Shown here: positions 1 to 50,491 of the stretch, in pieces
How the letters are laid out: every line of letters starts with the position of its first letter
Numbering within the stretch: the stretch's first letter is position 1
From: Devosiaceae bacterium MH13
GTDB taxonomy: Bacteria; Pseudomonadota; Alphaproteobacteria; Rhizobiales; MH13
Assembly (NCBI GenBank): GCA_019192585.1
Contig: JAHCMG010000221.1
Coordinates: forward strand, 1-50,491
Direction: 5' to 3'
DNA: 50,491 bases
The notes under the pieces: model-generated
What the model was told of the DNA's origin: nothing
Database searches by the model: none
What the model saw: only the letters and a program-made list of their open reading frames with translations
Position numbers and translations under genes: made by a program

Positions 1-2010
1 CTGCTGGTCGACAATCTCGCTGCCAGCTTGCCGGTCGGCAGCCGCTTGACGATCCTCTCAAGCGCGCCCGACCAGGTCTCCGCGCAGCTGCGCCCCATCG
101 ACGGCAGTGCCCCCACCGAGGCGACGCGAACATCAGAGACCAGCGCAACAGCCACTGCTTCGGCTTCGGCAGCCTCAAGCCTTGACGTGACCGTCGAAGA
201 AGACGCCGTTCTGCACATTGATGCGGGCGGCGCGCAGATCGAAATTCCGATCATTTCGATCCTCGACGAGCCACCCGCCATTCAGTTCGAAGAAGAGCCG
301 AGCACGACCCCTGCGGGCGCCATGGTCCTGTCCTACATCGCGGCTGATGACTACGGCATCATGCAGGCCCAGGCGGTGATCGAGCGCGCCGACTTGGCCG
401 ATGGCGAAGCGACCGATGCGCCGCGCGAAGAGCCGCTGATCGCCGCGCCGTCCTTCGATCTCACGTTGCCATCGGGCGTTGGCGGATCGGTCTCGATGAC
501 CCGCGATCTGACCGCGCACCCCTGGGCCGGCGCGCGGGTAGAGCTGTCTTTGCAGGCCGCCGATGGCCGCGAACAGATCGGCCGCTCGCGCACGCTGACG
601 ATCGATCTGCCCGCCCGCCCGTTCTCCGACCCCTTGGCGCTTGGCGTTGCCGAACAGCGGCGTATCCTCGCGCTCGATCCTCGGCAGCGCACGTCCGTGC
701 TCACCATGCTCGAAGCCTTCGCGCTCGGCCCGGAACTGTTCATGGAAGACGATTACAGCACCTTCCTGGGGCTGACCGTCACCACGCAGCGGCTTCGGCT
801 CGCCGACACCCGCGACGAACTGATCGAGATCGTCGACATGCTCTGGCAGCTCGCCCTGACCATCCAGGACGGTGATCTCGCGGCCGCCGCCGAACGCCTA
901 CGGCAGGCCGAACAGGCCCTTGCCGACGCGCTCGAAAACGGCGCCAGCGACGAAGAGATCGCCCAATTGATGGATGAGCTGCGCAACGCGCTGCAAGATT
1001 ATATGCAGGGGCTGGCGCAGCAGATGCAGGGCCTTGACCCCTCGCAGCTCAACCAGCAGCTCTCCACCCAGTCGCTCGATCCGCAATCCATGCAATCGAT
1101 GATGGATCAGATCGAGCAGCTGTCGCAGATGGGCGCAGAGGATGCCGCACGGCAGATGCTTGACCAGTTGCGCCAACAGCTCGACGCGCTGCGCGGCGCG
1201 CAAGCCATGCAGCCCCGCGAACCGACGCCTGAAGAGCAAGAGCTGCGCGAGGCACTCCAGCAGCTGCAATCCATCACGCGAGAGCAGCAGCGGCTGATGG
1301 ATGAGACCTTCCCCTTCTCGCAGGATGCGCAGGCCCCCCAACTGCGCCGGCCGTTTGATCGGCTGACACCGAACCCAGACACCAACCCTGGCGAACGCGA
1401 CATGGGCCGTGGCCCCGACCGTCCAGCTGAAGAGAACAGCGAAGGTGGTGAACAGGGCAGCGACCCGCAAAACCCGCTCGATGGCCTCAGCGCCGAGCAG
1501 CAAGCGCTGCGCGAGCAGCTCGAAGCGCTGATGGATCAACTCAGCGATCTCGGCCTCGACCCAAGCCAGATGGGCGAAGCCGGCGACGCCATGGATGGCG
1601 CCGGCCAGATGCTCGGCCGCGGCAGCGCGCAAGGGGCTCTGCCCGAACAAGGCCGCGCGCTGGAGGCCCTTCGCCAAGGCGCGCAAGACCTCGCGCAACA
1701 GCTCGCCGGCGATGGCGACGGACAGGGCCAAGGCGAGGGGCAAGCCCAAGGTCAGGGCCAAAGCCCCGGCCAGCAAGGCGGCATGCCGCGCCTTTTGTTC
1801 GCACCCGGTCAGGGCCAGCAAGGGTTCGACCCCCTCGGCCGACCACAGCGCGCACCCAGAGCGCAAAGCGGTGAGCGTGTCGGCATCCCCGAGGAAAGCG
1901 ACATCCAGCGCGCCCGCGACATTCTCAACGAGATCCAGCGCCGCCTTGGCGAGCGCAGCCGGCCGCAGCCCGAATTGGACTATCTCGACCGGCTCATCGA
2001 GCGCTTCTAA
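1..2010 (+). CDS. TIGR02302 (DUF4175) family protein, 5' end cut by window
   Basis: The reading frame is open from base 1 and ends at TAA 2010, giving 670 residues, so the true start lies upstream of the window. Members of this alphaproteobacterial family run to about 850 residues, with two or three N-terminal membrane helices and a long non-cytoplasmic Gln/Gly-rich tail. The membrane part is what is missing here. The visible part has a globular region (about residues 60-300), then long Gln/Met/Leu-rich helical stretches, a Gly/Gln-rich low-complexity tract (about 565-600), and the conserved C-terminal block ending ELDYLDRLIERF. The function is unknown; an envelope role is usually assumed from topology. 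It is followed convergently by the CpdR-like gene after 15 bases. The family call is confident, the function is not. Confidence 0.85.
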   Translation: MLVDNLAASLPVGSRLTILSSAPDQVSAQLRPIDGSAPTEATRTSETSATATASASAASSLDVTVEEDAVLHIDAGGAQIEIPIISILDEPPAIQFEEEPSTTPAGAMVLSYIAADDYGIMQAQAVIERADLADGEATDAPREEPLIAAPSFDLTLPSGVGGSVSMTRDLTAHPWAGARVELSLQAADGREQIGRSRTLTIDLPARPFSDPLALGVAEQRRILALDPRQRTSVLTMLEAFALGPELFMEDDYSTFLGLTVTTQRLRLADTRDELIEIVDMLWQLALTIQDGDLAAAAERLRQAEQALADALENGASDEEIAQLMDELRNALQDYMQGLAQQMQGLDPSQLNQQLSTQSLDPQSMQSMMDQIEQLSQMGAEDAARQMLDQLRQQLDALRGAQAMQPREPTPEEQELREALQQLQSITREQQRLMDETFPFSQDAQAPQLRRPFDRLTPNPDTNPGERDMGRGPDRPAEENSEGGEQGSDPQNPLDGLSAEQQALREQLEALMDQLSDLGLDPSQMGEAGDAMDGAGQMLGRGSAQGALPEQGRALEALRQGAQDLAQQLAGDGDGQGQGEGQAQGQGQSPGQQGGMPRLLFAPGQGQQGFDPLGRPQRAPRAQSGERVGIPEESDIQRARDILNEIQRRLGERSRPQPELDYLDRLIERF

Positions 2011-2025
2011 GCGAACAAGGCGTGC

Positions 2026-2400
2026 CTAGGCGGCGTGCTTTTCCAGAACGCCGCCCACCGCCGCGCGGATGTCCGCGAGCGAAAACGGCTTCATGATGAT
2101 GTCTTCCACCAGCGCATCGAGCCCGTTGGCCCGCTCGCGCTGGTTGGCATAGCCGGTCATCAAGACCACAGGCAGCTTGGGGAAGTCGCGCACGGCGGAA
2201 AGCGCCAGCGCAATGCCGTCCATCACCGGCATCTGAATATCGGTCAGCAGCAGATCAAACGCGCCCTGCTCCTCGTTGAGGATGTCGAGCGCCTCAGCAC
2301 CATCGCAGGCCGTCACAACCTCGTGGCCATCAAGCTCGAACGCCTTCTCAAGGAACGCGCGAACCGCGTCATCATCTTCTGTAACCAGGAGCCGCGCCAT
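2026..2400 (-). CDS. cpdR: Single-domain response regulator, CpdR-like
   Basis: A 124-residue stand-alone receiver domain. The acidic pocket is E8-D9-D10, the phospho-acceptor is D54 (in LLTDIQMP), the switch Thr is T82 (in MTGY) and the conserved lysine is K104 (in MKPF). There is no output domain. The start MARLLVTEDD at 2400 is chosen over an in-frame upstream codon because the domain begins there and GGGCGGG precedes it. In Caulobacter and rhizobia CpdR is a phosphorylation-controlled adaptor that directs ClpXP to cell-cycle substrates. Size, N-terminus and genomic position next to the TIGR02302 gene fit CpdR; orthology is inferred. CtrA-like boxes elsewhere in the window make a cell-cycle role attractive. 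Confidence 0.75.
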   Translation of the reverse strand: MARLLVTEDDDAVRAFLEKAFELDGHEVVTACDGAEALDILNEEQGAFDLLLTDIQMPVMDGIALALSAVRDFPKLPVVLMTGYANQRERANGLDALVEDIIMKPFSLADIRAAVGGVLEKHAA

Positions 2401-2565
2401 CGTGCACCCGCCCGCATTCGTGTCCAAAACCAAAATCACCTTCAGCGTCTACGCCGCCAAACGGGCGATCGCTGATGCTCAACTGGGAACACTCACCGTT
2501 ACGACCTTGGCTTAACATGCCGTGAACGGCCCGTCTGCCGCCCTATTACTTAGAGCCCGAAGCGC

Positions 2566-3600
2566 TCAGGGAACCTGCTCATCAGACCGCAAGAACCGCA
2601 CCGCGACCCCACCGGCATTGGGCGGAGGGGCGGTCAACTCGCTGGTCACCAGCAAGGTTTCTCCCGCCGGCAGCACGCTTTGCGGCGGCTCGACACTCCA
2701 GGCGAACAGCTCTTCGCCCTCGATGCTGACGAGCGCCATGCGGATGGGGGCGACGGGCCTGTCGCGTTCAGACGCGTTGGTCAAAACGCCCTCGATCTCC
2801 ATCACCGTCAGGCCCGCGACGCTTTCGCGGCGCGCGACAAAGCCCGACAGTTCGATGCCGCGCACGTTCACCTCGAGATCCGCCAGCGCATAAAGGCCCG
2901 CCAAATCGGGCACGACCCGCACAACGGTCTCGCGCAGCGGCACCGCAAGCACAGCCACGGCGATCCCGGCAGCAACCAGAACCGGCGGCAGCGCTGCGCG
3001 AGCGGCGCGCCGCACGGGCCCAGGACCGATACGTTTGCTCTTGCTCTTGAGCCGAACCCGCCGCTTCTTGGGATCATTGGGACGTGCCGACGTGCCCACA
3101 GGCCCCGAAGCAACCGTCACCGTGTCGACCGCTGGGCCCTCCCGCGCCAGTCTCTCTGCCTCTTTGCGCTCCCGGTCGCCGCGAATGGCGCGCCACAGCG
3201 CCTTGGAGAAGTTTGGCCGCGACGACGGCGGTGCCTTGTCTTCACCCCAGTCTGATTCAACATGCGCAACGTTGATCTCTTCATCGAGGCCTTCAAAGGC
3301 CTGCTCGGCGAACGCCGCTGAGGTGTCGATGGCTTCGCCTTCGTCGGCCGCCTCTTGGCCCCATTCAACCTCCGCCGAACCCACAAGCTCGTCCATTGCC
3401 GGCTCGGCAGGCGAGGCATCGAAAAGCGGATCAGGTTCCTCGGGCGCGGGGGTCTCCGGCATGGCGGTCCACACATGGGCGCACGAGGGGCAGCGCACCT
3501 TTCGGCCGTTCGGGCCAATAAGGTCATCGGCAACCGCATAGCTTGTCGCGCAGGAGGGGCAGCTTAACTTCAAAGGGCAGGCCGATCCGTGGATGGACAC
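2566..3600 (-). CDS. MJ0042 zinc-ribbon / DUF3426 membrane protein
   Basis: A protein of 344 residues from a GTG at 3600. Two CxxC pairs (C14/C17 and C37/C40) form an N-terminal MJ0042-type zinc ribbon. An acidic, low-complexity linker follows (about 45-170), then a basic stretch, a single membrane helix at about 203-221, and a C-terminal beta-rich DUF3426-like domain (about 225-340) expected outside the cytoplasm. The start is uncertain: an in-frame TTG (3573) lies just before the first CxxC and neither has a good ribosome site. The gene is divergent from ftsE and the shared 156-base intergenic region holds a perfect CtrA-type box. The molecular function is not known. Confidence 0.8.
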   Translation of the reverse strand: MSIHGSACPLKLSCPSCATSYAVADDLIGPNGRKVRCPSCAHVWTAMPETPAPEEPDPLFDASPAEPAMDELVGSAEVEWGQEAADEGEAIDTSAAFAEQAFEGLDEEINVAHVESDWGEDKAPPSSRPNFSKALWRAIRGDRERKEAERLAREGPAVDTVTVASGPVGTSARPNDPKKRRVRLKSKSKRIGPGPVRRAARAALPPVLVAAGIAVAVLAVPLRETVVRVVPDLAGLYALADLEVNVRGIELSGFVARRESVAGLTVMEIEGVLTNASERDRPVAPIRMALVSIEGEELFAWSVEPPQSVLPAGETLLVTSELTAPPPNAGGVAVRFLRSDEQVP

Positions 3601-3629
3601 ACTGTCGTCGCACGGTTACAGGCCGAGCG

Positions 3630-3648
3630 TTAATGGGCTGTTAACCAT
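3630..3648. promoter_or_regulatory. Candidate CtrA box, TTAA-N7-TTAACCAT
   Basis: TTAA at 3630-3633, seven bases, then TTAACCAT at 3641-3648. This is a perfect match to the CtrA full-site consensus TTAA-N7-TTAA with the extended TTAACCAT half. It sits between the zinc-ribbon gene (start 3600, minus) and ftsE (start 3757, plus), so it could act on either promoter. Binding is inferred from sequence only. Confidence 0.6.
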
Positions 3649-3756
3649 GACAGGTGCGTGTGGGAGATGGCCAAGCTGGCGCCCGTTTTGGCGAGCAAAG
3701 CTGTAACAGCTCGGTGCCCGAGCCGTTAAACAGCACCATTGGGAGATCAAAGCAGC

Positions 3757-4416
3757 GTGCTGGTGTTGGAAAATGTTGGCTTGCGCTACGACAGCGGACC
3801 GGAGGTGCTCTCCGATCTGTCGTTCGCCATTGAGCCGCGCAGCTTTCAATACCTCACCGGCCCCTCCGGTGCCGGCAAAACCTCCATGTTGAAGCTTATG
3901 TCGCTGGCGATGCGCCCCAGCCGCGGCGTGGTGACGGCCTTCGGCAAGAACACGGCCCGCTCCGGCTCGCGCGACATCCCCGCGCTGCGACAACGCATCG
4001 GCGTTGTCTTCCAAGATTTTCGCCTCCTCGATCATCTGACCACGTTCGAGAACGTCGCCCTGCCCTTGCGGGTTCAGGGAAAGTCGGAGGCAAGCTACGC
4101 CGCCGACGTCAAGGAACTGCTGCGCTGGGTGGGCCTTGGCGAACGCATGTACGCCATGCCGCCGGTGCTCTCAGGCGGTGAAAAACAGCGCGCCGCCATC
4201 GCCCGCGCCGTGATCGGCCAGCCAGACCTGCTGCTCGCCGACGAGCCGACCGGCAATGTGGACCCCCAATTGGGCCGGCGGCTGCTGCGCCTGTTTGTCG
4301 AGCTTAACAAGCTTGGCACATCGATCGTCATCGCCACGCACGACGTTTTGCTGATGCAGCAGTTCCAGGCGCGTCGCCTCGTGCTGCATGACCGCCAGGT
4401 GCAGATCTATGACTAG
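3757..4416 (+). CDS. ftsE: Cell division ATP-binding protein FtsE
   Basis: A 219-residue ABC ATPase. Walker A is at 35-43 (GPSGAGKTS), Q-loop Q86, signature LSGGE at 138-142, Walker B LLLADEP with D162/E163, and switch His H195. FtsE pairs with FtsX and couples ATP hydrolysis at the septum to activation of periplasmic murein hydrolases, usually through EnvC. The GTG at 3757 is preferred: GGGAG lies about 11 bases upstream and the protein then begins (M)[10 protein letters not shown] as in other FtsE proteins. A TTG at 3739 has no ribosome site. The gene overlaps ftsX by 8 bases, so the two are co-transcribed. A CtrA-like box lies about 110 bases upstream, and an EnvC homologue is encoded at 31221-32558. 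Confidence 0.95.
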
Positions 4417-5461
4417 CGTCAGCGATCTCGACCGCGCCGCCGCAGGCCGCACTGGGCACGTGCGGCCCACGCGCGTGTCAGCCACCGGGCGCAGCCGGAA
4501 AGCACCGCGAAAGCCCGGCGAAGAGCGCCGCTCGATCCTGCGGCAAGGCGGCGACGACAAAGCCCCCAGCCCAATCGTGCCCGCCCGCTCGATTGCCGGC
4601 AACGCGCTGATGCTGGTGATCGCCATCATGGGCTGCCTCGCATGCCTATCGGTGGGCGCGGTCACCCTGGTGGACCGGGCCGCCAGCGACTGGAGCGCCG
4701 ATATCGGCCGCGAACTAACGATCGAGGTCACCACCAGCGATCCATCAAACGTGGAGGCGCGGCTCGAAGCCGCCGCGGCACTGGCAAGGGTGACCCCAGG
4801 CATCGGAAGCGTCGACATTATCGATGAAGCCGAGACCCGCGCGCTTCTTGAACCCTGGCTCGGCACGCTGGCGAGCGAAACAGCGATCAGCGAACTGCCC
4901 GTCCCCCGCCTCATCGCGCTGACGGTCAGCGACCGATCAGCGCTCGACCTGGCTGCCCTCCAAGCCGGCCTCGATGCCGATGCCCCGGGCGCCACGGTGG
5001 ATGATCACCGCTTGTGGACCGATCAGATGGCGCGCATGGCCCGCGCCATGGTGCTCGGCGGCCTGTTCATCTTGGCGCTCGTCCTGTCGGCAACCATCCT
5101 GTGCGTGATCTTCGCGACGCGCGCCGCCATGGCCGGCAACAAAGACGTGGTCGATGTTCTGCACTTTGTTGGCGCCAGCCACGCTTTCATCGCAGGCCAG
5201 TTCCAAAGGCATTTTTTGATGCTCGGCATGCGCGGCGGCTTAATCGGCGGCGTGGCCGCGATCGTGATCTTCCTTGTCTTCCAGGTTTGGGTCGGCGCGC
5301 GGCGCGGCGCGGCAGAAGCCGTGCAAGTGGAAGCGCTGATCGGCTCACCGGCCCTGGGGCTTGAAGGCTATGCCGGCTGCGCTTTGGTGGTGTTCCTCAT
5401 CGCCTTTTTGACGGCGGCCACCTCGCGCATCACCGTCCGGCGTTTCCTAAGGGGCCTTTGA
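4409..5461 (+). CDS. ftsX: Cell division protein FtsX
   Basis: A 350-residue membrane subunit of the FtsEX complex. The N-terminal tail is about 60 residues, basic and cytoplasmic. Four helices fall at about 64-88, 214-238, 272-295 and 322-338. The large loop between helix 1 and helix 2 (about 91-205) is the extracytoplasmic domain that contacts EnvC-type activators in characterised systems. The start ATG at 4409 lies inside the end of ftsE (8-base overlap); an in-frame ATG at 4388 would lengthen the overlap and is less likely. The unusually polar, basic N-terminal extension is typical of alphaproteobacterial FtsX. Confidence 0.93.
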   Translation: MTSVSDLDRAAAGRTGHVRPTRVSATGRSRKAPRKPGEERRSILRQGGDDKAPSPIVPARSIAGNALMLVIAIMGCLACLSVGAVTLVDRAASDWSADIGRELTIEVTTSDPSNVEARLEAAAALARVTPGIGSVDIIDEAETRALLEPWLGTLASETAISELPVPRLIALTVSDRSALDLAALQAGLDADAPGATVDDHRLWTDQMARMARAMVLGGLFILALVLSATILCVIFATRAAMAGNKDVVDVLHFVGASHAFIAGQFQRHFLMLGMRGGLIGGVAAIVIFLVFQVWVGARRGAAEAVQVEALIGSPALGLEGYAGCALVVFLIAFLTAATSRITVRRFLRGL

Positions 5462-5545
5462 CGGCTGGGCATTTACCTGTGGGCTTTGAAATGGCCGCAC
5501 CGCCGCCAAAGGGAAAACACAGTTGCCACGCAAGAAGGCCGCACG

Positions 5546-5553
5546 TTAACCAT
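5546..5553 (+). promoter_or_regulatory. TTAACCAT half-site (possible CtrA half-box)
   Basis: TTAACCAT occurs once in the 165-base gap between ftsX and the ydcF-like gene, about 75 bases before that gene's ATG. It equals the extended half of the ftsE box, but no second TTAA lies 11 bases away. It could be a weak CtrA half-site or chance. The rest of the gap shows nothing recognisable. Confidence 0.25.
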
Positions 5554-5626
5554 CACAGGGTAGACTGCGCGCCGGATTCCCCTAGCGCGTAAGTGTTTCG
5601 CAAGGCTTGGCCTGTTTGATCAAACG

Positions 5627-6268
5627 ATGAAGACGCCGCCGTCCAACACGCTGACATTGGACCGCCGACGGACCGCCCGACGGTTCCGCGCCATGCGGCT
5701 GGCGCCGCTCGCCTTGGTCATCGCGTTCGTTTGGGCCGGCATCGCCTTTAGCCAATTCGTCGGCACAATCGACGAGATGCGGGCGCCGCAAAGCCCACGG
5801 GCCGATGGTATCGTGGTTGTCACCGGCGGCTCAGCGCGCATCGAAGTGGCGATGGAGCTGCTCAGCGCCGGCGCCGCGGAGCGCCTGCTGATCTCCGGGG
5901 TCCATGAGGATACCGACGTCTCGATGCTCATCGAACGCACAAGCTCCGACCCCGACCTGTTTGACTGCTGCGTTGAGCTCGACAGGGCCGCCCTCGACAC
6001 CGTCGGCAACGCCCGCGAAACGGCAGCCTGGGCGCGTGACAATGGCTTTGGTTCGCTTCTGGTGGTCACCAGCGCCTACCACATGCCCCGCACGCTGCGT
6101 GAGATCGAGGCCGTGCTACCCGGCACGCAGTTGGTCGCCTTCCCCATCGATCCGCAAGCCCCCGATCATCACGCCGGATCGGCTGACGAACGCACCTGGC
6201 CGCTCTCGCTGATGGCGCGCGAATTTGTGAAGCTGCAACTGACTAACTTGCGGCACCTGTTGGGCTGA
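5627..6268 (+). CDS. YdcF/SanA-like DUF218 membrane protein
   Basis: A 213-residue protein with one N-terminal membrane helix (about 25-44) after a basic start, so the DUF218 domain is probably extracytoplasmic. Family motifs are visible: VVVTGG at 63-68, the TVGNARET segment at 125-132, and TSAYHMPR at 148-155. E. coli relatives YdcF and SanA are linked to envelope permeability; the reaction is not established, and a nucleotide-like ligand is suspected from the fold. It follows ftsX and precedes plsC in the same direction, an arrangement common in Rhizobiales. It has its own 165-base upstream region, so separate transcription from ftsEX is possible. Confidence 0.85.
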   Translation: MKTPPSNTLTLDRRRTARRFRAMRLAPLALVIAFVWAGIAFSQFVGTIDEMRAPQSPRADGIVVVTGGSARIEVAMELLSAGAAERLLISGVHEDTDVSMLIERTSSDPDLFDCCVELDRAALDTVGNARETAAWARDNGFGSLLVVTSAYHMPRTLREIEAVLPGTQLVAFPIDPQAPDHHAGSADERTWPLSLMAREFVKLQLTNLRHLLG

Positions 6269-6386
6269 TCTGCCAACCGCGCGGCTTGCCGCAGCGCGCG
6301 CAGCGCCATATGCCATGGGTCCGCTGGCTTGAGACCTCTGAAAATGAGGCCGCGCCGGCACCCGGCACGCAAACCCAGAGACATCC

Positions 6387-7139
6387 ATGCCCGCCTTGCG
6401 AGCGCTCATCGCCAACACCGTTTTTTTTGCCAACATGGTGGTGTGGATGATCGTCTGTTCGCCCACGCTGTTTTTGCCGGACCGCTACGCGCGCAAATAC
6501 ATGCGGGCATGGGCCCGCTCAACGCTGTGGCTGCTGCGGGTCACCGCAGGCATGAACTGGGAGATCAGGGGGCTCGAGAACATCCCCAAAGAAGGCTGCC
6601 TGATCGCCGCCAAACACCAGTCGACCTGGGAAACGTTTGCGCTGCTGCCCTATCTCGATAAGCCGATCTACATCCTCAAAAAGGAACTGATCGATCTGCC
6701 GCTGTTCGGTTGGTACGCGCGCCGCGCCGGCATGATCCCGGTCGAACGGTCTCGGCATGCTTCGGCCCTGTTGGCGATGACGCGTGCGGCCAAAGAGAGC
6801 GTCGCCGAGGGCGGCCATCTCATCATCTTCCCCGAAGGCACCCGCCGGCCGGTGGGGGCGCCGCCGGACTACAAGTCAGGCACGACGCATCTGTACAAAC
6901 AGCTCGGTGTGCCGATCGTGCCGGCCGCGCTCAATTCCGGCCTGTTCTGGCCGCGGCGCCAGTTCCGCCGCCACGCGGGCACGATTGTCATCTCGTTTCT
7001 GCCGCCCATCGCCGCGGGAGAAGACCCCAAAGCGGTCCGCGGTCAGCTGCAAGAGGTGATCGAAGCGGAAACCCAAGCCTTGGTGGACGAAGCACTGGCG
7101 GTGCGGAACCCACCACCGCTTCCATCGGTCCAACCTTAG
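6387..7139 (+). CDS. plsC: 1-acyl-sn-glycerol-3-phosphate acyltransferase (PlsC-like)
   Basis: A 250-residue membrane acyltransferase that would convert lysophosphatidic acid to phosphatidic acid in phospholipid synthesis. A hydrophobic N-terminal segment (about 8-30) anchors it. Motif I is H77-Q-S-T-W-E82, that is HX4E instead of the usual HX4D. Motif III is FPEGTR at 148-153, and a proline motif follows around VPIVPAALNSG. The HX4E variant also occurs in other bacterial PlsC relatives, so activity is likely. The stop codon overlaps the convergent chaC stop by four bases (7136-7139), so the genes share no terminator. A lyso-ornithine or other lipid acyltransferase role cannot be excluded. 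Confidence 0.85.
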   Translation: MPALRALIANTVFFANMVVWMIVCSPTLFLPDRYARKYMRAWARSTLWLLRVTAGMNWEIRGLENIPKEGCLIAAKHQSTWETFALLPYLDKPIYILKKELIDLPLFGWYARRAGMIPVERSRHASALLAMTRAAKESVAEGGHLIIFPEGTRRPVGAPPDYKSGTTHLYKQLGVPIVPAALNSGLFWPRRQFRRHAGTIVISFLPPIAAGEDPKAVRGQLQEVIEAETQALVDEALAVRNPPPLPSVQP

Positions 7140-7660
7140 GGCGCCAACCGGCTCGTTAGCCAACGCAGCCCAGCATCGTGAACGCCGAGCCGCTCCAGCG
7201 CCCGTGAGGTCTCAACCACATAATCGGGGTTGGGGCCGGACTTGCCTTGCGCACCGGCGACGATAGCGAGCTGCTCTTCCCGCGCCAAAAGGCCGGCATA
7301 TTGCTCGTGCAGGCGGTCAACACAGTAGACAAGCGCCTCGACGCTGCTCGGGCCATCATGGCCGCGCACATGCACACGCTGCATGCGCTCCTGGTACACA
7401 AAGGTCGATTGCTCGCGCTCCCGCAGGTAGCGCAGTACCTCTTCGCGGTGGCCCGCATCGACATGAAACACCAGGCCCGAGCAGGAACCGCCGCGATCAA
7501 GGCCCATCACCAGCCCAGGACGCTCCGGCGTGCCGCGATGGACGTAGCTGTAGACGCAAAGCGAGCGGTGATAGCCGAACAGCCGCGCGGGGTAGGACGC
7601 GCGAAAGGGAAAGCCCGGCCGCCAAATCAGCGAGCCGTAGCCAAACACCCACAAATCCAT
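7136..7660 (-). CDS. chaC: ChaC-like gamma-glutamylcyclotransferase
   Basis: A 174-residue cytosolic enzyme of the ChaC family, which cleaves glutathione to 5-oxoproline and Cys-Gly. The N-terminal substrate-binding motif is YGSLIW at 8-13. The probable catalytic glutamate is E83 in YLREREQ. The frame stays open upstream to 7879, but the domain starts at the ATG at 7660, GAGGG precedes it, and the upstream extension would run into the divergent DUF2125 gene. A glyoxalase II gene and a gamma-glutamyltransferase gene are also in the window, but not in an operon with it. Confidence 0.88.
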   Translation of the reverse strand: MDLWVFGYGSLIWRPGFPFRASYPARLFGYHRSLCVYSYVHRGTPERPGLVMGLDRGGSCSGLVFHVDAGHREEVLRYLREREQSTFVYQERMQRVHVRGHDGPSSVEALVYCVDRLHEQYAGLLAREEQLAIVAGAQGKSGPNPDYVVETSRALERLGVHDAGLRWLTSRLAP

Positions 7661-7778
7661 CGCACCCTCGCTCCGGCCCCTCGGGCGTTTGCGCCCCCTG
7701 TCACAAGCCAGCGCTTGTATCGGAACCGATCGCGTGGTGGAAGGTCCGCACACCCGACGCAGGCCCCAGAGCGACCCA

Positions 7779-8819
7779 ATGACCGAGAGCGCAACACCGA
7801 CACCCAAAGCAACCTCCACAACGCGCCGGCGTTTCCTGTGGCTGGTCACGGCACTGGTCGCCCTCGCCGTGCTTGTCACGGCAGCGTGGTTTGTTGCGGC
7901 CCAGGTTTATCGCGCGGCGCTCGACCAAGGCCGCGAGGAGCTCGCCCGCCAGGGGGTGACACTAACCTGCGGCAACGAGCGCTTTGGCGGCTACCCCGCG
8001 CGCTTTGAGGTCCGCTGTGAGAGCTTCGGGCTGTCTGATGCGCGCGGCAGCTCTGCGGTGGGCACCGAGCTCACCACCGTGGCCCCGGCCTGGAACCCGC
8101 TTCTCACCATCGCCGAATGGTCGGGGCCCTTCGCGCTTTCGGGCCTAGGCGGCACTTCGGCGCTGGTCGAGAGCGCGCTTTTGCGGGCAAGCGTCCGCGT
8201 CGGCACCGATGGTGGGCTGAGACGGGTGTCAGCAGTGCTCGATCCTTACGCGGTACAGCTCGACGGCGCGGCCAGCGCCATCGCTTCCGGGTCGGGCGCT
8301 GAGCTGCACATCCGCGCGCCACAAACCGAGCAAGCCGCACAGACTGATTTGGAAGCTGCTCTCCTGATCTTCGGCTTTCAAAGCCCGCTTCTGGGCGGCG
8401 TCGAGACGATTGATCTGTCCCTGTCCGGCATTGCCGCAGATCTGGCCTCAGCGAGGGGCACCACGCCGCGTCAGTTGTTCGCCGATTGGGTGGAGCGGTC
8501 GGGCCAGCTCGATGGCTTCGCCGGCCGCCTACGGCTCGATGGCCATGCCATCAACCTCGATGGCGATGCCCAGATCGCGCCCGATGGGCTGTTGGACTTT
8601 GAGGGCACCATCGCCACCAATGATGTGGCCGCCCTGGTTGAGCTGTTCGGCGTTGACGATGACCGCATGGCAACCGCGATCACCGCCGGCGCGGGCCTGT
8701 TCGGCACGCAAACCACAATCGGTGAGGATAGCGCGATCGAACTGCCGCTCACGGTCACGCGCGGCCAACTGAGCGTCGGGCCGGTTACCCTCGGCGCGCT
8801 GCCGCCGCTTGTGTTCTAA
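7779..8819 (+). CDS. DUF2125 domain-containing membrane-anchored protein
   Basis: A 346-residue protein. It has a basic N-terminus (RRR at 16-18), one membrane helix at about 19-41, and then a long beta-rich region matching the alphaproteobacterial DUF2125 family, predicted to face the periplasm. The ATG at 7779 is preferred over an upstream in-frame ATG at 7689, which would start inside the chaC leader. No enzyme motif is visible. The position between chaC (divergent) and tyrC (convergent, two bases away) is conserved in Rhizobiales. The function is unknown. Confidence 0.82.
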   Translation: MTESATPTPKATSTTRRRFLWLVTALVALAVLVTAAWFVAAQVYRAALDQGREELARQGVTLTCGNERFGGYPARFEVRCESFGLSDARGSSAVGTELTTVAPAWNPLLTIAEWSGPFALSGLGGTSALVESALLRASVRVGTDGGLRRVSAVLDPYAVQLDGAASAIASGSGAELHIRAPQTEQAAQTDLEAALLIFGFQSPLLGGVETIDLSLSGIAADLASARGTTPRQLFADWVERSGQLDGFAGRLRLDGHAINLDGDAQIAPDGLLDFEGTIATNDVAALVELFGVDDDRMATAITAGAGLFGTQTTIGEDSAIELPLTVTRGQLSVGPVTLGALPPLVF

Positions 8820-8821
8820 AC

Positions 8822-9796
8822 TCAGTCGTTGGCGTAAGGCTTCAGCACAGGGCCGTCGCCCTCGTCGCCCGCTGCGCCACCCCGGCGCCCGAAATCGGCT
8901 TCGGCCGTGTCCTGGCCTATATCGATAATCCCTTGCCGCACGGTGCGCGTCCGGGTGAACCAGGCTTCGAGCTTATCGCCCTCGCCCCAGCGGATGGCCC
9001 GCTGCAGCGCCGCGAGGTCCTCTGAAAACCGGCCCAGAGCTTCGAGGACGGCGTCCTTATTGGTCAGGAAGATATCCCGCCACATAACCGGATCAGAGGC
9101 GGCGATGCGCGTGAAATCGCGGAAGCCGCCGGCGGAAAAGCGCATCACATCGCTTTCCGAGACATCCTCAAAATCGGCAGCGGTGCCAACAATCGTGTAG
9201 GCGATCAGGTGCGGCAGATGAGATGTGAGAGCGAGCACCAAATCATGCTCGTCGGCATCCATGATCTCGACCATCGCGCCGAGCGCCTTCCAGAACGCCG
9301 ACAAGCGCTCCAAGGCGTCCGCATCGACGGTCTCTTCGGGGGTCAGGATAACAAAGCGGCCCACAAACAAATCGGCAAAGCCCGCGCGCGGGCCCGACCG
9401 CCCACTGCCCGCCACCGGGTGGCCGGCGATAACCGTCACATCGGGGCCAAGAGCGGCGGATAGATCGGTGATCACGCTGCGCTTAACCGAGCCAACATCG
9501 GTGACGACCGTGCCCAGCTGCAGGTGCCCCGCAATGCTCTGCGCAACAGGCGCCATCGCCCGCACGGGCACGCACAGGACAACGAGGTCCGCACCGCGCA
9601 CGGCATCCACCGGGTTGGTGGTCGCCAGCGCCTCGGGGAAGATCTCCCGCAGCACCGCCACCGCCTCTGGGTCCTGGTCGGCGAACTGGATGACCGTATC
9701 GGGCAGAAAGCGGCGCACCGCATGAGCCACCGACGTGCCCAGCAGACCGGCACCGATGATGGCGACGCGCGAAAACTGTGCGGGTATGGCGCTCAT
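8822..9796 (-). CDS. tyrC: Prephenate/arogenate dehydrogenase
   Basis: A 324-residue NAD(P)-dependent dehydrogenase that oxidatively decarboxylates prephenate or arogenate in tyrosine synthesis. The Rossmann motif is GAGLLG at 15-20. The catalytic histidine is H126 in GHPVAGSG, with more conserved histidines at H193 and H196 (TSHLPHLIAY). The C-terminal half is helical, as in the family. It is the last gene of the minus-strand group chorismate mutase - hisC - tyrC, and its ATG overlaps the hisC stop by one base (TGATG), so translation is coupled. Substrate (prephenate or arogenate) and cofactor cannot be settled from sequence alone. Confidence 0.92.
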   Translation of the reverse strand: MSAIPAQFSRVAIIGAGLLGTSVAHAVRRFLPDTVIQFADQDPEAVAVLREIFPEALATTNPVDAVRGADLVVLCVPVRAMAPVAQSIAGHLQLGTVVTDVGSVKRSVITDLSAALGPDVTVIAGHPVAGSGRSGPRAGFADLFVGRFVILTPEETVDADALERLSAFWKALGAMVEIMDADEHDLVLALTSHLPHLIAYTIVGTAADFEDVSESDVMRFSAGGFRDFTRIAASDPVMWRDIFLTNKDAVLEALGRFSEDLAALQRAIRWGEGDKLEAWFTRTRTVRQGIIDIGQDTAEADFGRRGGAAGDEGDGPVLKPYAND

Positions 9797-10902
9797 CAGG
9801 GGGCCTGCATAAACCTGCGCAGCACGTCGAGAAGAAGCGTGTTGGCTTCCGCCGTGCCCACCGTCACGCGCAGCGCGTTGGGCAGCTTGTAGGCGCCCAC
9901 CTTCCGCGTCACCACGCCTTCAGAGAGCAATGCCGTGTCCGCATCATCGGCCGTTTTGCCGGCGGTCTGCGGGAAGTGCACCAAGATGAAGTTGCCCACG
10001 CTGGGCGTCACCTTAAGGCCAAGCGCTTCGAGCCCCTCGGTCAGCTTCGGCACCCAGTGTGCATTGTGCGCCACCGCCGCATCAATGAACGGGCCATCGT
10101 CCATGGCCGCAGCCCCAGCAGCAATCGCCGGACCGGTCATGTTGAACGGCCCACGCACTCGGTTCAGGGCATCGGCCACATGGGCAGGCCCGAACATCCA
10201 ACCGATGCGAAGCTTGGCAAGGCCATAGATCTTCGAGAAGGTCCGCGTCATCACCACGTTGGGCGCCGTGGCGGCCAACTCGAGCCCGCTCTCATAATCA
10301 TTGCGGCGGACGTATTCGGCATAGGCCGCGTCCAGCACCAGGAGCACATGCGGTGGCAGCCCCTCGTGAAGGCGCCGCACCTCGCTGAAGGGCACATAGG
10401 TGCCCGTCGGGTTGTTCGGGTTCGCGAGGAAAACGATCTTCGTGCGCTCAGTAACCGCGCTCAAAAAGCCATCCACATTCGCCGTCAGATCAACATCGGG
10501 CACCTCAACGGGTGTGCCGCCCGCCGCGCGCGTGGCAATCGGGTAGACGAGGAACCCGTGCTCGGAGAACACCGCCTCGTCACCCGGCCCAAGATAGGTC
10601 TGCGCCAACAGGGCCAGCAGCTCGTCGGAGCCGTTGCCGCAAACGATCCGATCCTTGTCGATGCCGTGCCGGCGGGCAATCGCTTCGCGCAGCTGCAAGG
10701 CCGACCCATCGGGATAGGCGGCCAGTTTCTCGCTGACCGTGTGATAGGCCTCCAGCGCCTTCGGGCTTGTGCCCAAGGGCGTCTCATTCGACGACAGCTT
10801 GTGCAGCGTCTTGCCCTGGGGCGCCTTATCGCGGCCGGGGACATAGGCGGCAATATCAAGAACCCCGGGGCGGGGCTGCGGAAACAATGGCGAAGCAGAC
10901 AT
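9796..10902 (-). CDS. hisC: Histidinol-phosphate aminotransferase, probable aromatic aminotransferase role
   Basis: A 368-residue PLP-dependent class I/II aminotransferase. PLP lysine K224 is in [15 protein letters not shown]. Other visible motifs are NPNNPTGT (161-168), DAAYAEY (191-197) and the SSNE substrate segment near residue 37. HisC makes histidinol phosphate. Paralogues placed between chorismate mutase and tyrC also transaminate prephenate or aromatic 2-oxo acids, which this location suggests. The stop overlaps the tyrC start, and 99 bases separate it from chorismate mutase upstream. Whether the genome has a second hisC in a his operon would decide the main role. Confidence 0.9.
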
Positions 10903-11001
10903 GGCGTGAGCCTAGTTGAGGGGAGGGGCGAAAAACAGGAGATCGGTTCTGAAGGGTTAAGCGCCGTTTTGCAATCGGCACCATCTTGCCGCTACTGGCG
11001 C

Positions 11002-11838
11002 CTAGGGCCGATAGACCGGCGCATGCGAGCCAACGCTGAGGGCACCCGCCGCACGGAGATGCTCTCGAATCGCCTCGCTCGTGACGCTGATCAGCGATGA
11101 TCCGTCGGTATGGCCGGCCAAACGATCGATCTCGTCCGCCTGATCGCCGGGCAACTGAGCCAGCATGGTTTGGCTGACGGAAAACACCTCCGCTGCCATC
11201 ACGGCCGGATCGGACGGCGCATTGGCCACCACAAGGCAGGGCAGGCCTGCGGGGTGGTCGGCCCGCTCCACGAACGGCAGCCGCGCGATCACTTTTGGCG
11301 CGTTCTGCGCTTCCAGTGCGCGCCACCAGGCCTGCTCGGCGGGCATGGCGGGCCCGATAGGGATGAGCCCCAGCGCATCCCCACGCGCGCCCACCGCATC
11401 GAGAACCCCCTGCGGCGAGGCTTGTGCGCTCAAGGGCACCGTGTAGCCAAAGTGGAACCGCGCGACGTCGCGCATGGCCAAAGGCTCCGTGCCGAAACAG
11501 TAAGCGACATCGTAGGGCGCTTGGACGTAGGTGAAGGTCGAGATGATCACCCGCCAGATGCTCTCGACCGTGTCGAGCGGCAACAGGCCCGAGTGGCGCT
11601 CGATCATGTCGCGCATCATCGACGCTTCACGGGCCGGACGGAACGCAGAGGGCCGATGATCTGCGCTCGCGCTGGCAGACGCCGCCACGTTCTTGATCGT
11701 GATGAGGTCACCAATCACCGCGCTGCGCTCGATCAGCAGAGCGTGCATCGCCGCATCGATCCGGTCGATCTCGGCGCGAATATCGGCAAGGCTCGCATGG
11801 GGTCCAGGCTTGGCCTGAGGCGCAGGTGCATCGGTCAT
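11002..11838 (-). CDS. Chorismate mutase (AroQ type) with C-terminal PDT-like domain
   Basis: A 278-residue protein. Residues about 15-100 form an AroQ chorismate mutase domain (LADIRAEIDRID, ERSAVI, RPAREASMM). This converts chorismate to prephenate for the tyrC/hisC products downstream. The remaining 170 residues look like a prephenate-dehydratase-type fold (RFHFGYTVPL, then DALGLIPIG) but no TRF-type catalytic motif is visible, so dehydratase activity is doubtful. The ATG at 11838 is preferred over an upstream frame extension to 11976 that runs into the metX leader. It is divergent from metX across 116 bases, where I see no recognisable riboswitch. Confidence 0.82.
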   Translation of the reverse strand: MTDAPAPQAKPGPHASLADIRAEIDRIDAAMHALLIERSAVIGDLITIKNVAASASASADHRPSAFRPAREASMMRDMIERHSGLLPLDTVESIWRVIISTFTYVQAPYDVAYCFGTEPLAMRDVARFHFGYTVPLSAQASPQGVLDAVGARGDALGLIPIGPAMPAEQAWWRALEAQNAPKVIARLPFVERADHPAGLPCLVVANAPSDPAVMAAEVFSVSQTMLAQLPGDQADEIDRLAGHTDGSSLISVTSEAIREHLRAAGALSVGSHAPVYRP

Positions 11839-11954
11839 GCGGGACGCTTTACGCGCCTTGGAGACCAAACGCCAAGCACGATCCGGTTTCGCATTGCAGA
11901 AAATGGGTCTAAACAGGCCGGCCTGAGCCCCTGCCGAGCGCCCTGTTGAGTAGC

Positions 11955-13118
11955 ATGCAACCCACCGAGAACCCAAGTACCGTGCCTCATGGGGCCGTGC
12001 CCCATGGCGCCGTGCTCGAAGTGCGCGAGCCCGTCACCTTGCAGTCCGGCGAAACGCTCCAACGCAGCCATATCGCCTACACGACGCATGGCACGCTCAA
12101 CGCGGCGCGAACCAACGCGATCCTGGTATGTCACGCGCTGACCGGCGACCAATATGTCACCGGCCGCCACCCGATCACCGGCAAGGCAGGCTGGTGGGAA
12201 ACGATGGTCGGCCCCGGCGCACCGCTCGATACCGACACGCATTTCATCATCTGCGCCAACGTTTTGGGCGGCTGCCTGGGCTCAACTGGCCCCGGCTCTC
12301 CGCACCCGGAGACGGGCGAGGTGTATGGCCTCAACTTCCCGCTCGTGACGATCGCCGACATGGTGGATATGCAGCGCCGCCTCGTCGATCATTTGGGGAT
12401 CGAGCGGCTCTTGGCCGTTGTCGGCGGCTCGATGGGCGGCATGCAAGTGCTGCAATGGGCGGCGCGCTACCCCGAACGGGTGGCAGCGGCCATCCCCATC
12501 GCCACCTCGGCGCGGCACTCCTCGCAAAACATCGCCTTCCACGAAGTCGGCAGGCAAGCGGTGATGGCAGACCCGGACTGGCGCAGCGGTCGCTACATGG
12601 CCGAGGGAACACGGCCGACCAAGGGCCTCGCCGTGGCCCGCATGGGCGCCCACATAACCTACATGTCCGACGATGCGCTGCATCGGAAGTTCGGCCGCAG
12701 CCTGCAGGACAAGAACGCGATCTCGTTCGGCTTCGATGCCGATTTCCAGATCGAGAGCTATCTGCGCCACCAGGGCATGACGTTTGTCGACCGGTTCGAT
12801 GCGAACTCCTACCTCTACCTGACCCGTGCGATGGACTATTTCGATCTCGCGGCCGACCACGACGGCAAGGTGGCCAACGCGTTTGCCGACACGCGCACCC
12901 GGTTCTGCGTCATCTCGTTCACCTCCGATTGGCTGTTCCCGACGTCCGAGAGCCGCGCGCTGGTGCACGCGCTCAACGCGACAACCGCCAAAGTGTCCTT
13001 CGTTGAGGTTGAGACAGACCGCGGACATGACTCATTCTTGCTCGATGAGCCCGAACTGTTCGCTGCGGTTCGCGCGTTCTTGTCGAGCGTTGTCACGCTT
13101 GAAGGGGTGAGCCCGTGA
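11955..13118 (+). CDS. metX: Homoserine O-acetyltransferase MetX
   Basis: A 387-residue alpha/beta-hydrolase-fold acyltransferase that activates homoserine for methionine synthesis. The nucleophile elbow is GGSMGGMQ with S159. The acid is the Asp in TSDWLFP and the base the His in DRGHDSF. An in-frame TTG three codons upstream (11946) is a weaker start. The N-terminus carries a direct repeat [10 protein letters not shown], mirrored in the DNA as a short duplication. The stop overlaps metW as GTGA, matching the metX-metW pairing widely seen in Proteobacteria. The acyl donor (acetyl- or succinyl-CoA) cannot be assigned with certainty from sequence. Confidence 0.93.
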
Positions 13119-13756
13119 GCGTGCCTCTGTCCCGCGTCGACTATGCGATCATCGAGCACTACGTGCCCCAAGGCGCGCGCGTCCTCGATGTCGGGTGCGA
13201 GGATGGCAACCTACTCGCGTTCCTTGAGCAGAAGAAAGCCATCGATGGACGCGGCCTTGAGCTCTCCCAAGCCAATGTGAACGCCGCGGTGGCCCGCGGG
13301 CTTTCGGTGATCCAGGGGGATGCGGACACAGACCTTTCCACCTACCCCGATGGTGCGTTCGACGTCGTGATCCTATCGCAGACGCTGCAAGCCACGCAGG
13401 CCCCGCGCAAGGTGCTGGAAGAGCTGCTGCGCATCGGCAAACGGGTCATCGTTGCCATTCCCAATTTCGGCCATTGGAAGGCGCGGCTGCACCTGCTGCT
13501 GCGCGGCGAGATGCCTGTCACCAAATCGCTGCCCTATTCCTGGTACGACACGCCGAACATCCACTTTTGTACCTTGCGAGACTTCGTGCATCTGACCGAA
13601 GCGGTTGGCGCCACCATCGAGGATTCGGCGGCGCTCAACGCCCAGGGCCAACGCGTGGCGCTGCACGCGCCCTGGGCGCTGTGGAACCTTGTTGGCGCCC
13701 AAGGCATTTTCGTTCTGCGTCCCGGCAACGGCCCGGATGCGCAGGCCACTTCGTGA
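13115..13756 (+). CDS. metW: MetW, methionine biosynthesis partner of MetX
   Basis: A 213-residue class I methyltransferase-fold protein of the MetW family. The AdoMet-type glycine motif is [15 protein letters not shown] at 23-37, followed by the family segment [10 protein letters not shown] and [10 protein letters not shown]. MetW co-occurs with MetX and is needed for its full activity in characterised species; a methyl-transfer substrate is not known. The GTG start overlaps the metX stop by four bases (GTGA), and its own stop overlaps the next gene the same way, giving a three-gene translationally coupled operon. Confidence 0.92.
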
Positions 13757-14673
13757 GCCAGCCGCCAACGCAGAACTTTCAAGCCATCGCCCTGATGGTG
13801 TTCGCGATGATCGCCTTCGGCATCGACGATGCGGCGATCAAACTCGCCGGAACGCTCGCCGAGGGTGGCGCCGCAACACCGGGCGAGATCGTCATCATCA
13901 AAGGGGTGTTCGGCACCCTGGTCTATGGCGCCCTGATGCTGCGCGAGGGCACGCGCATGACCCCTGCCCTGGTCGGCGCGATGTTGCGCGACCCGCCGCT
14001 TGCGTGGCGCACGGCCGGGGATCTGATCTCCGCCATGGCGATCATCACCGGCCTCACGGTCATGCCGCTCTCGAACCTGTCGGCCATCCTTCAGGTCCAG
14101 CCCTTGGCCATCACGCTGGGCGCAGCACTGATCCTGGGCGAGCGTGTCGGCTGGCGCCGCTGGAGCGCCATCATTGTCGGCTTCATCGGCGTGATGATCA
14201 TCATCCGCCCCGGACTTGAAGGGTTCGAAGCGGGCACCCATTGGGCGGTGATCGCCATGATCGGCCTTGCGGTCCGCGATCTGGCGACCCGCAAAGTGAA
14301 GGCGCAATTCTCAACCTTCTCCATCGTCACGCTCGTTGCCGCGCTGTTGGTGCCGATGGGGCTTGGCATGCATTTCGTGATGGAGGACGACCCGCTGCTG
14401 CAAGGCATCGCCCCTCTGGCTTGGGCGCTCATCCTGGGTGGCGGCGTGTTCGGCATGGCGGGCTATTACGCCATCACGCTGTCGGTTCGGCTGGGCGAGA
14501 TCTCCGTGGTCGCGCCCTACCGCTACACGCGGCTTCTCGCGGCGTTGGTGCTCGGCTTTTTGGTCTTCGGCGAAGTGCCCGACTGGCCGATGACCATCGG
14601 CGCCGCATTGGTGATCGGCGCGGGGCTTTTCACGCTCTACCGCGAGCAGGTGGTACGCAAGAAAACACCCTAA
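13753..14673 (+). CDS. EamA-family (DMT superfamily) transporter
   Basis: A 306-residue membrane protein with about ten hydrophobic helices in two EamA repeats (about 10-140 and 150-300), typical of drug/metabolite exporters. The GTG at 13753 overlaps the metW stop (GTGA) and places the first helix (FQAIALMVFAMIAFG) at the N-terminus; the same frame is open far upstream but inside metW. Coupling to metXW suggests export of a methionine-pathway metabolite or amino acid, which is inference from position only. The convergent methyltransferase gene ends 29 bases downstream. Confidence 0.85.
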   Translation: MSQPPTQNFQAIALMVFAMIAFGIDDAAIKLAGTLAEGGAATPGEIVIIKGVFGTLVYGALMLREGTRMTPALVGAMLRDPPLAWRTAGDLISAMAIITGLTVMPLSNLSAILQVQPLAITLGAALILGERVGWRRWSAIIVGFIGVMIIIRPGLEGFEAGTHWAVIAMIGLAVRDLATRKVKAQFSTFSIVTLVAALLVPMGLGMHFVMEDDPLLQGIAPLAWALILGGGVFGMAGYYAITLSVRLGEISVVAPYRYTRLLAALVLGFLVFGEVPDWPMTIGAALVIGAGLFTLYREQVVRKKTP

Positions 14674-14702
14674 CTGGGCCTCTGGGTCCGGCTAGCCGCA
14701 CC

Positions 14703-15431
14703 TCAATTCGGCACGGCGCCCGCTGGCACCAGCACAGGCCGTGCTCTGGCGCGGGCCCCTTCGGTCACCGGCAAGCCGCGGAACATGTGCTTGGTCGCTT
14801 CAAGAATAATCACCCCGCCCAAGGGTGAGAGCACGGTTTTGCCGAACCGCTCGAAAAATGGCGAGGTGCGCAGCGCCAGCTTGGTGTTGGAGGGGAAGAA
14901 GTGCAGCGCCTCCGACCAGCCGGTGGGCGCGAACTGGGTCTCGCGGCACAGCCGGATCATCTGACCTTTGGAGAACGGACGGCCGTGCCCGAACGGCGTT
15001 GCATCGATCCGCGCCAACAGCCCGCGCCGGTTCGGCACCACCGCGATCATCCGCCCGCCAGGCGCCAGCACCCGCCAAACCTCCTCAAGCAGGTTGGAGG
15101 GGTGGGGCGAGAATTCGAGCGCATGCACCAAGATCACCCGATCGAGCGCAGCGTTGGGGATCGGCAGATGCTCTTCATTGACCAGAACCGACGCGTTGGG
15201 CCCCGATGATGGCCAGTTCACGCAGCCCTGCGCGGCGGGCATGAAGCTCATCAGCCGCTGGGCGCCATCGCGGTACTGGCCCAAGAACGGGTTGGCGAAG
15301 CCAACGCCGGCAACGTCCATGCCCTTGGCGTCAGGCATATGCTTGCTCAACGCGACCCGCAGATAGTCACGCGTGCGCATGCCCAGAGGGCTTGTATAAA
15401 AATCTCGAAGGTCGATGATGTCGACGCGCAT
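14703..15431 (-). CDS. Class I SAM-dependent methyltransferase-like protein
   Basis: A 242-residue protein with a methyltransferase_11-like core: MDVAGVGFANPFL in place of the usual glycine-rich loop, an acidic segment near LPIPNAALDRVILVHALEF, and LLEEVWRVLAPGGRMIAVVPN. The AdoMet loop departs from GxGxG, so cofactor binding is likely but not certain. The substrate is unknown. It is divergent from gloB across only 47 bases, an arrangement common in Rhizobiales, which suggests shared promoter space. Confidence 0.82.
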   Translation of the reverse strand: MRVDIIDLRDFYTSPLGMRTRDYLRVALSKHMPDAKGMDVAGVGFANPFLGQYRDGAQRLMSFMPAAQGCVNWPSSGPNASVLVNEEHLPIPNAALDRVILVHALEFSPHPSNLLEEVWRVLAPGGRMIAVVPNRRGLLARIDATPFGHGRPFSKGQMIRLCRETQFAPTGWSEALHFFPSNTKLALRTSPFFERFGKTVLSPLGGVIILEATKHMFRGLPVTEGARARARPVLVPAGAVPN

Positions 15432-15478
15432 ACCCGCCTCTTACCCAAATCGCCCGCGGGCGACCAGAAGGATCGCTC

Positions 15479-16204
15479 GTGAGCGTTAGCTGCCACCTCT
15501 ACCCCTGCCGCAGTGACAATTATGGCGTGCTGGTGCGCGATGAGAGCAGCGGCCGGGTTGCCCTGATCGATGTGCCCGAGGAAGCGGCCACCCGCAAAGC
15601 CATCGCTGAGACCGGCTGGACCCCGACCGACATCTTCATCACCCATCACCATCGCGACCATATCGATGGCGTGGGCGGCATCCGCTCGAGCTACGATGTC
15701 CGGGTGGTTGGTAACGCCGCAGATGCGCAGCGCCTGCCCCGGCTCGACACAGCGGTGCGCCCTGGCGACACCGTGACGCTGGGCGATGCGGAGTTCGAGG
15801 TACTCGACACGCCGGGCCACACGGTGGGGCACATCGCCTATATCAGCCGAACGGATAAGCTGGCCTTTGTTGGCGACACCTTGTTTGCGCTTGGGTGCGG
15901 CCGCATGTTTGAGGGCACACCAAGCCAGTTCTTTGCCAGCCTGCAGGTGCTTGCAGCCTTGGACCCTGAAACCATGATCTATTGCGGCCACGAGTATACC
16001 GAAGCCAATGCCCGCTTCGCTGTGCACCTCAGCCCGGATGATGACGCCCTTCTCGCCCACGTCGATCAGATCGTGCAGAAGCGCGGGCAAGGCCTGGCGA
16101 CGGTGCCCACCGAGCTTACCACCGAGCTCGCCTTCAACCCGTTCCTCAAAGCCGGAACAGCGGACGCGTTTGCGCAGCTACGCGCCGCCAAGGATCACTT
16201 CTGA
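15479..16204 (+). CDS. gloB: Hydroxyacylglutathione hydrolase (glyoxalase II)
   Basis: A 241-residue metallo-beta-lactamase-fold enzyme that hydrolyses S-D-lactoylglutathione in methylglyoxal detoxification. The binuclear metal motif THHHRDH lies at 55-61. Further ligands are expected in DTPGHTVGH and FVGDTLF, and in the late CGHEYT. The C-terminal substrate-binding domain ends in the expected length. GTG start 15479 is preceded by GAAGGA about 8 bases upstream. It is followed after 33 bases by a LysE-type exporter gene in the same direction. Confidence 0.93.
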   Translation: MSVSCHLYPCRSDNYGVLVRDESSGRVALIDVPEEAATRKAIAETGWTPTDIFITHHHRDHIDGVGGIRSSYDVRVVGNAADAQRLPRLDTAVRPGDTVTLGDAEFEVLDTPGHTVGHIAYISRTDKLAFVGDTLFALGCGRMFEGTPSQFFASLQVLAALDPETMIYCGHEYTEANARFAVHLSPDDDALLAHVDQIVQKRGQGLATVPTELTTELAFNPFLKAGTADAFAQLRAAKDHF

Positions 16205-16237
16205 TGGCGAAGCCGAACCCACACAGAGAGCAGTGCC

Positions 16238-16849
16238 ATGTCCATTGAGTTTCTGATCACCTCGATGATCGTCATCCTGCTGCCCGGGACGGGCGTTCTG
16301 TACACTTTGGCAGTGGGTCTGGGACGGGGTTTCCGCGCCAGTGTCGTTGCGGCGGTCGGCTGCACGTTCGGGATCGTGCCGCACATGATCGCCAGCATTG
16401 TCGGCCTCGCCGCGCTGCTGCACACCTCGGCGGTGGCCTTCCAGATCATCAAATATGCCGGCGTCGCCTACCTTCTGTACATGGCGTGGAACATTCTGCG
16501 CGAAGGCGGCGCGCTCGATGTCTCCGCCGACCAGAAACCCCAAAGCGTTTGGAAGACGGCACGCACCGGCACGCTCATCAATGTGCTGAACCCCAAACTG
16601 TCGCTGTTCTTCCTGGCCTTCCTGCCGCAATTCGTGCCCGCAACCGCTGCCAACCCCACTGCCATGATGGTCATGCTGGCGCTGGTCTTCATGGCGCTCA
16701 CCTTCCTCGTTTTCGTCTTGTATGGCGCAAGCGCAGCGCTGGCCCGCGACTATGTGATCTCGCGGCCCGCCGTGATGGCCTGGCTGCGCCGCTCCTTCGC
16801 TGCTGCCTTTGGCGTGTTGGGCCTAAGGCTCGCTTTCGCGGAGCGCTAA
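16238..16849 (+). CDS. LysE/RhtB-family amino acid exporter
   Basis: A 203-residue membrane protein with about six helices. The family N-terminal motif is visible as LLPGTGVLYTLAVGLGRG at about 14-31 and the second conserved block as GTLINVLNPKLSLFFLAFLPQF at about 111-132, where Asn-Pro-Lys is diagnostic. The family exports basic or neutral amino acids or homoserine lactones; the substrate is not predictable. The stop TAA is one base from the GTG start of the cupin gene, so the two are probably co-translated, with gloB as a possible first gene. Confidence 0.88.
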   Translation: MSIEFLITSMIVILLPGTGVLYTLAVGLGRGFRASVVAAVGCTFGIVPHMIASIVGLAALLHTSAVAFQIIKYAGVAYLLYMAWNILREGGALDVSADQKPQSVWKTARTGTLINVLNPKLSLFFLAFLPQFVPATAANPTAMMVMLALVFMALTFLVFVLYGASAALARDYVISRPAVMAWLRRSFAAAFGVLGLRLAFAER

Positions 16850-16850
16850 G

Positions 16851-17288
16851 GTGACATTCGACGAGGTCGTCGCCGCACTCGATCTGGCGCCGCATCCTGA
16901 AGGCGGCTTCTACCGCGAGACCTTCCGCGACCCGAGGCAAACCGATGGCCGCTCGATCGGCACCGCGATCTACTACGCGCTGGGCATCGGCGATTGCTCC
17001 GCCTGGCATCGGGTGGATGCAGCCGCGATCTGGCACTGGTACGCCGGCTCACCCCTAGCGCTGACCCTTTCGCCCAACGGGCACGACGCCGAGGCCCACC
17101 GGTTGGGACCCAACCTGCCCATGGGCGAACGCCCGCAAGTCATCGTGCCCGAAGGTTGGTGGCAAACCGCTGAAAGCCTTGGCGAATGGACGCTGGTCGG
17201 CTGCACCGTTGCACCGGGTTTCCAGTTCGAAGGCTTCGAGATGGCGCCCGCCGATTGGCGCCCCACCCCGCGACCGGCCGGCACCTAA
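16851..17288 (+). CDS. DUF985 cupin-fold protein
   Basis: A 145-residue single-domain protein of the DUF985 cupin family. Diagnostic segments are LAPHPEGGFYRETFRD (12-27), TAIYYAL, SAWHRVDAAAIWHWYAGSPL (about 50-69) and the late WTLVGCTVAPGFQFEGFEMA. Histidines in the WHR/WHWY region resemble cupin metal ligands, but the reaction is not known. It starts with GTG one base after the LysE-type gene. Confidence 0.85.
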   Translation: MTFDEVVAALDLAPHPEGGFYRETFRDPRQTDGRSIGTAIYYALGIGDCSAWHRVDAAAIWHWYAGSPLALTLSPNGHDAEAHRLGPNLPMGERPQVIVPEGWWQTAESLGEWTLVGCTVAPGFQFEGFEMAPADWRPTPRPAGT

Positions 17289-17494
17289 GCTTAACTGCCT
17301 AAAGTCTGACCAGGGCGCAGCATTGCCCAATTGGGCTAGGCCACCTACTTTGCCATCTCAATTCTGCCGCGTTCTGGCGGCTGACTGGCAGGCGTCAGGC
17401 CGCTGCCGACAGCTTTAGGGGACTGAAAACCCAACCCACCCACGTTTGGCGCCCGTGCGAACGCCGACAGCTGATGACTGCGAGGACCAAAGCC

Positions 17495-18580
17495 ATGATC
17501 ACCAGCATACTGTTCGTCGACGTTCAGGCCATGCAAGCCCGTGTGGGCGGCGCCCCAGCGCCCCAAACTCTGGTCGGCGAACTGCGGCAGACCATGCATG
17601 GGCTCGACCGCCATTTCCCGATCATGCACGCCTATTGCGCGCCAAGCGTGGACCTGACGACCCGCAGCGCCTACCGCGATGTTGGCTTCGCCATCCATGA
17701 CAGTTCTGGCACCGATGAAACGCTGATCCAGATGACGCTGGATCTGACGCGGACGATCGAGACCCAAAGCGGTCTTGAAGAGGTGATCTTGCTCGGACGG
17801 AGCAATTACACGCCACTCGCCCGGCTGACCCAGGCGGCCGGGGTGATGGTCTCCGTCGCCGACCGCCCGGACATGCCGCCCTCGCTCGAGGCCCTCGCCG
17901 ATGGGATCGTCGACATTGACGAGATCGTCGCTGCACGCACCCAGCCCGGGGTGCGCCCCGCCCGGCCCGCGAACCCAGCCAAGCCCGCGCAAGCCAAGAA
18001 GCCCCAAAAGGCCGAAACCGCACCGGAGGAGGGCGACCCGTGGCCCGATCCCGCCAAGGGTCCGATCCTGGTAGCAGCTGCCGGTACAGCGGCAAGCGTC
18101 GGCGCGATGGCGGTTGTCGAAGCCGAGACCGCCGAACCCTCCGCTGAGCCGCCAGCGCCCGTCACGACGGCCGCCGAAGAGGCCAAAGTCGAGTCGGAGC
18201 CTCAACCCTCAGCCACCATCCATGCTTTGGATGTGCCCGCCACCAAGCCGGAGAGCGTCGCGGAGCCTGCCAAACAGGACACGCCGCAAGACGCTGACCT
18301 CACGCCAGAGCTGGTCGCCCAAGCCCCAAGCGCCGAGATTGTGGATCTCGACGCGGCGATTGCAGCCGAGCTGAGCGCGGAGGCAACCGACGCGGCGGAA
18401 CTGGTTGAGCTCAAGTCGGACGGAACCAAACCTGACGCCAAAACCGAGACCGATGCTTCGCAGGAAGATGGCGGGTCGGTGGACCAGGAGGTCGACGAGC
18501 TTCTGTCGCGGCTGATGTCCGATGGGCTCACCCAGCCGGCCAACGACGCCCAAGCGCTGGACGTGGTGCCTGAGCGCTGA
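17495..18580 (+). CDS. Degenerate NYN/LabA-like domain protein with long acidic Ala/Pro tail
   Basis: A 361-residue protein I do not recognise as a named family. Residues about 1-145 follow the NYN (PIN-like nuclease) layout: a first strand ILFVDVQ with D9, acidic residues D74 and D83 in GTDETLIQMTLDL, and a strand-helix block where LGRSNYTPLARL (100-111) takes the place of the usual SGDxDF motif, followed by ALADGIVDID. Loss of the SGD aspartates argues against nuclease activity. The rest is Ala/Glu/Pro-rich and probably disordered, with one weakly hydrophobic patch (about 182-202). The ATG at 17495 is chosen because GAGGA lies 8 bases upstream; an ATG at 17474 lacks this. Strong third-position GC supports coding. 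The 206 bases upstream hold only a 12-bp palindrome (17325-17336). Confidence 0.65.
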   Translation: MITSILFVDVQAMQARVGGAPAPQTLVGELRQTMHGLDRHFPIMHAYCAPSVDLTTRSAYRDVGFAIHDSSGTDETLIQMTLDLTRTIETQSGLEEVILLGRSNYTPLARLTQAAGVMVSVADRPDMPPSLEALADGIVDIDEIVAARTQPGVRPARPANPAKPAQAKKPQKAETAPEEGDPWPDPAKGPILVAAAGTAASVGAMAVVEAETAEPSAEPPAPVTTAAEEAKVESEPQPSATIHALDVPATKPESVAEPAKQDTPQDADLTPELVAQAPSAEIVDLDAAIAAELSAEATDAAELVELKSDGTKPDAKTETDASQEDGGSVDQEVDELLSRLMSDGLTQPANDAQALDVVPER

Positions 18581-18591
18581 GGCACGCCTCG

Positions 18592-19590
18592 CTAGCGGCC
18601 GTCCAGATCAAACGTCGACAGAAAGCCCCGGTGGTTTGACCCCACCGGGTCATCGACCAGCTGCACCGCGACAGGCGTCACGTCGCCGCGCACCAGCACA
18701 TGGTCGATCGCAAATCCCAGGCGGCTCAACGCCAGCGACGGCAGGGCTGGCCATGTCGGCTCCATCCGCGAGGCGAGCCGCAGCTCGGCACGCTCGAACA
18801 GCGATGTCCGGAAGGCCTCAACAAAGGGCTGCGAGTTGAAGTCACCCACCAGCACCACGGGGCCGTCGAGGTTGGCCATCAGCTCGATGATCACATCCAT
18901 CTGAAGGTCATGCGCCCGGCCAAAATAGGGTTTGGTGAAGTGCGCTGCGACCAAGGTCACCGAACCGCCGGGCGTTTCCAATGGCGCCACGATGAGCCGG
19001 CCGAAGATCGTGTGGAACCCAAGGATCCGCTCCCCAGCGATCGGATACCGGGAATAGACCGCCATGTCGCACGGCTGATCGTCCAGGCAGCCCACCTGAT
19101 AGGGGTAAAGCGCCGACAGGCGCGCTTGTTGGCGGTGGAGCGCTGGCACCTCGAGCAGCACCGACACATCGGCGTCGAGCGTCTCGATCGCCCCCATCAA
19201 GTCCTCATCACGCCGGTTGGTGCCCAGGATGTTGAACGAGAGGACTGATAGGTCCGCGGCCCGGTCGTGGGTGTGGCTGGCGAAGGACGCGGGGACGGAA
19301 AGCCCAACGCTGAGCAACAGGCCAGCGCCAAGCGCAGCACTCAGCACGGCCCGCAACACCGAGCCGAGAACCGCGAACACCGCGCCACACACCAGAAGGC
19401 CCGCACCCGCGTGCAACCGCCCCTGATCGAGGTGTCGCAACAACGTCTCAGGAAACAGGTGCGGCAACGCCGCGGCGACAATCAGCGCCAGCAGTGCAAG
19501 CGTCACCCAGCCCAGCAGCTCATGGCGCGGCCGGTAACGCTGCCAGCGTCGCGCGAACAGCGAACGAGGGTGGTGCGTGGGCGATGTCAC
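18592..19590 (-). CDS. Membrane-anchored endonuclease/exonuclease/phosphatase family protein
   Basis: A 332-residue protein with two or three N-terminal hydrophobic helices (about 26-45, 60-78, 80-100) and a C-terminal EEP domain from about residue 112. Motifs are SVLSFNILGTN, an early Glu in LLEVPAL, SRYPI, the His in AHFTKP, GDFNSQPF, and IDHVL; the final motif is SNHRG instead of the more common SDH. These proteins hydrolyse phosphodiester or phosphomonoester bonds; the substrate here is unknown and the domain probably faces the periplasm. GTG 19590 is preferred over a TTG at 19608, because GGAG sits 9 bases upstream and the TTG lies inside the preceding terminator's U-tract. Confidence 0.8.
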   Translation of the reverse strand: MTSPTHHPRSLFARRWQRYRPRHELLGWVTLALLALIVAAALPHLFPETLLRHLDQGRLHAGAGLLVCGAVFAVLGSVLRAVLSAALGAGLLLSVGLSVPASFASHTHDRAADLSVLSFNILGTNRRDEDLMGAIETLDADVSVLLEVPALHRQQARLSALYPYQVGCLDDQPCDMAVYSRYPIAGERILGFHTIFGRLIVAPLETPGGSVTLVAAHFTKPYFGRAHDLQMDVIIELMANLDGPVVLVGDFNSQPFVEAFRTSLFERAELRLASRMEPTWPALPSLALSRLGFAIDHVLVRGDVTPVAVQLVDDPVGSNHRGFLSTFDLDGR

Positions 19591-19605
19591 GGCAGGTGGC
19601 TCCAA

Positions 19606-19630
19606 CAAAAACGGGCCCCAAAGGGCCCGC
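19606..19630 (-). terminator. Rho-independent terminator after phaB
   Basis: A perfect 7-bp GC stem (19612-19618 with 19623-19629, loop CAAA) followed, reading the minus strand, by TTTTT. It lies 48 bases past the phaB stop and just before the next minus-strand gene, so it should end the phaAB transcript. Confidence 0.8.
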
Positions 19631-19677
19631 TTGGTGTGCCATGAAAGCGTTACGCTTTGCAGAAGACCTGCCGGAAG

Positions 19678-20403
19678 CTAGACGAAAAACTGCGCGCCGT
19701 TGGCCGAAATCGTCGACCCGGAAATGAAGCCGGCATCGTCAGAGGCCAGGAAGGAGACGCAACGCGCGATCTCTTCGGGTTCGCCAAGACGGCCTACCGG
19801 GATCTGCGGAATGATCTTGGAGTTCAGCACATCCTCAGGGATGGCGCGTACCATCTCGGTGCCGATATAGCCCGGGCAGACGGCATTTGCGGTGATGCCC
19901 GCGCGTGCGCCTTCCTGGGCGAGCGATTTGATGATGCCCAGATCGCCAGCCTTTGTCGCGGCGTAATTGACCTGCCCCGCCTGGCCCTTTTGGCCGTTGA
20001 TCGACGAGATCACGATCACGCGGCCAAACTTGCGCTCTCGCATGCCCGGCCAGATCGGGTGAATGGTGTTGAACACGCCGGTCAGGTTCGTGGCAATCAC
20101 CTCGTTCCATTGCTCCGGCGTCATCCGGTGGAACATGGCATCCCGCGTGATGCCGGCATTGGCCACCACGATTTCGATAGGCCCCAGATCGGCTTCCACC
20201 TGGGCAAGGCCCGCTTTGGAGGACTCATAGTCCCCGACGTTCCATTTGTAGGTCTTGATGCCGGTTTCAGCGGTGAAGGCAGCCGCCTTCTCGTCGTTGC
20301 CGGCATAGGTCGCGGCCACGGTGCAACCGTCGGCCTGCAATGCTTTGGAGATGGCTTCGCCAATGCCCCGGCTGCCGCCGGTGACCAGTGCTACTCTGCC
20401 CAT
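19678..20403 (-). CDS. phaB: Acetoacetyl-CoA reductase PhaB
   Basis: A 241-residue classical short-chain dehydrogenase that reduces acetoacetyl-CoA to (R)-3-hydroxybutyryl-CoA, the monomer for polyhydroxybutyrate. NADP-binding motif VTGGSRGIG is at 7-15, NAG at 82-84 and the catalytic set S134, Y147, K151 (YAATK). The PGYIGTEMV segment after the active site is typical of PhaB. GAGGAAACACCC precedes the ATG, a good ribosome site. It is the second gene of phaA-phaB, separated by 72 bases that contain a perfect hairpin, and is followed by a terminator. No PHA synthase gene is in the window. Confidence 0.94.
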   Translation of the reverse strand: MGRVALVTGGSRGIGEAISKALQADGCTVAATYAGNDEKAAAFTAETGIKTYKWNVGDYESSKAGLAQVEADLGPIEIVVANAGITRDAMFHRMTPEQWNEVIATNLTGVFNTIHPIWPGMRERKFGRVIVISSINGQKGQAGQVNYAATKAGDLGIIKSLAQEGARAGITANAVCPGYIGTEMVRAIPEDVLNSKIIPQIPVGRLGEPEEIARCVSFLASDDAGFISGSTISANGAQFFV

Positions 20404-20434
20404 GGGTGTTTCCTCGATTGTTTTTGAAAGAGTG

Positions 20435-20458
20435 CGGGCAGCGTCGTTGCGCTGCCCG
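20435..20458 (-). other. Intercistronic hairpin between phaA and phaB
   Basis: A perfect 9-bp inverted repeat (20435-20443 with 20450-20458, six-base loop) lies 18 bases after the phaA stop and 32 bases before the phaB start. There is no U-run directly after the stem on the minus strand, so it looks more like an mRNA processing, stabilising or partial-attenuation element than a full terminator. The effect on phaB level is inference. Confidence 0.55.
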
Positions 20459-20475
20459 TTGAGAAGGGGTTTGCC

Positions 20476-21648
20476 TTAGCGTTCGACGCAGAGCGCCACG
20501 CCCATGCCGCCGCCGATGCACAGCGTCGCAAGGCCCTTCTTGGCGTCGCGCTTCTGCATCTCGAACAACAGGGTATTCAGCACCCGGGCGCCTGAGGCGC
20601 CAACCGGGTGGCCGATGGCAATCGCGCCGCCATTGACGTTCACAATGTCCGGGTTCCAGCCCATATCCTTGTTCACGGCGCAGGCCTGGGCGGCGAAGGC
20701 TTCGTTGGCTTCCACAAGGTCGAGATCGTCGACCTTCCAGCCGGCTTTTTCGAGCGCCTTGCGCGACGCCGGGATCGGACCCGTGCCCATGATCGCCGGA
20801 TCAACGCCAGCGGTGGCCCAGGAGACAATCCGCGCCATCGGCGTGATACCGCGCTTCTCAGCTTCCGCTTCGCTCATCAGAACGGCGGCCGCGCCGCCAT
20901 CATTGATGCCCGACGCGTTGGCCGCCGTCACCGTGCCTTCCTTATCGAAGGCTGGGCGCAGCTTGGCGATCCCCTCAACGGTCACGCCGTGCTTGATGTA
21001 CTCATCTTCCTCGACAACCACTTCGCCCTTGCGGGTCTTGATGGTGTGGGCGACGATTTCGTCCTTGAACTTGCCAGCCTTCTGCGCGGCTTCCGCCTTG
21101 TTCTGCGAGTTGACCGCGAACTGATCCTGCTCATCGCGGGTCAGCTGCCACTGTTTGGCGACATTCTCGGCGGTCACGCCCATCAGATAGTTGTGAAACG
21201 CATCGGTCAGCGCGTCGTACATCATGGTGTCGACCATCGTGCCGTTGCCCATCTTCACGCCCGAGCGCAGGTGCATGGAGTGCGGCGCCATGGTCATGCT
21301 CTCCTGCCCGCCAGCCACGATGATGTCGGCATCGCCATTGGCGATCTGCTGCATGCCGATGGCAACGGCGCGCAGCCCCGAGCCGCAGAGCTGGTTGAGG
21401 CCCCACGCCGTCGCTTCCTGCGGGACACCAGCAGCCATCGCCGCCTGCCGCGCCGGGTTCTGCCCTTCGCCGGCAGACAGGATCTGGCCCATGATCACTT
21501 CATCGACATCACCGGCATCCACGCCTGCACGCTCAAGCGCGCCCTTGATAGCCGTGGCGCCGAGCTGGTGCGCTGGCACGCCGTTGAAGGAACCATTGAA
21601 CGAACCAACGGCCGTACGCGCCGCCGAAGCGATGACAACTGATGTCAT
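20476..21648 (-). CDS. phaA: Acetyl-CoA C-acetyltransferase (beta-ketothiolase) PhaA
   Basis: A 390-residue thiolase that condenses two acetyl-CoA to acetoacetyl-CoA for PHA synthesis. The acyl-accepting cysteine is C88 in NQLCGSGLR. The catalytic His is in [10 protein letters not shown] and the second catalytic Cys in [10 protein letters not shown] close to the C-terminus. The ATG at 21648 has GGGAG seven bases upstream and gives the family N-terminus [14 protein letters not shown]; the open frame to 21756 is leader. It is divergent from phaR across 278 bases. Confidence 0.95.
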
Positions 21649-21751
21649 GGAAGGTCTCCCGGATTGGCCCAAAGCGGGCAAAAGACTGAGTGTCGTCAGA
21701 ATGATAGAGCGGAAAAGTCGTTCTGAGTGAAACACCCGCCCCGGTGCCGCT

Positions 21752-21761
21752 GTCAATTGAC
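21752..21761. promoter_or_regulatory. Palindrome GTCAATTGAC in phaA/phaR divergent region
   Basis: A perfect 10-bp palindrome about 105 bases upstream of the phaA ATG. On the minus strand it contains TTGACA, which could be the -35 of the phaA promoter, though no good -10 follows (TGTTTC after 16 bases). It may be an operator or simply part of the promoter. Confidence 0.3.
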
Positions 21762-21830
21762 CAAAGGGCAGGCTCAGGCCTTGATAAGGGTCAAGCCCAA
21801 CCGCGTAACCCTAGTGCAAGCCGCTTGTTG

Positions 21831-21839
21831 TGCTTTGCA
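21831..21839. promoter_or_regulatory. Possible PhaR operator TGC-N3-GCA
   Basis: TGCTTTGCA, followed by G, lies in the phaA/phaR intergenic region about 90 bases before the phaR ATG. In Paracoccus denitrificans PhaR is reported to bind TGC-rich sites of the form CTGC-N3/4-GCAG; this copy matches except the outer left base. Such a short motif may occur by chance, so confidence is limited. Confidence 0.35.
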
Positions 21840-21926
21840 GCAGAGTGGGCCATATCTATGGTCAGTAGCTGAACCAAGCCCGGCTTCTGCCGACACAACA
21901 AGGGCGTTACAGCAAGGGGAGTGCCG

Positions 21927-22550
21927 ATGGCTCTGCATTCGGACACCGACGATCAGCAACCGGCAACGATCATCAAGAAGTACGCCAACCGGCGGCTCTA
22001 CAACACCGGCACGTCCACCTACGTGACGCTCGATGACCTCGCGGACATGGTCAAAGGCGGCGAGGATTTCATCGTCCAGGACGCCAAGACCAGCGAAGAC
22101 CTCACGCGCTCCGTCCTAACCCAGATCATCTTCGAGCAGGAGAGCCGCGGTACCAATCTGTTGCCGATCACCGTGCTGCGTCAGCTGATCCGTTTTTACG
22201 ATGACTCGATGAATGCCGTGGTGCCCAGCTATCTCGAGCATTCCATGAATGCCTTTGTCGCCGACAAGGACAGCATCCGCGAAAAGATGTCCCAAGGCCT
22301 CGGCACGCCGTTTGGCGCCATGAGCGGCGCTATGCAGGAGCAGACCCGGCGCAACATGGAGCTGTTCCAGTCCGCCATGTCGAACGCCATGGCCGTCTTC
22401 TCGCCGTTCCCGACGCCGGCAGCCGCCGCAACATCGGCTGAGCCCGCTGAGGCCGCGCCGTCAAACGCCGACAGCATTGACGAGCTGCGCGCGCAACTGT
22501 CGGCCATGCAGTCGAAGCTCGAAGCGATCTCGCGCGACGACGACCGCTAA
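21927..22550 (+). CDS. phaR: Polyhydroxyalkanoate synthesis repressor PhaR
   Basis: A 207-residue regulator that in PHA-making bacteria represses phasin genes and senses nascent PHA. The N-terminal DNA/PHA-binding domain begins IIKKYANRRLYNTGTSTYVTL (about residues 15-35), the hallmark of the family. A second conserved helical region spans about 65-125, and the C-terminal tail is Ala/Pro-rich with a short final coiled segment. The ATG at 21927 is preferred over the GTG at 21921, because AAGGGGAG ends right at the GTG and leaves six bases to the ATG. The phaAB|phaR arrangement is standard in Rhizobiales. Confidence 0.93.
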   Translation: MALHSDTDDQQPATIIKKYANRRLYNTGTSTYVTLDDLADMVKGGEDFIVQDAKTSEDLTRSVLTQIIFEQESRGTNLLPITVLRQLIRFYDDSMNAVVPSYLEHSMNAFVADKDSIREKMSQGLGTPFGAMSGAMQEQTRRNMELFQSAMSNAMAVFSPFPTPAAAATSAEPAEAAPSNADSIDELRAQLSAMQSKLEAISRDDDR

Positions 22551-22643
22551 GGCGGTTCCCACACACCAACGGACACGACCGTTCCGTGGCGCGTTTACCG
22601 CGTTGCGGGATTGCGCTCGCCCGATTGCCGCCCATTTGATACG

Positions 22644-22659
22644 TTAAGCAATCGTTAAC
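22644..22659. promoter_or_regulatory. Candidate CtrA box, TTAA-N7-TTAAC
   Basis: TTAA (22644-22647), seven bases, TTAAC (22655-22659), set in a larger inverted repeat ACGTTAA-N7-TTAACGT. It is a perfect CtrA-consensus match about 67 bases upstream of the small unknown gene at 22726 and about 95 bases past the phaR stop. A GC-rich hairpin follows immediately (22662-22676). Confidence 0.5.
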
Positions 22660-22661
22660 GT

Positions 22662-22676
22662 GGGGCGGCTCGCCCC
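22662..22676. other. GC hairpin GGGGCG-GCT-CGCCCC
   Basis: A perfect 6-bp stem with a 3-base loop, one to two bases after the CtrA-type repeat. There is no T-run on either side, so I do not call it a terminator. It may be a leader stem of the downstream small gene or a weak end signal for phaR. Confidence 0.4.
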
Positions 22677-22725
22677 GTCCTACCCTGGGACAGGAGGCGG
22701 GCGCTGAGAAACGGATGGAACGTCG

Positions 22726-23079
22726 GTGATCGTCGGTTCAGTAGGCAAAGGGCAATCGGCCGGGCATGCCGCTTATCGCGGCAGAGGACCCGTGCGCCAA
22801 GCGCCCGGCCCCGAAACGGTGGGGCCGTCCATGCCGGTTTCCTCCGCGACGGACGAGCCCTATCCGCGCGAGCGCCGCGCCAACGAGGCGCTGGCAAACG
22901 GACGCGCGCTGCGCCTGGGGCTGACGGCTCAGCTGATGATCAGCGAAGCGGCCGCCACACGGCCCGAACAGCCAATCGCCCTGCCCTTGCCGCCCACCAC
23001 GCGCGCCGCTGCACGCTATGCGAGCACGCAAGAGGGTCTGGCCGCGACGCAGACCATGGGCTTCAGCCGCTCAGCCTAA
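22726..23079 (+). CDS. Small protein of unknown function
   Basis: A 117-residue protein from a GTG start (an ATG at 22831 is an alternative). Codons are strongly GC at the third position and the frame stops cleanly before the convergent ggt gene, which supports real coding. The N-terminal third is Gly/Pro-rich and probably disordered. The middle, ERRANEALANGRALRLGLTA, is charged and helical and is the part most likely to be conserved. There is no signal peptide, membrane helix or known motif. A perfect CtrA-type box lies just upstream. I do not recognise a family. Confidence 0.6.
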   Translation: MIVGSVGKGQSAGHAAYRGRGPVRQAPGPETVGPSMPVSSATDEPYPRERRANEALANGRALRLGLTAQLMISEAAATRPEQPIALPLPPTTRAAARYASTQEGLAATQTMGFSRSA

Positions 23080-23094
23080 GAAGTCTGCTGGCCG

Positions 23095-24687
23095 TTACAG
23101 CCCCGCAGCGCACCCATCCTTACGAGGGTCAGACCCACCGGTCAGCGTGCCCGACGACGGATCGCGCCAGATTGCCTGGCCGCCACCGATCGCGCGCTTG
23201 GCTGGTCCGGCGGCATGGCCACGCTTTGTCAGCGCTTCGATCATCGGTTCGCCCAGCGGACTTTCTACAATCGGCTGCGTGGTCGCCACGTTCCAGAACA
23301 CGCGCGGCGCATCGAGCGCCGCCTGCACGTCCATGCCATAGTCGACAAGGCTCGAGATCACATGCGCATGGCCCAGCGGCTGGTACGCACCGCCCATCAC
23401 ACCGAAGGGCATCACCGGCTTGCCATCCTGAAGCGCCATCGCGGGAATGATCGTGTGAAGCGGGCGCTTGCCGCCGCGCAATTCGTTGGGATGCCCCGCT
23501 TCGAGCGAAAACGCTGACCCACGGTTCTGCAAAACGATGCCCGTCGCTTCGGTCGCGGTGAGCGCGCCGAAATCGTCATAGACCGAGTAGATGAGCGAGA
23601 CCATTCGGCCTTCCGCATCGGCGACCGCCAGATACACGGTGTCGGCGTCAGCCAGCGGCGGCAGTGTCAGCTGCGTGTTGCGCGCGGATAGGTCGATCTG
23701 CGCGGCCAGCGCATCGATCACCGCGTCATCAAGCAGCTGATCGGGGTCGGCGCCGGTCTCTGGGTCAGCAACATAGGCATCGCGCAAACTGTAGGCCGCG
23801 CGTGCCGCCTCGATCTCAAGATGGAACCGGTCCACGCCGAGCGCCTCCATCGAGGCCACATCAAAGCGCTCCATGAGCTTCAGCGTCACCAAGGCTGTGA
23901 CGCCCTGACCGTTGGGCGGCAGTTCGGCGATCGTCAGCCCGCGATAGTCAGCCCTGATAGGCGTGACCGCATCGGCGCGGCAGGTGGCGAGATCCGACAG
24001 GCTCATCACCCCGCCACGATCCCGGATATGGGTGACGATGTCCCGGGCGATCTCGCCGGTGTAGAACGCCTCCACCCCATCGCGTTGGATGGTTTGCAGC
24101 GTCTTGGCCAGTTGCGGCCAGACCAAGCTATCGCCCGCCGCTGGCACCCGGCCCTGCGGTCGAAACACCCGGTTCAACACAGGGTCCTGATCGACATCGC
24201 GCGGGTCTTTGGGGTTGGCGAAATCGTGTGCCACCCGATCGGCCACCACCCAGCCATCGCGGGCCAGCCGGATCGCCGGCTCAAGCAAATCTTCAAACGG
24301 GCGGGTGCCGAATTTGGTGGCCAAAAACTCAAACCCGCGCAGCGCGCCGGGCACCGTGATCGCGTGGGCGTGGGTTGGCGGCACGCGGTTATGGCCAGCA
24401 TCGCGCAGCATGGCCGCGTCCAGCATGGCCGGTGCCCGGCCCGATCCGTTGACCCCATGCACGCTGCCATCGGGCTCGGCGACCATCGCGAAACAGTCGC
24501 CGCCAATTCCGGTCATATGCGGTTCCACGACGCTTAAAACGCCAGCGGCCGCAAGCGCCGCGTCGACCGCGTTGCCGCCCATTGCGAGGGTCTGGAGCGC
24601 CACCGTCGTGGCCGCCGGGTGCGAGGTCGCCGCCATCGATGATGTGGCCCGGGCGGGCGAACGGCCGGGTCTATGGAAATCACGCAT
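23095..24687 (-). CDS. Gamma-glutamyltransferase family protein (YwrD-like, no signal peptide)
   Basis: A 530-residue Ntn-hydrolase precursor. The N-terminal domain carries HPAATTVALQTLAMGGNAVDAALA and the GIGGDCFAMV segment. The predicted autocleavage/nucleophile threonine lies in ADTVYLAVADAEG, followed by YSVYDDFGA and TGIVLQNRGSAFSLEAGHPN. The C-terminal block is GVMGGAYQPLGH. The enzyme would be cleaved into two subunits and transfer or hydrolyse gamma-glutamyl groups. It starts MRDFHRPGRSP without a secretion signal, unlike periplasmic Ggt, so a cytosolic YwrD-type enzyme is more likely. The substrate is uncertain. It is divergent from the GlcG-like gene. Confidence 0.85.
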   Translation of the reverse strand: MRDFHRPGRSPARATSSMAATSHPAATTVALQTLAMGGNAVDAALAAAGVLSVVEPHMTGIGGDCFAMVAEPDGSVHGVNGSGRAPAMLDAAMLRDAGHNRVPPTHAHAITVPGALRGFEFLATKFGTRPFEDLLEPAIRLARDGWVVADRVAHDFANPKDPRDVDQDPVLNRVFRPQGRVPAAGDSLVWPQLAKTLQTIQRDGVEAFYTGEIARDIVTHIRDRGGVMSLSDLATCRADAVTPIRADYRGLTIAELPPNGQGVTALVTLKLMERFDVASMEALGVDRFHLEIEAARAAYSLRDAYVADPETGADPDQLLDDAVIDALAAQIDLSARNTQLTLPPLADADTVYLAVADAEGRMVSLIYSVYDDFGALTATEATGIVLQNRGSAFSLEAGHPNELRGGKRPLHTIIPAMALQDGKPVMPFGVMGGAYQPLGHAHVISSLVDYGMDVQAALDAPRVFWNVATTQPIVESPLGEPMIEALTKRGHAAGPAKRAIGGGQAIWRDPSSGTLTGGSDPRKDGCAAGL

Positions 24688-24840
24688 CAAGGCACCGCAC
24701 TCTAACTGGGTCAGGCAAGCAAAACTGTCTTTCCACACACGCACGGTGATGTGCCTTGCACGCATGGGTCGCAGCAAGCTACGCCCGTATCACACCAAGG
24801 CGCTTTCACAAGCCCGCCCACCGACCTGTAGGACACTGCC

Positions 24841-25269
24841 ATGGCCCTCACCCTCGCCGAAGCCAACACCCTGATCACCGCCGCTCTCGCCGAAGGCGAA
24901 GCCAAGGGCTTTGCCCCCTTGGCCGTGTGCGTGCTCGACACGGGTGGGCATGTGCAGGCGTTTCAGCGCGCCGATGGCGCTTCGATGCTGCGCTTTGAGA
25001 TCGCCAAGGGCAAAGCGTTCGGCGCCCTCGCGGTGGGCAAAGGTTCGCGCTGGCTGAACGCCCAGGCCGAGGGCCGCCCGCACTTTCTTGAAGGGCTGTC
25101 GAATGTCTCCGGTGGCCGCATCGTGCCGGTCCCAGGTGGCGTGCTGATCAAGGAGGCTGACGGCACTTTGCTCGGCGCTGTGGGCATCACCGGCGACACG
25201 TCCGACAATGACGAAGCGGCCGCGCTGGCCGGCATTGCCGCCATCGGCAAAGTCGCCGTCACGGACTGA
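24841..25269 (+). CDS. GlcG/HbpS-family (DUF336) protein
   Basis: A 142-residue single-domain protein of the GlcG/HbpS family. Visible motifs are LAEANTLITAALAEGEAKG, AVCVLDTGGHVQAFQRADGA and GGVLIKEADGTLLGAVGITGDTSDNDEAAALAGI. HbpS from Streptomyces binds haem and senses redox state; GlcG is encoded with glycolate oxidase genes. No glc genes are nearby, so the role is open. AGGA precedes the ATG by about eight bases. It is divergent from ggt across 153 bases in which I see no clear operator. Confidence 0.85.
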   Translation: MALTLAEANTLITAALAEGEAKGFAPLAVCVLDTGGHVQAFQRADGASMLRFEIAKGKAFGALAVGKGSRWLNAQAEGRPHFLEGLSNVSGGRIVPVPGGVLIKEADGTLLGAVGITGDTSDNDEAAALAGIAAIGKVAVTD

Positions 25270-25278
25270 CGGCATGCC

Positions 25279-25692
25279 TTAGAAGGTGCCGCCCGGTGCG
25301 ATGGCAACGTCGCGGCGGGCGACGTTGAGGCTGATCCACAGCCCGGCCAAAACATCGACCAGCGCGATCAGGCTCAACAGCGCGAACAGGCCGGTGCCCG
25401 CCGGTTGCCAGACAATGAACAGCACGACGAACACGATCACCGTCAGCACAGACAGGACGTGGTCGGCAATCGGCGCAAAGCCGATCCGCGTCGCTTTCAC
25501 AACTTCCAAAAACAGCATCGCGATGCCAAGGCCCAGCACCGCATCGCCAACCGACAGCACCACCTGCGCGCCAGAAATCATGCTCAGCGACAGCCAGGTC
25601 TGATCGAAGGCCGCCACGCCGGTGCCGGTGGCAACGAAGCCGTAGACCACCAGAGGGATCAGCATCAAAGGAAAGGCGAGCAGAAGGCGCAT
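25279..25692 (-). CDS. Small integral membrane protein of unknown function
   Basis: A 137-residue, very hydrophobic protein with about four helices (about 2-22, 32-55, 66-90, 95-125) and almost no charged residues between them. The ATG at 25692 is chosen because GGAG lies eight bases upstream; the open frame to 25770 includes the rpmF terminator. A second open frame on the same strand (25259-25765) is overlapping and less hydrophobic and is treated as a shadow. It follows rpmF after a terminator, so it probably has its own promoter. No family recognised. Confidence 0.65.
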   Translation of the reverse strand: MRLLLAFPLMLIPLVVYGFVATGTGVAAFDQTWLSLSMISGAQVVLSVGDAVLGLGIAMLFLEVVKATRIGFAPIADHVLSVLTVIVFVVLFIVWQPAGTGLFALLSLIALVDVLAGLWISLNVARRDVAIAPGGTF

Positions 25693-25718
25693 GGTGAAAG
25701 CTCCGTGGGGATCGGCAA

Positions 25719-25749
25719 AGAAAAAGGGCCAGTCTGGCGACTGGCCCTT
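25719..25749 (-). terminator. Rho-independent terminator after rpmF
   Basis: A perfect 10-bp stem (25724-25733 with 25740-25749, loop CTGGCG) followed on the minus strand by a T-rich tail (TTTTTCTTT, partly in the stem). It sits 30 bases past the rpmF stop. Confidence 0.8.
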
Positions 25750-25779
25750 CAAAACACATAAGCAAGGCAAGGACGCGAC

Positions 25780-25962
25780 TTAGTCGTCCTTCGGCTCCAG
25801 AATCTGGCGGCCGCGATACATGCCGGACTTCAGGTCCACATGGTGCGGACGACGCAGTTCGCCCGAATCCTTGTCTTCAACATAGGTCGGCGCCGACAGG
25901 CCGTCAGCCGACCGGCGGAACCCGCGCTTCATGCGGGTGACTTTTCTCTTCGGAACGGCCAT
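25780..25962 (-). CDS. rpmF: 50S ribosomal protein L32
   Basis: A 60-residue protein beginning [20 protein letters not shown] after the initiator Met, diagnostic for bacterial L32. The C-terminal part has [16 protein letters not shown], typical of alphaproteobacteria. The zinc-binding cysteines found in some L32 proteins are absent, as is normal here. GGAG lies about nine bases before the ATG at 25962; a longer open frame to 26043 is untranslated leader. It has its own predicted promoter and terminator, so it is a single-gene unit. Confidence 0.96.
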
Positions 25963-26068
25963 CGTTCTCGTCTCCATAGTGCGGGCCTGGCCCGCGCGAT
26001 CATGCACGACCAAAAGGGTTTGCGCGCCAAGCGCCCAACCCAACGGTCAGCGAAAGTGGGAAGGCCGC

Positions 26069-26096
26069 TCTATAGATCAGTTGCGCCGCCCTGCAA
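26069..26096 (-). promoter_or_regulatory. Predicted rpmF promoter
   Basis: Reading the minus strand, TTGCAG (26096-26091), a 16-base spacer, then TATAGA (26074-26069). This gives a leader of about 100 bases to the rpmF ATG. It lies in the 164-base gap after mtgA. Confidence 0.45.
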
Positions 26097-26126
26097 AGAC
26101 CCCCAGGCGCGCTTTTTTCGGCGCCC

Positions 26127-26930
26127 TTAACCGCCCAGATTACCAGGTCGCGCTTGCGGCACCGGCGGCGCCGGCGGAGGGGGCGGCGCAAGGCAGGTTG
26201 CGAGCGCAGCCATCGCCGGCGCCCGTGCGGCGATGGTCCGCGCCAGCCGCACCTGGCGGGAAGTGGGGTTGGCCGCATCGCGCGCCGCAGGCAATGGCAA
26301 GGCCGCAACCAGCAACGCGGCCTGGTTGCGGTTCAGCTGGCCAGCTGAGACGCCAAAGGCGGCCTGCGCGGCAGCCTCGAACCCATAACGCCTGGGGCCA
26401 AGCTCGGCGATGTTGATGTAGATCTCGAGCATCCGGCGCTTGCCGAAAACAAAGTCGAGCCAGACAGCGATCGGCACCTCCAGCGCCTTGCGGATCGGCG
26501 ACTGTCCCTGCCAGAGAAACAGGTTGCGCGCGACCTGCATCGAAATCGTCGAGGCCCCGCGGGCGTCCTCACCAGCGCGCCACAGGTCCAGCTGCACCTG
26601 CAACGCCTCCCACTCAACGCCATTGTGGCTGCAGAAGGTCTGGTCCTCCGACGCGATGATCGAGCGCTTGAGCACGTCAGCGGCGTCATCAAGCGCGATC
26701 CACTGGCGGTCGAAGCCCTGGAAGGTCACAAGGTCGCGCAGCATCAAGGTGGAGAGCGGCGCCACCAGTTTGGCCACCAGACTCAGCGCCACAAACAGCG
26801 CCAGCGCACCGCCAAGCACCAGTGCGGGGTAGCGCAGCCACTTGCCGCCCGCCCGGCGCAAGCGTGCCATGAGCCGCCCGCCAGAACCGCGCGGCCGCGC
26901 CCGCTCGCCCCTTGTGCCCGATGCACCCAT
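26127..26930 (-). CDS. mtgA: Monofunctional biosynthetic peptidoglycan transglycosylase
   Basis: A 267-residue GT51 enzyme that polymerises lipid II into glycan strands outside the membrane. One N-terminal helix (about 35-58) anchors it. The catalytic motif is IIASEDQTFCSHNGVEWEAL, with the glutamate in SEDQTF. Further GT51 blocks are RGASTISMQVARNLFLW, KALEVPIAVWLDF and GKRRMLEIYINIAELG. The C-terminus is a Pro-rich tail. The ATG at 26930 is preferred because GAGGGG lies about 10 bases upstream; an ATG at 26870 would lose a basic N-terminal segment only. It is divergent from ispA across 51 bases. Confidence 0.92.
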   Translation of the reverse strand: MGASGTRGERARPRGSGGRLMARLRRAGGKWLRYPALVLGGALALFVALSLVAKLVAPLSTLMLRDLVTFQGFDRQWIALDDAADVLKRSIIASEDQTFCSHNGVEWEALQVQLDLWRAGEDARGASTISMQVARNLFLWQGQSPIRKALEVPIAVWLDFVFGKRRMLEIYINIAELGPRRYGFEAAAQAAFGVSAGQLNRNQAALLVAALPLPAARDAANPTSRQVRLARTIAARAPAMAALATCLAPPPPPAPPVPQARPGNLGG

Positions 26931-26981
26931 TGGGTAGGCACCCCTCGTCCCTGAAGTCCAACGGCCCGAAAGGTAAGCCGC

Positions 26982-27890
26982 GTGAGCGACGTCGCTGACC
27001 TGTCCGATCATCTAGAGGCCGTCGCCGCCTCAATCACCGGCGATATGGACCAGCTCCTCGGTGAGCTCAAGGCACCCGATCGTTTGGTCGACGCGATGCG
27101 GCATGCCGTTTTGGCCGGCGGCAAGCGCTTGCGGCCCGTGCTGGTGCTTGAGGCGACCCATATGCTGGGCGCCGGCCGGAAGCTACCGCCGGGCAGCCCA
27201 CAGGTCGCCATGGCGGTGGAGTGCATCCACACCTACTCGCTGATTCATGACGATCTGCCATCGATGGACGATGATGATCTGCGCCGCGGCCAGCCCACGG
27301 TTCACAAAGCCTTTGATGAAGCGACCGCCATTCTTGCGGGCGATGCGCTGCAGACCCTCGCCTTCGAACTTGTCAGCACCTGCGGCCACCCCGCAACCGC
27401 CGCGATGACGCGCGATCTCGCGCGCGCCAGCGGGGCGACCGGCATGGTCGGCGGCCAGCTCTTGGACCTGGCGGCCGAGGGCCGTTTCGGCGTAGCGCAA
27501 GAAATCAAAGACACCTATGCGCTGGCCGGCATGCAGGCCATGAAAACCGGCGCACTGATCGAAGTGTCCTGCACGCTGGGCGCCCATCTGGCGCTTGCCA
27601 CCGACGAGGATCGTCAGCGCATGGCGCAATATGGCGCGGCGCTCGGCCTCGCCTTCCAAATCTCAGATGATCTTCTGGACGTGCGCGCCTCCGCCGATGA
27701 AGCGGGCAAGCGCACCGGCAAGGACGCCGAGGCCGGCAAAACCACCTGGCCAGGACTTCTGGGCGTCGAGGGCGCGCAAAAAGCGCTTGATGCGTCGATC
27801 ACCGACGCGCTCAAAACGCTCGAAGCCTACGGCCCGCACAGCGCCAAACTGGCTTTTCTGGCCGCGTCGCTGGCGCACCGCACCAAGTAA
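26982..27890 (+). CDS. ispA: Polyprenyl synthetase (farnesyl diphosphate synthase type)
   Basis: A 302-residue all-helical prenyltransferase that condenses IPP with DMAPP/GPP to make FPP. The first Asp-rich motif is HDDLPSMDDDD with D90, D91 and D96 (DDx4D), the pattern of bacterial short-chain synthases. The second is ISDDLLDV near residue 230. GGKRLRP at 46-52 and the KTGALIEVS segment are also conserved. GTG start 26982 has AAGG about eight bases before it. FPP would feed undecaprenyl carrier, hopanoid and quinone synthesis, a fit beside mtgA. Chain length is inferred from motifs. Confidence 0.92.
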   Translation: MSDVADLSDHLEAVAASITGDMDQLLGELKAPDRLVDAMRHAVLAGGKRLRPVLVLEATHMLGAGRKLPPGSPQVAMAVECIHTYSLIHDDLPSMDDDDLRRGQPTVHKAFDEATAILAGDALQTLAFELVSTCGHPATAAMTRDLARASGATGMVGGQLLDLAAEGRFGVAQEIKDTYALAGMQAMKTGALIEVSCTLGAHLALATDEDRQRMAQYGAALGLAFQISDDLLDVRASADEAGKRTGKDAEAGKTTWPGLLGVEGAQKALDASITDALKTLEAYGPHSAKLAFLAASLAHRTK

Positions 27891-27911
27891 GCGCGCTTCT
27901 GAGCTGGTACC

Positions 27912-28469
27912 CTAGGCCCCCGTCTTCCAAGCGATGGCCGGATGGCCGCGCAGCGCCTCGATGATCTGGCCGTACAGCTCCACCTTGAACGACACCGCGC
28001 GGGCGGGAACGTCCTCAAGATAGGTCCATTCCCAGTCATCGAACTCCGGCTTGTCGCCATTGCCGGGCGCGCTGACATTGACTTCCTCATCGGCGCCCTC
28101 GAACCGGTAGAGGAACCAGCGCTGCTTCTGGCCGCGATATTTGCCCTTGAGAGCCACGCCAACCAGATGGTCCGGAAGATCATAGGTCAGCCAATCGGGC
28201 ACCTCGCCGATAAGGCTCACCGAGCGGATCGAGGTTTCTTCAAACAGTTCGCGCCGCGCTGCGGGCTCGGGCTCTTCACCCGGATCGATCCCGCCTTGCG
28301 GGAACTGCCACAGGCGGCTCTGGCCGGTATACTCTTCGTTCGGCAGCCGCCGCCCGGTCCAAACGAGCCCCTCGGCATTGACCACCAGAGCGCCGACGCA
28401 GGGCCGGTAGGGCATGGCGAGCTTTTCTTCGTGGCACAGTTCGCGGGGCGTGTCGGTGTGTTTCGGCAT
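27912..28469 (-). CDS. rppH: RNA pyrophosphohydrolase
   Basis: A 185-residue Nudix hydrolase that removes pyrophosphate from mRNA 5' ends and so triggers decay, or hydrolyses dinucleoside polyphosphates. The Nudix box is GGIDPGEEPEPAARRELFEE and its next three residues (about 59-81). The segment RPCVGALVVNAEGLVWTGRR and the WQFPQGGI lead-in match RppH/NudH. It starts 14 bases after the polysaccharide deacetylase stop, so the two form an operon. Confidence 0.93.
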   Translation of the reverse strand: MPKHTDTPRELCHEEKLAMPYRPCVGALVVNAEGLVWTGRRLPNEEYTGQSRLWQFPQGGIDPGEEPEPAARRELFEETSIRSVSLIGEVPDWLTYDLPDHLVGVALKGKYRGQKQRWFLYRFEGADEEVNVSAPGNGDKPEFDDWEWTYLEDVPARAVSFKVELYGQIIEALRGHPAIAWKTGA

Positions 28470-28483
28470 CGCGGAGACAGCTC

Positions 28484-29716
28484 CTATTGGTCGAACCGCA
28501 CCAGCGAGGACACGGGCACTAAAGCGATTCCTTTGGCAGCAAGATTGTTAGACCAGTCTTCCAGCAACGAAATGGTGACAGGCAGCGCCGAGGCAACACC
28601 AATGGCGGTTCCACGCTCGCGCGCGATGGCTTCGAGCTGCGAGAGCCGGTCGACGATGGAGTCTTCGTCCACCCGTGCATCAAGGACCACATCGGCCCGG
28701 ATAACGGGTTGGCCTTCGGAGCCCAGCGACCCCATGCGCGAGCGGGCCGAGCGCCCATCGTCAAGCACCATCAGCCCGCGGCCGATAGCGTCTTCCATCA
28801 CTGGCAAGACCGCCTGATCGACCGACGCGAACCGGGCGCCCATATAGTTCATGAACCCAATAGGCGTGCTGACCCGCGACAGCGCCCAATGCATGCGCTC
28901 GAGGTTGGCCTCGGCATCGAGCGAGGTCAGGAGCGTGTGCGGCCCTGGATCATTGTTGGGATAGTCGAACGGCTCCATGGGGATCTCGACAAGATACTCA
29001 TGCCCCGCGGCGCGGGCGCGCGCGGTCCACCGTTGCAGCGAGAAGCCATAGGGGGCGAACGACAAAGTCGTCGCCGGCGGCAGACGGGTGATCACCTCGC
29101 TTGTGCGCGTCTGGCTCATCCCCAGCCCGCCGACCACAAGCGCGATGCGCGGCTGACCGGGCGCAACGGTCCCCGCCTCAAGCGGCCGCGCATACACATC
29201 AAGCGCGCGTTCGCCACTGGGGCCGCGCACAGGAATGAAACTGTCAGCATCGAACCGTGCGACGAGGCCCGCATCAGGCGTCGAGGGCAGCCCGCCTTGG
29301 GCATCAAAGCGGGGGCCTGAGGAGGTGCGCCGCGCCAGCGCATCGGGCGATGCCGGCTCGCGCACAGAGCTACGCGGCACCTCGATGACCCGCGGGCCAT
29401 CATCGCTGGCAAATCCATCCTGGCCCGGGCGGATCAGCGCCGGCCCGAGCGGGTCCTCGCCGCTTGCCTCATCGTCCGTTGCTTGCGGGTCATTGCCCTG
29501 GATAGGCGCCATGGCGATAGGTTCGCCGCCGAGCTCATCATCGACGGTGAAGACCCACGCGCCGACCCCGACGAGCGCCAGCAACAGGACCGCCGCCCCG
29601 ATCCGCGTGAACCAGCGGCTGACCGCGCCAAGCAGTGACACCAGCGCGCCGCCACCGCCTTTCGCTTTGCGAGGCCGGATGGGTGTGTGCAGATCAGATA
29701 CGGTGCTGGTTGCCAT
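28484..29716 (-). CDS. Divergent polysaccharide deacetylase family protein
   Basis: A 410-residue protein with one N-terminal helix (about 37-57), a low-complexity periplasmic linker (about 70-180) and a C-terminal NodB-like domain of the divergent deacetylase family (RIALVVGGLGMS, then LPPATTLSFAPYG, HEYLVEIPMEPFDYPNNDPGPH split over 230-260, and GFMNYMGARFAS). The usual NodB zinc triad is not obvious, as is usual for this group. E. coli YibQ is the best-known relative and is encoded beside envC, matching the order here. ATG 29716 is preferred over a TTG at 29752. A perfect CtrA-type box lies about 110 bases upstream. Confidence 0.85.
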   Translation of the reverse strand: MATSTVSDLHTPIRPRKAKGGGGALVSLLGAVSRWFTRIGAAVLLLALVGVGAWVFTVDDELGGEPIAMAPIQGNDPQATDDEASGEDPLGPALIRPGQDGFASDDGPRVIEVPRSSVREPASPDALARRTSSGPRFDAQGGLPSTPDAGLVARFDADSFIPVRGPSGERALDVYARPLEAGTVAPGQPRIALVVGGLGMSQTRTSEVITRLPPATTLSFAPYGFSLQRWTARARAAGHEYLVEIPMEPFDYPNNDPGPHTLLTSLDAEANLERMHWALSRVSTPIGFMNYMGARFASVDQAVLPVMEDAIGRGLMVLDDGRSARSRMGSLGSEGQPVIRADVVLDARVDEDSIVDRLSQLEAIARERGTAIGVASALPVTISLLEDWSNNLAAKGIALVPVSSLVRFDQ

Positions 29717-29789
29717 GGCCGTCCAGGGACGTGTGTTCGCTTTGGCCTTCAAGCGTTTTCTGGTCCCGGTGTTACCGGAGCACCAGACG

Positions 29790-29826
29790 CAAAAAAGCCG
29801 ACGCCCCTGTGTAGAGCGTCGGCTTT
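29790..29826 (-). terminator. Rho-independent terminator after ctpA
   Basis: A perfect 9-bp stem (29796-29804 with 29816-29824) and, on the minus strand, a run of six T directly after it. It lies 64 bases past the ctpA stop, so envC-ctpA is probably one transcript separate from the deacetylase-rppH pair. Confidence 0.82.
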
Positions 29827-29843
29827 AAGCGTTGGTTAACCAT
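29825..29843. promoter_or_regulatory. Candidate CtrA box, TTAA-N7-TTAACCAT
   Basis: TTAA (29825-29828), seven bases, TTAACCAT (29836-29843): the same extended form as the ftsE box. It lies between ctpA and the deacetylase gene and touches the base of the ctpA terminator stem. A promoter at the box would start transcription near the terminator's end and drive the deacetylase gene. Its position is unusual, so function is less certain than for the ftsE box. Confidence 0.45.
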
Positions 29844-29889
29844 GCCAACAGCTAAGGGGCGTGCCCCTCAGCCTGGTGAGGTCTGCCGA

Positions 29890-31224
29890 TTAGTTCGGCA
29901 GCGGCGCGTTTGGGTCCGGCGGGAACGCCGCATGGGTCTGCTCCCCGCGCAGCAGCTGCAGCGCATACTGAAGCTGCGTATCAAGCTCCGCGTCCGCCGG
30001 CACATAGACCGACGACCCTGACCGCTCCACCTCGTCCTCATTGGAGAGGTGGCCATCGAGCGAGGCTTCGCCACCGGGGGTGTCGAGACCGACAAGCTCT
30101 TCAGGCAGGTTCTCTTGCAGGACCTCGATGTCCGGGTCGACACCGCGCGCCTGGATCGACCGGCCCGACGGCGTGTAGTAGCGCGCCGTGGTCAGACGGA
30201 CCGCCGAGTTCGACGACATCGGGATCACCGACTGCACCGAGCCTTTGCCGAAGCTCAGCGAGCCCACGAGCGTGGCGCGGCGATGGTCTTGCAGGGCACC
30301 GGCAACGATCTCCGCTGCCGAGGCTGAACCACCATTGATCAGCACCACCACCGGCAGGCCGCCAACCAGATCGCCCGACCGGGCGTTGTAGCGGCGGGTC
30401 TCAGAAGCGTCGCGGCCGCGGATCGAAACGATCTCGCCACGATCTAGGAACGCGTCCGACACTTCCAGCGCCTGGTTGACGAGGCCACCGGGATTGTTGC
30501 GCAGATCAAGCACATAGCCTGTCAGCTCGATATCGGCGGCGTCCGCTTCCTCGTTGAGGTCGATGATGGCCTGGTCCAGGCCGTCAAACGTCTGCCCAGC
30601 AAACTGGGTGACGCGGATATAGCCGATCTCGCCTTCAAGCCGGCTGCGGACCGAAGCGATGCGGATATTGTCACGCTGCAGCGAGACTTCGAAATCATCG
30701 GTGCCTTCGCGGCGCACGGTCACGGTGATCTCCGTGCCGACAATGCCGCGCATGCGCTCAACGGCGTCCGCCAGCGTCATGCCCTGCACGTCTTCGCCAT
30801 CGAGCGCGACGATCAGATCGTTGGCCAAAATGCCCGCGCGCGCGGCTGGCGTTTCATCGATCGGGGAGACGACTTTCACAAAGCCATCTTCCATCGTGAC
30901 CTGAATGCCCAGGCCACCAAACTCACCGCGCGTCTGCTCTTGGATCTCTTCAAAGGCATCGGGGCCGAGATAGGCCGAGTGCGGATCAAGCGACTCTAGC
31001 ATGCCCGACAGCGCGCTCTCGATCAGCTCGGCTTCATCTTGCGGCTCGACATAATCGTTGAGCACGCGCTCGAACACATCGCCGAACAGCTTGAGCTGAT
31101 TGAATGTCTCCGCACCTGCCTGCGCTTGCGCCCCAAGCGGGCCAAGCCGGTAGTGCGTCACGCCGAAGGTCACCGCGATGCCAAGCACCAGGCCCAGCGC
31201 GAAGACCGGCAATTTTTTCATCAT
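29890..31224 (-). CDS. ctpA: Carboxy-terminal processing protease (S41 family)
   Basis: A 444-residue periplasmic protease. The N-terminal signal/anchor is at about 4-22, a PDZ domain at about 98-175, and the catalytic Ser/Lys dyad S302 (NGGSASAAEI) and K327 (SFGKGSVQ). A C-terminal acidic tail follows. Such proteases trim or degrade envelope proteins, including peptidoglycan hydrolases. The start overlaps the envC stop by four bases (ATGA); a second ATG is the next codon, so initiation at either is possible. EnvC-CtpA pairing is conserved in many Proteobacteria. Confidence 0.94.
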   Translation of the reverse strand: MMKKLPVFALGLVLGIAVTFGVTHYRLGPLGAQAQAGAETFNQLKLFGDVFERVLNDYVEPQDEAELIESALSGMLESLDPHSAYLGPDAFEEIQEQTRGEFGGLGIQVTMEDGFVKVVSPIDETPAARAGILANDLIVALDGEDVQGMTLADAVERMRGIVGTEITVTVRREGTDDFEVSLQRDNIRIASVRSRLEGEIGYIRVTQFAGQTFDGLDQAIIDLNEEADAADIELTGYVLDLRNNPGGLVNQALEVSDAFLDRGEIVSIRGRDASETRRYNARSGDLVGGLPVVVLINGGSASAAEIVAGALQDHRRATLVGSLSFGKGSVQSVIPMSSNSAVRLTTARYYTPSGRSIQARGVDPDIEVLQENLPEELVGLDTPGGEASLDGHLSNEDEVERSGSSVYVPADAELDTQLQYALQLLRGEQTHAAFPPDPNAPLPN

Positions 31225-32558
31225 CCTTCAGTCCCTTGACTGTCTGTTTCCGCCCACCATGCCGAAGAATCGATAGGACGTCCATCCTCTCGCAACTCGA
31301 CAAACAACACAGGTTGCGGCGCGCCTTGTGAGCCGTCCGCAAGAACCGTCGAACCCCGCTCTCCCATGATCGCGATAGGTTCGCCCATCAGCACAAACTG
31401 ACCCAATGCGACATTTATGCGGCTCATGCCCGCAAGGATCATTCGGTAGCCATCGCCGACATCGATAATGACCACCTGGCCGTAGGTCCGAAAGGGCCCC
31501 GCATACAGCACCCAGCCATCGGCTGGTGCGATGACCCGGGCGCCGGCCCGGGTGGCGATGTGGGTTCCCTGACTTGGGATTCCAAATCGGTCTTCATCGC
31601 CGAAATTCAACAGTTCCACCCCGCGTACGGGCCGCTGCACCAGCCCTTGGCCGCTGCCAAACGCGAACGCTGGCGCCAGCCGATCGGCATCGCGCAGCAG
31701 CGCCAGCGCCTCGTCATCGCTGGCCTCGGGTGCTTGCTCTGCCGCCGCTTCAGCGTCCGCAATCGCCTGCCTGACGCTGTCGAGCTCGGCTTCAAGGTCG
31801 GACAGAAGCGCCTCGAGCGAACTGGCTTCGCTGGCCAGAAGCGCCGCGCGTTCGCGCTCGCGTTCGAGGACCGATTGGTTCTCTTCACGAAGTCGTGAGC
31901 GCTCGGTCAAGACGAGCTCAATGCGGTCTTCCTCTTCGGCGAGCGCTTCCGCATCGGCCAGCAAAACGCCCAGCGCTTCATCGAGCGCAGCCCGTGCATC
32001 GGCCAGCGCGGAGAGGTCTGCGGCCAAAGCGCGCGATTCCGCCTCAAGCTCTGGAAAGGCGACACCAAGAAGCAAGGCCGAGCGGACCGACCGCAACGCA
32101 TCGCCTGGCGACACCGCGAGCGCCGGCGGCGGCGCACGGCCAACCCGTACCATGGCGGACAGAAGCGCAGCGATACGCACGCGCTGCGCGTTAAGCGACT
32201 GTTCGAGCCCGCGCTCATTGTCTTCCAGCGTCGCGATGCGCTGGCGCTGGATCTGGATGCGGGTCGCAAGGCTCTCGGCCTGGCTGGTGGTCCGGATCAG
32301 AAGATCGGTCAGCTCGCCAACATCGGCGTCGATCTCGGCAAGCTCCGCACGCAGCATCGCCTGGCGGGCTTCGGCGGCGGAGATATTGGCACGCAGCCGT
32401 TCGAGCGCATCGGCGGCTACGTCCCGCTCTTGTTCAAGCGTATCGCCGCGCCCGCCCTCGCCGCCCTCTTCGGCGGGCACAAGCCGCTCGGCTGAATCCT
32501 GCGCAAGCGCCGGCACGCAAAGCAAAAGCGAAACAAGAAGGATGCAGACGCTGCGCAT
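31221..32558 (-). CDS. envC: EnvC-like murein hydrolase activator (degenerate LytM)
   Basis: A 445-residue secreted protein. The signal peptide is at 1-19 (cleavage after ALA-Q), a long coiled coil at about 40-290 rich in Glu/Arg/Ala, and a C-terminal M23/LytM domain at about 320-430. The zinc ligands are lost: the usual HxxxD region reads GTHIATRAGARV and the HxH region reads PVLFVELRE. Like E. coli EnvC it should therefore activate amidases and not cut peptidoglycan itself. FtsX binds the EnvC coiled coil in characterised systems, and ftsEX lies in the same window. First gene of envC-ctpA, with a near-CtrA box upstream. Confidence 0.9.
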   Translation of the reverse strand: MRSVCILLVSLLLCVPALAQDSAERLVPAEEGGEGGRGDTLEQERDVAADALERLRANISAAEARQAMLRAELAEIDADVGELTDLLIRTTSQAESLATRIQIQRQRIATLEDNERGLEQSLNAQRVRIAALLSAMVRVGRAPPPALAVSPGDALRSVRSALLLGVAFPELEAESRALAADLSALADARAALDEALGVLLADAEALAEEEDRIELVLTERSRLREENQSVLERERERAALLASEASSLEALLSDLEAELDSVRQAIADAEAAAEQAPEASDDEALALLRDADRLAPAFAFGSGQGLVQRPVRGVELLNFGDEDRFGIPSQGTHIATRAGARVIAPADGWVLYAGPFRTYGQVVIIDVGDGYRMILAGMSRINVALGQFVLMGEPIAIMGERGSTVLADGSQGAPQPVLFVELREDGRPIDSSAWWAETDSQGTEG

Positions 32559-32601
32559 AGACCTACGGTTCTAGAAACGCCCTAGTGGTGCGGGTCACAC
32601 C

Positions 32602-32619
32602 CTAACCATTCGTTAACCA
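32602..32619. promoter_or_regulatory. Near-match CtrA box upstream of envC
   Basis: CTAA (32602-32605), seven bases, TTAACCA (32613-32619): one mismatch from TTAA-N7-TTAA. Its near edge is 44 bases upstream of the envC ATG, within the 183-base divergent gap, so it could serve either envC-ctpA or the membrane-protein gene on the plus strand. Confidence 0.4.
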
Positions 32620-32741
32620 GCTTGGGCACCCATCGCACGCATTGAGGGGTTATGCCGCACATGTCGTGTGATCGACATGACCCATACTTCGTGGGGGTCC
32701 GGCTAAACCGATCGCCGCTAGCGAACAAAACAAGCGCGGAG

Positions 32742-33218
32742 ATGATAAGTTTGCTCAGGCAAGAGCCACCGCTGCCCCTTGCATTCCGCATCTGGGCCTA
32801 CGCCTTCGGCTTGGTGCTGACACCGCTGATCGCGTCGCTCGTCTTTAGCATCGGGAGCTGGTCCTGGCAGATCATCACAGATGCGCACTGGCAGTGGCGC
32901 AACCTGCATATCGACCTGATCACCTACACCCAAGTTTACACGGTGATGGCGCTTCTATCGGGCGCGCTTAATGCGATCCCAATGCTGTTCATCGTGACGA
33001 TCAGCCTTCGGCAGCGCCAGCAGGCCGCAAAATTCTACATCACCATCTTCGCTGTGGCGGGGTTCTTCTATTGCCTTGTTGGCAGCTTCGGCACGTTCCT
33101 TACCTGGCCGGGGCTCTTGGCCTTAGCGGCCGTTTCCGGCGGCGTTTCGGGCGTCTTCTATTGGCTCTGCGTCGCCCGCTATCTGCCAGCCACCGCGCCC
33201 GAAGACGCCAACCGCTAA
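32742..33218 (+). CDS. Four-helix membrane protein of unknown function
   Basis: A hydrophobic protein, 158 residues from the ATG at 32742. Four helices are expected (about 18-40, 60-85, 95-115 and 120-145). The start is uncertain: the frame is open to an ATG at 32652, but codons before 32742 are unlike the rest, and GGAG just before 32742 would suit the in-frame TTG at 32751 better. No domain is recognised. Its stop overlaps the convergent rlmH stop by four bases. Confidence 0.6.
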   Translation: MISLLRQEPPLPLAFRIWAYAFGLVLTPLIASLVFSIGSWSWQIITDAHWQWRNLHIDLITYTQVYTVMALLSGALNAIPMLFIVTISLRQRQQAAKFYITIFAVAGFFYCLVGSFGTFLTWPGLLALAAVSGGVSGVFYWLCVARYLPATAPEDANR

Positions 33219-33691
33219 CCGCGGTGATAGGGGTGCCCATCGATCAGCGTCAGCGCCCGATAGACCTGCTCGGCCACCAGGACCCGCACAAGCTGATGTG
33301 GGATCGTCAGCGAGCCAAACGAGATCACCCGGTCGGCCCGCTCGTGCACCTGCGGCGCAAAACCATCAGGGCCACCGATCAACAGCGCGATGGCGCGGCC
33401 ATCGTCACGCGCTTGCGCAAACAGCCTCGAAAAGGCCTCCGAGGACGGGCTCTCGCCACGCTCATCAAAGGCCAGCACAAGGCCTGGCGAATTGAGTTTG
33501 GAGAATAGCGCTTCGGCTTCCGCCTGCTTGCGGGCACTGGCAGCGCCAGCGGACGCTTCTTTGATCTCGGCAAGCGCAAGCGGACCGAAGCCCAAATGGC
33601 GCGACAGCGGCGCCGCACGCTCCCAGTAGCGATCAAACAGGGTCCGCTCCGGACCGGCCTTGAGCCGGCCCACGGCACCTAAGGTAATCAT
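33215..33691 (-). CDS. rlmH: 23S rRNA (pseudouridine-1915-N3)-methyltransferase RlmH
   Basis: A 158-residue SPOUT methyltransferase that modifies pseudouridine 1915 in helix 69. Visible family motifs are AFDERGE, LLIGGPDGF (about 103-111), ISFGSLTIPHQLVRVLVAEQ and the C-terminal GHPYHRG. The length is that of the family. It is the last gene of the minus-strand run proB-proA-nadD-rsfS-rlmH, 25 bases after rsfS, a standard order. Confidence 0.95.
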   Translation of the reverse strand: MITLGAVGRLKAGPERTLFDRYWERAAPLSRHLGFGPLALAEIKEASAGAASARKQAEAEALFSKLNSPGLVLAFDERGESPSSEAFSRLFAQARDDGRAIALLIGGPDGFAPQVHERADRVISFGSLTIPHQLVRVLVAEQVYRALTLIDGHPYHRG

Positions 33692-33716
33692 CTAGGCCCG
33701 CCTTAGGGTCCTGACC

Positions 33717-34229
33717 CTAGGCGTGCGGCGTCTCCGAGAAGCTGTCGCTCCACAGTTTCTCGATATTGTAGAAGCCGCGCACCTCCGGTCGGAACAGATG
33801 CACAATCACGTCGCCCGCATCGATCAGCACCCAGTCGGCGTGCGGCAGGCCTTCGACACGCGGGCTGCCGTGACCGGCATCCTTGAGCGCGCGCTGAACC
33901 TGATCAGCAACCGCCGAGACATGCCGATGCGACCGGCCAGATGCAACAAGCATCATGTCCGCTAGCGACGACTTGCCGTCGAGATCGATGGAAATGATGT
34001 CCTCAGCCTTGGCGTCTTCCAAGACGGTCTGGACGGTGGCGAAAACGTTGGCGCCGTGAGCACTGGCTTCGGGCACCTGGGGGGCCGCAGACGCAGTGTC
34101 GGCGGCGGAGTTTTGCGGAGTCAAACCGGCAATCGTCCCTTCGCGTGGTTCGTGGGGTGACACAACCACAGATCCGGCCGGCAAAACGTGGGGCAAGATC
34201 TGCGCACGCCAGCGATGCGAACCGAACAC
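33717..34229 (-). CDS. rsfS: Ribosomal silencing factor RsfS
   Basis: A RsfS/DUF143 protein that binds L14 and blocks subunit joining when growth slows. The conserved domain runs from about residue 60 (VQTVLEDAKAEDIISIDL) through SSLADMMLVASGRSHRHVSAVADQV to DVIVHLFRPEVRGFYNIEKLW. The 170-residue form uses a GTG at 34229 and has a 55-residue Ala-rich N-terminal extension. GTG codons at 34169 or 34163 are alternatives, and none has a clear ribosome site, so the N-terminus is unsure. It lies between nadD and rlmH. Confidence 0.9.
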   Translation of the reverse strand: MFGSHRWRAQILPHVLPAGSVVVSPHEPREGTIAGLTPQNSAADTASAAPQVPEASAHGANVFATVQTVLEDAKAEDIISIDLDGKSSLADMMLVASGRSHRHVSAVADQVQRALKDAGHGSPRVEGLPHADWVLIDAGDVIVHLFRPEVRGFYNIEKLWSDSFSETPHA

Positions 34230-34288
34230 CGCTAGCCATGAGTGTGGCGATGATTCCTTAACGTTTCAAGACATCATCGTGGCGTTGC

Positions 34289-34918
34289 TTAGCTGGGCAC
34301 TGTGCGCTGGGCGCGCAACGCGCTCGACGAAAGAGGTGACAGCGGCCCGCGAACAAAGCTCCACGCCGGCGCGCGTGTGCGGCTCAACAGGGCGGCATCG
34401 GCGCTATCAAGGCGCCGGTCGCGGTAGGTTTGCGCAAACGGCGATGACAGCGAGGCATGCCGCGAGCCCGGCCGGTCGATAACGGCAATGGGCACCTGCT
34501 CGGCGATGGTGCGCCAGGCGTTCCAGCGATGGAAGCTCGCCACATTATCGGCGCCCATCACCCACACAAAGCGCACATCGGGCCGCATCGCCCGCAAATA
34601 GGCCACCGTGTCGGCCGAATAGCGCACGCCCAAGGGCTCTTCGATCCCCAGCACCTTGCGCCGCGGGTGCCGCCCCTGTTGCCGGACCGCTTCCATCCGC
34701 GCCGCCAAATCGTTTGAGGGTTCGTGCGCCTTCAGCGGGTTGCCCGGTGTTACCAGCCACCAGACCCAATCAAGTTGCAGCGCGGCAAACGCCCGCTCCG
34801 CAACCAGCAGATGGCCATCATGGATCGGATCGAACGAGCCGCCATAAAGGCCGACCGATTGGCCTGGCCCAACACAGGGCAGCGCCACGCGGCGCGGGGG
34901 ATAGCGAGGGGGCAGCAC
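34289..34918 (-). CDS. nadD: Nicotinate-nucleotide adenylyltransferase
   Basis: A 209-residue nucleotidyltransferase that makes nicotinate adenine dinucleotide in NAD synthesis. The ATP-binding motif GGSFDPIHDGH is at 26-36, WWLVTPGNPLK near 53-63, VMGADN in the middle, and an ISSTxIR-type end is seen as SSSALR. GTG start 34918 is 14 bases after proA; an internal GTG at 34888 is possible. It is part of the proBA-nadD-rsfS-rlmH run. Confidence 0.93.
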   Translation of the reverse strand: MLPPRYPPRRVALPCVGPGQSVGLYGGSFDPIHDGHLLVAERAFAALQLDWVWWLVTPGNPLKAHEPSNDLAARMEAVRQQGRHPRRKVLGIEEPLGVRYSADTVAYLRAMRPDVRFVWVMGADNVASFHRWNAWRTIAEQVPIAVIDRPGSRHASLSSPFAQTYRDRRLDSADAALLSRTRAPAWSFVRGPLSPLSSSALRAQRTVPS

Positions 34919-34932
34919 AGACGTGGCAGACC

Positions 34933-36222
34933 TTAAGCGGGCCGGGTTTGGCCGGTGCCGCGCACCACATAGTGGAAGCTCGTCAGCTGCTCGAGCCCGA
35001 CCGGCCCGCGCGCATGCATGCGGCCCGTCGCGATGCCGATCTCCGCGCCCATGCCAAACTCGCCGCCATCGGCGAACTGGGTCGAGGCGTTATGCATCAC
35101 GATGGCCGAGTCGCACTGGTTGAGAAACTGCGCGGCCACTGCCGCATCATCGGTGATGATCGATTCGGTGTGCGACGAGCCGTAGCGCGCGATATGATCG
35201 AGCGCGCCTTGCACGCCGTCAACCAGTTTCACCGCAATGATCGCGTCGAGAAACTCGGTGCCCCAATCATCGCCCGTTGCAGGCTTGGCACTAGGCACCA
35301 GAGCGCGAACCGCCTCGTCCGCCCGCACCTCGCACCCTGCCTCTTGCAGAGCGGTCACGAGAGGTGCCGCGAATGTGTCCGCCTTCGCCCGGTCGATCAG
35401 TAAGGTTTCCGCCGCGCCGCAGATGGAGGTCCGCCGCATCTTGGCGTTGACGACAATGTCGCGCGCCATGGTGAGGTCAGCCGCGCCATCAACATAGATG
35501 TGGCAGATGCCCTCAAGGTGCGAGAACACCGGCACGCGCGCCTCATCTTGCACGCGGCCCACCAGCGACTTGCCACCACGGGGCACGATCACGTCCACCG
35601 TGCCGTTAAGGCCGGTCAACAGCGCGCCAACGGCGGCGCGGTCGGTCACCGGCACCAGCTGGACGGCGTCGGCAGGCAGACCCACGGCTTCAAGCCCCTC
35701 GGCGATCGCAACGTACAAGGCCTGGTTCGTGGCGATCGTGTCCGACCCGCCGCGCAGGATCGCCGCGTTGCCGGCCTTCATCGCTAAGGCCGCCGCATCG
35801 ACCGTCACATTGGGCCGGCTCTCATAGATGATGCCGATCACGCCCAGGGGCGTGCGCACACGCGCAATGTCGAGCCCATTGGGCCGCTGCCAGCGCGCGA
35901 TCTCATCGCCCACCGGGTCCGTCAGCTTCGCAATGTCTTCGCACGCGCCGGCAATCGCCTCGACCCGTGCCGCGTTCAGGGTCGCCCGCTCTTGGTACGA
36001 GCCGGTCACACCGCGCTGCTTCATGCCCTCAAGGTCACGCGCATTGGCCGCCAGAATGTCGGCTGTCCGGGCACGGATGTTGGCCGCGATCTGCTGCAGC
36101 GCTGCGTTCTTGGTGTCGGTCGAAGCCAGCGCAATCGCCCGCGACGCTTCGCGTGCGCGGTCCCCGATGTCCTGCATCAGGCTTGCCACATCCATCGCCG
36201 TCTCACTGTCAGCCAAGGCCAT
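34933..36222 (-). CDS. proA: Gamma-glutamyl phosphate reductase
   Basis: A 429-residue NADPH-dependent reductase, second step of proline synthesis. The catalytic cysteine is C268 in [10 protein letters not shown]. Family blocks are [37 protein letters not shown] and the late [19 protein letters not shown] (shown in parts). The ATG at 36222 has GGAAGGAA seven bases upstream and lies 13 bases after the proB stop; a TTG at 36243 is less likely. Confidence 0.95.
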
Positions 36223-36235
36223 ACCGTTCCTTCCC

Positions 36236-38436
<2,201 letters not shown>

Positions 38437-38955
38437 TCAGCGGTCCAACACAAAGCGCTTCGACGCCTTTTTGGCCGTCGACCGCGCGGGCGTGATGCAC
38501 TCACCGTCGCCGACAAAGCGGAACCCGTTCTTGAGCAGCACGCGCTGTGAGGGAATGTTGCTCGCCACCGTCTGTGCATGGATAGGACCCTCAATTCCCA
38601 ACCGGTCAAGCTCGACGATAAAGGCCGCTACAGCGACGCTGGTGATGCCTCGGCCCCAATAGGGCTTGCCAACCCAATAGCCGAGTTCCTCGTCGTCACT
38701 GGCACGGGCCTTGAACCCGACACCGCCAACCAGCTCTCCCTCCAACAAGATGGCGCGCGACACTTCTCGACCTTCTTCGTTCCGTACGTTCGACAGAAAC
38801 GCCTCCGCGTCCGACCGGGCATAGGGATACGGGATCGACGAGGTCATCTCCGTGACGTCCGGGTCGTTGAGCAGTACGGCCAAACGGTCGGCGTCGGTCA
38901 GCTCATAAGGGCGCAGCGTAACGCTGGTCTGTGTCTTGGTTTCGGTGTCAGACAT
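38437..38955 (-). CDS. GNAT family N-acetyltransferase (RimJ/RimL-like)
   Basis: A 172-residue GNAT protein of the Acetyltransf_3 type. It begins TSVTLRPYELTDADRLAVLLND, has GGVGFKARASDDEELGYW (about 76-93), the acetyl-CoA loop KPYWGRGITSVAV (about 97-109), and ASNIPSQRVLLKNGFRF near the end. RimJ/RimL relatives acetylate ribosomal proteins; its position between rpmA and obg would fit, but the substrate is unknown. It starts after the rpmA terminator. Confidence 0.87.
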   Translation of the reverse strand: MSDTETKTQTSVTLRPYELTDADRLAVLLNDPDVTEMTSSIPYPYARSDAEAFLSNVRNEEGREVSRAILLEGELVGGVGFKARASDDEELGYWVGKPYWGRGITSVAVAAFIVELDRLGIEGPIHAQTVASNIPSQRVLLKNGFRFVGDGECITPARSTAKKASKRFVLDR

Positions 38956-38971
38956 AGTGGAACCTGTAACG

Positions 38972-38998
38972 CAAAAAGGGAGGCCATGGCCTCCCTTT
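38972..38998 (-). terminator. Rho-independent terminator after rpmA
   Basis: An inverted repeat GGGAGGC-CATG-GCCTCCC (38978-38984 with 38989-38995, stem extended by A:T pairs) followed on the minus strand by a T-run. It is 50 bases past the rpmA stop and should separate rplU-rpmA from the acetyltransferase-obg-proBA unit. Confidence 0.78.
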
Positions 38999-39047
38999 CA
39001 AACGCTTGCGGCATCCTCTGGGGAGGCCGCGCCCGGGTCGAGGCAGC

Positions 39048-39317
39048 CTATTCGGCAGCTTCGGCCAACGGGAGGATGGACACGTAGGTGTTGCCATCGC
39101 GCTTCTTAGCGAAGTGCACCGTGCCGTCGGTCAGCGCAAACAAGGTATGGTCCTTGCCCATGCCCATGTTGGTGCCCGGATGCCACTTGGTGCCACGCTG
39201 GCGGATCACGATGTTGCCGGCAACGACCACTTCGCCACCGAACTTTTTGACGCCAAGACGGCGGCCCGCCGTATCGCGCCCGTTGCGGGATGAACCGCCT
39301 GCTTTTTTGTGTGCCAT
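39048..39317 (-). CDS. rpmA: 50S ribosomal protein L27
   Basis: An 89-residue protein beginning [16 protein letters not shown], the diagnostic L27 N-terminus that reaches the peptidyl-transferase centre. It continues [20 protein letters not shown] and [17 protein letters not shown]. There is no Firmicute-type cleaved N-terminal extension. It starts 15 bases after the rplU stop and ends before a terminator. Confidence 0.97.
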
Positions 39318-39332
39318 GGGTCCGTCGTCCTC

Positions 39333-40022
39333 TTAAGCGTCTTTGCCTTTGGCAAGCTCAGCGGCTTGCTCAAGCCAGTTGTCACGTTCGATGCGGCCCT
39401 TAAACGAAAGGGCATCGTCGACTTTGGCGATATCATCTGCGGTGAAGGCTGCAACCTGCGCGAAGGTGGTGATGCCGAGCGCGTTGAGCTTCTTCTCCAG
39501 AACCGGGCCAACACCGGAGATCTTTTTGAGATCATCAGCATCGCCTGCGGGCGCCGCGAACAGCGCGCCTTCGGGCAGATCAGCGGCGGGTGCCGCGGCC
39601 GGAGCAGGTGCGGGCGCCGGTGCCTCTGCGACCACCTCTTCGGCGGGCTCAGGTGCGGGCTCAGCCTTTTTCGGTGCCGCTTTCTTCTTGGCAGCCTTCG
39701 GCTTGGCGCCATCGGTCAGAATGTCGGTGATACGAACCACCGAAAATTCCTGGCGGTGGCCGTTCTTACGGCGTGAGTTCTGGCGGCGGCGCTTCTTGAA
39801 GATGATGATCTTCCGGCCGCGCTTGTTTTCAACCAGCTCGCCAACAACCGACGCGCCATCAACCAGCGGGGCGCCAACAGTCACGCCAGCGTCACCGTCG
39901 ACCATCAGCACGTTGTCGAAAACAACCTGCTCGCTCGGCTCAACGCCCAGCTTCTCAATTTGAATAACGTCATCGGCGGCAACCTTGTATTGTTTGCCGC
40001 CTGTTTTGATGACTGCGAACAT
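39333..40022 (-). CDS. rplU: 50S ribosomal protein L21 with long C-terminal HhH extension
   Basis: A 229-residue protein, over twice the usual L21 length of about 103. Residues 1-103 are canonical L21 ([40 protein letters not shown]). Then comes a Lys/Ala/Pro/Glu linker (about 105-160) and a helix-hairpin-helix-like domain at about 163-205 ([18 protein letters not shown], then [11 protein letters not shown]), ending [17 protein letters not shown]. Such extensions recur in alphaproteobacterial L21 proteins; the role is not known. AAGGAT precedes the ATG. It has its own promoter and a hairpin in the leader. Confidence 0.95.
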
Positions 40023-40164
40023 CGTTTTATCCTTTGTGTTCGGCTCACTGGATCAGGCGGGCGCAAAACTGGGGGGTGCGCTGGCGCCGGTCCGGTGCTT
40101 TTTGTCAGTCCCAATCAGGGCAAAAAACCTGGCTGCCAAGGCATGGTGCACTTGCAACCAGACG

Positions 40165-40196
40165 AAAAAGGGCGCGGGGAACAGAACCCCCCGCGC
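40165..40196 (-). promoter_or_regulatory. Terminator-like hairpin in the rplU leader
   Basis: A perfect 8-bp stem GCGCGGGG/CCCCGCGC (40172-40179 with 40189-40196, nine-base loop), followed on the minus strand by CCTTTTT. It lies 143 bases upstream of rplU, just after the predicted transcription start, with no minus-strand gene behind it. It could be an attenuator or autoregulatory leader element. The rest of the 300-base gap 40023-40322 shows only the promoter listed next. Confidence 0.5.
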
Positions 40197-40206
40197 AATC
40201 TGCGGG

Positions 40207-40236
40207 CTATAAGCGCAAAACCGCGCGGATTGTCAA
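40207..40236 (-). promoter_or_regulatory. Predicted rplU-rpmA promoter
   Basis: On the minus strand, TTGACA (40236-40231), an 18-base spacer, TTATAG (40212-40207). The expected start is near 40200, giving a leader of about 180 bases that begins with the GC hairpin. The -35 is a perfect match to the consensus. Confidence 0.55.
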
Positions 40237-40322
40237 GCATAGCGGGTTGCACATCGGCGCTCAGTTCGTTTAAGCATGCGCGCCTTCGCGCCGGGTCGAG
40301 ACCACCAGACCCAGCGCTTTGC

Positions 40323-40412
40323 GGAGAGATGCCGGAGTGGTCGAACGGGGCGGTCTCGAAAACCGTTGTGCGCGTGAGCGTACCGAGGGTTCGAATCCCT
40401 CTCTCTCCGCCA
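40323..40412 (+). tRNA. tRNA-Ser (anticodon CGA)
   Basis: A 90-base class II tRNA. The acceptor stem GGAGAGA (40323-40329) pairs with TCTCTCC (40402-40408), then G and an encoded CCA (40410-40412). The anticodon loop CTCGAAA gives anticodon CGA at 40357-40359, reading UCG codons. A long variable arm precedes the T arm GAGGG-TTCGAAT-CCCTC. Confidence 0.97.
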
Positions 40413-40449
40413 TAGCCCATCGCTTGCGATTGGTGGAACGAGCAACAGG

Positions 40450-40542
40450 CGATTGCTCTGCAATCGACGAGTGCGAGAAGCAGCGTTTCCGCAGAGCGGA
40501 AACGTGGAAAGCGCGGCAGGCGTTTCGCGTCAGCGAAACGCC
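40450..40542. repeat. Cluster of three perfect stem-loops downstream of tRNA-Ser
   Basis: Three perfect inverted repeats lie within 93 bases. The first is a 7-bp stem at 40450-40466. The second is a 9-bp stem CGTTTCCGC-AGA-GCGGAAACG at 40484-40504. The third is a 10-bp stem with loop GTCA at 40519-40542. Stems two and three share a CGTTTC core. There is no T-run, so they are not standard terminators. They could belong to a dispersed palindromic repeat, a structured RNA, or tRNA 3' processing signals. Long open frames cross this region on both strands but look accidental. Confidence 0.6.
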
Positions 40543-40645
40543 GAGAGCGCACCCAACCATCTTCCCCGCCAAATGGCTTGTTTCCTTCGCCAATCCGCTG
40601 TTCCATCTAGAGGCGAGCCGACCGCCACAGCAGATAGGAACCGCC

Positions 40646-40891
40646 ATGCGCCTTGAGACCATCCAACCGGAAGCCGTTGTCTTCGCCGCCGAGGGAACCG
40701 TTGGCATTGGCGGGGTCCGCAGGGTCGATGGCCAGTCAGTCTTGATCCACATCGAAAACTATGGCGAGCTGCGTCTCGAAGCCCATCAGATCAAGGCGAT
40801 CCATGACGGCAAGGTGATCTTGGATGTGCCAAAACTGCCCGCCGACGTGCAAAACGCCATCGGCCACGCCCATGATCGCGAGACCGAGTAG
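40646..40891 (+). CDS. Small protein of unknown function (possibly PRC-barrel-like)
   Basis: An 81-residue protein from the ATG at 40646, with AGGAA six bases upstream. The frame is open further upstream, but only through the tRNA and the stem-loop cluster. The pattern is of short alternating strands (AVVFAAEGTVGIGGVRRVDG, VLIHIENYG, LRLEAHQIKAI, KVILDV) and resembles a small beta-barrel such as PRC or DUF2171, a weak resemblance only. No catalytic motif. It is followed by the DUF427 gene after 23 bases. Confidence 0.6.
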   Translation: MRLETIQPEAVVFAAEGTVGIGGVRRVDGQSVLIHIENYGELRLEAHQIKAIHDGKVILDVPKLPADVQNAIGHAHDRETE

Positions 40892-40914
40892 GCAAACAGA
40901 GGGCGCCTGACAGC

Positions 40915-41322
40915 ATGGCCTATCCCGAGATTACGATGGCGACCACGACCATCCACAATCCCAAAAACCCGCGCCATTTTATGCGCGCCAAGCCGGTCAC
41001 CCGCACGGTCCGGGTCATGATGGGCGGGCAAGTCATCGCCGAAACGAACCGCGCCACCCGGGTCACCGAGCTGGGCAAAGATATGCTCGACCCGATCTTC
41101 TACATCCCGCGCGACGATGTGACGGCACCTCTCACCCCGGTGGAGGGCAAGACCACCCACTGCCCGCTCAAGGGTGATGCGAGCTACTTCACGGTCGAGG
41201 GCCAGGAGATCGCCTGGAGCTACGACGCCCCGCTCGACTTCTGCGATGTGCTTAAAGGCCTGATCGCCTTTTATCCCGACCGCGTGACGACGATCGAAGT
41301 GGGCGAGAACGACCAGGGCTGA
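40915..41322 (+). CDS. DUF427 domain-containing protein
   Basis: A 135-residue protein of the DUF427 family. Typical segments are VRVMMGGQVIAETNRATRV, DPIFYIPRDDV, THCPLKGDASYFTV and EIAWSYDAPL (about 99-108), then GLIAFYPDRV. The Cys-Pro-x-Lys-Gly block is diagnostic. The biochemical role is not established. GAGGG precedes the ATG at 40915; an ATG seven codons later is an alternative. Confidence 0.87.
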   Translation: MAYPEITMATTTIHNPKNPRHFMRAKPVTRTVRVMMGGQVIAETNRATRVTELGKDMLDPIFYIPRDDVTAPLTPVEGKTTHCPLKGDASYFTVEGQEIAWSYDAPLDFCDVLKGLIAFYPDRVTTIEVGENDQG

Positions 41323-41361
41323 ACCATCCTCTAGCCCCGCGCATCTCAGGCACGAGCTGGC

Positions 41362-41970
41362 TCAAGAGACCGCGCCGCCCTCGCGTTGCAGGCCGCCCAT
41401 CAAGAGCGAGATGCTTTTTGAGGCCCGCTCAAACCGAGGGGCCGGGTCTTCGGCGGCGGCAATCCAAAGCGCGGCATCCATCAGCGCACCATTGAGCATA
41501 CGCGCCACGGTCTCGGGATCGCACTCGACGATCCGGCCCCGCGCGATCAGGTCGGCAATCGCTTCTGTCAGCGCGGAGATGGAACTGGCTTCATCAATCT
41601 CGCGCATGCGCTGCCCCAGCACCGCCGGCGCGTCTCGCAGCAGGATTTGCTGGATCTCGGGGTTCATCGCCAGCCGCAAATACTCGGTGTTGCAGGCCGA
41701 CAGCTGCTCCCAAGGGTCGGTGATGGCTTCGCAGTGACGATCCAAGTGCGCGCCAATCTCGGCGTCAATTTCTTCGACCACAGCCTCCAACAGCGCCTTC
41801 TTGCTGCCGAACTGATGGTACAGCGCGCCGCGCGTTAAGCCAGCATCCTCGCACAATTCATCCATCGACGTTCCAGCATAGCCATGCTCCGCGAACGCCC
41901 GCCGTGCCGCGGCCAAAAGCTTGGCGCGGGTCTCTGACGTCATCTGCGCATGGGTTCGGCGCCCACTCAT
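41362..41970 (-). CDS. TetR-family repressor of the SDR-MATE locus
   Basis: A 201-residue regulator. The N-terminal helix-turn-helix is at about 17-57 (ARRAFAEHGYAGTSMDELCE, then AGLTRGALYHQFGSKKALL). The C-terminal ligand domain has the AcrR-like look (EQLSACNTEYLRLAMNPEIQQILL, DAPAVLG). The ATG at 41970 has GAGGAGAG six to eight bases upstream; the frame opens at a TTG 18 bases earlier. It is divergent from the SDR-MATE pair, and two ATACG-N4-GTATG palindromes lie in the 101-base gap, so it probably represses both directions. The ligand is unknown. Confidence 0.9.
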   Translation of the reverse strand: MSGRRTHAQMTSETRAKLLAAARRAFAEHGYAGTSMDELCEDAGLTRGALYHQFGSKKALLEAVVEEIDAEIGAHLDRHCEAITDPWEQLSACNTEYLRLAMNPEIQQILLRDAPAVLGQRMREIDEASSISALTEAIADLIARGRIVECDPETVARMLNGALMDAALWIAAAEDPAPRFERASKSISLLMGGLQREGGAVS

Positions 41971-41994
41971 CGGCCACTCTCCTCGCAACTGTCA

Positions 41995-42023
41995 TTGACA
42001 TACGCATCGTATGGAAATATTCA
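41995..42023 (+). promoter_or_regulatory. Predicted promoter of the SDR-MATE operon
   Basis: TTGACA at 41995-42000, a 17-base spacer, TATTCA at 42018-42023; start expected near 42030. The -35 is perfect, the -10 weak. The first operator palindrome overlaps the end of the -35 and the spacer; the second covers the expected start site. Confidence 0.5.
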
Positions 42024-42043
42024 AATACGTACTGTATGTATTT
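41999..42043. promoter_or_regulatory. Tandem TetR operators, ATACG-N4-GTATG x2
   Basis: Palindrome one, CATACG-CAT-CGTATG, is at 41999-42013 (perfect). Palindrome two is at 42023-42043, ten-base arms with a single mismatch. Both contain ATACG-N4-GTATG (42000-42013 and 42025-42038), with centres 25 bp apart. Placement over the plus-strand promoter fits steric repression by the divergent TetR protein. Confidence 0.75.
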
Positions 42044-42071
42044 TTATGGTACGAGCGATAGGGTGAGAACG

Positions 42072-42758
42072 ATGAAGCGATACCTGTTGGTTGGTGGCAG
42101 CAGCGGCATTGGCGCCGCCTACGCTGCTCATCTGGTGGCTCGCGGCGACCAAGTCCTGTCGGTCTCCCGCCGTCCAGCGCCCTATGGAACATGGGTGCAA
42201 GCGGATATCTCCAGCGATCAGGGCATCGACACCGTGGGGGATGCGGTCGGTGAAGAAGCCTTGGATGGCCTTCTGTATCTTGGTGGCACCTGGGAGAATG
42301 GCGCCTTCACCGACGCGTACAGCTTCGGCGCCTCGCCCCGGTCTGAGACGCGCAACGTCATCTCCGTCAATCTCATCGCGCCGATCCTTCTGTCGCAAGC
42401 GCTCGCGCCGAGCCTCGCGAAAGCCAGCAACCCCCGTATCATTTTCATCGGCGCTCTATCGGGCTTGGATCGGTCGGCAACCGTCGAGGTTGCCAACACC
42501 GCCTCGAAGTTCGGCTTGCGCGGCGCCGCGCAAGCCCTGACGCTCGCTTTGCGCGACCAGGGCATTGGCGTGTCCGTCATCAACCCCGGCAATGTCGCGA
42601 CACCCGAGGTGCAAGACGATATCGCCAGCGGCGCGTTCGGCGATCAGCTGCCCATCCCGCTGCCCGACCTGTTCGCGGCGATCGACTTCCTGCTCAACGT
42701 CTCAAAAGACAGCGCCCCCGAAGAGATCACGCTCGCCCAGAAGCACCCTGAAAGCTGA
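42072..42758 (+). CDS. Atypical short-chain dehydrogenase lacking the catalytic Tyr
   Basis: A 228-residue SDR-fold protein. The nucleotide loop GGSSGIG is at 8-14, the NAG position reads LGGT (about 70-73), S130 is present, but the catalytic tyrosine position is N142 in N-T-A-S-K, with K146 kept. Without Tyr the classical reductase mechanism should fail, so this may be a binding protein or act by another mechanism. The ATG at 42072 follows GGGTGAGA; the frame upstream runs through the operator. It is six bases before the MATE gene and under the TetR operators, so it is probably co-induced with the pump. Confidence 0.83.
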   Translation: MKRYLLVGGSSGIGAAYAAHLVARGDQVLSVSRRPAPYGTWVQADISSDQGIDTVGDAVGEEALDGLLYLGGTWENGAFTDAYSFGASPRSETRNVISVNLIAPILLSQALAPSLAKASNPRIIFIGALSGLDRSATVEVANTASKFGLRGAAQALTLALRDQGIGVSVINPGNVATPEVQDDIASGAFGDQLPIPLPDLFAAIDFLLNVSKDSAPEEITLAQKHPES

Positions 42759-42764
42759 ACTCTT

Positions 42765-44105
42765 ATGCCGTCGCACGCACACACCAGCTTCACGTCGGAA
42801 GCCCTTGGAACGGTGAAACTCGCCGTCCCCATCGTCGTCGGACTGGCCTCGTCGACGCTCATCGGTGTGGTCGACACGATCATGATCGCGCCGCTTGGCA
42901 CCCAGGCCATGGCCGGCGCGGCGCTGACGACCAGCGCGCTCGTGATCCTCTACTCCGCGCTCTACGGCCTGATGACCGTGATCGGCATCGAGATGGCCAA
43001 CCGGTTCGGTGCTGGCGACACTGCCGCCATCAGCCGGCTGGTTCGCAACGGCTCCGTTCTGGCCCTTATCATCGGCGCGCTCACAGCCTTGCTGATGATG
43101 GCCGCCTTCCCGCTGCTGGCCCATCTCGGCCAGCCGCAGGCCGTCCTGCAGATCATGCAGCCCTATTGGATCAGCATGGCGTTTGTGCTCATCCCCTTCA
43201 CCGCGCTGTACCTGTTTAAGGGCCTGTACGACGCGATCGAGCGGCCTTGGATTGGCACCGCCTTTGCGATGCTCGGCGTTGTGGTCAACGTGCCGTTCAA
43301 CTGGGTCCTGATCCATGGCGTTGGCGGCTGGGGCGGGTTTGGCCTGCTCGGCGCGGGTCTCGCCAGCTTTCTGGCGGAAGCCGCCGCCCTTTTTGCCGCC
43401 TCGCTGTTCTGGCGGTTCTCGCGGTCGATGCGCACAGTCCGCCAGCCATCGAAACTGTCGCTCAAGCTCATGCTCGCACAGCTTCGCGAGGGGTCACCCG
43501 TCGCGCTCGCTTACACCGGTGAAGGATCATCCTACGCTTTCATCGGCATCATGCTGGGCTGGTTTGGCGCGTCGGCGCTGGCCGCCAACCAGATCGTCGG
43601 ATCCATCGGCGCCGTCATCTATATGCTGCCCTTGGGCATGGCGGCCGCGGTGGGCATCCGCATCGGCCAGGCGAGCGGAGGGGCGGCCCCTCACCGCATC
43701 CGGGTCATCGGCATCAGCGCGTTCGCCACGGTGGCGACATGGATGCTTATGGTTGCCGCTCTGATACTGCTCTTGCGAGACCCTATCGCCAGCGCGCTGT
43801 CCGATGATCCTGCCGTTATCGCGATCGCATCGGCAATGTTTCTCACGGTCGCCCTGATGCAGTTGGCAGACGGCGTGCAATCCACCGCGCTCGGCGCACT
43901 GCGGGGCCTGGTCGACAACCGCATCCCCTCGCTCATCTCGCTGATCGCCTATTGGCCCGTTGCGCTGCCGCTCGCCTACCTGTTCGGCTTCACGCTCGGT
44001 TTGGGTCCAGCAGGGGTCTGGGCCGGGTATGGCATCGGCCTCGCCCTTGCCGCGCTTGCGCTCACTCTGCGGTTCTTGAAGCGGTCACCAAAGCACGCCG
44101 CCTAG
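42765..44105 (+). CDS. MATE-family multidrug efflux transporter
   Basis: A 446-residue membrane protein with about twelve helices in two bundles. MATE features include the early LAVPIVVGLASSTLIGVVDTIMIAPLG (given as about residues 19-45), ALYGLMTVIGIEMANRFGAGD (about 65-85), and the repeat-related GMAAAVGIRIGQASGG (about 292-307). It resembles NorM-type pumps that export cationic drugs with Na+ or H+. The substrate is unknown. It is co-transcribed with the atypical SDR gene and controlled by the divergent TetR gene. The stop overlaps the convergent SDR stop by four bases. Confidence 0.92.
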   Translation: MPSHAHTSFTSEALGTVKLAVPIVVGLASSTLIGVVDTIMIAPLGTQAMAGAALTTSALVILYSALYGLMTVIGIEMANRFGAGDTAAISRLVRNGSVLALIIGALTALLMMAAFPLLAHLGQPQAVLQIMQPYWISMAFVLIPFTALYLFKGLYDAIERPWIGTAFAMLGVVVNVPFNWVLIHGVGGWGGFGLLGAGLASFLAEAAALFAASLFWRFSRSMRTVRQPSKLSLKLMLAQLREGSPVALAYTGEGSSYAFIGIMLGWFGASALAANQIVGSIGAVIYMLPLGMAAAVGIRIGQASGGAAPHRIRVIGISAFATVATWMLMVAALILLLRDPIASALSDDPAVIAIASAMFLTVALMQLADGVQSTALGALRGLVDNRIPSLISLIAYWPVALPLAYLFGFTLGLGPAGVWAGYGIGLALAALALTLRFLKRSPKHAA

Positions 44106-44881
44106 CCGGCGGTCATGCCTGCCATGATGCGCTCCATCACCCGCACCCGCCCGAACCGTGGAAGGAACGCAAGCGAGGTCTGCAAAAAGCGGTTGAATGC
44201 CGTCGGCGCGATGTAGCTGCGCCGGCCCAGGGCGGCGAGCGTCTGCTCGGCCACTTGGTCGGCTGTTGCGGAGAAGCCGTACGTCATGCCGGCGCGGCCG
44301 CCGAACTCGGTCGCCACGGGACCGGGCGCGCTGACAAGAACGCTGACGCCCAAAGGCCGCATCTCCCGGGCCAGTGCCTCCCCGAAACTGTGAATGTACC
44401 CTTTAGTCGCCGCATAATTGGCCGAGCCCGGCACGCCTTGGCCGCCAACAATGGAGCCGAACAGCACGATGCCGCCGCGAGCTTTGGCAGCAAAGCGCGG
44501 CGCGAAATGCCGGGCCATCGCCACCACGGCGGCGATGTTTACATCGATCATTTCAAGGGCGAGCTCGGGGTCTTCGTCGACAAAGGGGCCCGCAGCGCCG
44601 AAGCCCGACGCGGCCACCAAAAGGCCGACATCGAGCCCCTCGGTCGCCGACAGGCACGCTTTTACCGCCCCGCTGTCCGACAGATCGGTCGCAAGCACTT
44701 TAGTCTCGATGCCGTGCGCGCCACCAAGCGTGCCCGCCAGCTCGTCGAGGACTTGTTCGCGCCGCGCGATCAGCACGAGGTTGAAGCCCTTGGCCGCCAG
44801 CAGTTCGGCCATGGACCGGCCAATGCCGCTGCTCGCGCCGGTGACGACGGCCCAAGGGCCGAATTGCTCAGGGTTCGCCAT
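44102..44881 (-). CDS. Classical short-chain dehydrogenase/reductase
   Basis: A 259-residue SDR of the DltE/YqjQ-like type. The NADP motif TGASSGIG is at about 14-21, the NNAG position reads AASGFG, and the catalytic Ser (FGSIVGGQG), YAATK (Tyr/Lys) and PGPVATEF are all present, so it should be active. It starts five bases after the RND permease stop and is probably the third gene of the efflux operon. The substrate is unknown; co-expression with a pump suggests modification of a toxic carbonyl or lipid, which is speculation. Confidence 0.88.
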   Translation of the reverse strand: MANPEQFGPWAVVTGASSGIGRSMAELLAAKGFNLVLIARREQVLDELAGTLGGAHGIETKVLATDLSDSGAVKACLSATEGLDVGLLVAASGFGAAGPFVDEDPELALEMIDVNIAAVVAMARHFAPRFAAKARGGIVLFGSIVGGQGVPGSANYAATKGYIHSFGEALAREMRPLGVSVLVSAPGPVATEFGGRAGMTYGFSATADQVAEQTLAALGRRSYIAPTAFNRFLQTSLAFLPRFGRVRVMERIMAGMTAG

Positions 44882-44886
44882 CTGCC

Positions 44887-47800
44887 TTACTCCGCGGCGA
44901 CGGCGGCGGGCGGCAGCGCCTCCGCATCATTGTCGGCCGCTCTGGGGCTGTGATCCACCGTCCGCGTGTTTGCCGCCTCCGCCTTGCGCAGCTTGCGCGC
45001 ATGGTTGGCATAGGCCAGCACGAACATGGGCGGGGTGAAGTAGAACGAGACCACCGTCGACAGGAGCACACCCCCGGCCACCGACATGGCAAACGGTGGC
45101 CAGAAACCCCCGCCGGCCAGGATCAGCGGCAGGAAGCCGCCAAACGTGGTGATCGTGGTCGAGACGATGTGCCGGCTCGAGCCCATCAAGACGTCCACCA
45201 TCGCCGCTTTGTCGCCGGCCATGGCCCGCTCATCGGCCTTCAGCCCCGTCAGGATGATGATGGCAGCGTTGATCGACACACCGATCGAGCCGATGACGCC
45301 GATAATCGCGTTGATCCCGAACGGGTACTGGAAGACCGCGAGCGCCAGCATGCTCAGACCCGCGCTGAGACCGCACACGATCAAGGCGACAAGCGTCAGC
45401 CGGAACGCGTTGAAGGTCAGCGCGACAGCGGCGATCGACAAGGTGACGATCAGGCCCAGCGAGGCCAGGAGATCACCCAGCGTGCTCGCCCGCGCGTCGC
45501 TGTCGCCGCCAAGCTCAAGCCGATAGCCCGCAGGCAGGCTGAACCCCGCCTCATCGAGCGCTGCTTGCACTTCGACCAGCGCCTCTTCGGGCAGAACGCC
45601 CCGCAGCATGAAGCCTTGGACAGTGTTGACGCGCTCGCCATTGCGCCGCGCGATAGCGCTGGCCGCTGGCTCAAGCCGGACGGTCGACACCGCCGACAAG
45701 GGCATGGCGGGCCACTGGCCTTCCGCCGACAGTTGCGCCGCGTTCGGCAGCAGGATCGGCAGATCGCGAACCGCCTGCAAATCGCTACGGCTGGCATCGC
45801 CCAACCGGACGCGAATGGGCAATTCCTCGGCGCCTTCCACCATCGAGCCGCCGGTGACCCCTTCAAGGCCTGCCTGAAGCTGGCGCGCGATGCCGCCCAG
45901 ATCGAGGCCCAACAGCCGCGCCTGCGCTTCATCGATGTCGACGATTGCCTTGGGGGCACCGCCACCCAACGTGCTGCGGGCGACAACGATGGTGTCGACA
46001 CCGGCCATGATGGCCCGCGCTTCGTCACCCAAGGCCCGCAAGGTTTCAAGGTTCTCGCCGACGAGGCGGATCTCAACAGGCGCCGAAACCGGCGGCCCCT
46101 GAACGAGCCCGCGCACCAGCACCTCGGCTTCGGGCGCGATGGTCTGGATGGTCCGTTGTAGCTCCGGCAACAGCGATTCCGTCGCCGCCGGCGATGCCGT
46201 TGTGATCAGCGCCTGCGCATGGCCCGGCGCGTTCTCACGGCCGCCCAAAATATTGTAGTAGAAGGCCGGCGCAGAGCGACCCAGAACCCACATGACTTGC
46301 TCGATCCGCTCGTCACCCAGAAGCACCCGATCAAGCCGGTCAACGGTCTGCTCGGTCGCCACAAGCGCGCTGCCTGGCGGCAATTCGACCTCGATGTAGA
46401 ACTGGTCGCGGTCAACGCCGGGGAAGAACTGCGCCGTCAGCGTCGGCAGGCTCAAAAAGCCCATCACCGGCAGTACGAGCGACAGCGCGATGGAGCGCAG
46501 CGGGTTCGCCACCGCCCAGCGCAGCGAGGCCTTGAACCCGGCCGCAACGAAGCCGCCAGAAATGCCGCCACGCTTGCCATTTGCCGGCAACAGGTGGCCG
46601 GCGATGGCCGGCGTCACGGTCACCGCGATGATGAACGACCACACGAGCATGATCACCACGGCGATCGCGATGGAGCCGACAAAGTCGCCCGCCGCACCGG
46701 GCAACAGGATCATCGGCGTGAACGCCAGCGCGGTGGTCACCGTCGAGGCGAGCAAGGGCGCGAACAGACGCCGCACTGATTGCGCGACGGCCTCGGCCCG
46801 TTTGAGACCCTTAGCGAGCCTCTGACCCACATCGTGGGTCATCACGATGCCCGCATCAACCAGCAGACCCAAGGCCACGATGAGCCCGGTCACCGACATC
46901 TGGTGGATGGCAAGACCCAGAAAATTCATCGTGAACAGGCTCGCGAGCGTCACGATGGGCAAGATCAACGCCACCAGAAGCGCGGCGCGCAGCCCCAGCG
47001 TGATCAGCAGCACCCCGACAACCAGCGCCACACCGATGGCCATATTGGTGCCAACCTCGGTCAGCCGGTCGGCGGTGTAGCCGCTCTGATCAAAGGTCAG
47101 ATCGAGCGAAAGCCCATCGGGCATGACGTCCTGATAGTCGTCGAGCACATCGCGCACAAAGCCAGACCAGATATCGACCTGAAGCCCCGATTCGAGCTTC
47201 GCAGCGACCAACACGGCCGGCCGGCCATTGGTCAGCGCCACCTCTGTCGAGGGCGTGCGCGGCCCACGGCTGAGGGTCGCGATCTGATCGAGATAGGCAA
47301 CCGAGCCGTTGGCGCCTTGGCGCACCACGATCTGCCGCAGCCGATCGAGCGCCTCCACCTCACCATCGACATTGATCAGGAAGTCATTGGCCGAGCCGCG
47401 CACACGCCCGGCCTGCCCTTTGGCGTCGGCCTGCGCGATAGCGCGGGAGACGTCGTCCGCCGTCAGCCCCAACGCAGCGGTGGCAATCGGATCGAGGGTC
47501 ACCAACACCTCGTCTTCGGGCACGCCGAACAGGTCGACCGCCTCGGTGCCAGGGATGTTGCGCAACTCTTGCGCCAGGTCCCGCGCGTAGCGCGCCGCGA
47601 TGGTTGGCGACACACCGTCATGCCGCGCTGTGATCGCGGCAATGGCGGCATAGGCGCTGCCGCCGCCTGCTTCGAACTCGGGTTCAAGGGCATCGGCGGG
47701 CAGCGTGGGCGCCAGCTCGGCGAGATCATCGCGGATCTCGGCCCAAACCTGCTCGATCCGATCATCGGGCACGGTCACGCCAAGCTCGACGGAGACGATC

Positions 47801-48060
47801 GAGACGCCAGTCGAAGAGGCGGAGGTGATCACGTCCACCTCGGCAATCTCGCGGATCGCATCTTCGATCTCAGAGGTCACCAGGGCCTCGACGCGGGCCG
47901 GGTCAGCGCCCGGCATCAGCGTGGTAACGGTGCCGAACAGGTTGGTGATGGTCGGGTCTTCCTGGCGGCCGATGGCCAACAGGGAGGATGCGCCAGCGGC
48001 AACGATGACCAACAGGATCAGCGCAACCAGCCGCGGCTGGCGGAAAGTGAGGTTCTCCAT
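44887..48060 (-). CDS. RND efflux permease
   Basis: A 1057-residue inner-membrane pump with the RND plan: helix 1 (LVALILLVIVAAGA), a large periplasmic loop (to about 335), helices 2-6, a second loop (about 560-850), and helices 8-12. In helix 4 the usual Asp pair reads VDAGIVMTHD, with one Asp (about D402), as in CusA-like members; the helix-10 segment reads GVSINAAIIILTG with no Lys, so the proton relay differs from AcrB. The ATG at 48060 has GGAGAG five bases upstream; a GTG two codons earlier overlaps the adaptor stop. No outer-membrane channel gene is adjacent. Confidence 0.93.
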   Translation of the reverse strand: MENLTFRQPRLVALILLVIVAAGASSLLAIGRQEDPTITNLFGTVTTLMPGADPARVEALVTSEIEDAIREIAEVDVITSASSTGVSIVSVELGVTVPDDRIEQVWAEIRDDLAELAPTLPADALEPEFEAGGGSAYAAIAAITARHDGVSPTIAARYARDLAQELRNIPGTEAVDLFGVPEDEVLVTLDPIATAALGLTADDVSRAIAQADAKGQAGRVRGSANDFLINVDGEVEALDRLRQIVVRQGANGSVAYLDQIATLSRGPRTPSTEVALTNGRPAVLVAAKLESGLQVDIWSGFVRDVLDDYQDVMPDGLSLDLTFDQSGYTADRLTEVGTNMAIGVALVVGVLLITLGLRAALLVALILPIVTLASLFTMNFLGLAIHQMSVTGLIVALGLLVDAGIVMTHDVGQRLAKGLKRAEAVAQSVRRLFAPLLASTVTTALAFTPMILLPGAAGDFVGSIAIAVVIMLVWSFIIAVTVTPAIAGHLLPANGKRGGISGGFVAAGFKASLRWAVANPLRSIALSLVLPVMGFLSLPTLTAQFFPGVDRDQFYIEVELPPGSALVATEQTVDRLDRVLLGDERIEQVMWVLGRSAPAFYYNILGGRENAPGHAQALITTASPAATESLLPELQRTIQTIAPEAEVLVRGLVQGPPVSAPVEIRLVGENLETLRALGDEARAIMAGVDTIVVARSTLGGGAPKAIVDIDEAQARLLGLDLGGIARQLQAGLEGVTGGSMVEGAEELPIRVRLGDASRSDLQAVRDLPILLPNAAQLSAEGQWPAMPLSAVSTVRLEPAASAIARRNGERVNTVQGFMLRGVLPEEALVEVQAALDEAGFSLPAGYRLELGGDSDARASTLGDLLASLGLIVTLSIAAVALTFNAFRLTLVALIVCGLSAGLSMLALAVFQYPFGINAIIGVIGSIGVSINAAIIILTGLKADERAMAGDKAAMVDVLMGSSRHIVSTTITTFGGFLPLILAGGGFWPPFAMSVAGGVLLSTVVSFYFTPPMFVLAYANHARKLRKAEAANTRTVDHSPRAADNDAEALPPAAVAAE

Positions 48061-48062
48061 GA

Positions 48063-49253
48063 TCACTCTCCGGCGCCGGTTTGCGTGATCAGGCGCACAC
48101 GCTCACCGGGAACGACGCGGTGGGTGCCAGCCGGGATCAGCGTCAGCGGACCATCCATGGTGCCCGTCACAAAGGCCGTCTCGGCGTCAAGATGCAGCAC
48201 TTCCACCGCTTCGGTGCCAACGCGGTAGGTGGCCTCTTGCGCTTCATCAGGGGTCAGCGACAGAACCGTCCACAACCCGCGCACACCATCGCGCAGGGCC
48301 GAAAGCGGCACCGTGTAACCAGCCTGATCGATGCTCGGCGCCAGTGCGAGGGTGCCAGCTTGCAGATAGACAGGCTCATCGGTCTCGAGCGCATAGAGCG
48401 CGGTGCGCGTGCGGGTTTGGGGATCAAGATCGGGGCGCAAGCCGACAAACCGGGCGTCATAGTCGCGACCATTGATCGTGATCTGCGCCCCGTTGAGCGC
48501 CGCCGTCTCAGACGCCAAGCTCGGATCGATACCGACCCGGAACATCGGCGCGCCCTCTTGCAAAACATCGACAATGGCCTGGCCCACGGCGACCACCTGG
48601 CCCTCATCGGCCAGGCGTGTGGCGATGGTGCCGGCAAAGGGGGCAACCAGCTCGGTCTGCGACAGCTGCACGTCGATGCGGGTGATGGAGGCGTCGATCT
48701 CGGCGATCCGCGCCTCAAGATCAGCAAGGTTGAAACGGGCCGAATCGAGCTGCTGCTGCGAAGCAAAGCCGCGCTCTTGCAGCGCGCTTTGGCGATCGGT
48801 GGTGACCTGCGCGAGCTCGACTTGCGCCTCCACCGCCCGGCGCGACGCTTCAAGCCGGGTGCGCTCGGCATCAAGAATGCGCGTATCAAGCCGCGCCAGA
48901 ACCTGTCCGGCTTCCACCCGGTCGCCTTCATCGACCTCCAAAAGCTCGATTTCGCCAGCTTGCTGGAACGCCAGGTTGACCGTCTGCGCCGGCTCGACCT
49001 GACCTTGGAACTGCCGCGCCACGACAAGGCTTTGCTGCGGCTCGATGGTGAGCGCCGAAACGGCCGTCAGCGGCGCCGGGTCGGGGCCGATCACCGCGTC
49101 AGCGCGTTCGGCCAGAATGCCCCCGCCGCCCACAACCAATCCGCCGGCGAGGACGAAAACCCCCGCCGTTCCTGTTACAGTGACGGTCCGGCGCAGCGCG
49201 CGCCCAAACCAGGAGCCTCGGGTATCGGTTTTCGGCATGGATGTGTCTGACAT
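48063..49253 (-). CDS. RND efflux periplasmic adaptor (membrane fusion protein)
   Basis: A 396-residue adaptor from the ATG at 49253 (ATG 49271 or 49238 are alternatives). One N-terminal helix (about 24-46) anchors it, without a lipobox cysteine. A biotinyl-lipoyl-like half (QPAGEIELLEVDEGDRVEAG region, about 95-118) is followed by a coiled-coil hairpin (about 125-195), the second lipoyl half (LVAPFAGTIATRLADEGQVV) and a beta-barrel. It links the permease to an outer-membrane channel encoded elsewhere. First gene of adaptor-permease-SDR. Confidence 0.92.
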   Translation of the reverse strand: MSDTSMPKTDTRGSWFGRALRRTVTVTGTAGVFVLAGGLVVGGGGILAERADAVIGPDPAPLTAVSALTIEPQQSLVVARQFQGQVEPAQTVNLAFQQAGEIELLEVDEGDRVEAGQVLARLDTRILDAERTRLEASRRAVEAQVELAQVTTDRQSALQERGFASQQQLDSARFNLADLEARIAEIDASITRIDVQLSQTELVAPFAGTIATRLADEGQVVAVGQAIVDVLQEGAPMFRVGIDPSLASETAALNGAQITINGRDYDARFVGLRPDLDPQTRTRTALYALETDEPVYLQAGTLALAPSIDQAGYTVPLSALRDGVRGLWTVLSLTPDEAQEATYRVGTEAVEVLHLDAETAFVTGTMDGPLTLIPAGTHRVVPGERVRLITQTGAGE

Positions 49254-49285
49254 GGAACCGCTCGCACGCATGAGTTGACGATGAT

Positions 49286-49336
49286 GTAAGTGTCACTTAC
49301 TTTCTGGCATAGGCATATGTTAATAGCACTTACTTT
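49286..49336. promoter_or_regulatory. TetR operator region GTAAGTG-T-CACTTAC plus repeated half-site
   Basis: A perfect 15-bp palindrome, 7-bp arms around a single T, at 49286-49300, and a second CACTTAC at 49327-49333. Both are followed by TTT, so CACTTACTTT is a direct repeat 33 bp apart. A possible efflux promoter on the minus strand (TTGCCA 49341-49336, 18 bases, TATGCC 49317-49312) has the half-site in its spacer and the full palindrome just after its start. Confidence 0.68.
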
Positions 49337-49362
49337 GGCAAGCCCCTTTTGGATCACACGCC

Positions 49363-50004
49363 ATGAACAAAACTGACCTCGGCGAAAAAAAGCCCGGCAA
49401 ACCGGGGCCAAAACGCGCCGCCTACCACCATGGCGACCTGCGCGCGCACCTCATTGAGACGGTCCGCACGCTGGTCGAGGAGAAGGGGGCTGACGGGTTC
49501 TCGATTTCGGAAGCGGCACGACGCGCCGGCGTTTCAAGCGCCGCGCCGTACAAACATTTCGCCGACAAGGACGCGATCGTTCGCGAGGTGGCCATGGAGG
49601 GCATGCGCCGGCTGGGTGCGCAGATGGACGCTCAAGCCCAGGCAGCCGACCCGCACAATTTCGGCCGCGTCAACGCGATCGGGCACGTCTATGTGGACTT
49701 CGCGCGCCGCGAGCCCGGCGTCTTTCGGCTGATGTTTGGCCTCACTGAGGGCCATGATGGCGACCCCGAGATGGAGGAGGTCGGCCGCGCGACCTATGGC
49801 ATTGTCATCCGCGAAGTGATCAGCGCGATGCCGCAGGGCACGCCTGAAGAGGTAATCCGCCGCCGCGCGTACATGCTGTGGATGTGCGTGCACGGGCACT
49901 CGTTTTTGCAGATCGACCGCAAGGTGAACGTCTCGGAGATCACAGCGCCTGATGCCGAAGTGCTGGCCGAACTGTCGGTGCGCATACTGGGCGAGCCGTC
50001 TTAG
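49363..50004 (+). CDS. TetR-family repressor of the RND efflux operon
   Basis: A 213-residue regulator with an N-terminal TetR helix-turn-helix (AYHHGDLRAHLIETVRTLVE, then FSISEAARRAGVSSAAPYKHF, about 20-66) and a C-terminal WHG-type ligand domain (RRRAYMLWMCVHGHSFLQID). The N-terminus is basic (KKPGKPGPKRAAYHH), probably extra DNA contacts. It is divergent from the adaptor gene with palindromic operators between, so it probably controls the pump and itself. It ends before a bidirectional terminator. Confidence 0.92.
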   Translation: MNKTDLGEKKPGKPGPKRAAYHHGDLRAHLIETVRTLVEEKGADGFSISEAARRAGVSSAAPYKHFADKDAIVREVAMEGMRRLGAQMDAQAQAADPHNFGRVNAIGHVYVDFARREPGVFRLMFGLTEGHDGDPEMEEVGRATYGIVIREVISAMPQGTPEEVIRRRAYMLWMCVHGHSFLQIDRKVNVSEITAPDAEVLAELSVRILGEPS

Positions 50005-50041
50005 AGACGCAGCGCCAAAACCTGTGCCGGCGCGACCAACG

Positions 50042-50080
50042 AAAAACCCCCGAAAGCCGACGCTTCCGGGGGTTTTGTTT
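50042..50080. terminator. Bidirectional terminator between tetR and katG
   Basis: An inverted repeat AAAACCCCCG/CGGGGGTTTT (50043-50052 with 50067-50076), extended after one mismatch by four more pairs. T-runs follow on both strands (TTTTGTTTT on plus, TTTTT on minus), so it can end both convergent genes. Confidence 0.88.
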
Positions 50081-50107
50081 TATCTATCGGCTCAGGCGAG
50101 CGGAAGA

Positions 50108-50491
<384 letters not shown>

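Follow-up and report, generated by a model that had tools for sequence, protein, structure and literature searches.

The 50,491-nucleotide stretch of Devosiaceae bacterium MH13 DNA analysed here (the window) contained, between a putative ZitP-family polarity gene and ftsEX, a 19-base motif that is probably a genuine CtrA-binding operator, placed in the regulatory region shared by zitP and ftsEX. The locus is laid out as follows:

2566–3573, minus strand: putative ZitP-family gene, with an N-terminal MJ0042 zinc ribbon and one hydrophobic stretch (TTG start at 3573; alternative GTG at 3600)
3625–3651, plus strand: conserved core surrounding the box; three congeners agree at 25 of 27 positions
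3630–3648, plus strand: full, extended CtrA box, TTAA-N7-TTAACCAT, its extended half facing ftsE
3757–4416, plus strand: ftsE (GTG start, matching that of congeners in the alignment; a longer ORF begins at TTG 3739)
4409–5461, plus strand: ftsX, following ftsE

On the plus strand, positions 3630–3648 of the window read TTAATGGGCTGTTAACCAT, exactly the extended CtrA box that the original prediction had placed there. Its non-coding location upstream of ftsEX was borne out as well: the gap between the zitP-family gene and ftsE covers 3574–3756 (183 bp, with limits set by the congener-supported start codons GTG 3757 of ftsE and TTG 3573 of the divergent gene) and lies directly upstream of ftsE. 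The zitP/ftsE promoter region contains the TTAA-N7-TTAA(C) full-site motif expected of CtrA-regulated promoters. Neither a terminator nor a sigma-70-like promoter was recognised there, and the want of such a promoter counts against the operator reading. The window contains three copies of the core TTAAN7TTAA, where 0.01 would be expected, and the whole genome (3.16 Mb) has it in 17 places, compared with six for the reversed control; the longer TTAAN7TTAACCAT was found five times in the genome and zero times with the reversed control. A search of viral contigs for the exact 19-mer returned zero matches. The third TTAA-N7-TTAA of the window, at 22644–22658, lies downstream of a PhaR-like gene, and the same 15 bases, then followed by CCAT, are found in a congener (G001:C140:4293). 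A lone TTAACCAT at 5546–5553 precedes a DUF218 gene (5627–6268) by about 75 bases.

The regulator whose presence the original prediction presupposed is encoded in the genome. Searches with Caulobacter CtrA and with CcrM as queries gave a CtrA orthologue at G000:C179:8839–9519, which shares 82% identity with Caulobacter CtrA over residues 1–227 (the whole length) and is nearly identical to it in the C-terminal DNA-binding half, together with a CcrM-like gene. Other boxes in the genome adjoin flgB, flgI, flhA/flbD, tad pilus genes, tolQ and a cpaM-like gene, all typical CtrA-type targets; the flagellar, tad pilus and tolQ neighbours are what a CtrA regulon would be expected to include. At tolQ, the CtrA-type box (G000:C301:1976; around position 1477 of locus L164) precedes the Tol-Pal genes, in the interval that separates tolQ from a YbgC-like thioesterase gene.

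The original test was whether the box stays conserved against drifting flanks in related genomes, and in close relatives the alignments agree. Among three congeneric species (G000, G002 and G003), 18 of its 19 positions are invariant; invariance falls to 12 of 51 positions on the side of zitP and to 8 of 70 over the remaining leader, and the best 19-base stretch outside the box reaches 9 of 19. A further member of the family (G004) keeps TTAA-N7-TTAA with both halves and their spacing and differs in the spacer, and the fourth congener (G001, with an assembly 78% complete) gave no ftsE match.

The same pattern extends across the order, represented by 137 distinct ftsE upstream regions, the named ones being Hyphomicrobiales. 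Within 200 bases upstream of ftsE, TTAA-N7-TTAA was present in 50 of these 137 loci, which are related by descent and not phylogenetically independent; other spacings (0–6 and 8–20) were found in 0–8 loci each, and shuffled upstream regions gave a mean of 0.6 loci and a maximum of 3. TTAACCAT occurred in 49 of the 137 loci against 0.9 expected. Against the operator reading stand 87 loci that lack an exact full box, though many of them contain half sites. Outside the order, 2 of 68 loci from the same class contained the box, near chance and both from one genus; a close CtrA orthologue is encoded in 51 of a set of 68 genomes from outside the order, and a divergent zinc-ribbon gene adjoins ftsE in 51 of 68 loci there. 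Because the box is at chance level outside the order while the gene pair is common there, the box appears to be a trait restricted to the order, and the zitP-ftsEX pair looks older. The CtrA orthologue and the retention of the box against drifting flanks in relatives and in the order thus both favour the original reading of the box as a site of CtrA regulation; binding, direction, sign and timing at the box are what we infer from these comparisons.

The divergent gene, originally put forward as a possible division partner, is better described as encoding a putative ZitP-family polarity regulator, which may be a target as much as ftsE. Its product has an N-terminal zinc ribbon (CXXC-X19-CXXC) that matches PF13717/PF13719 and TIGR02098, and in phmmer it matches PDB chain 2nb9 (titled 'uncharacterized protein'; 6e-9), a solved zinc ribbon. 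DUF3426 was found in 18 of 25 aligned relatives, at E values up to 0.1, while the protein of the window gave no match to it at E<5. Since the MJ0042 zinc ribbon, the 2nb9 match and the DUF3426 of the relatives correspond to the ZitP architecture, the gene was assigned to this family, with its function predicted from domain make-up. The neighbouring FtsE scores above the TIGR02673 equivalog cut-off (269.1 versus 264.85 bits), and ftsX is the next gene. In four Rhizobiaceae loci (L115, L126, L144 and L153) and one Mesorhizobium locus (L098), the divergent neighbour of ftsE lacks a recognisable zinc ribbon, although it matches the C-terminal ZitP-family profile; in several lineages (L087, L100, L101, L159 and L162), zitP has apparently been lost from between ftsE and hpt.

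Phosphorylated CtrA would bridge both TTAA halves and exert its effect at the −35 region. If the geometry of Caulobacter full sites applies, in which the 5′ base of the box lies about 35–39 bases before the transcription start, the ftsEX transcript would start near 3665–3669 and the zitP transcript near 3605–3609. One box could serve both genes, because this geometry fits a transcript in either direction; it may also serve only zitP or only ftsEX. FtsEX, the ZitP-like protein or both would then reach peak expression before division, at the time of CtrA activity. The simplest reading is an operator shared by the two.

It is conceivable, though doubtful, that this is a true CtrA site whose main target is the divergent zitP, with ftsE a mere neighbour. 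In the order, TTAACCAT points to zitP in 39 loci and to ftsE in 17, and half sites were found in 86 of 101 loci with zitP versus 16 of 34 without detected zitP (p 4e-5), both counts being uncorrected for phylogeny and the 'lost' genes possibly including some that escaped detection through divergence. In addition, the zitP transcript as predicted would begin about 32–36 bases before the zitP start codon. However, the extended half in this genome faces ftsE, CtrA is reported on the ftsE promoter in the Brucella passages cited below, and two loci that have lost zitP (L087, from Bartonella, and L060) still have the full box in the ftsE–hpt gap; moreover, zitP loss may simply have deleted the box. 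The orientation of the full box was rejected as a pointer to the target gene, as it faces ftsE in 22 cases and zitP in 18, with 12 ties.

Rather unlikely is a site at which CtrA represses, or which it occupies without regulatory effect. CtrA can repress where its site overlaps the promoter, as with Caulobacter half sites over the −10 (PMC4287350), and minCD in Sinorhizobium meliloti is an example of CtrA repression (PMC4433202), but full TTAA-N7-TTAA sites in Caulobacter are linked to activation near −35 (PMC4287350). An idle site would have its parallel in some ChIP-bound S. meliloti genes, which were not differentially regulated (PMC4433202). Conservation throughout an order argues against it. 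TTAA can turn up in −35 regions generally, yet a motif arisen by chance, or an AT-rich promoter sequence unrelated to CtrA, is made very unlikely by the order-wide statistics, in that the spacing is specific to 7, shuffles do not reproduce the enrichment, the enrichment vanishes outside the order and the 19-mer is kept against drifting flanks. Equally improbable is a promoter timed by GcrA and CcrM through GANTC methylation, as proposed for Caulobacter ftsE and zitP: a conserved GANTC at Caulobacter ftsE (PMC3708114), the promotion of ZitP expression by GcrA in that species (PMC5182063) and the CcrM-like gene of the present genome would favour it, but GANTC is absent from 3300–4000 of the window, and with the whole gap devoid of the motif such control is unlikely in this genome. 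GANTC enrichment upstream of ftsE was discarded as weak in the order (85 loci versus 72 expected; 113 sites versus 105) and absent in the rest of the class, where the motif is at chance.

A second CtrA-boxed locus lies 26 kb from the first in the window:

28484–29752, minus strand: CpaM-like divergent polysaccharide deacetylase (PF04748), of a domain type similar to the Caulobacter ZitP effector (PMC5182063)
29825–29843, plus strand: TTAAGCGTTGGTTAACCAT, the second full extended CtrA box, in the gap separating ctpA from the CpaM-like gene
29890–31224, minus strand: ctpA, S41 peptidase
31221–32558, minus strand: EnvC/LdpF-like LytM (M23) protein whose N-terminal region is coiled-coil-like, a relative of the FtsEX partner (PMC5607218)

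The EnvC/LdpF-like gene sits upstream of ctpA, and the box at 29825–29843, with part of its flank, is conserved in two congeners (G001 and G002). A near-box with one mismatch at 32602–32616, upstream of the EnvC-like gene, was rejected, being unconserved in congeners. In Caulobacter, LdpF interacts with FtsX (PMC5607218) and CtrA activates cpaM (PMC5182063). The two boxed loci would thus encode two pairs whose Caulobacter counterparts work together, namely FtsEX–LdpF and ZitP–CpaM, which is suggestive. A tentative scenario is that Hyphomicrobiales gained the CtrA operator after the class-wide zitP-ftsEX pair existed, which would have coupled pole organisation (ZitP, and CpaM at the second boxed locus beside envC/ctpA) with septal wall remodelling (FtsEX and an EnvC/LdpF-like partner) and replaced GcrA/CcrM control of the Caulobacter type.

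Among known systems, Caulobacter crescentus ZitP, a PopZ-binding polarity regulator to which the recruitment of the deacetylase-like CpaM is due, shares with the family of the divergent gene an N-terminal zinc ribbon (PF13719), a membrane protein character and, in family members, a DUF3426-type C-terminal region, a comparison of domain make-up alone in which the window protein itself has no detected DUF3426 (PMC5182063). A locus-tag search for Caulobacter zitP adjoining ftsE found nothing. The box has the TTAA-N7-TTAA form of the full CtrA motifs of Caulobacter promoters, which are associated with activation near −35 (PMC4287350); Caulobacter ftsE and zitP are, however, linked to CcrM/GcrA and not to CtrA (PMC3708114, PMC5182063), whereas the gap here has no GANTC. 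On the one hand, passages of PMC2877005 and PMC3616915, citing Bellefontaine 2002, report CtrA binding at the Brucella ftsE promoter, and a predicted TTAA-N7-TTAAC type motif upstream of ftsE is common to S. meliloti, where it lies upstream of the ftsE transcription start (PMC3616915), and Agrobacterium tumefaciens, where ftsE is listed with a putative CtrA box (PMC7003649). On the other hand, ChIP-seq and arrays in S. meliloti did not place the Fts genes or complex under CtrA control (PMC4433202). As cited there, the Brucella abortus ftsE promoter site agrees with the present one in regulator family, gene and order; binding is reported for it, whereas the site here is a candidate predicted from sequence. 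Since the box is common to ftsE and a putative ZitP-family polarity gene, experiments crediting or excluding ftsE should consider both directions. Our results add a comparative case for CtrA control of a late division complex in one order, in which Brucella binding and S. meliloti ChIP-seq conflict. CtrA control of ftsE being already known from Brucella, the present site would be a well-supported further example, and what it adds is the order-wide extent of the box, its apparent restriction to the order and the probable ZitP identity of the partner.
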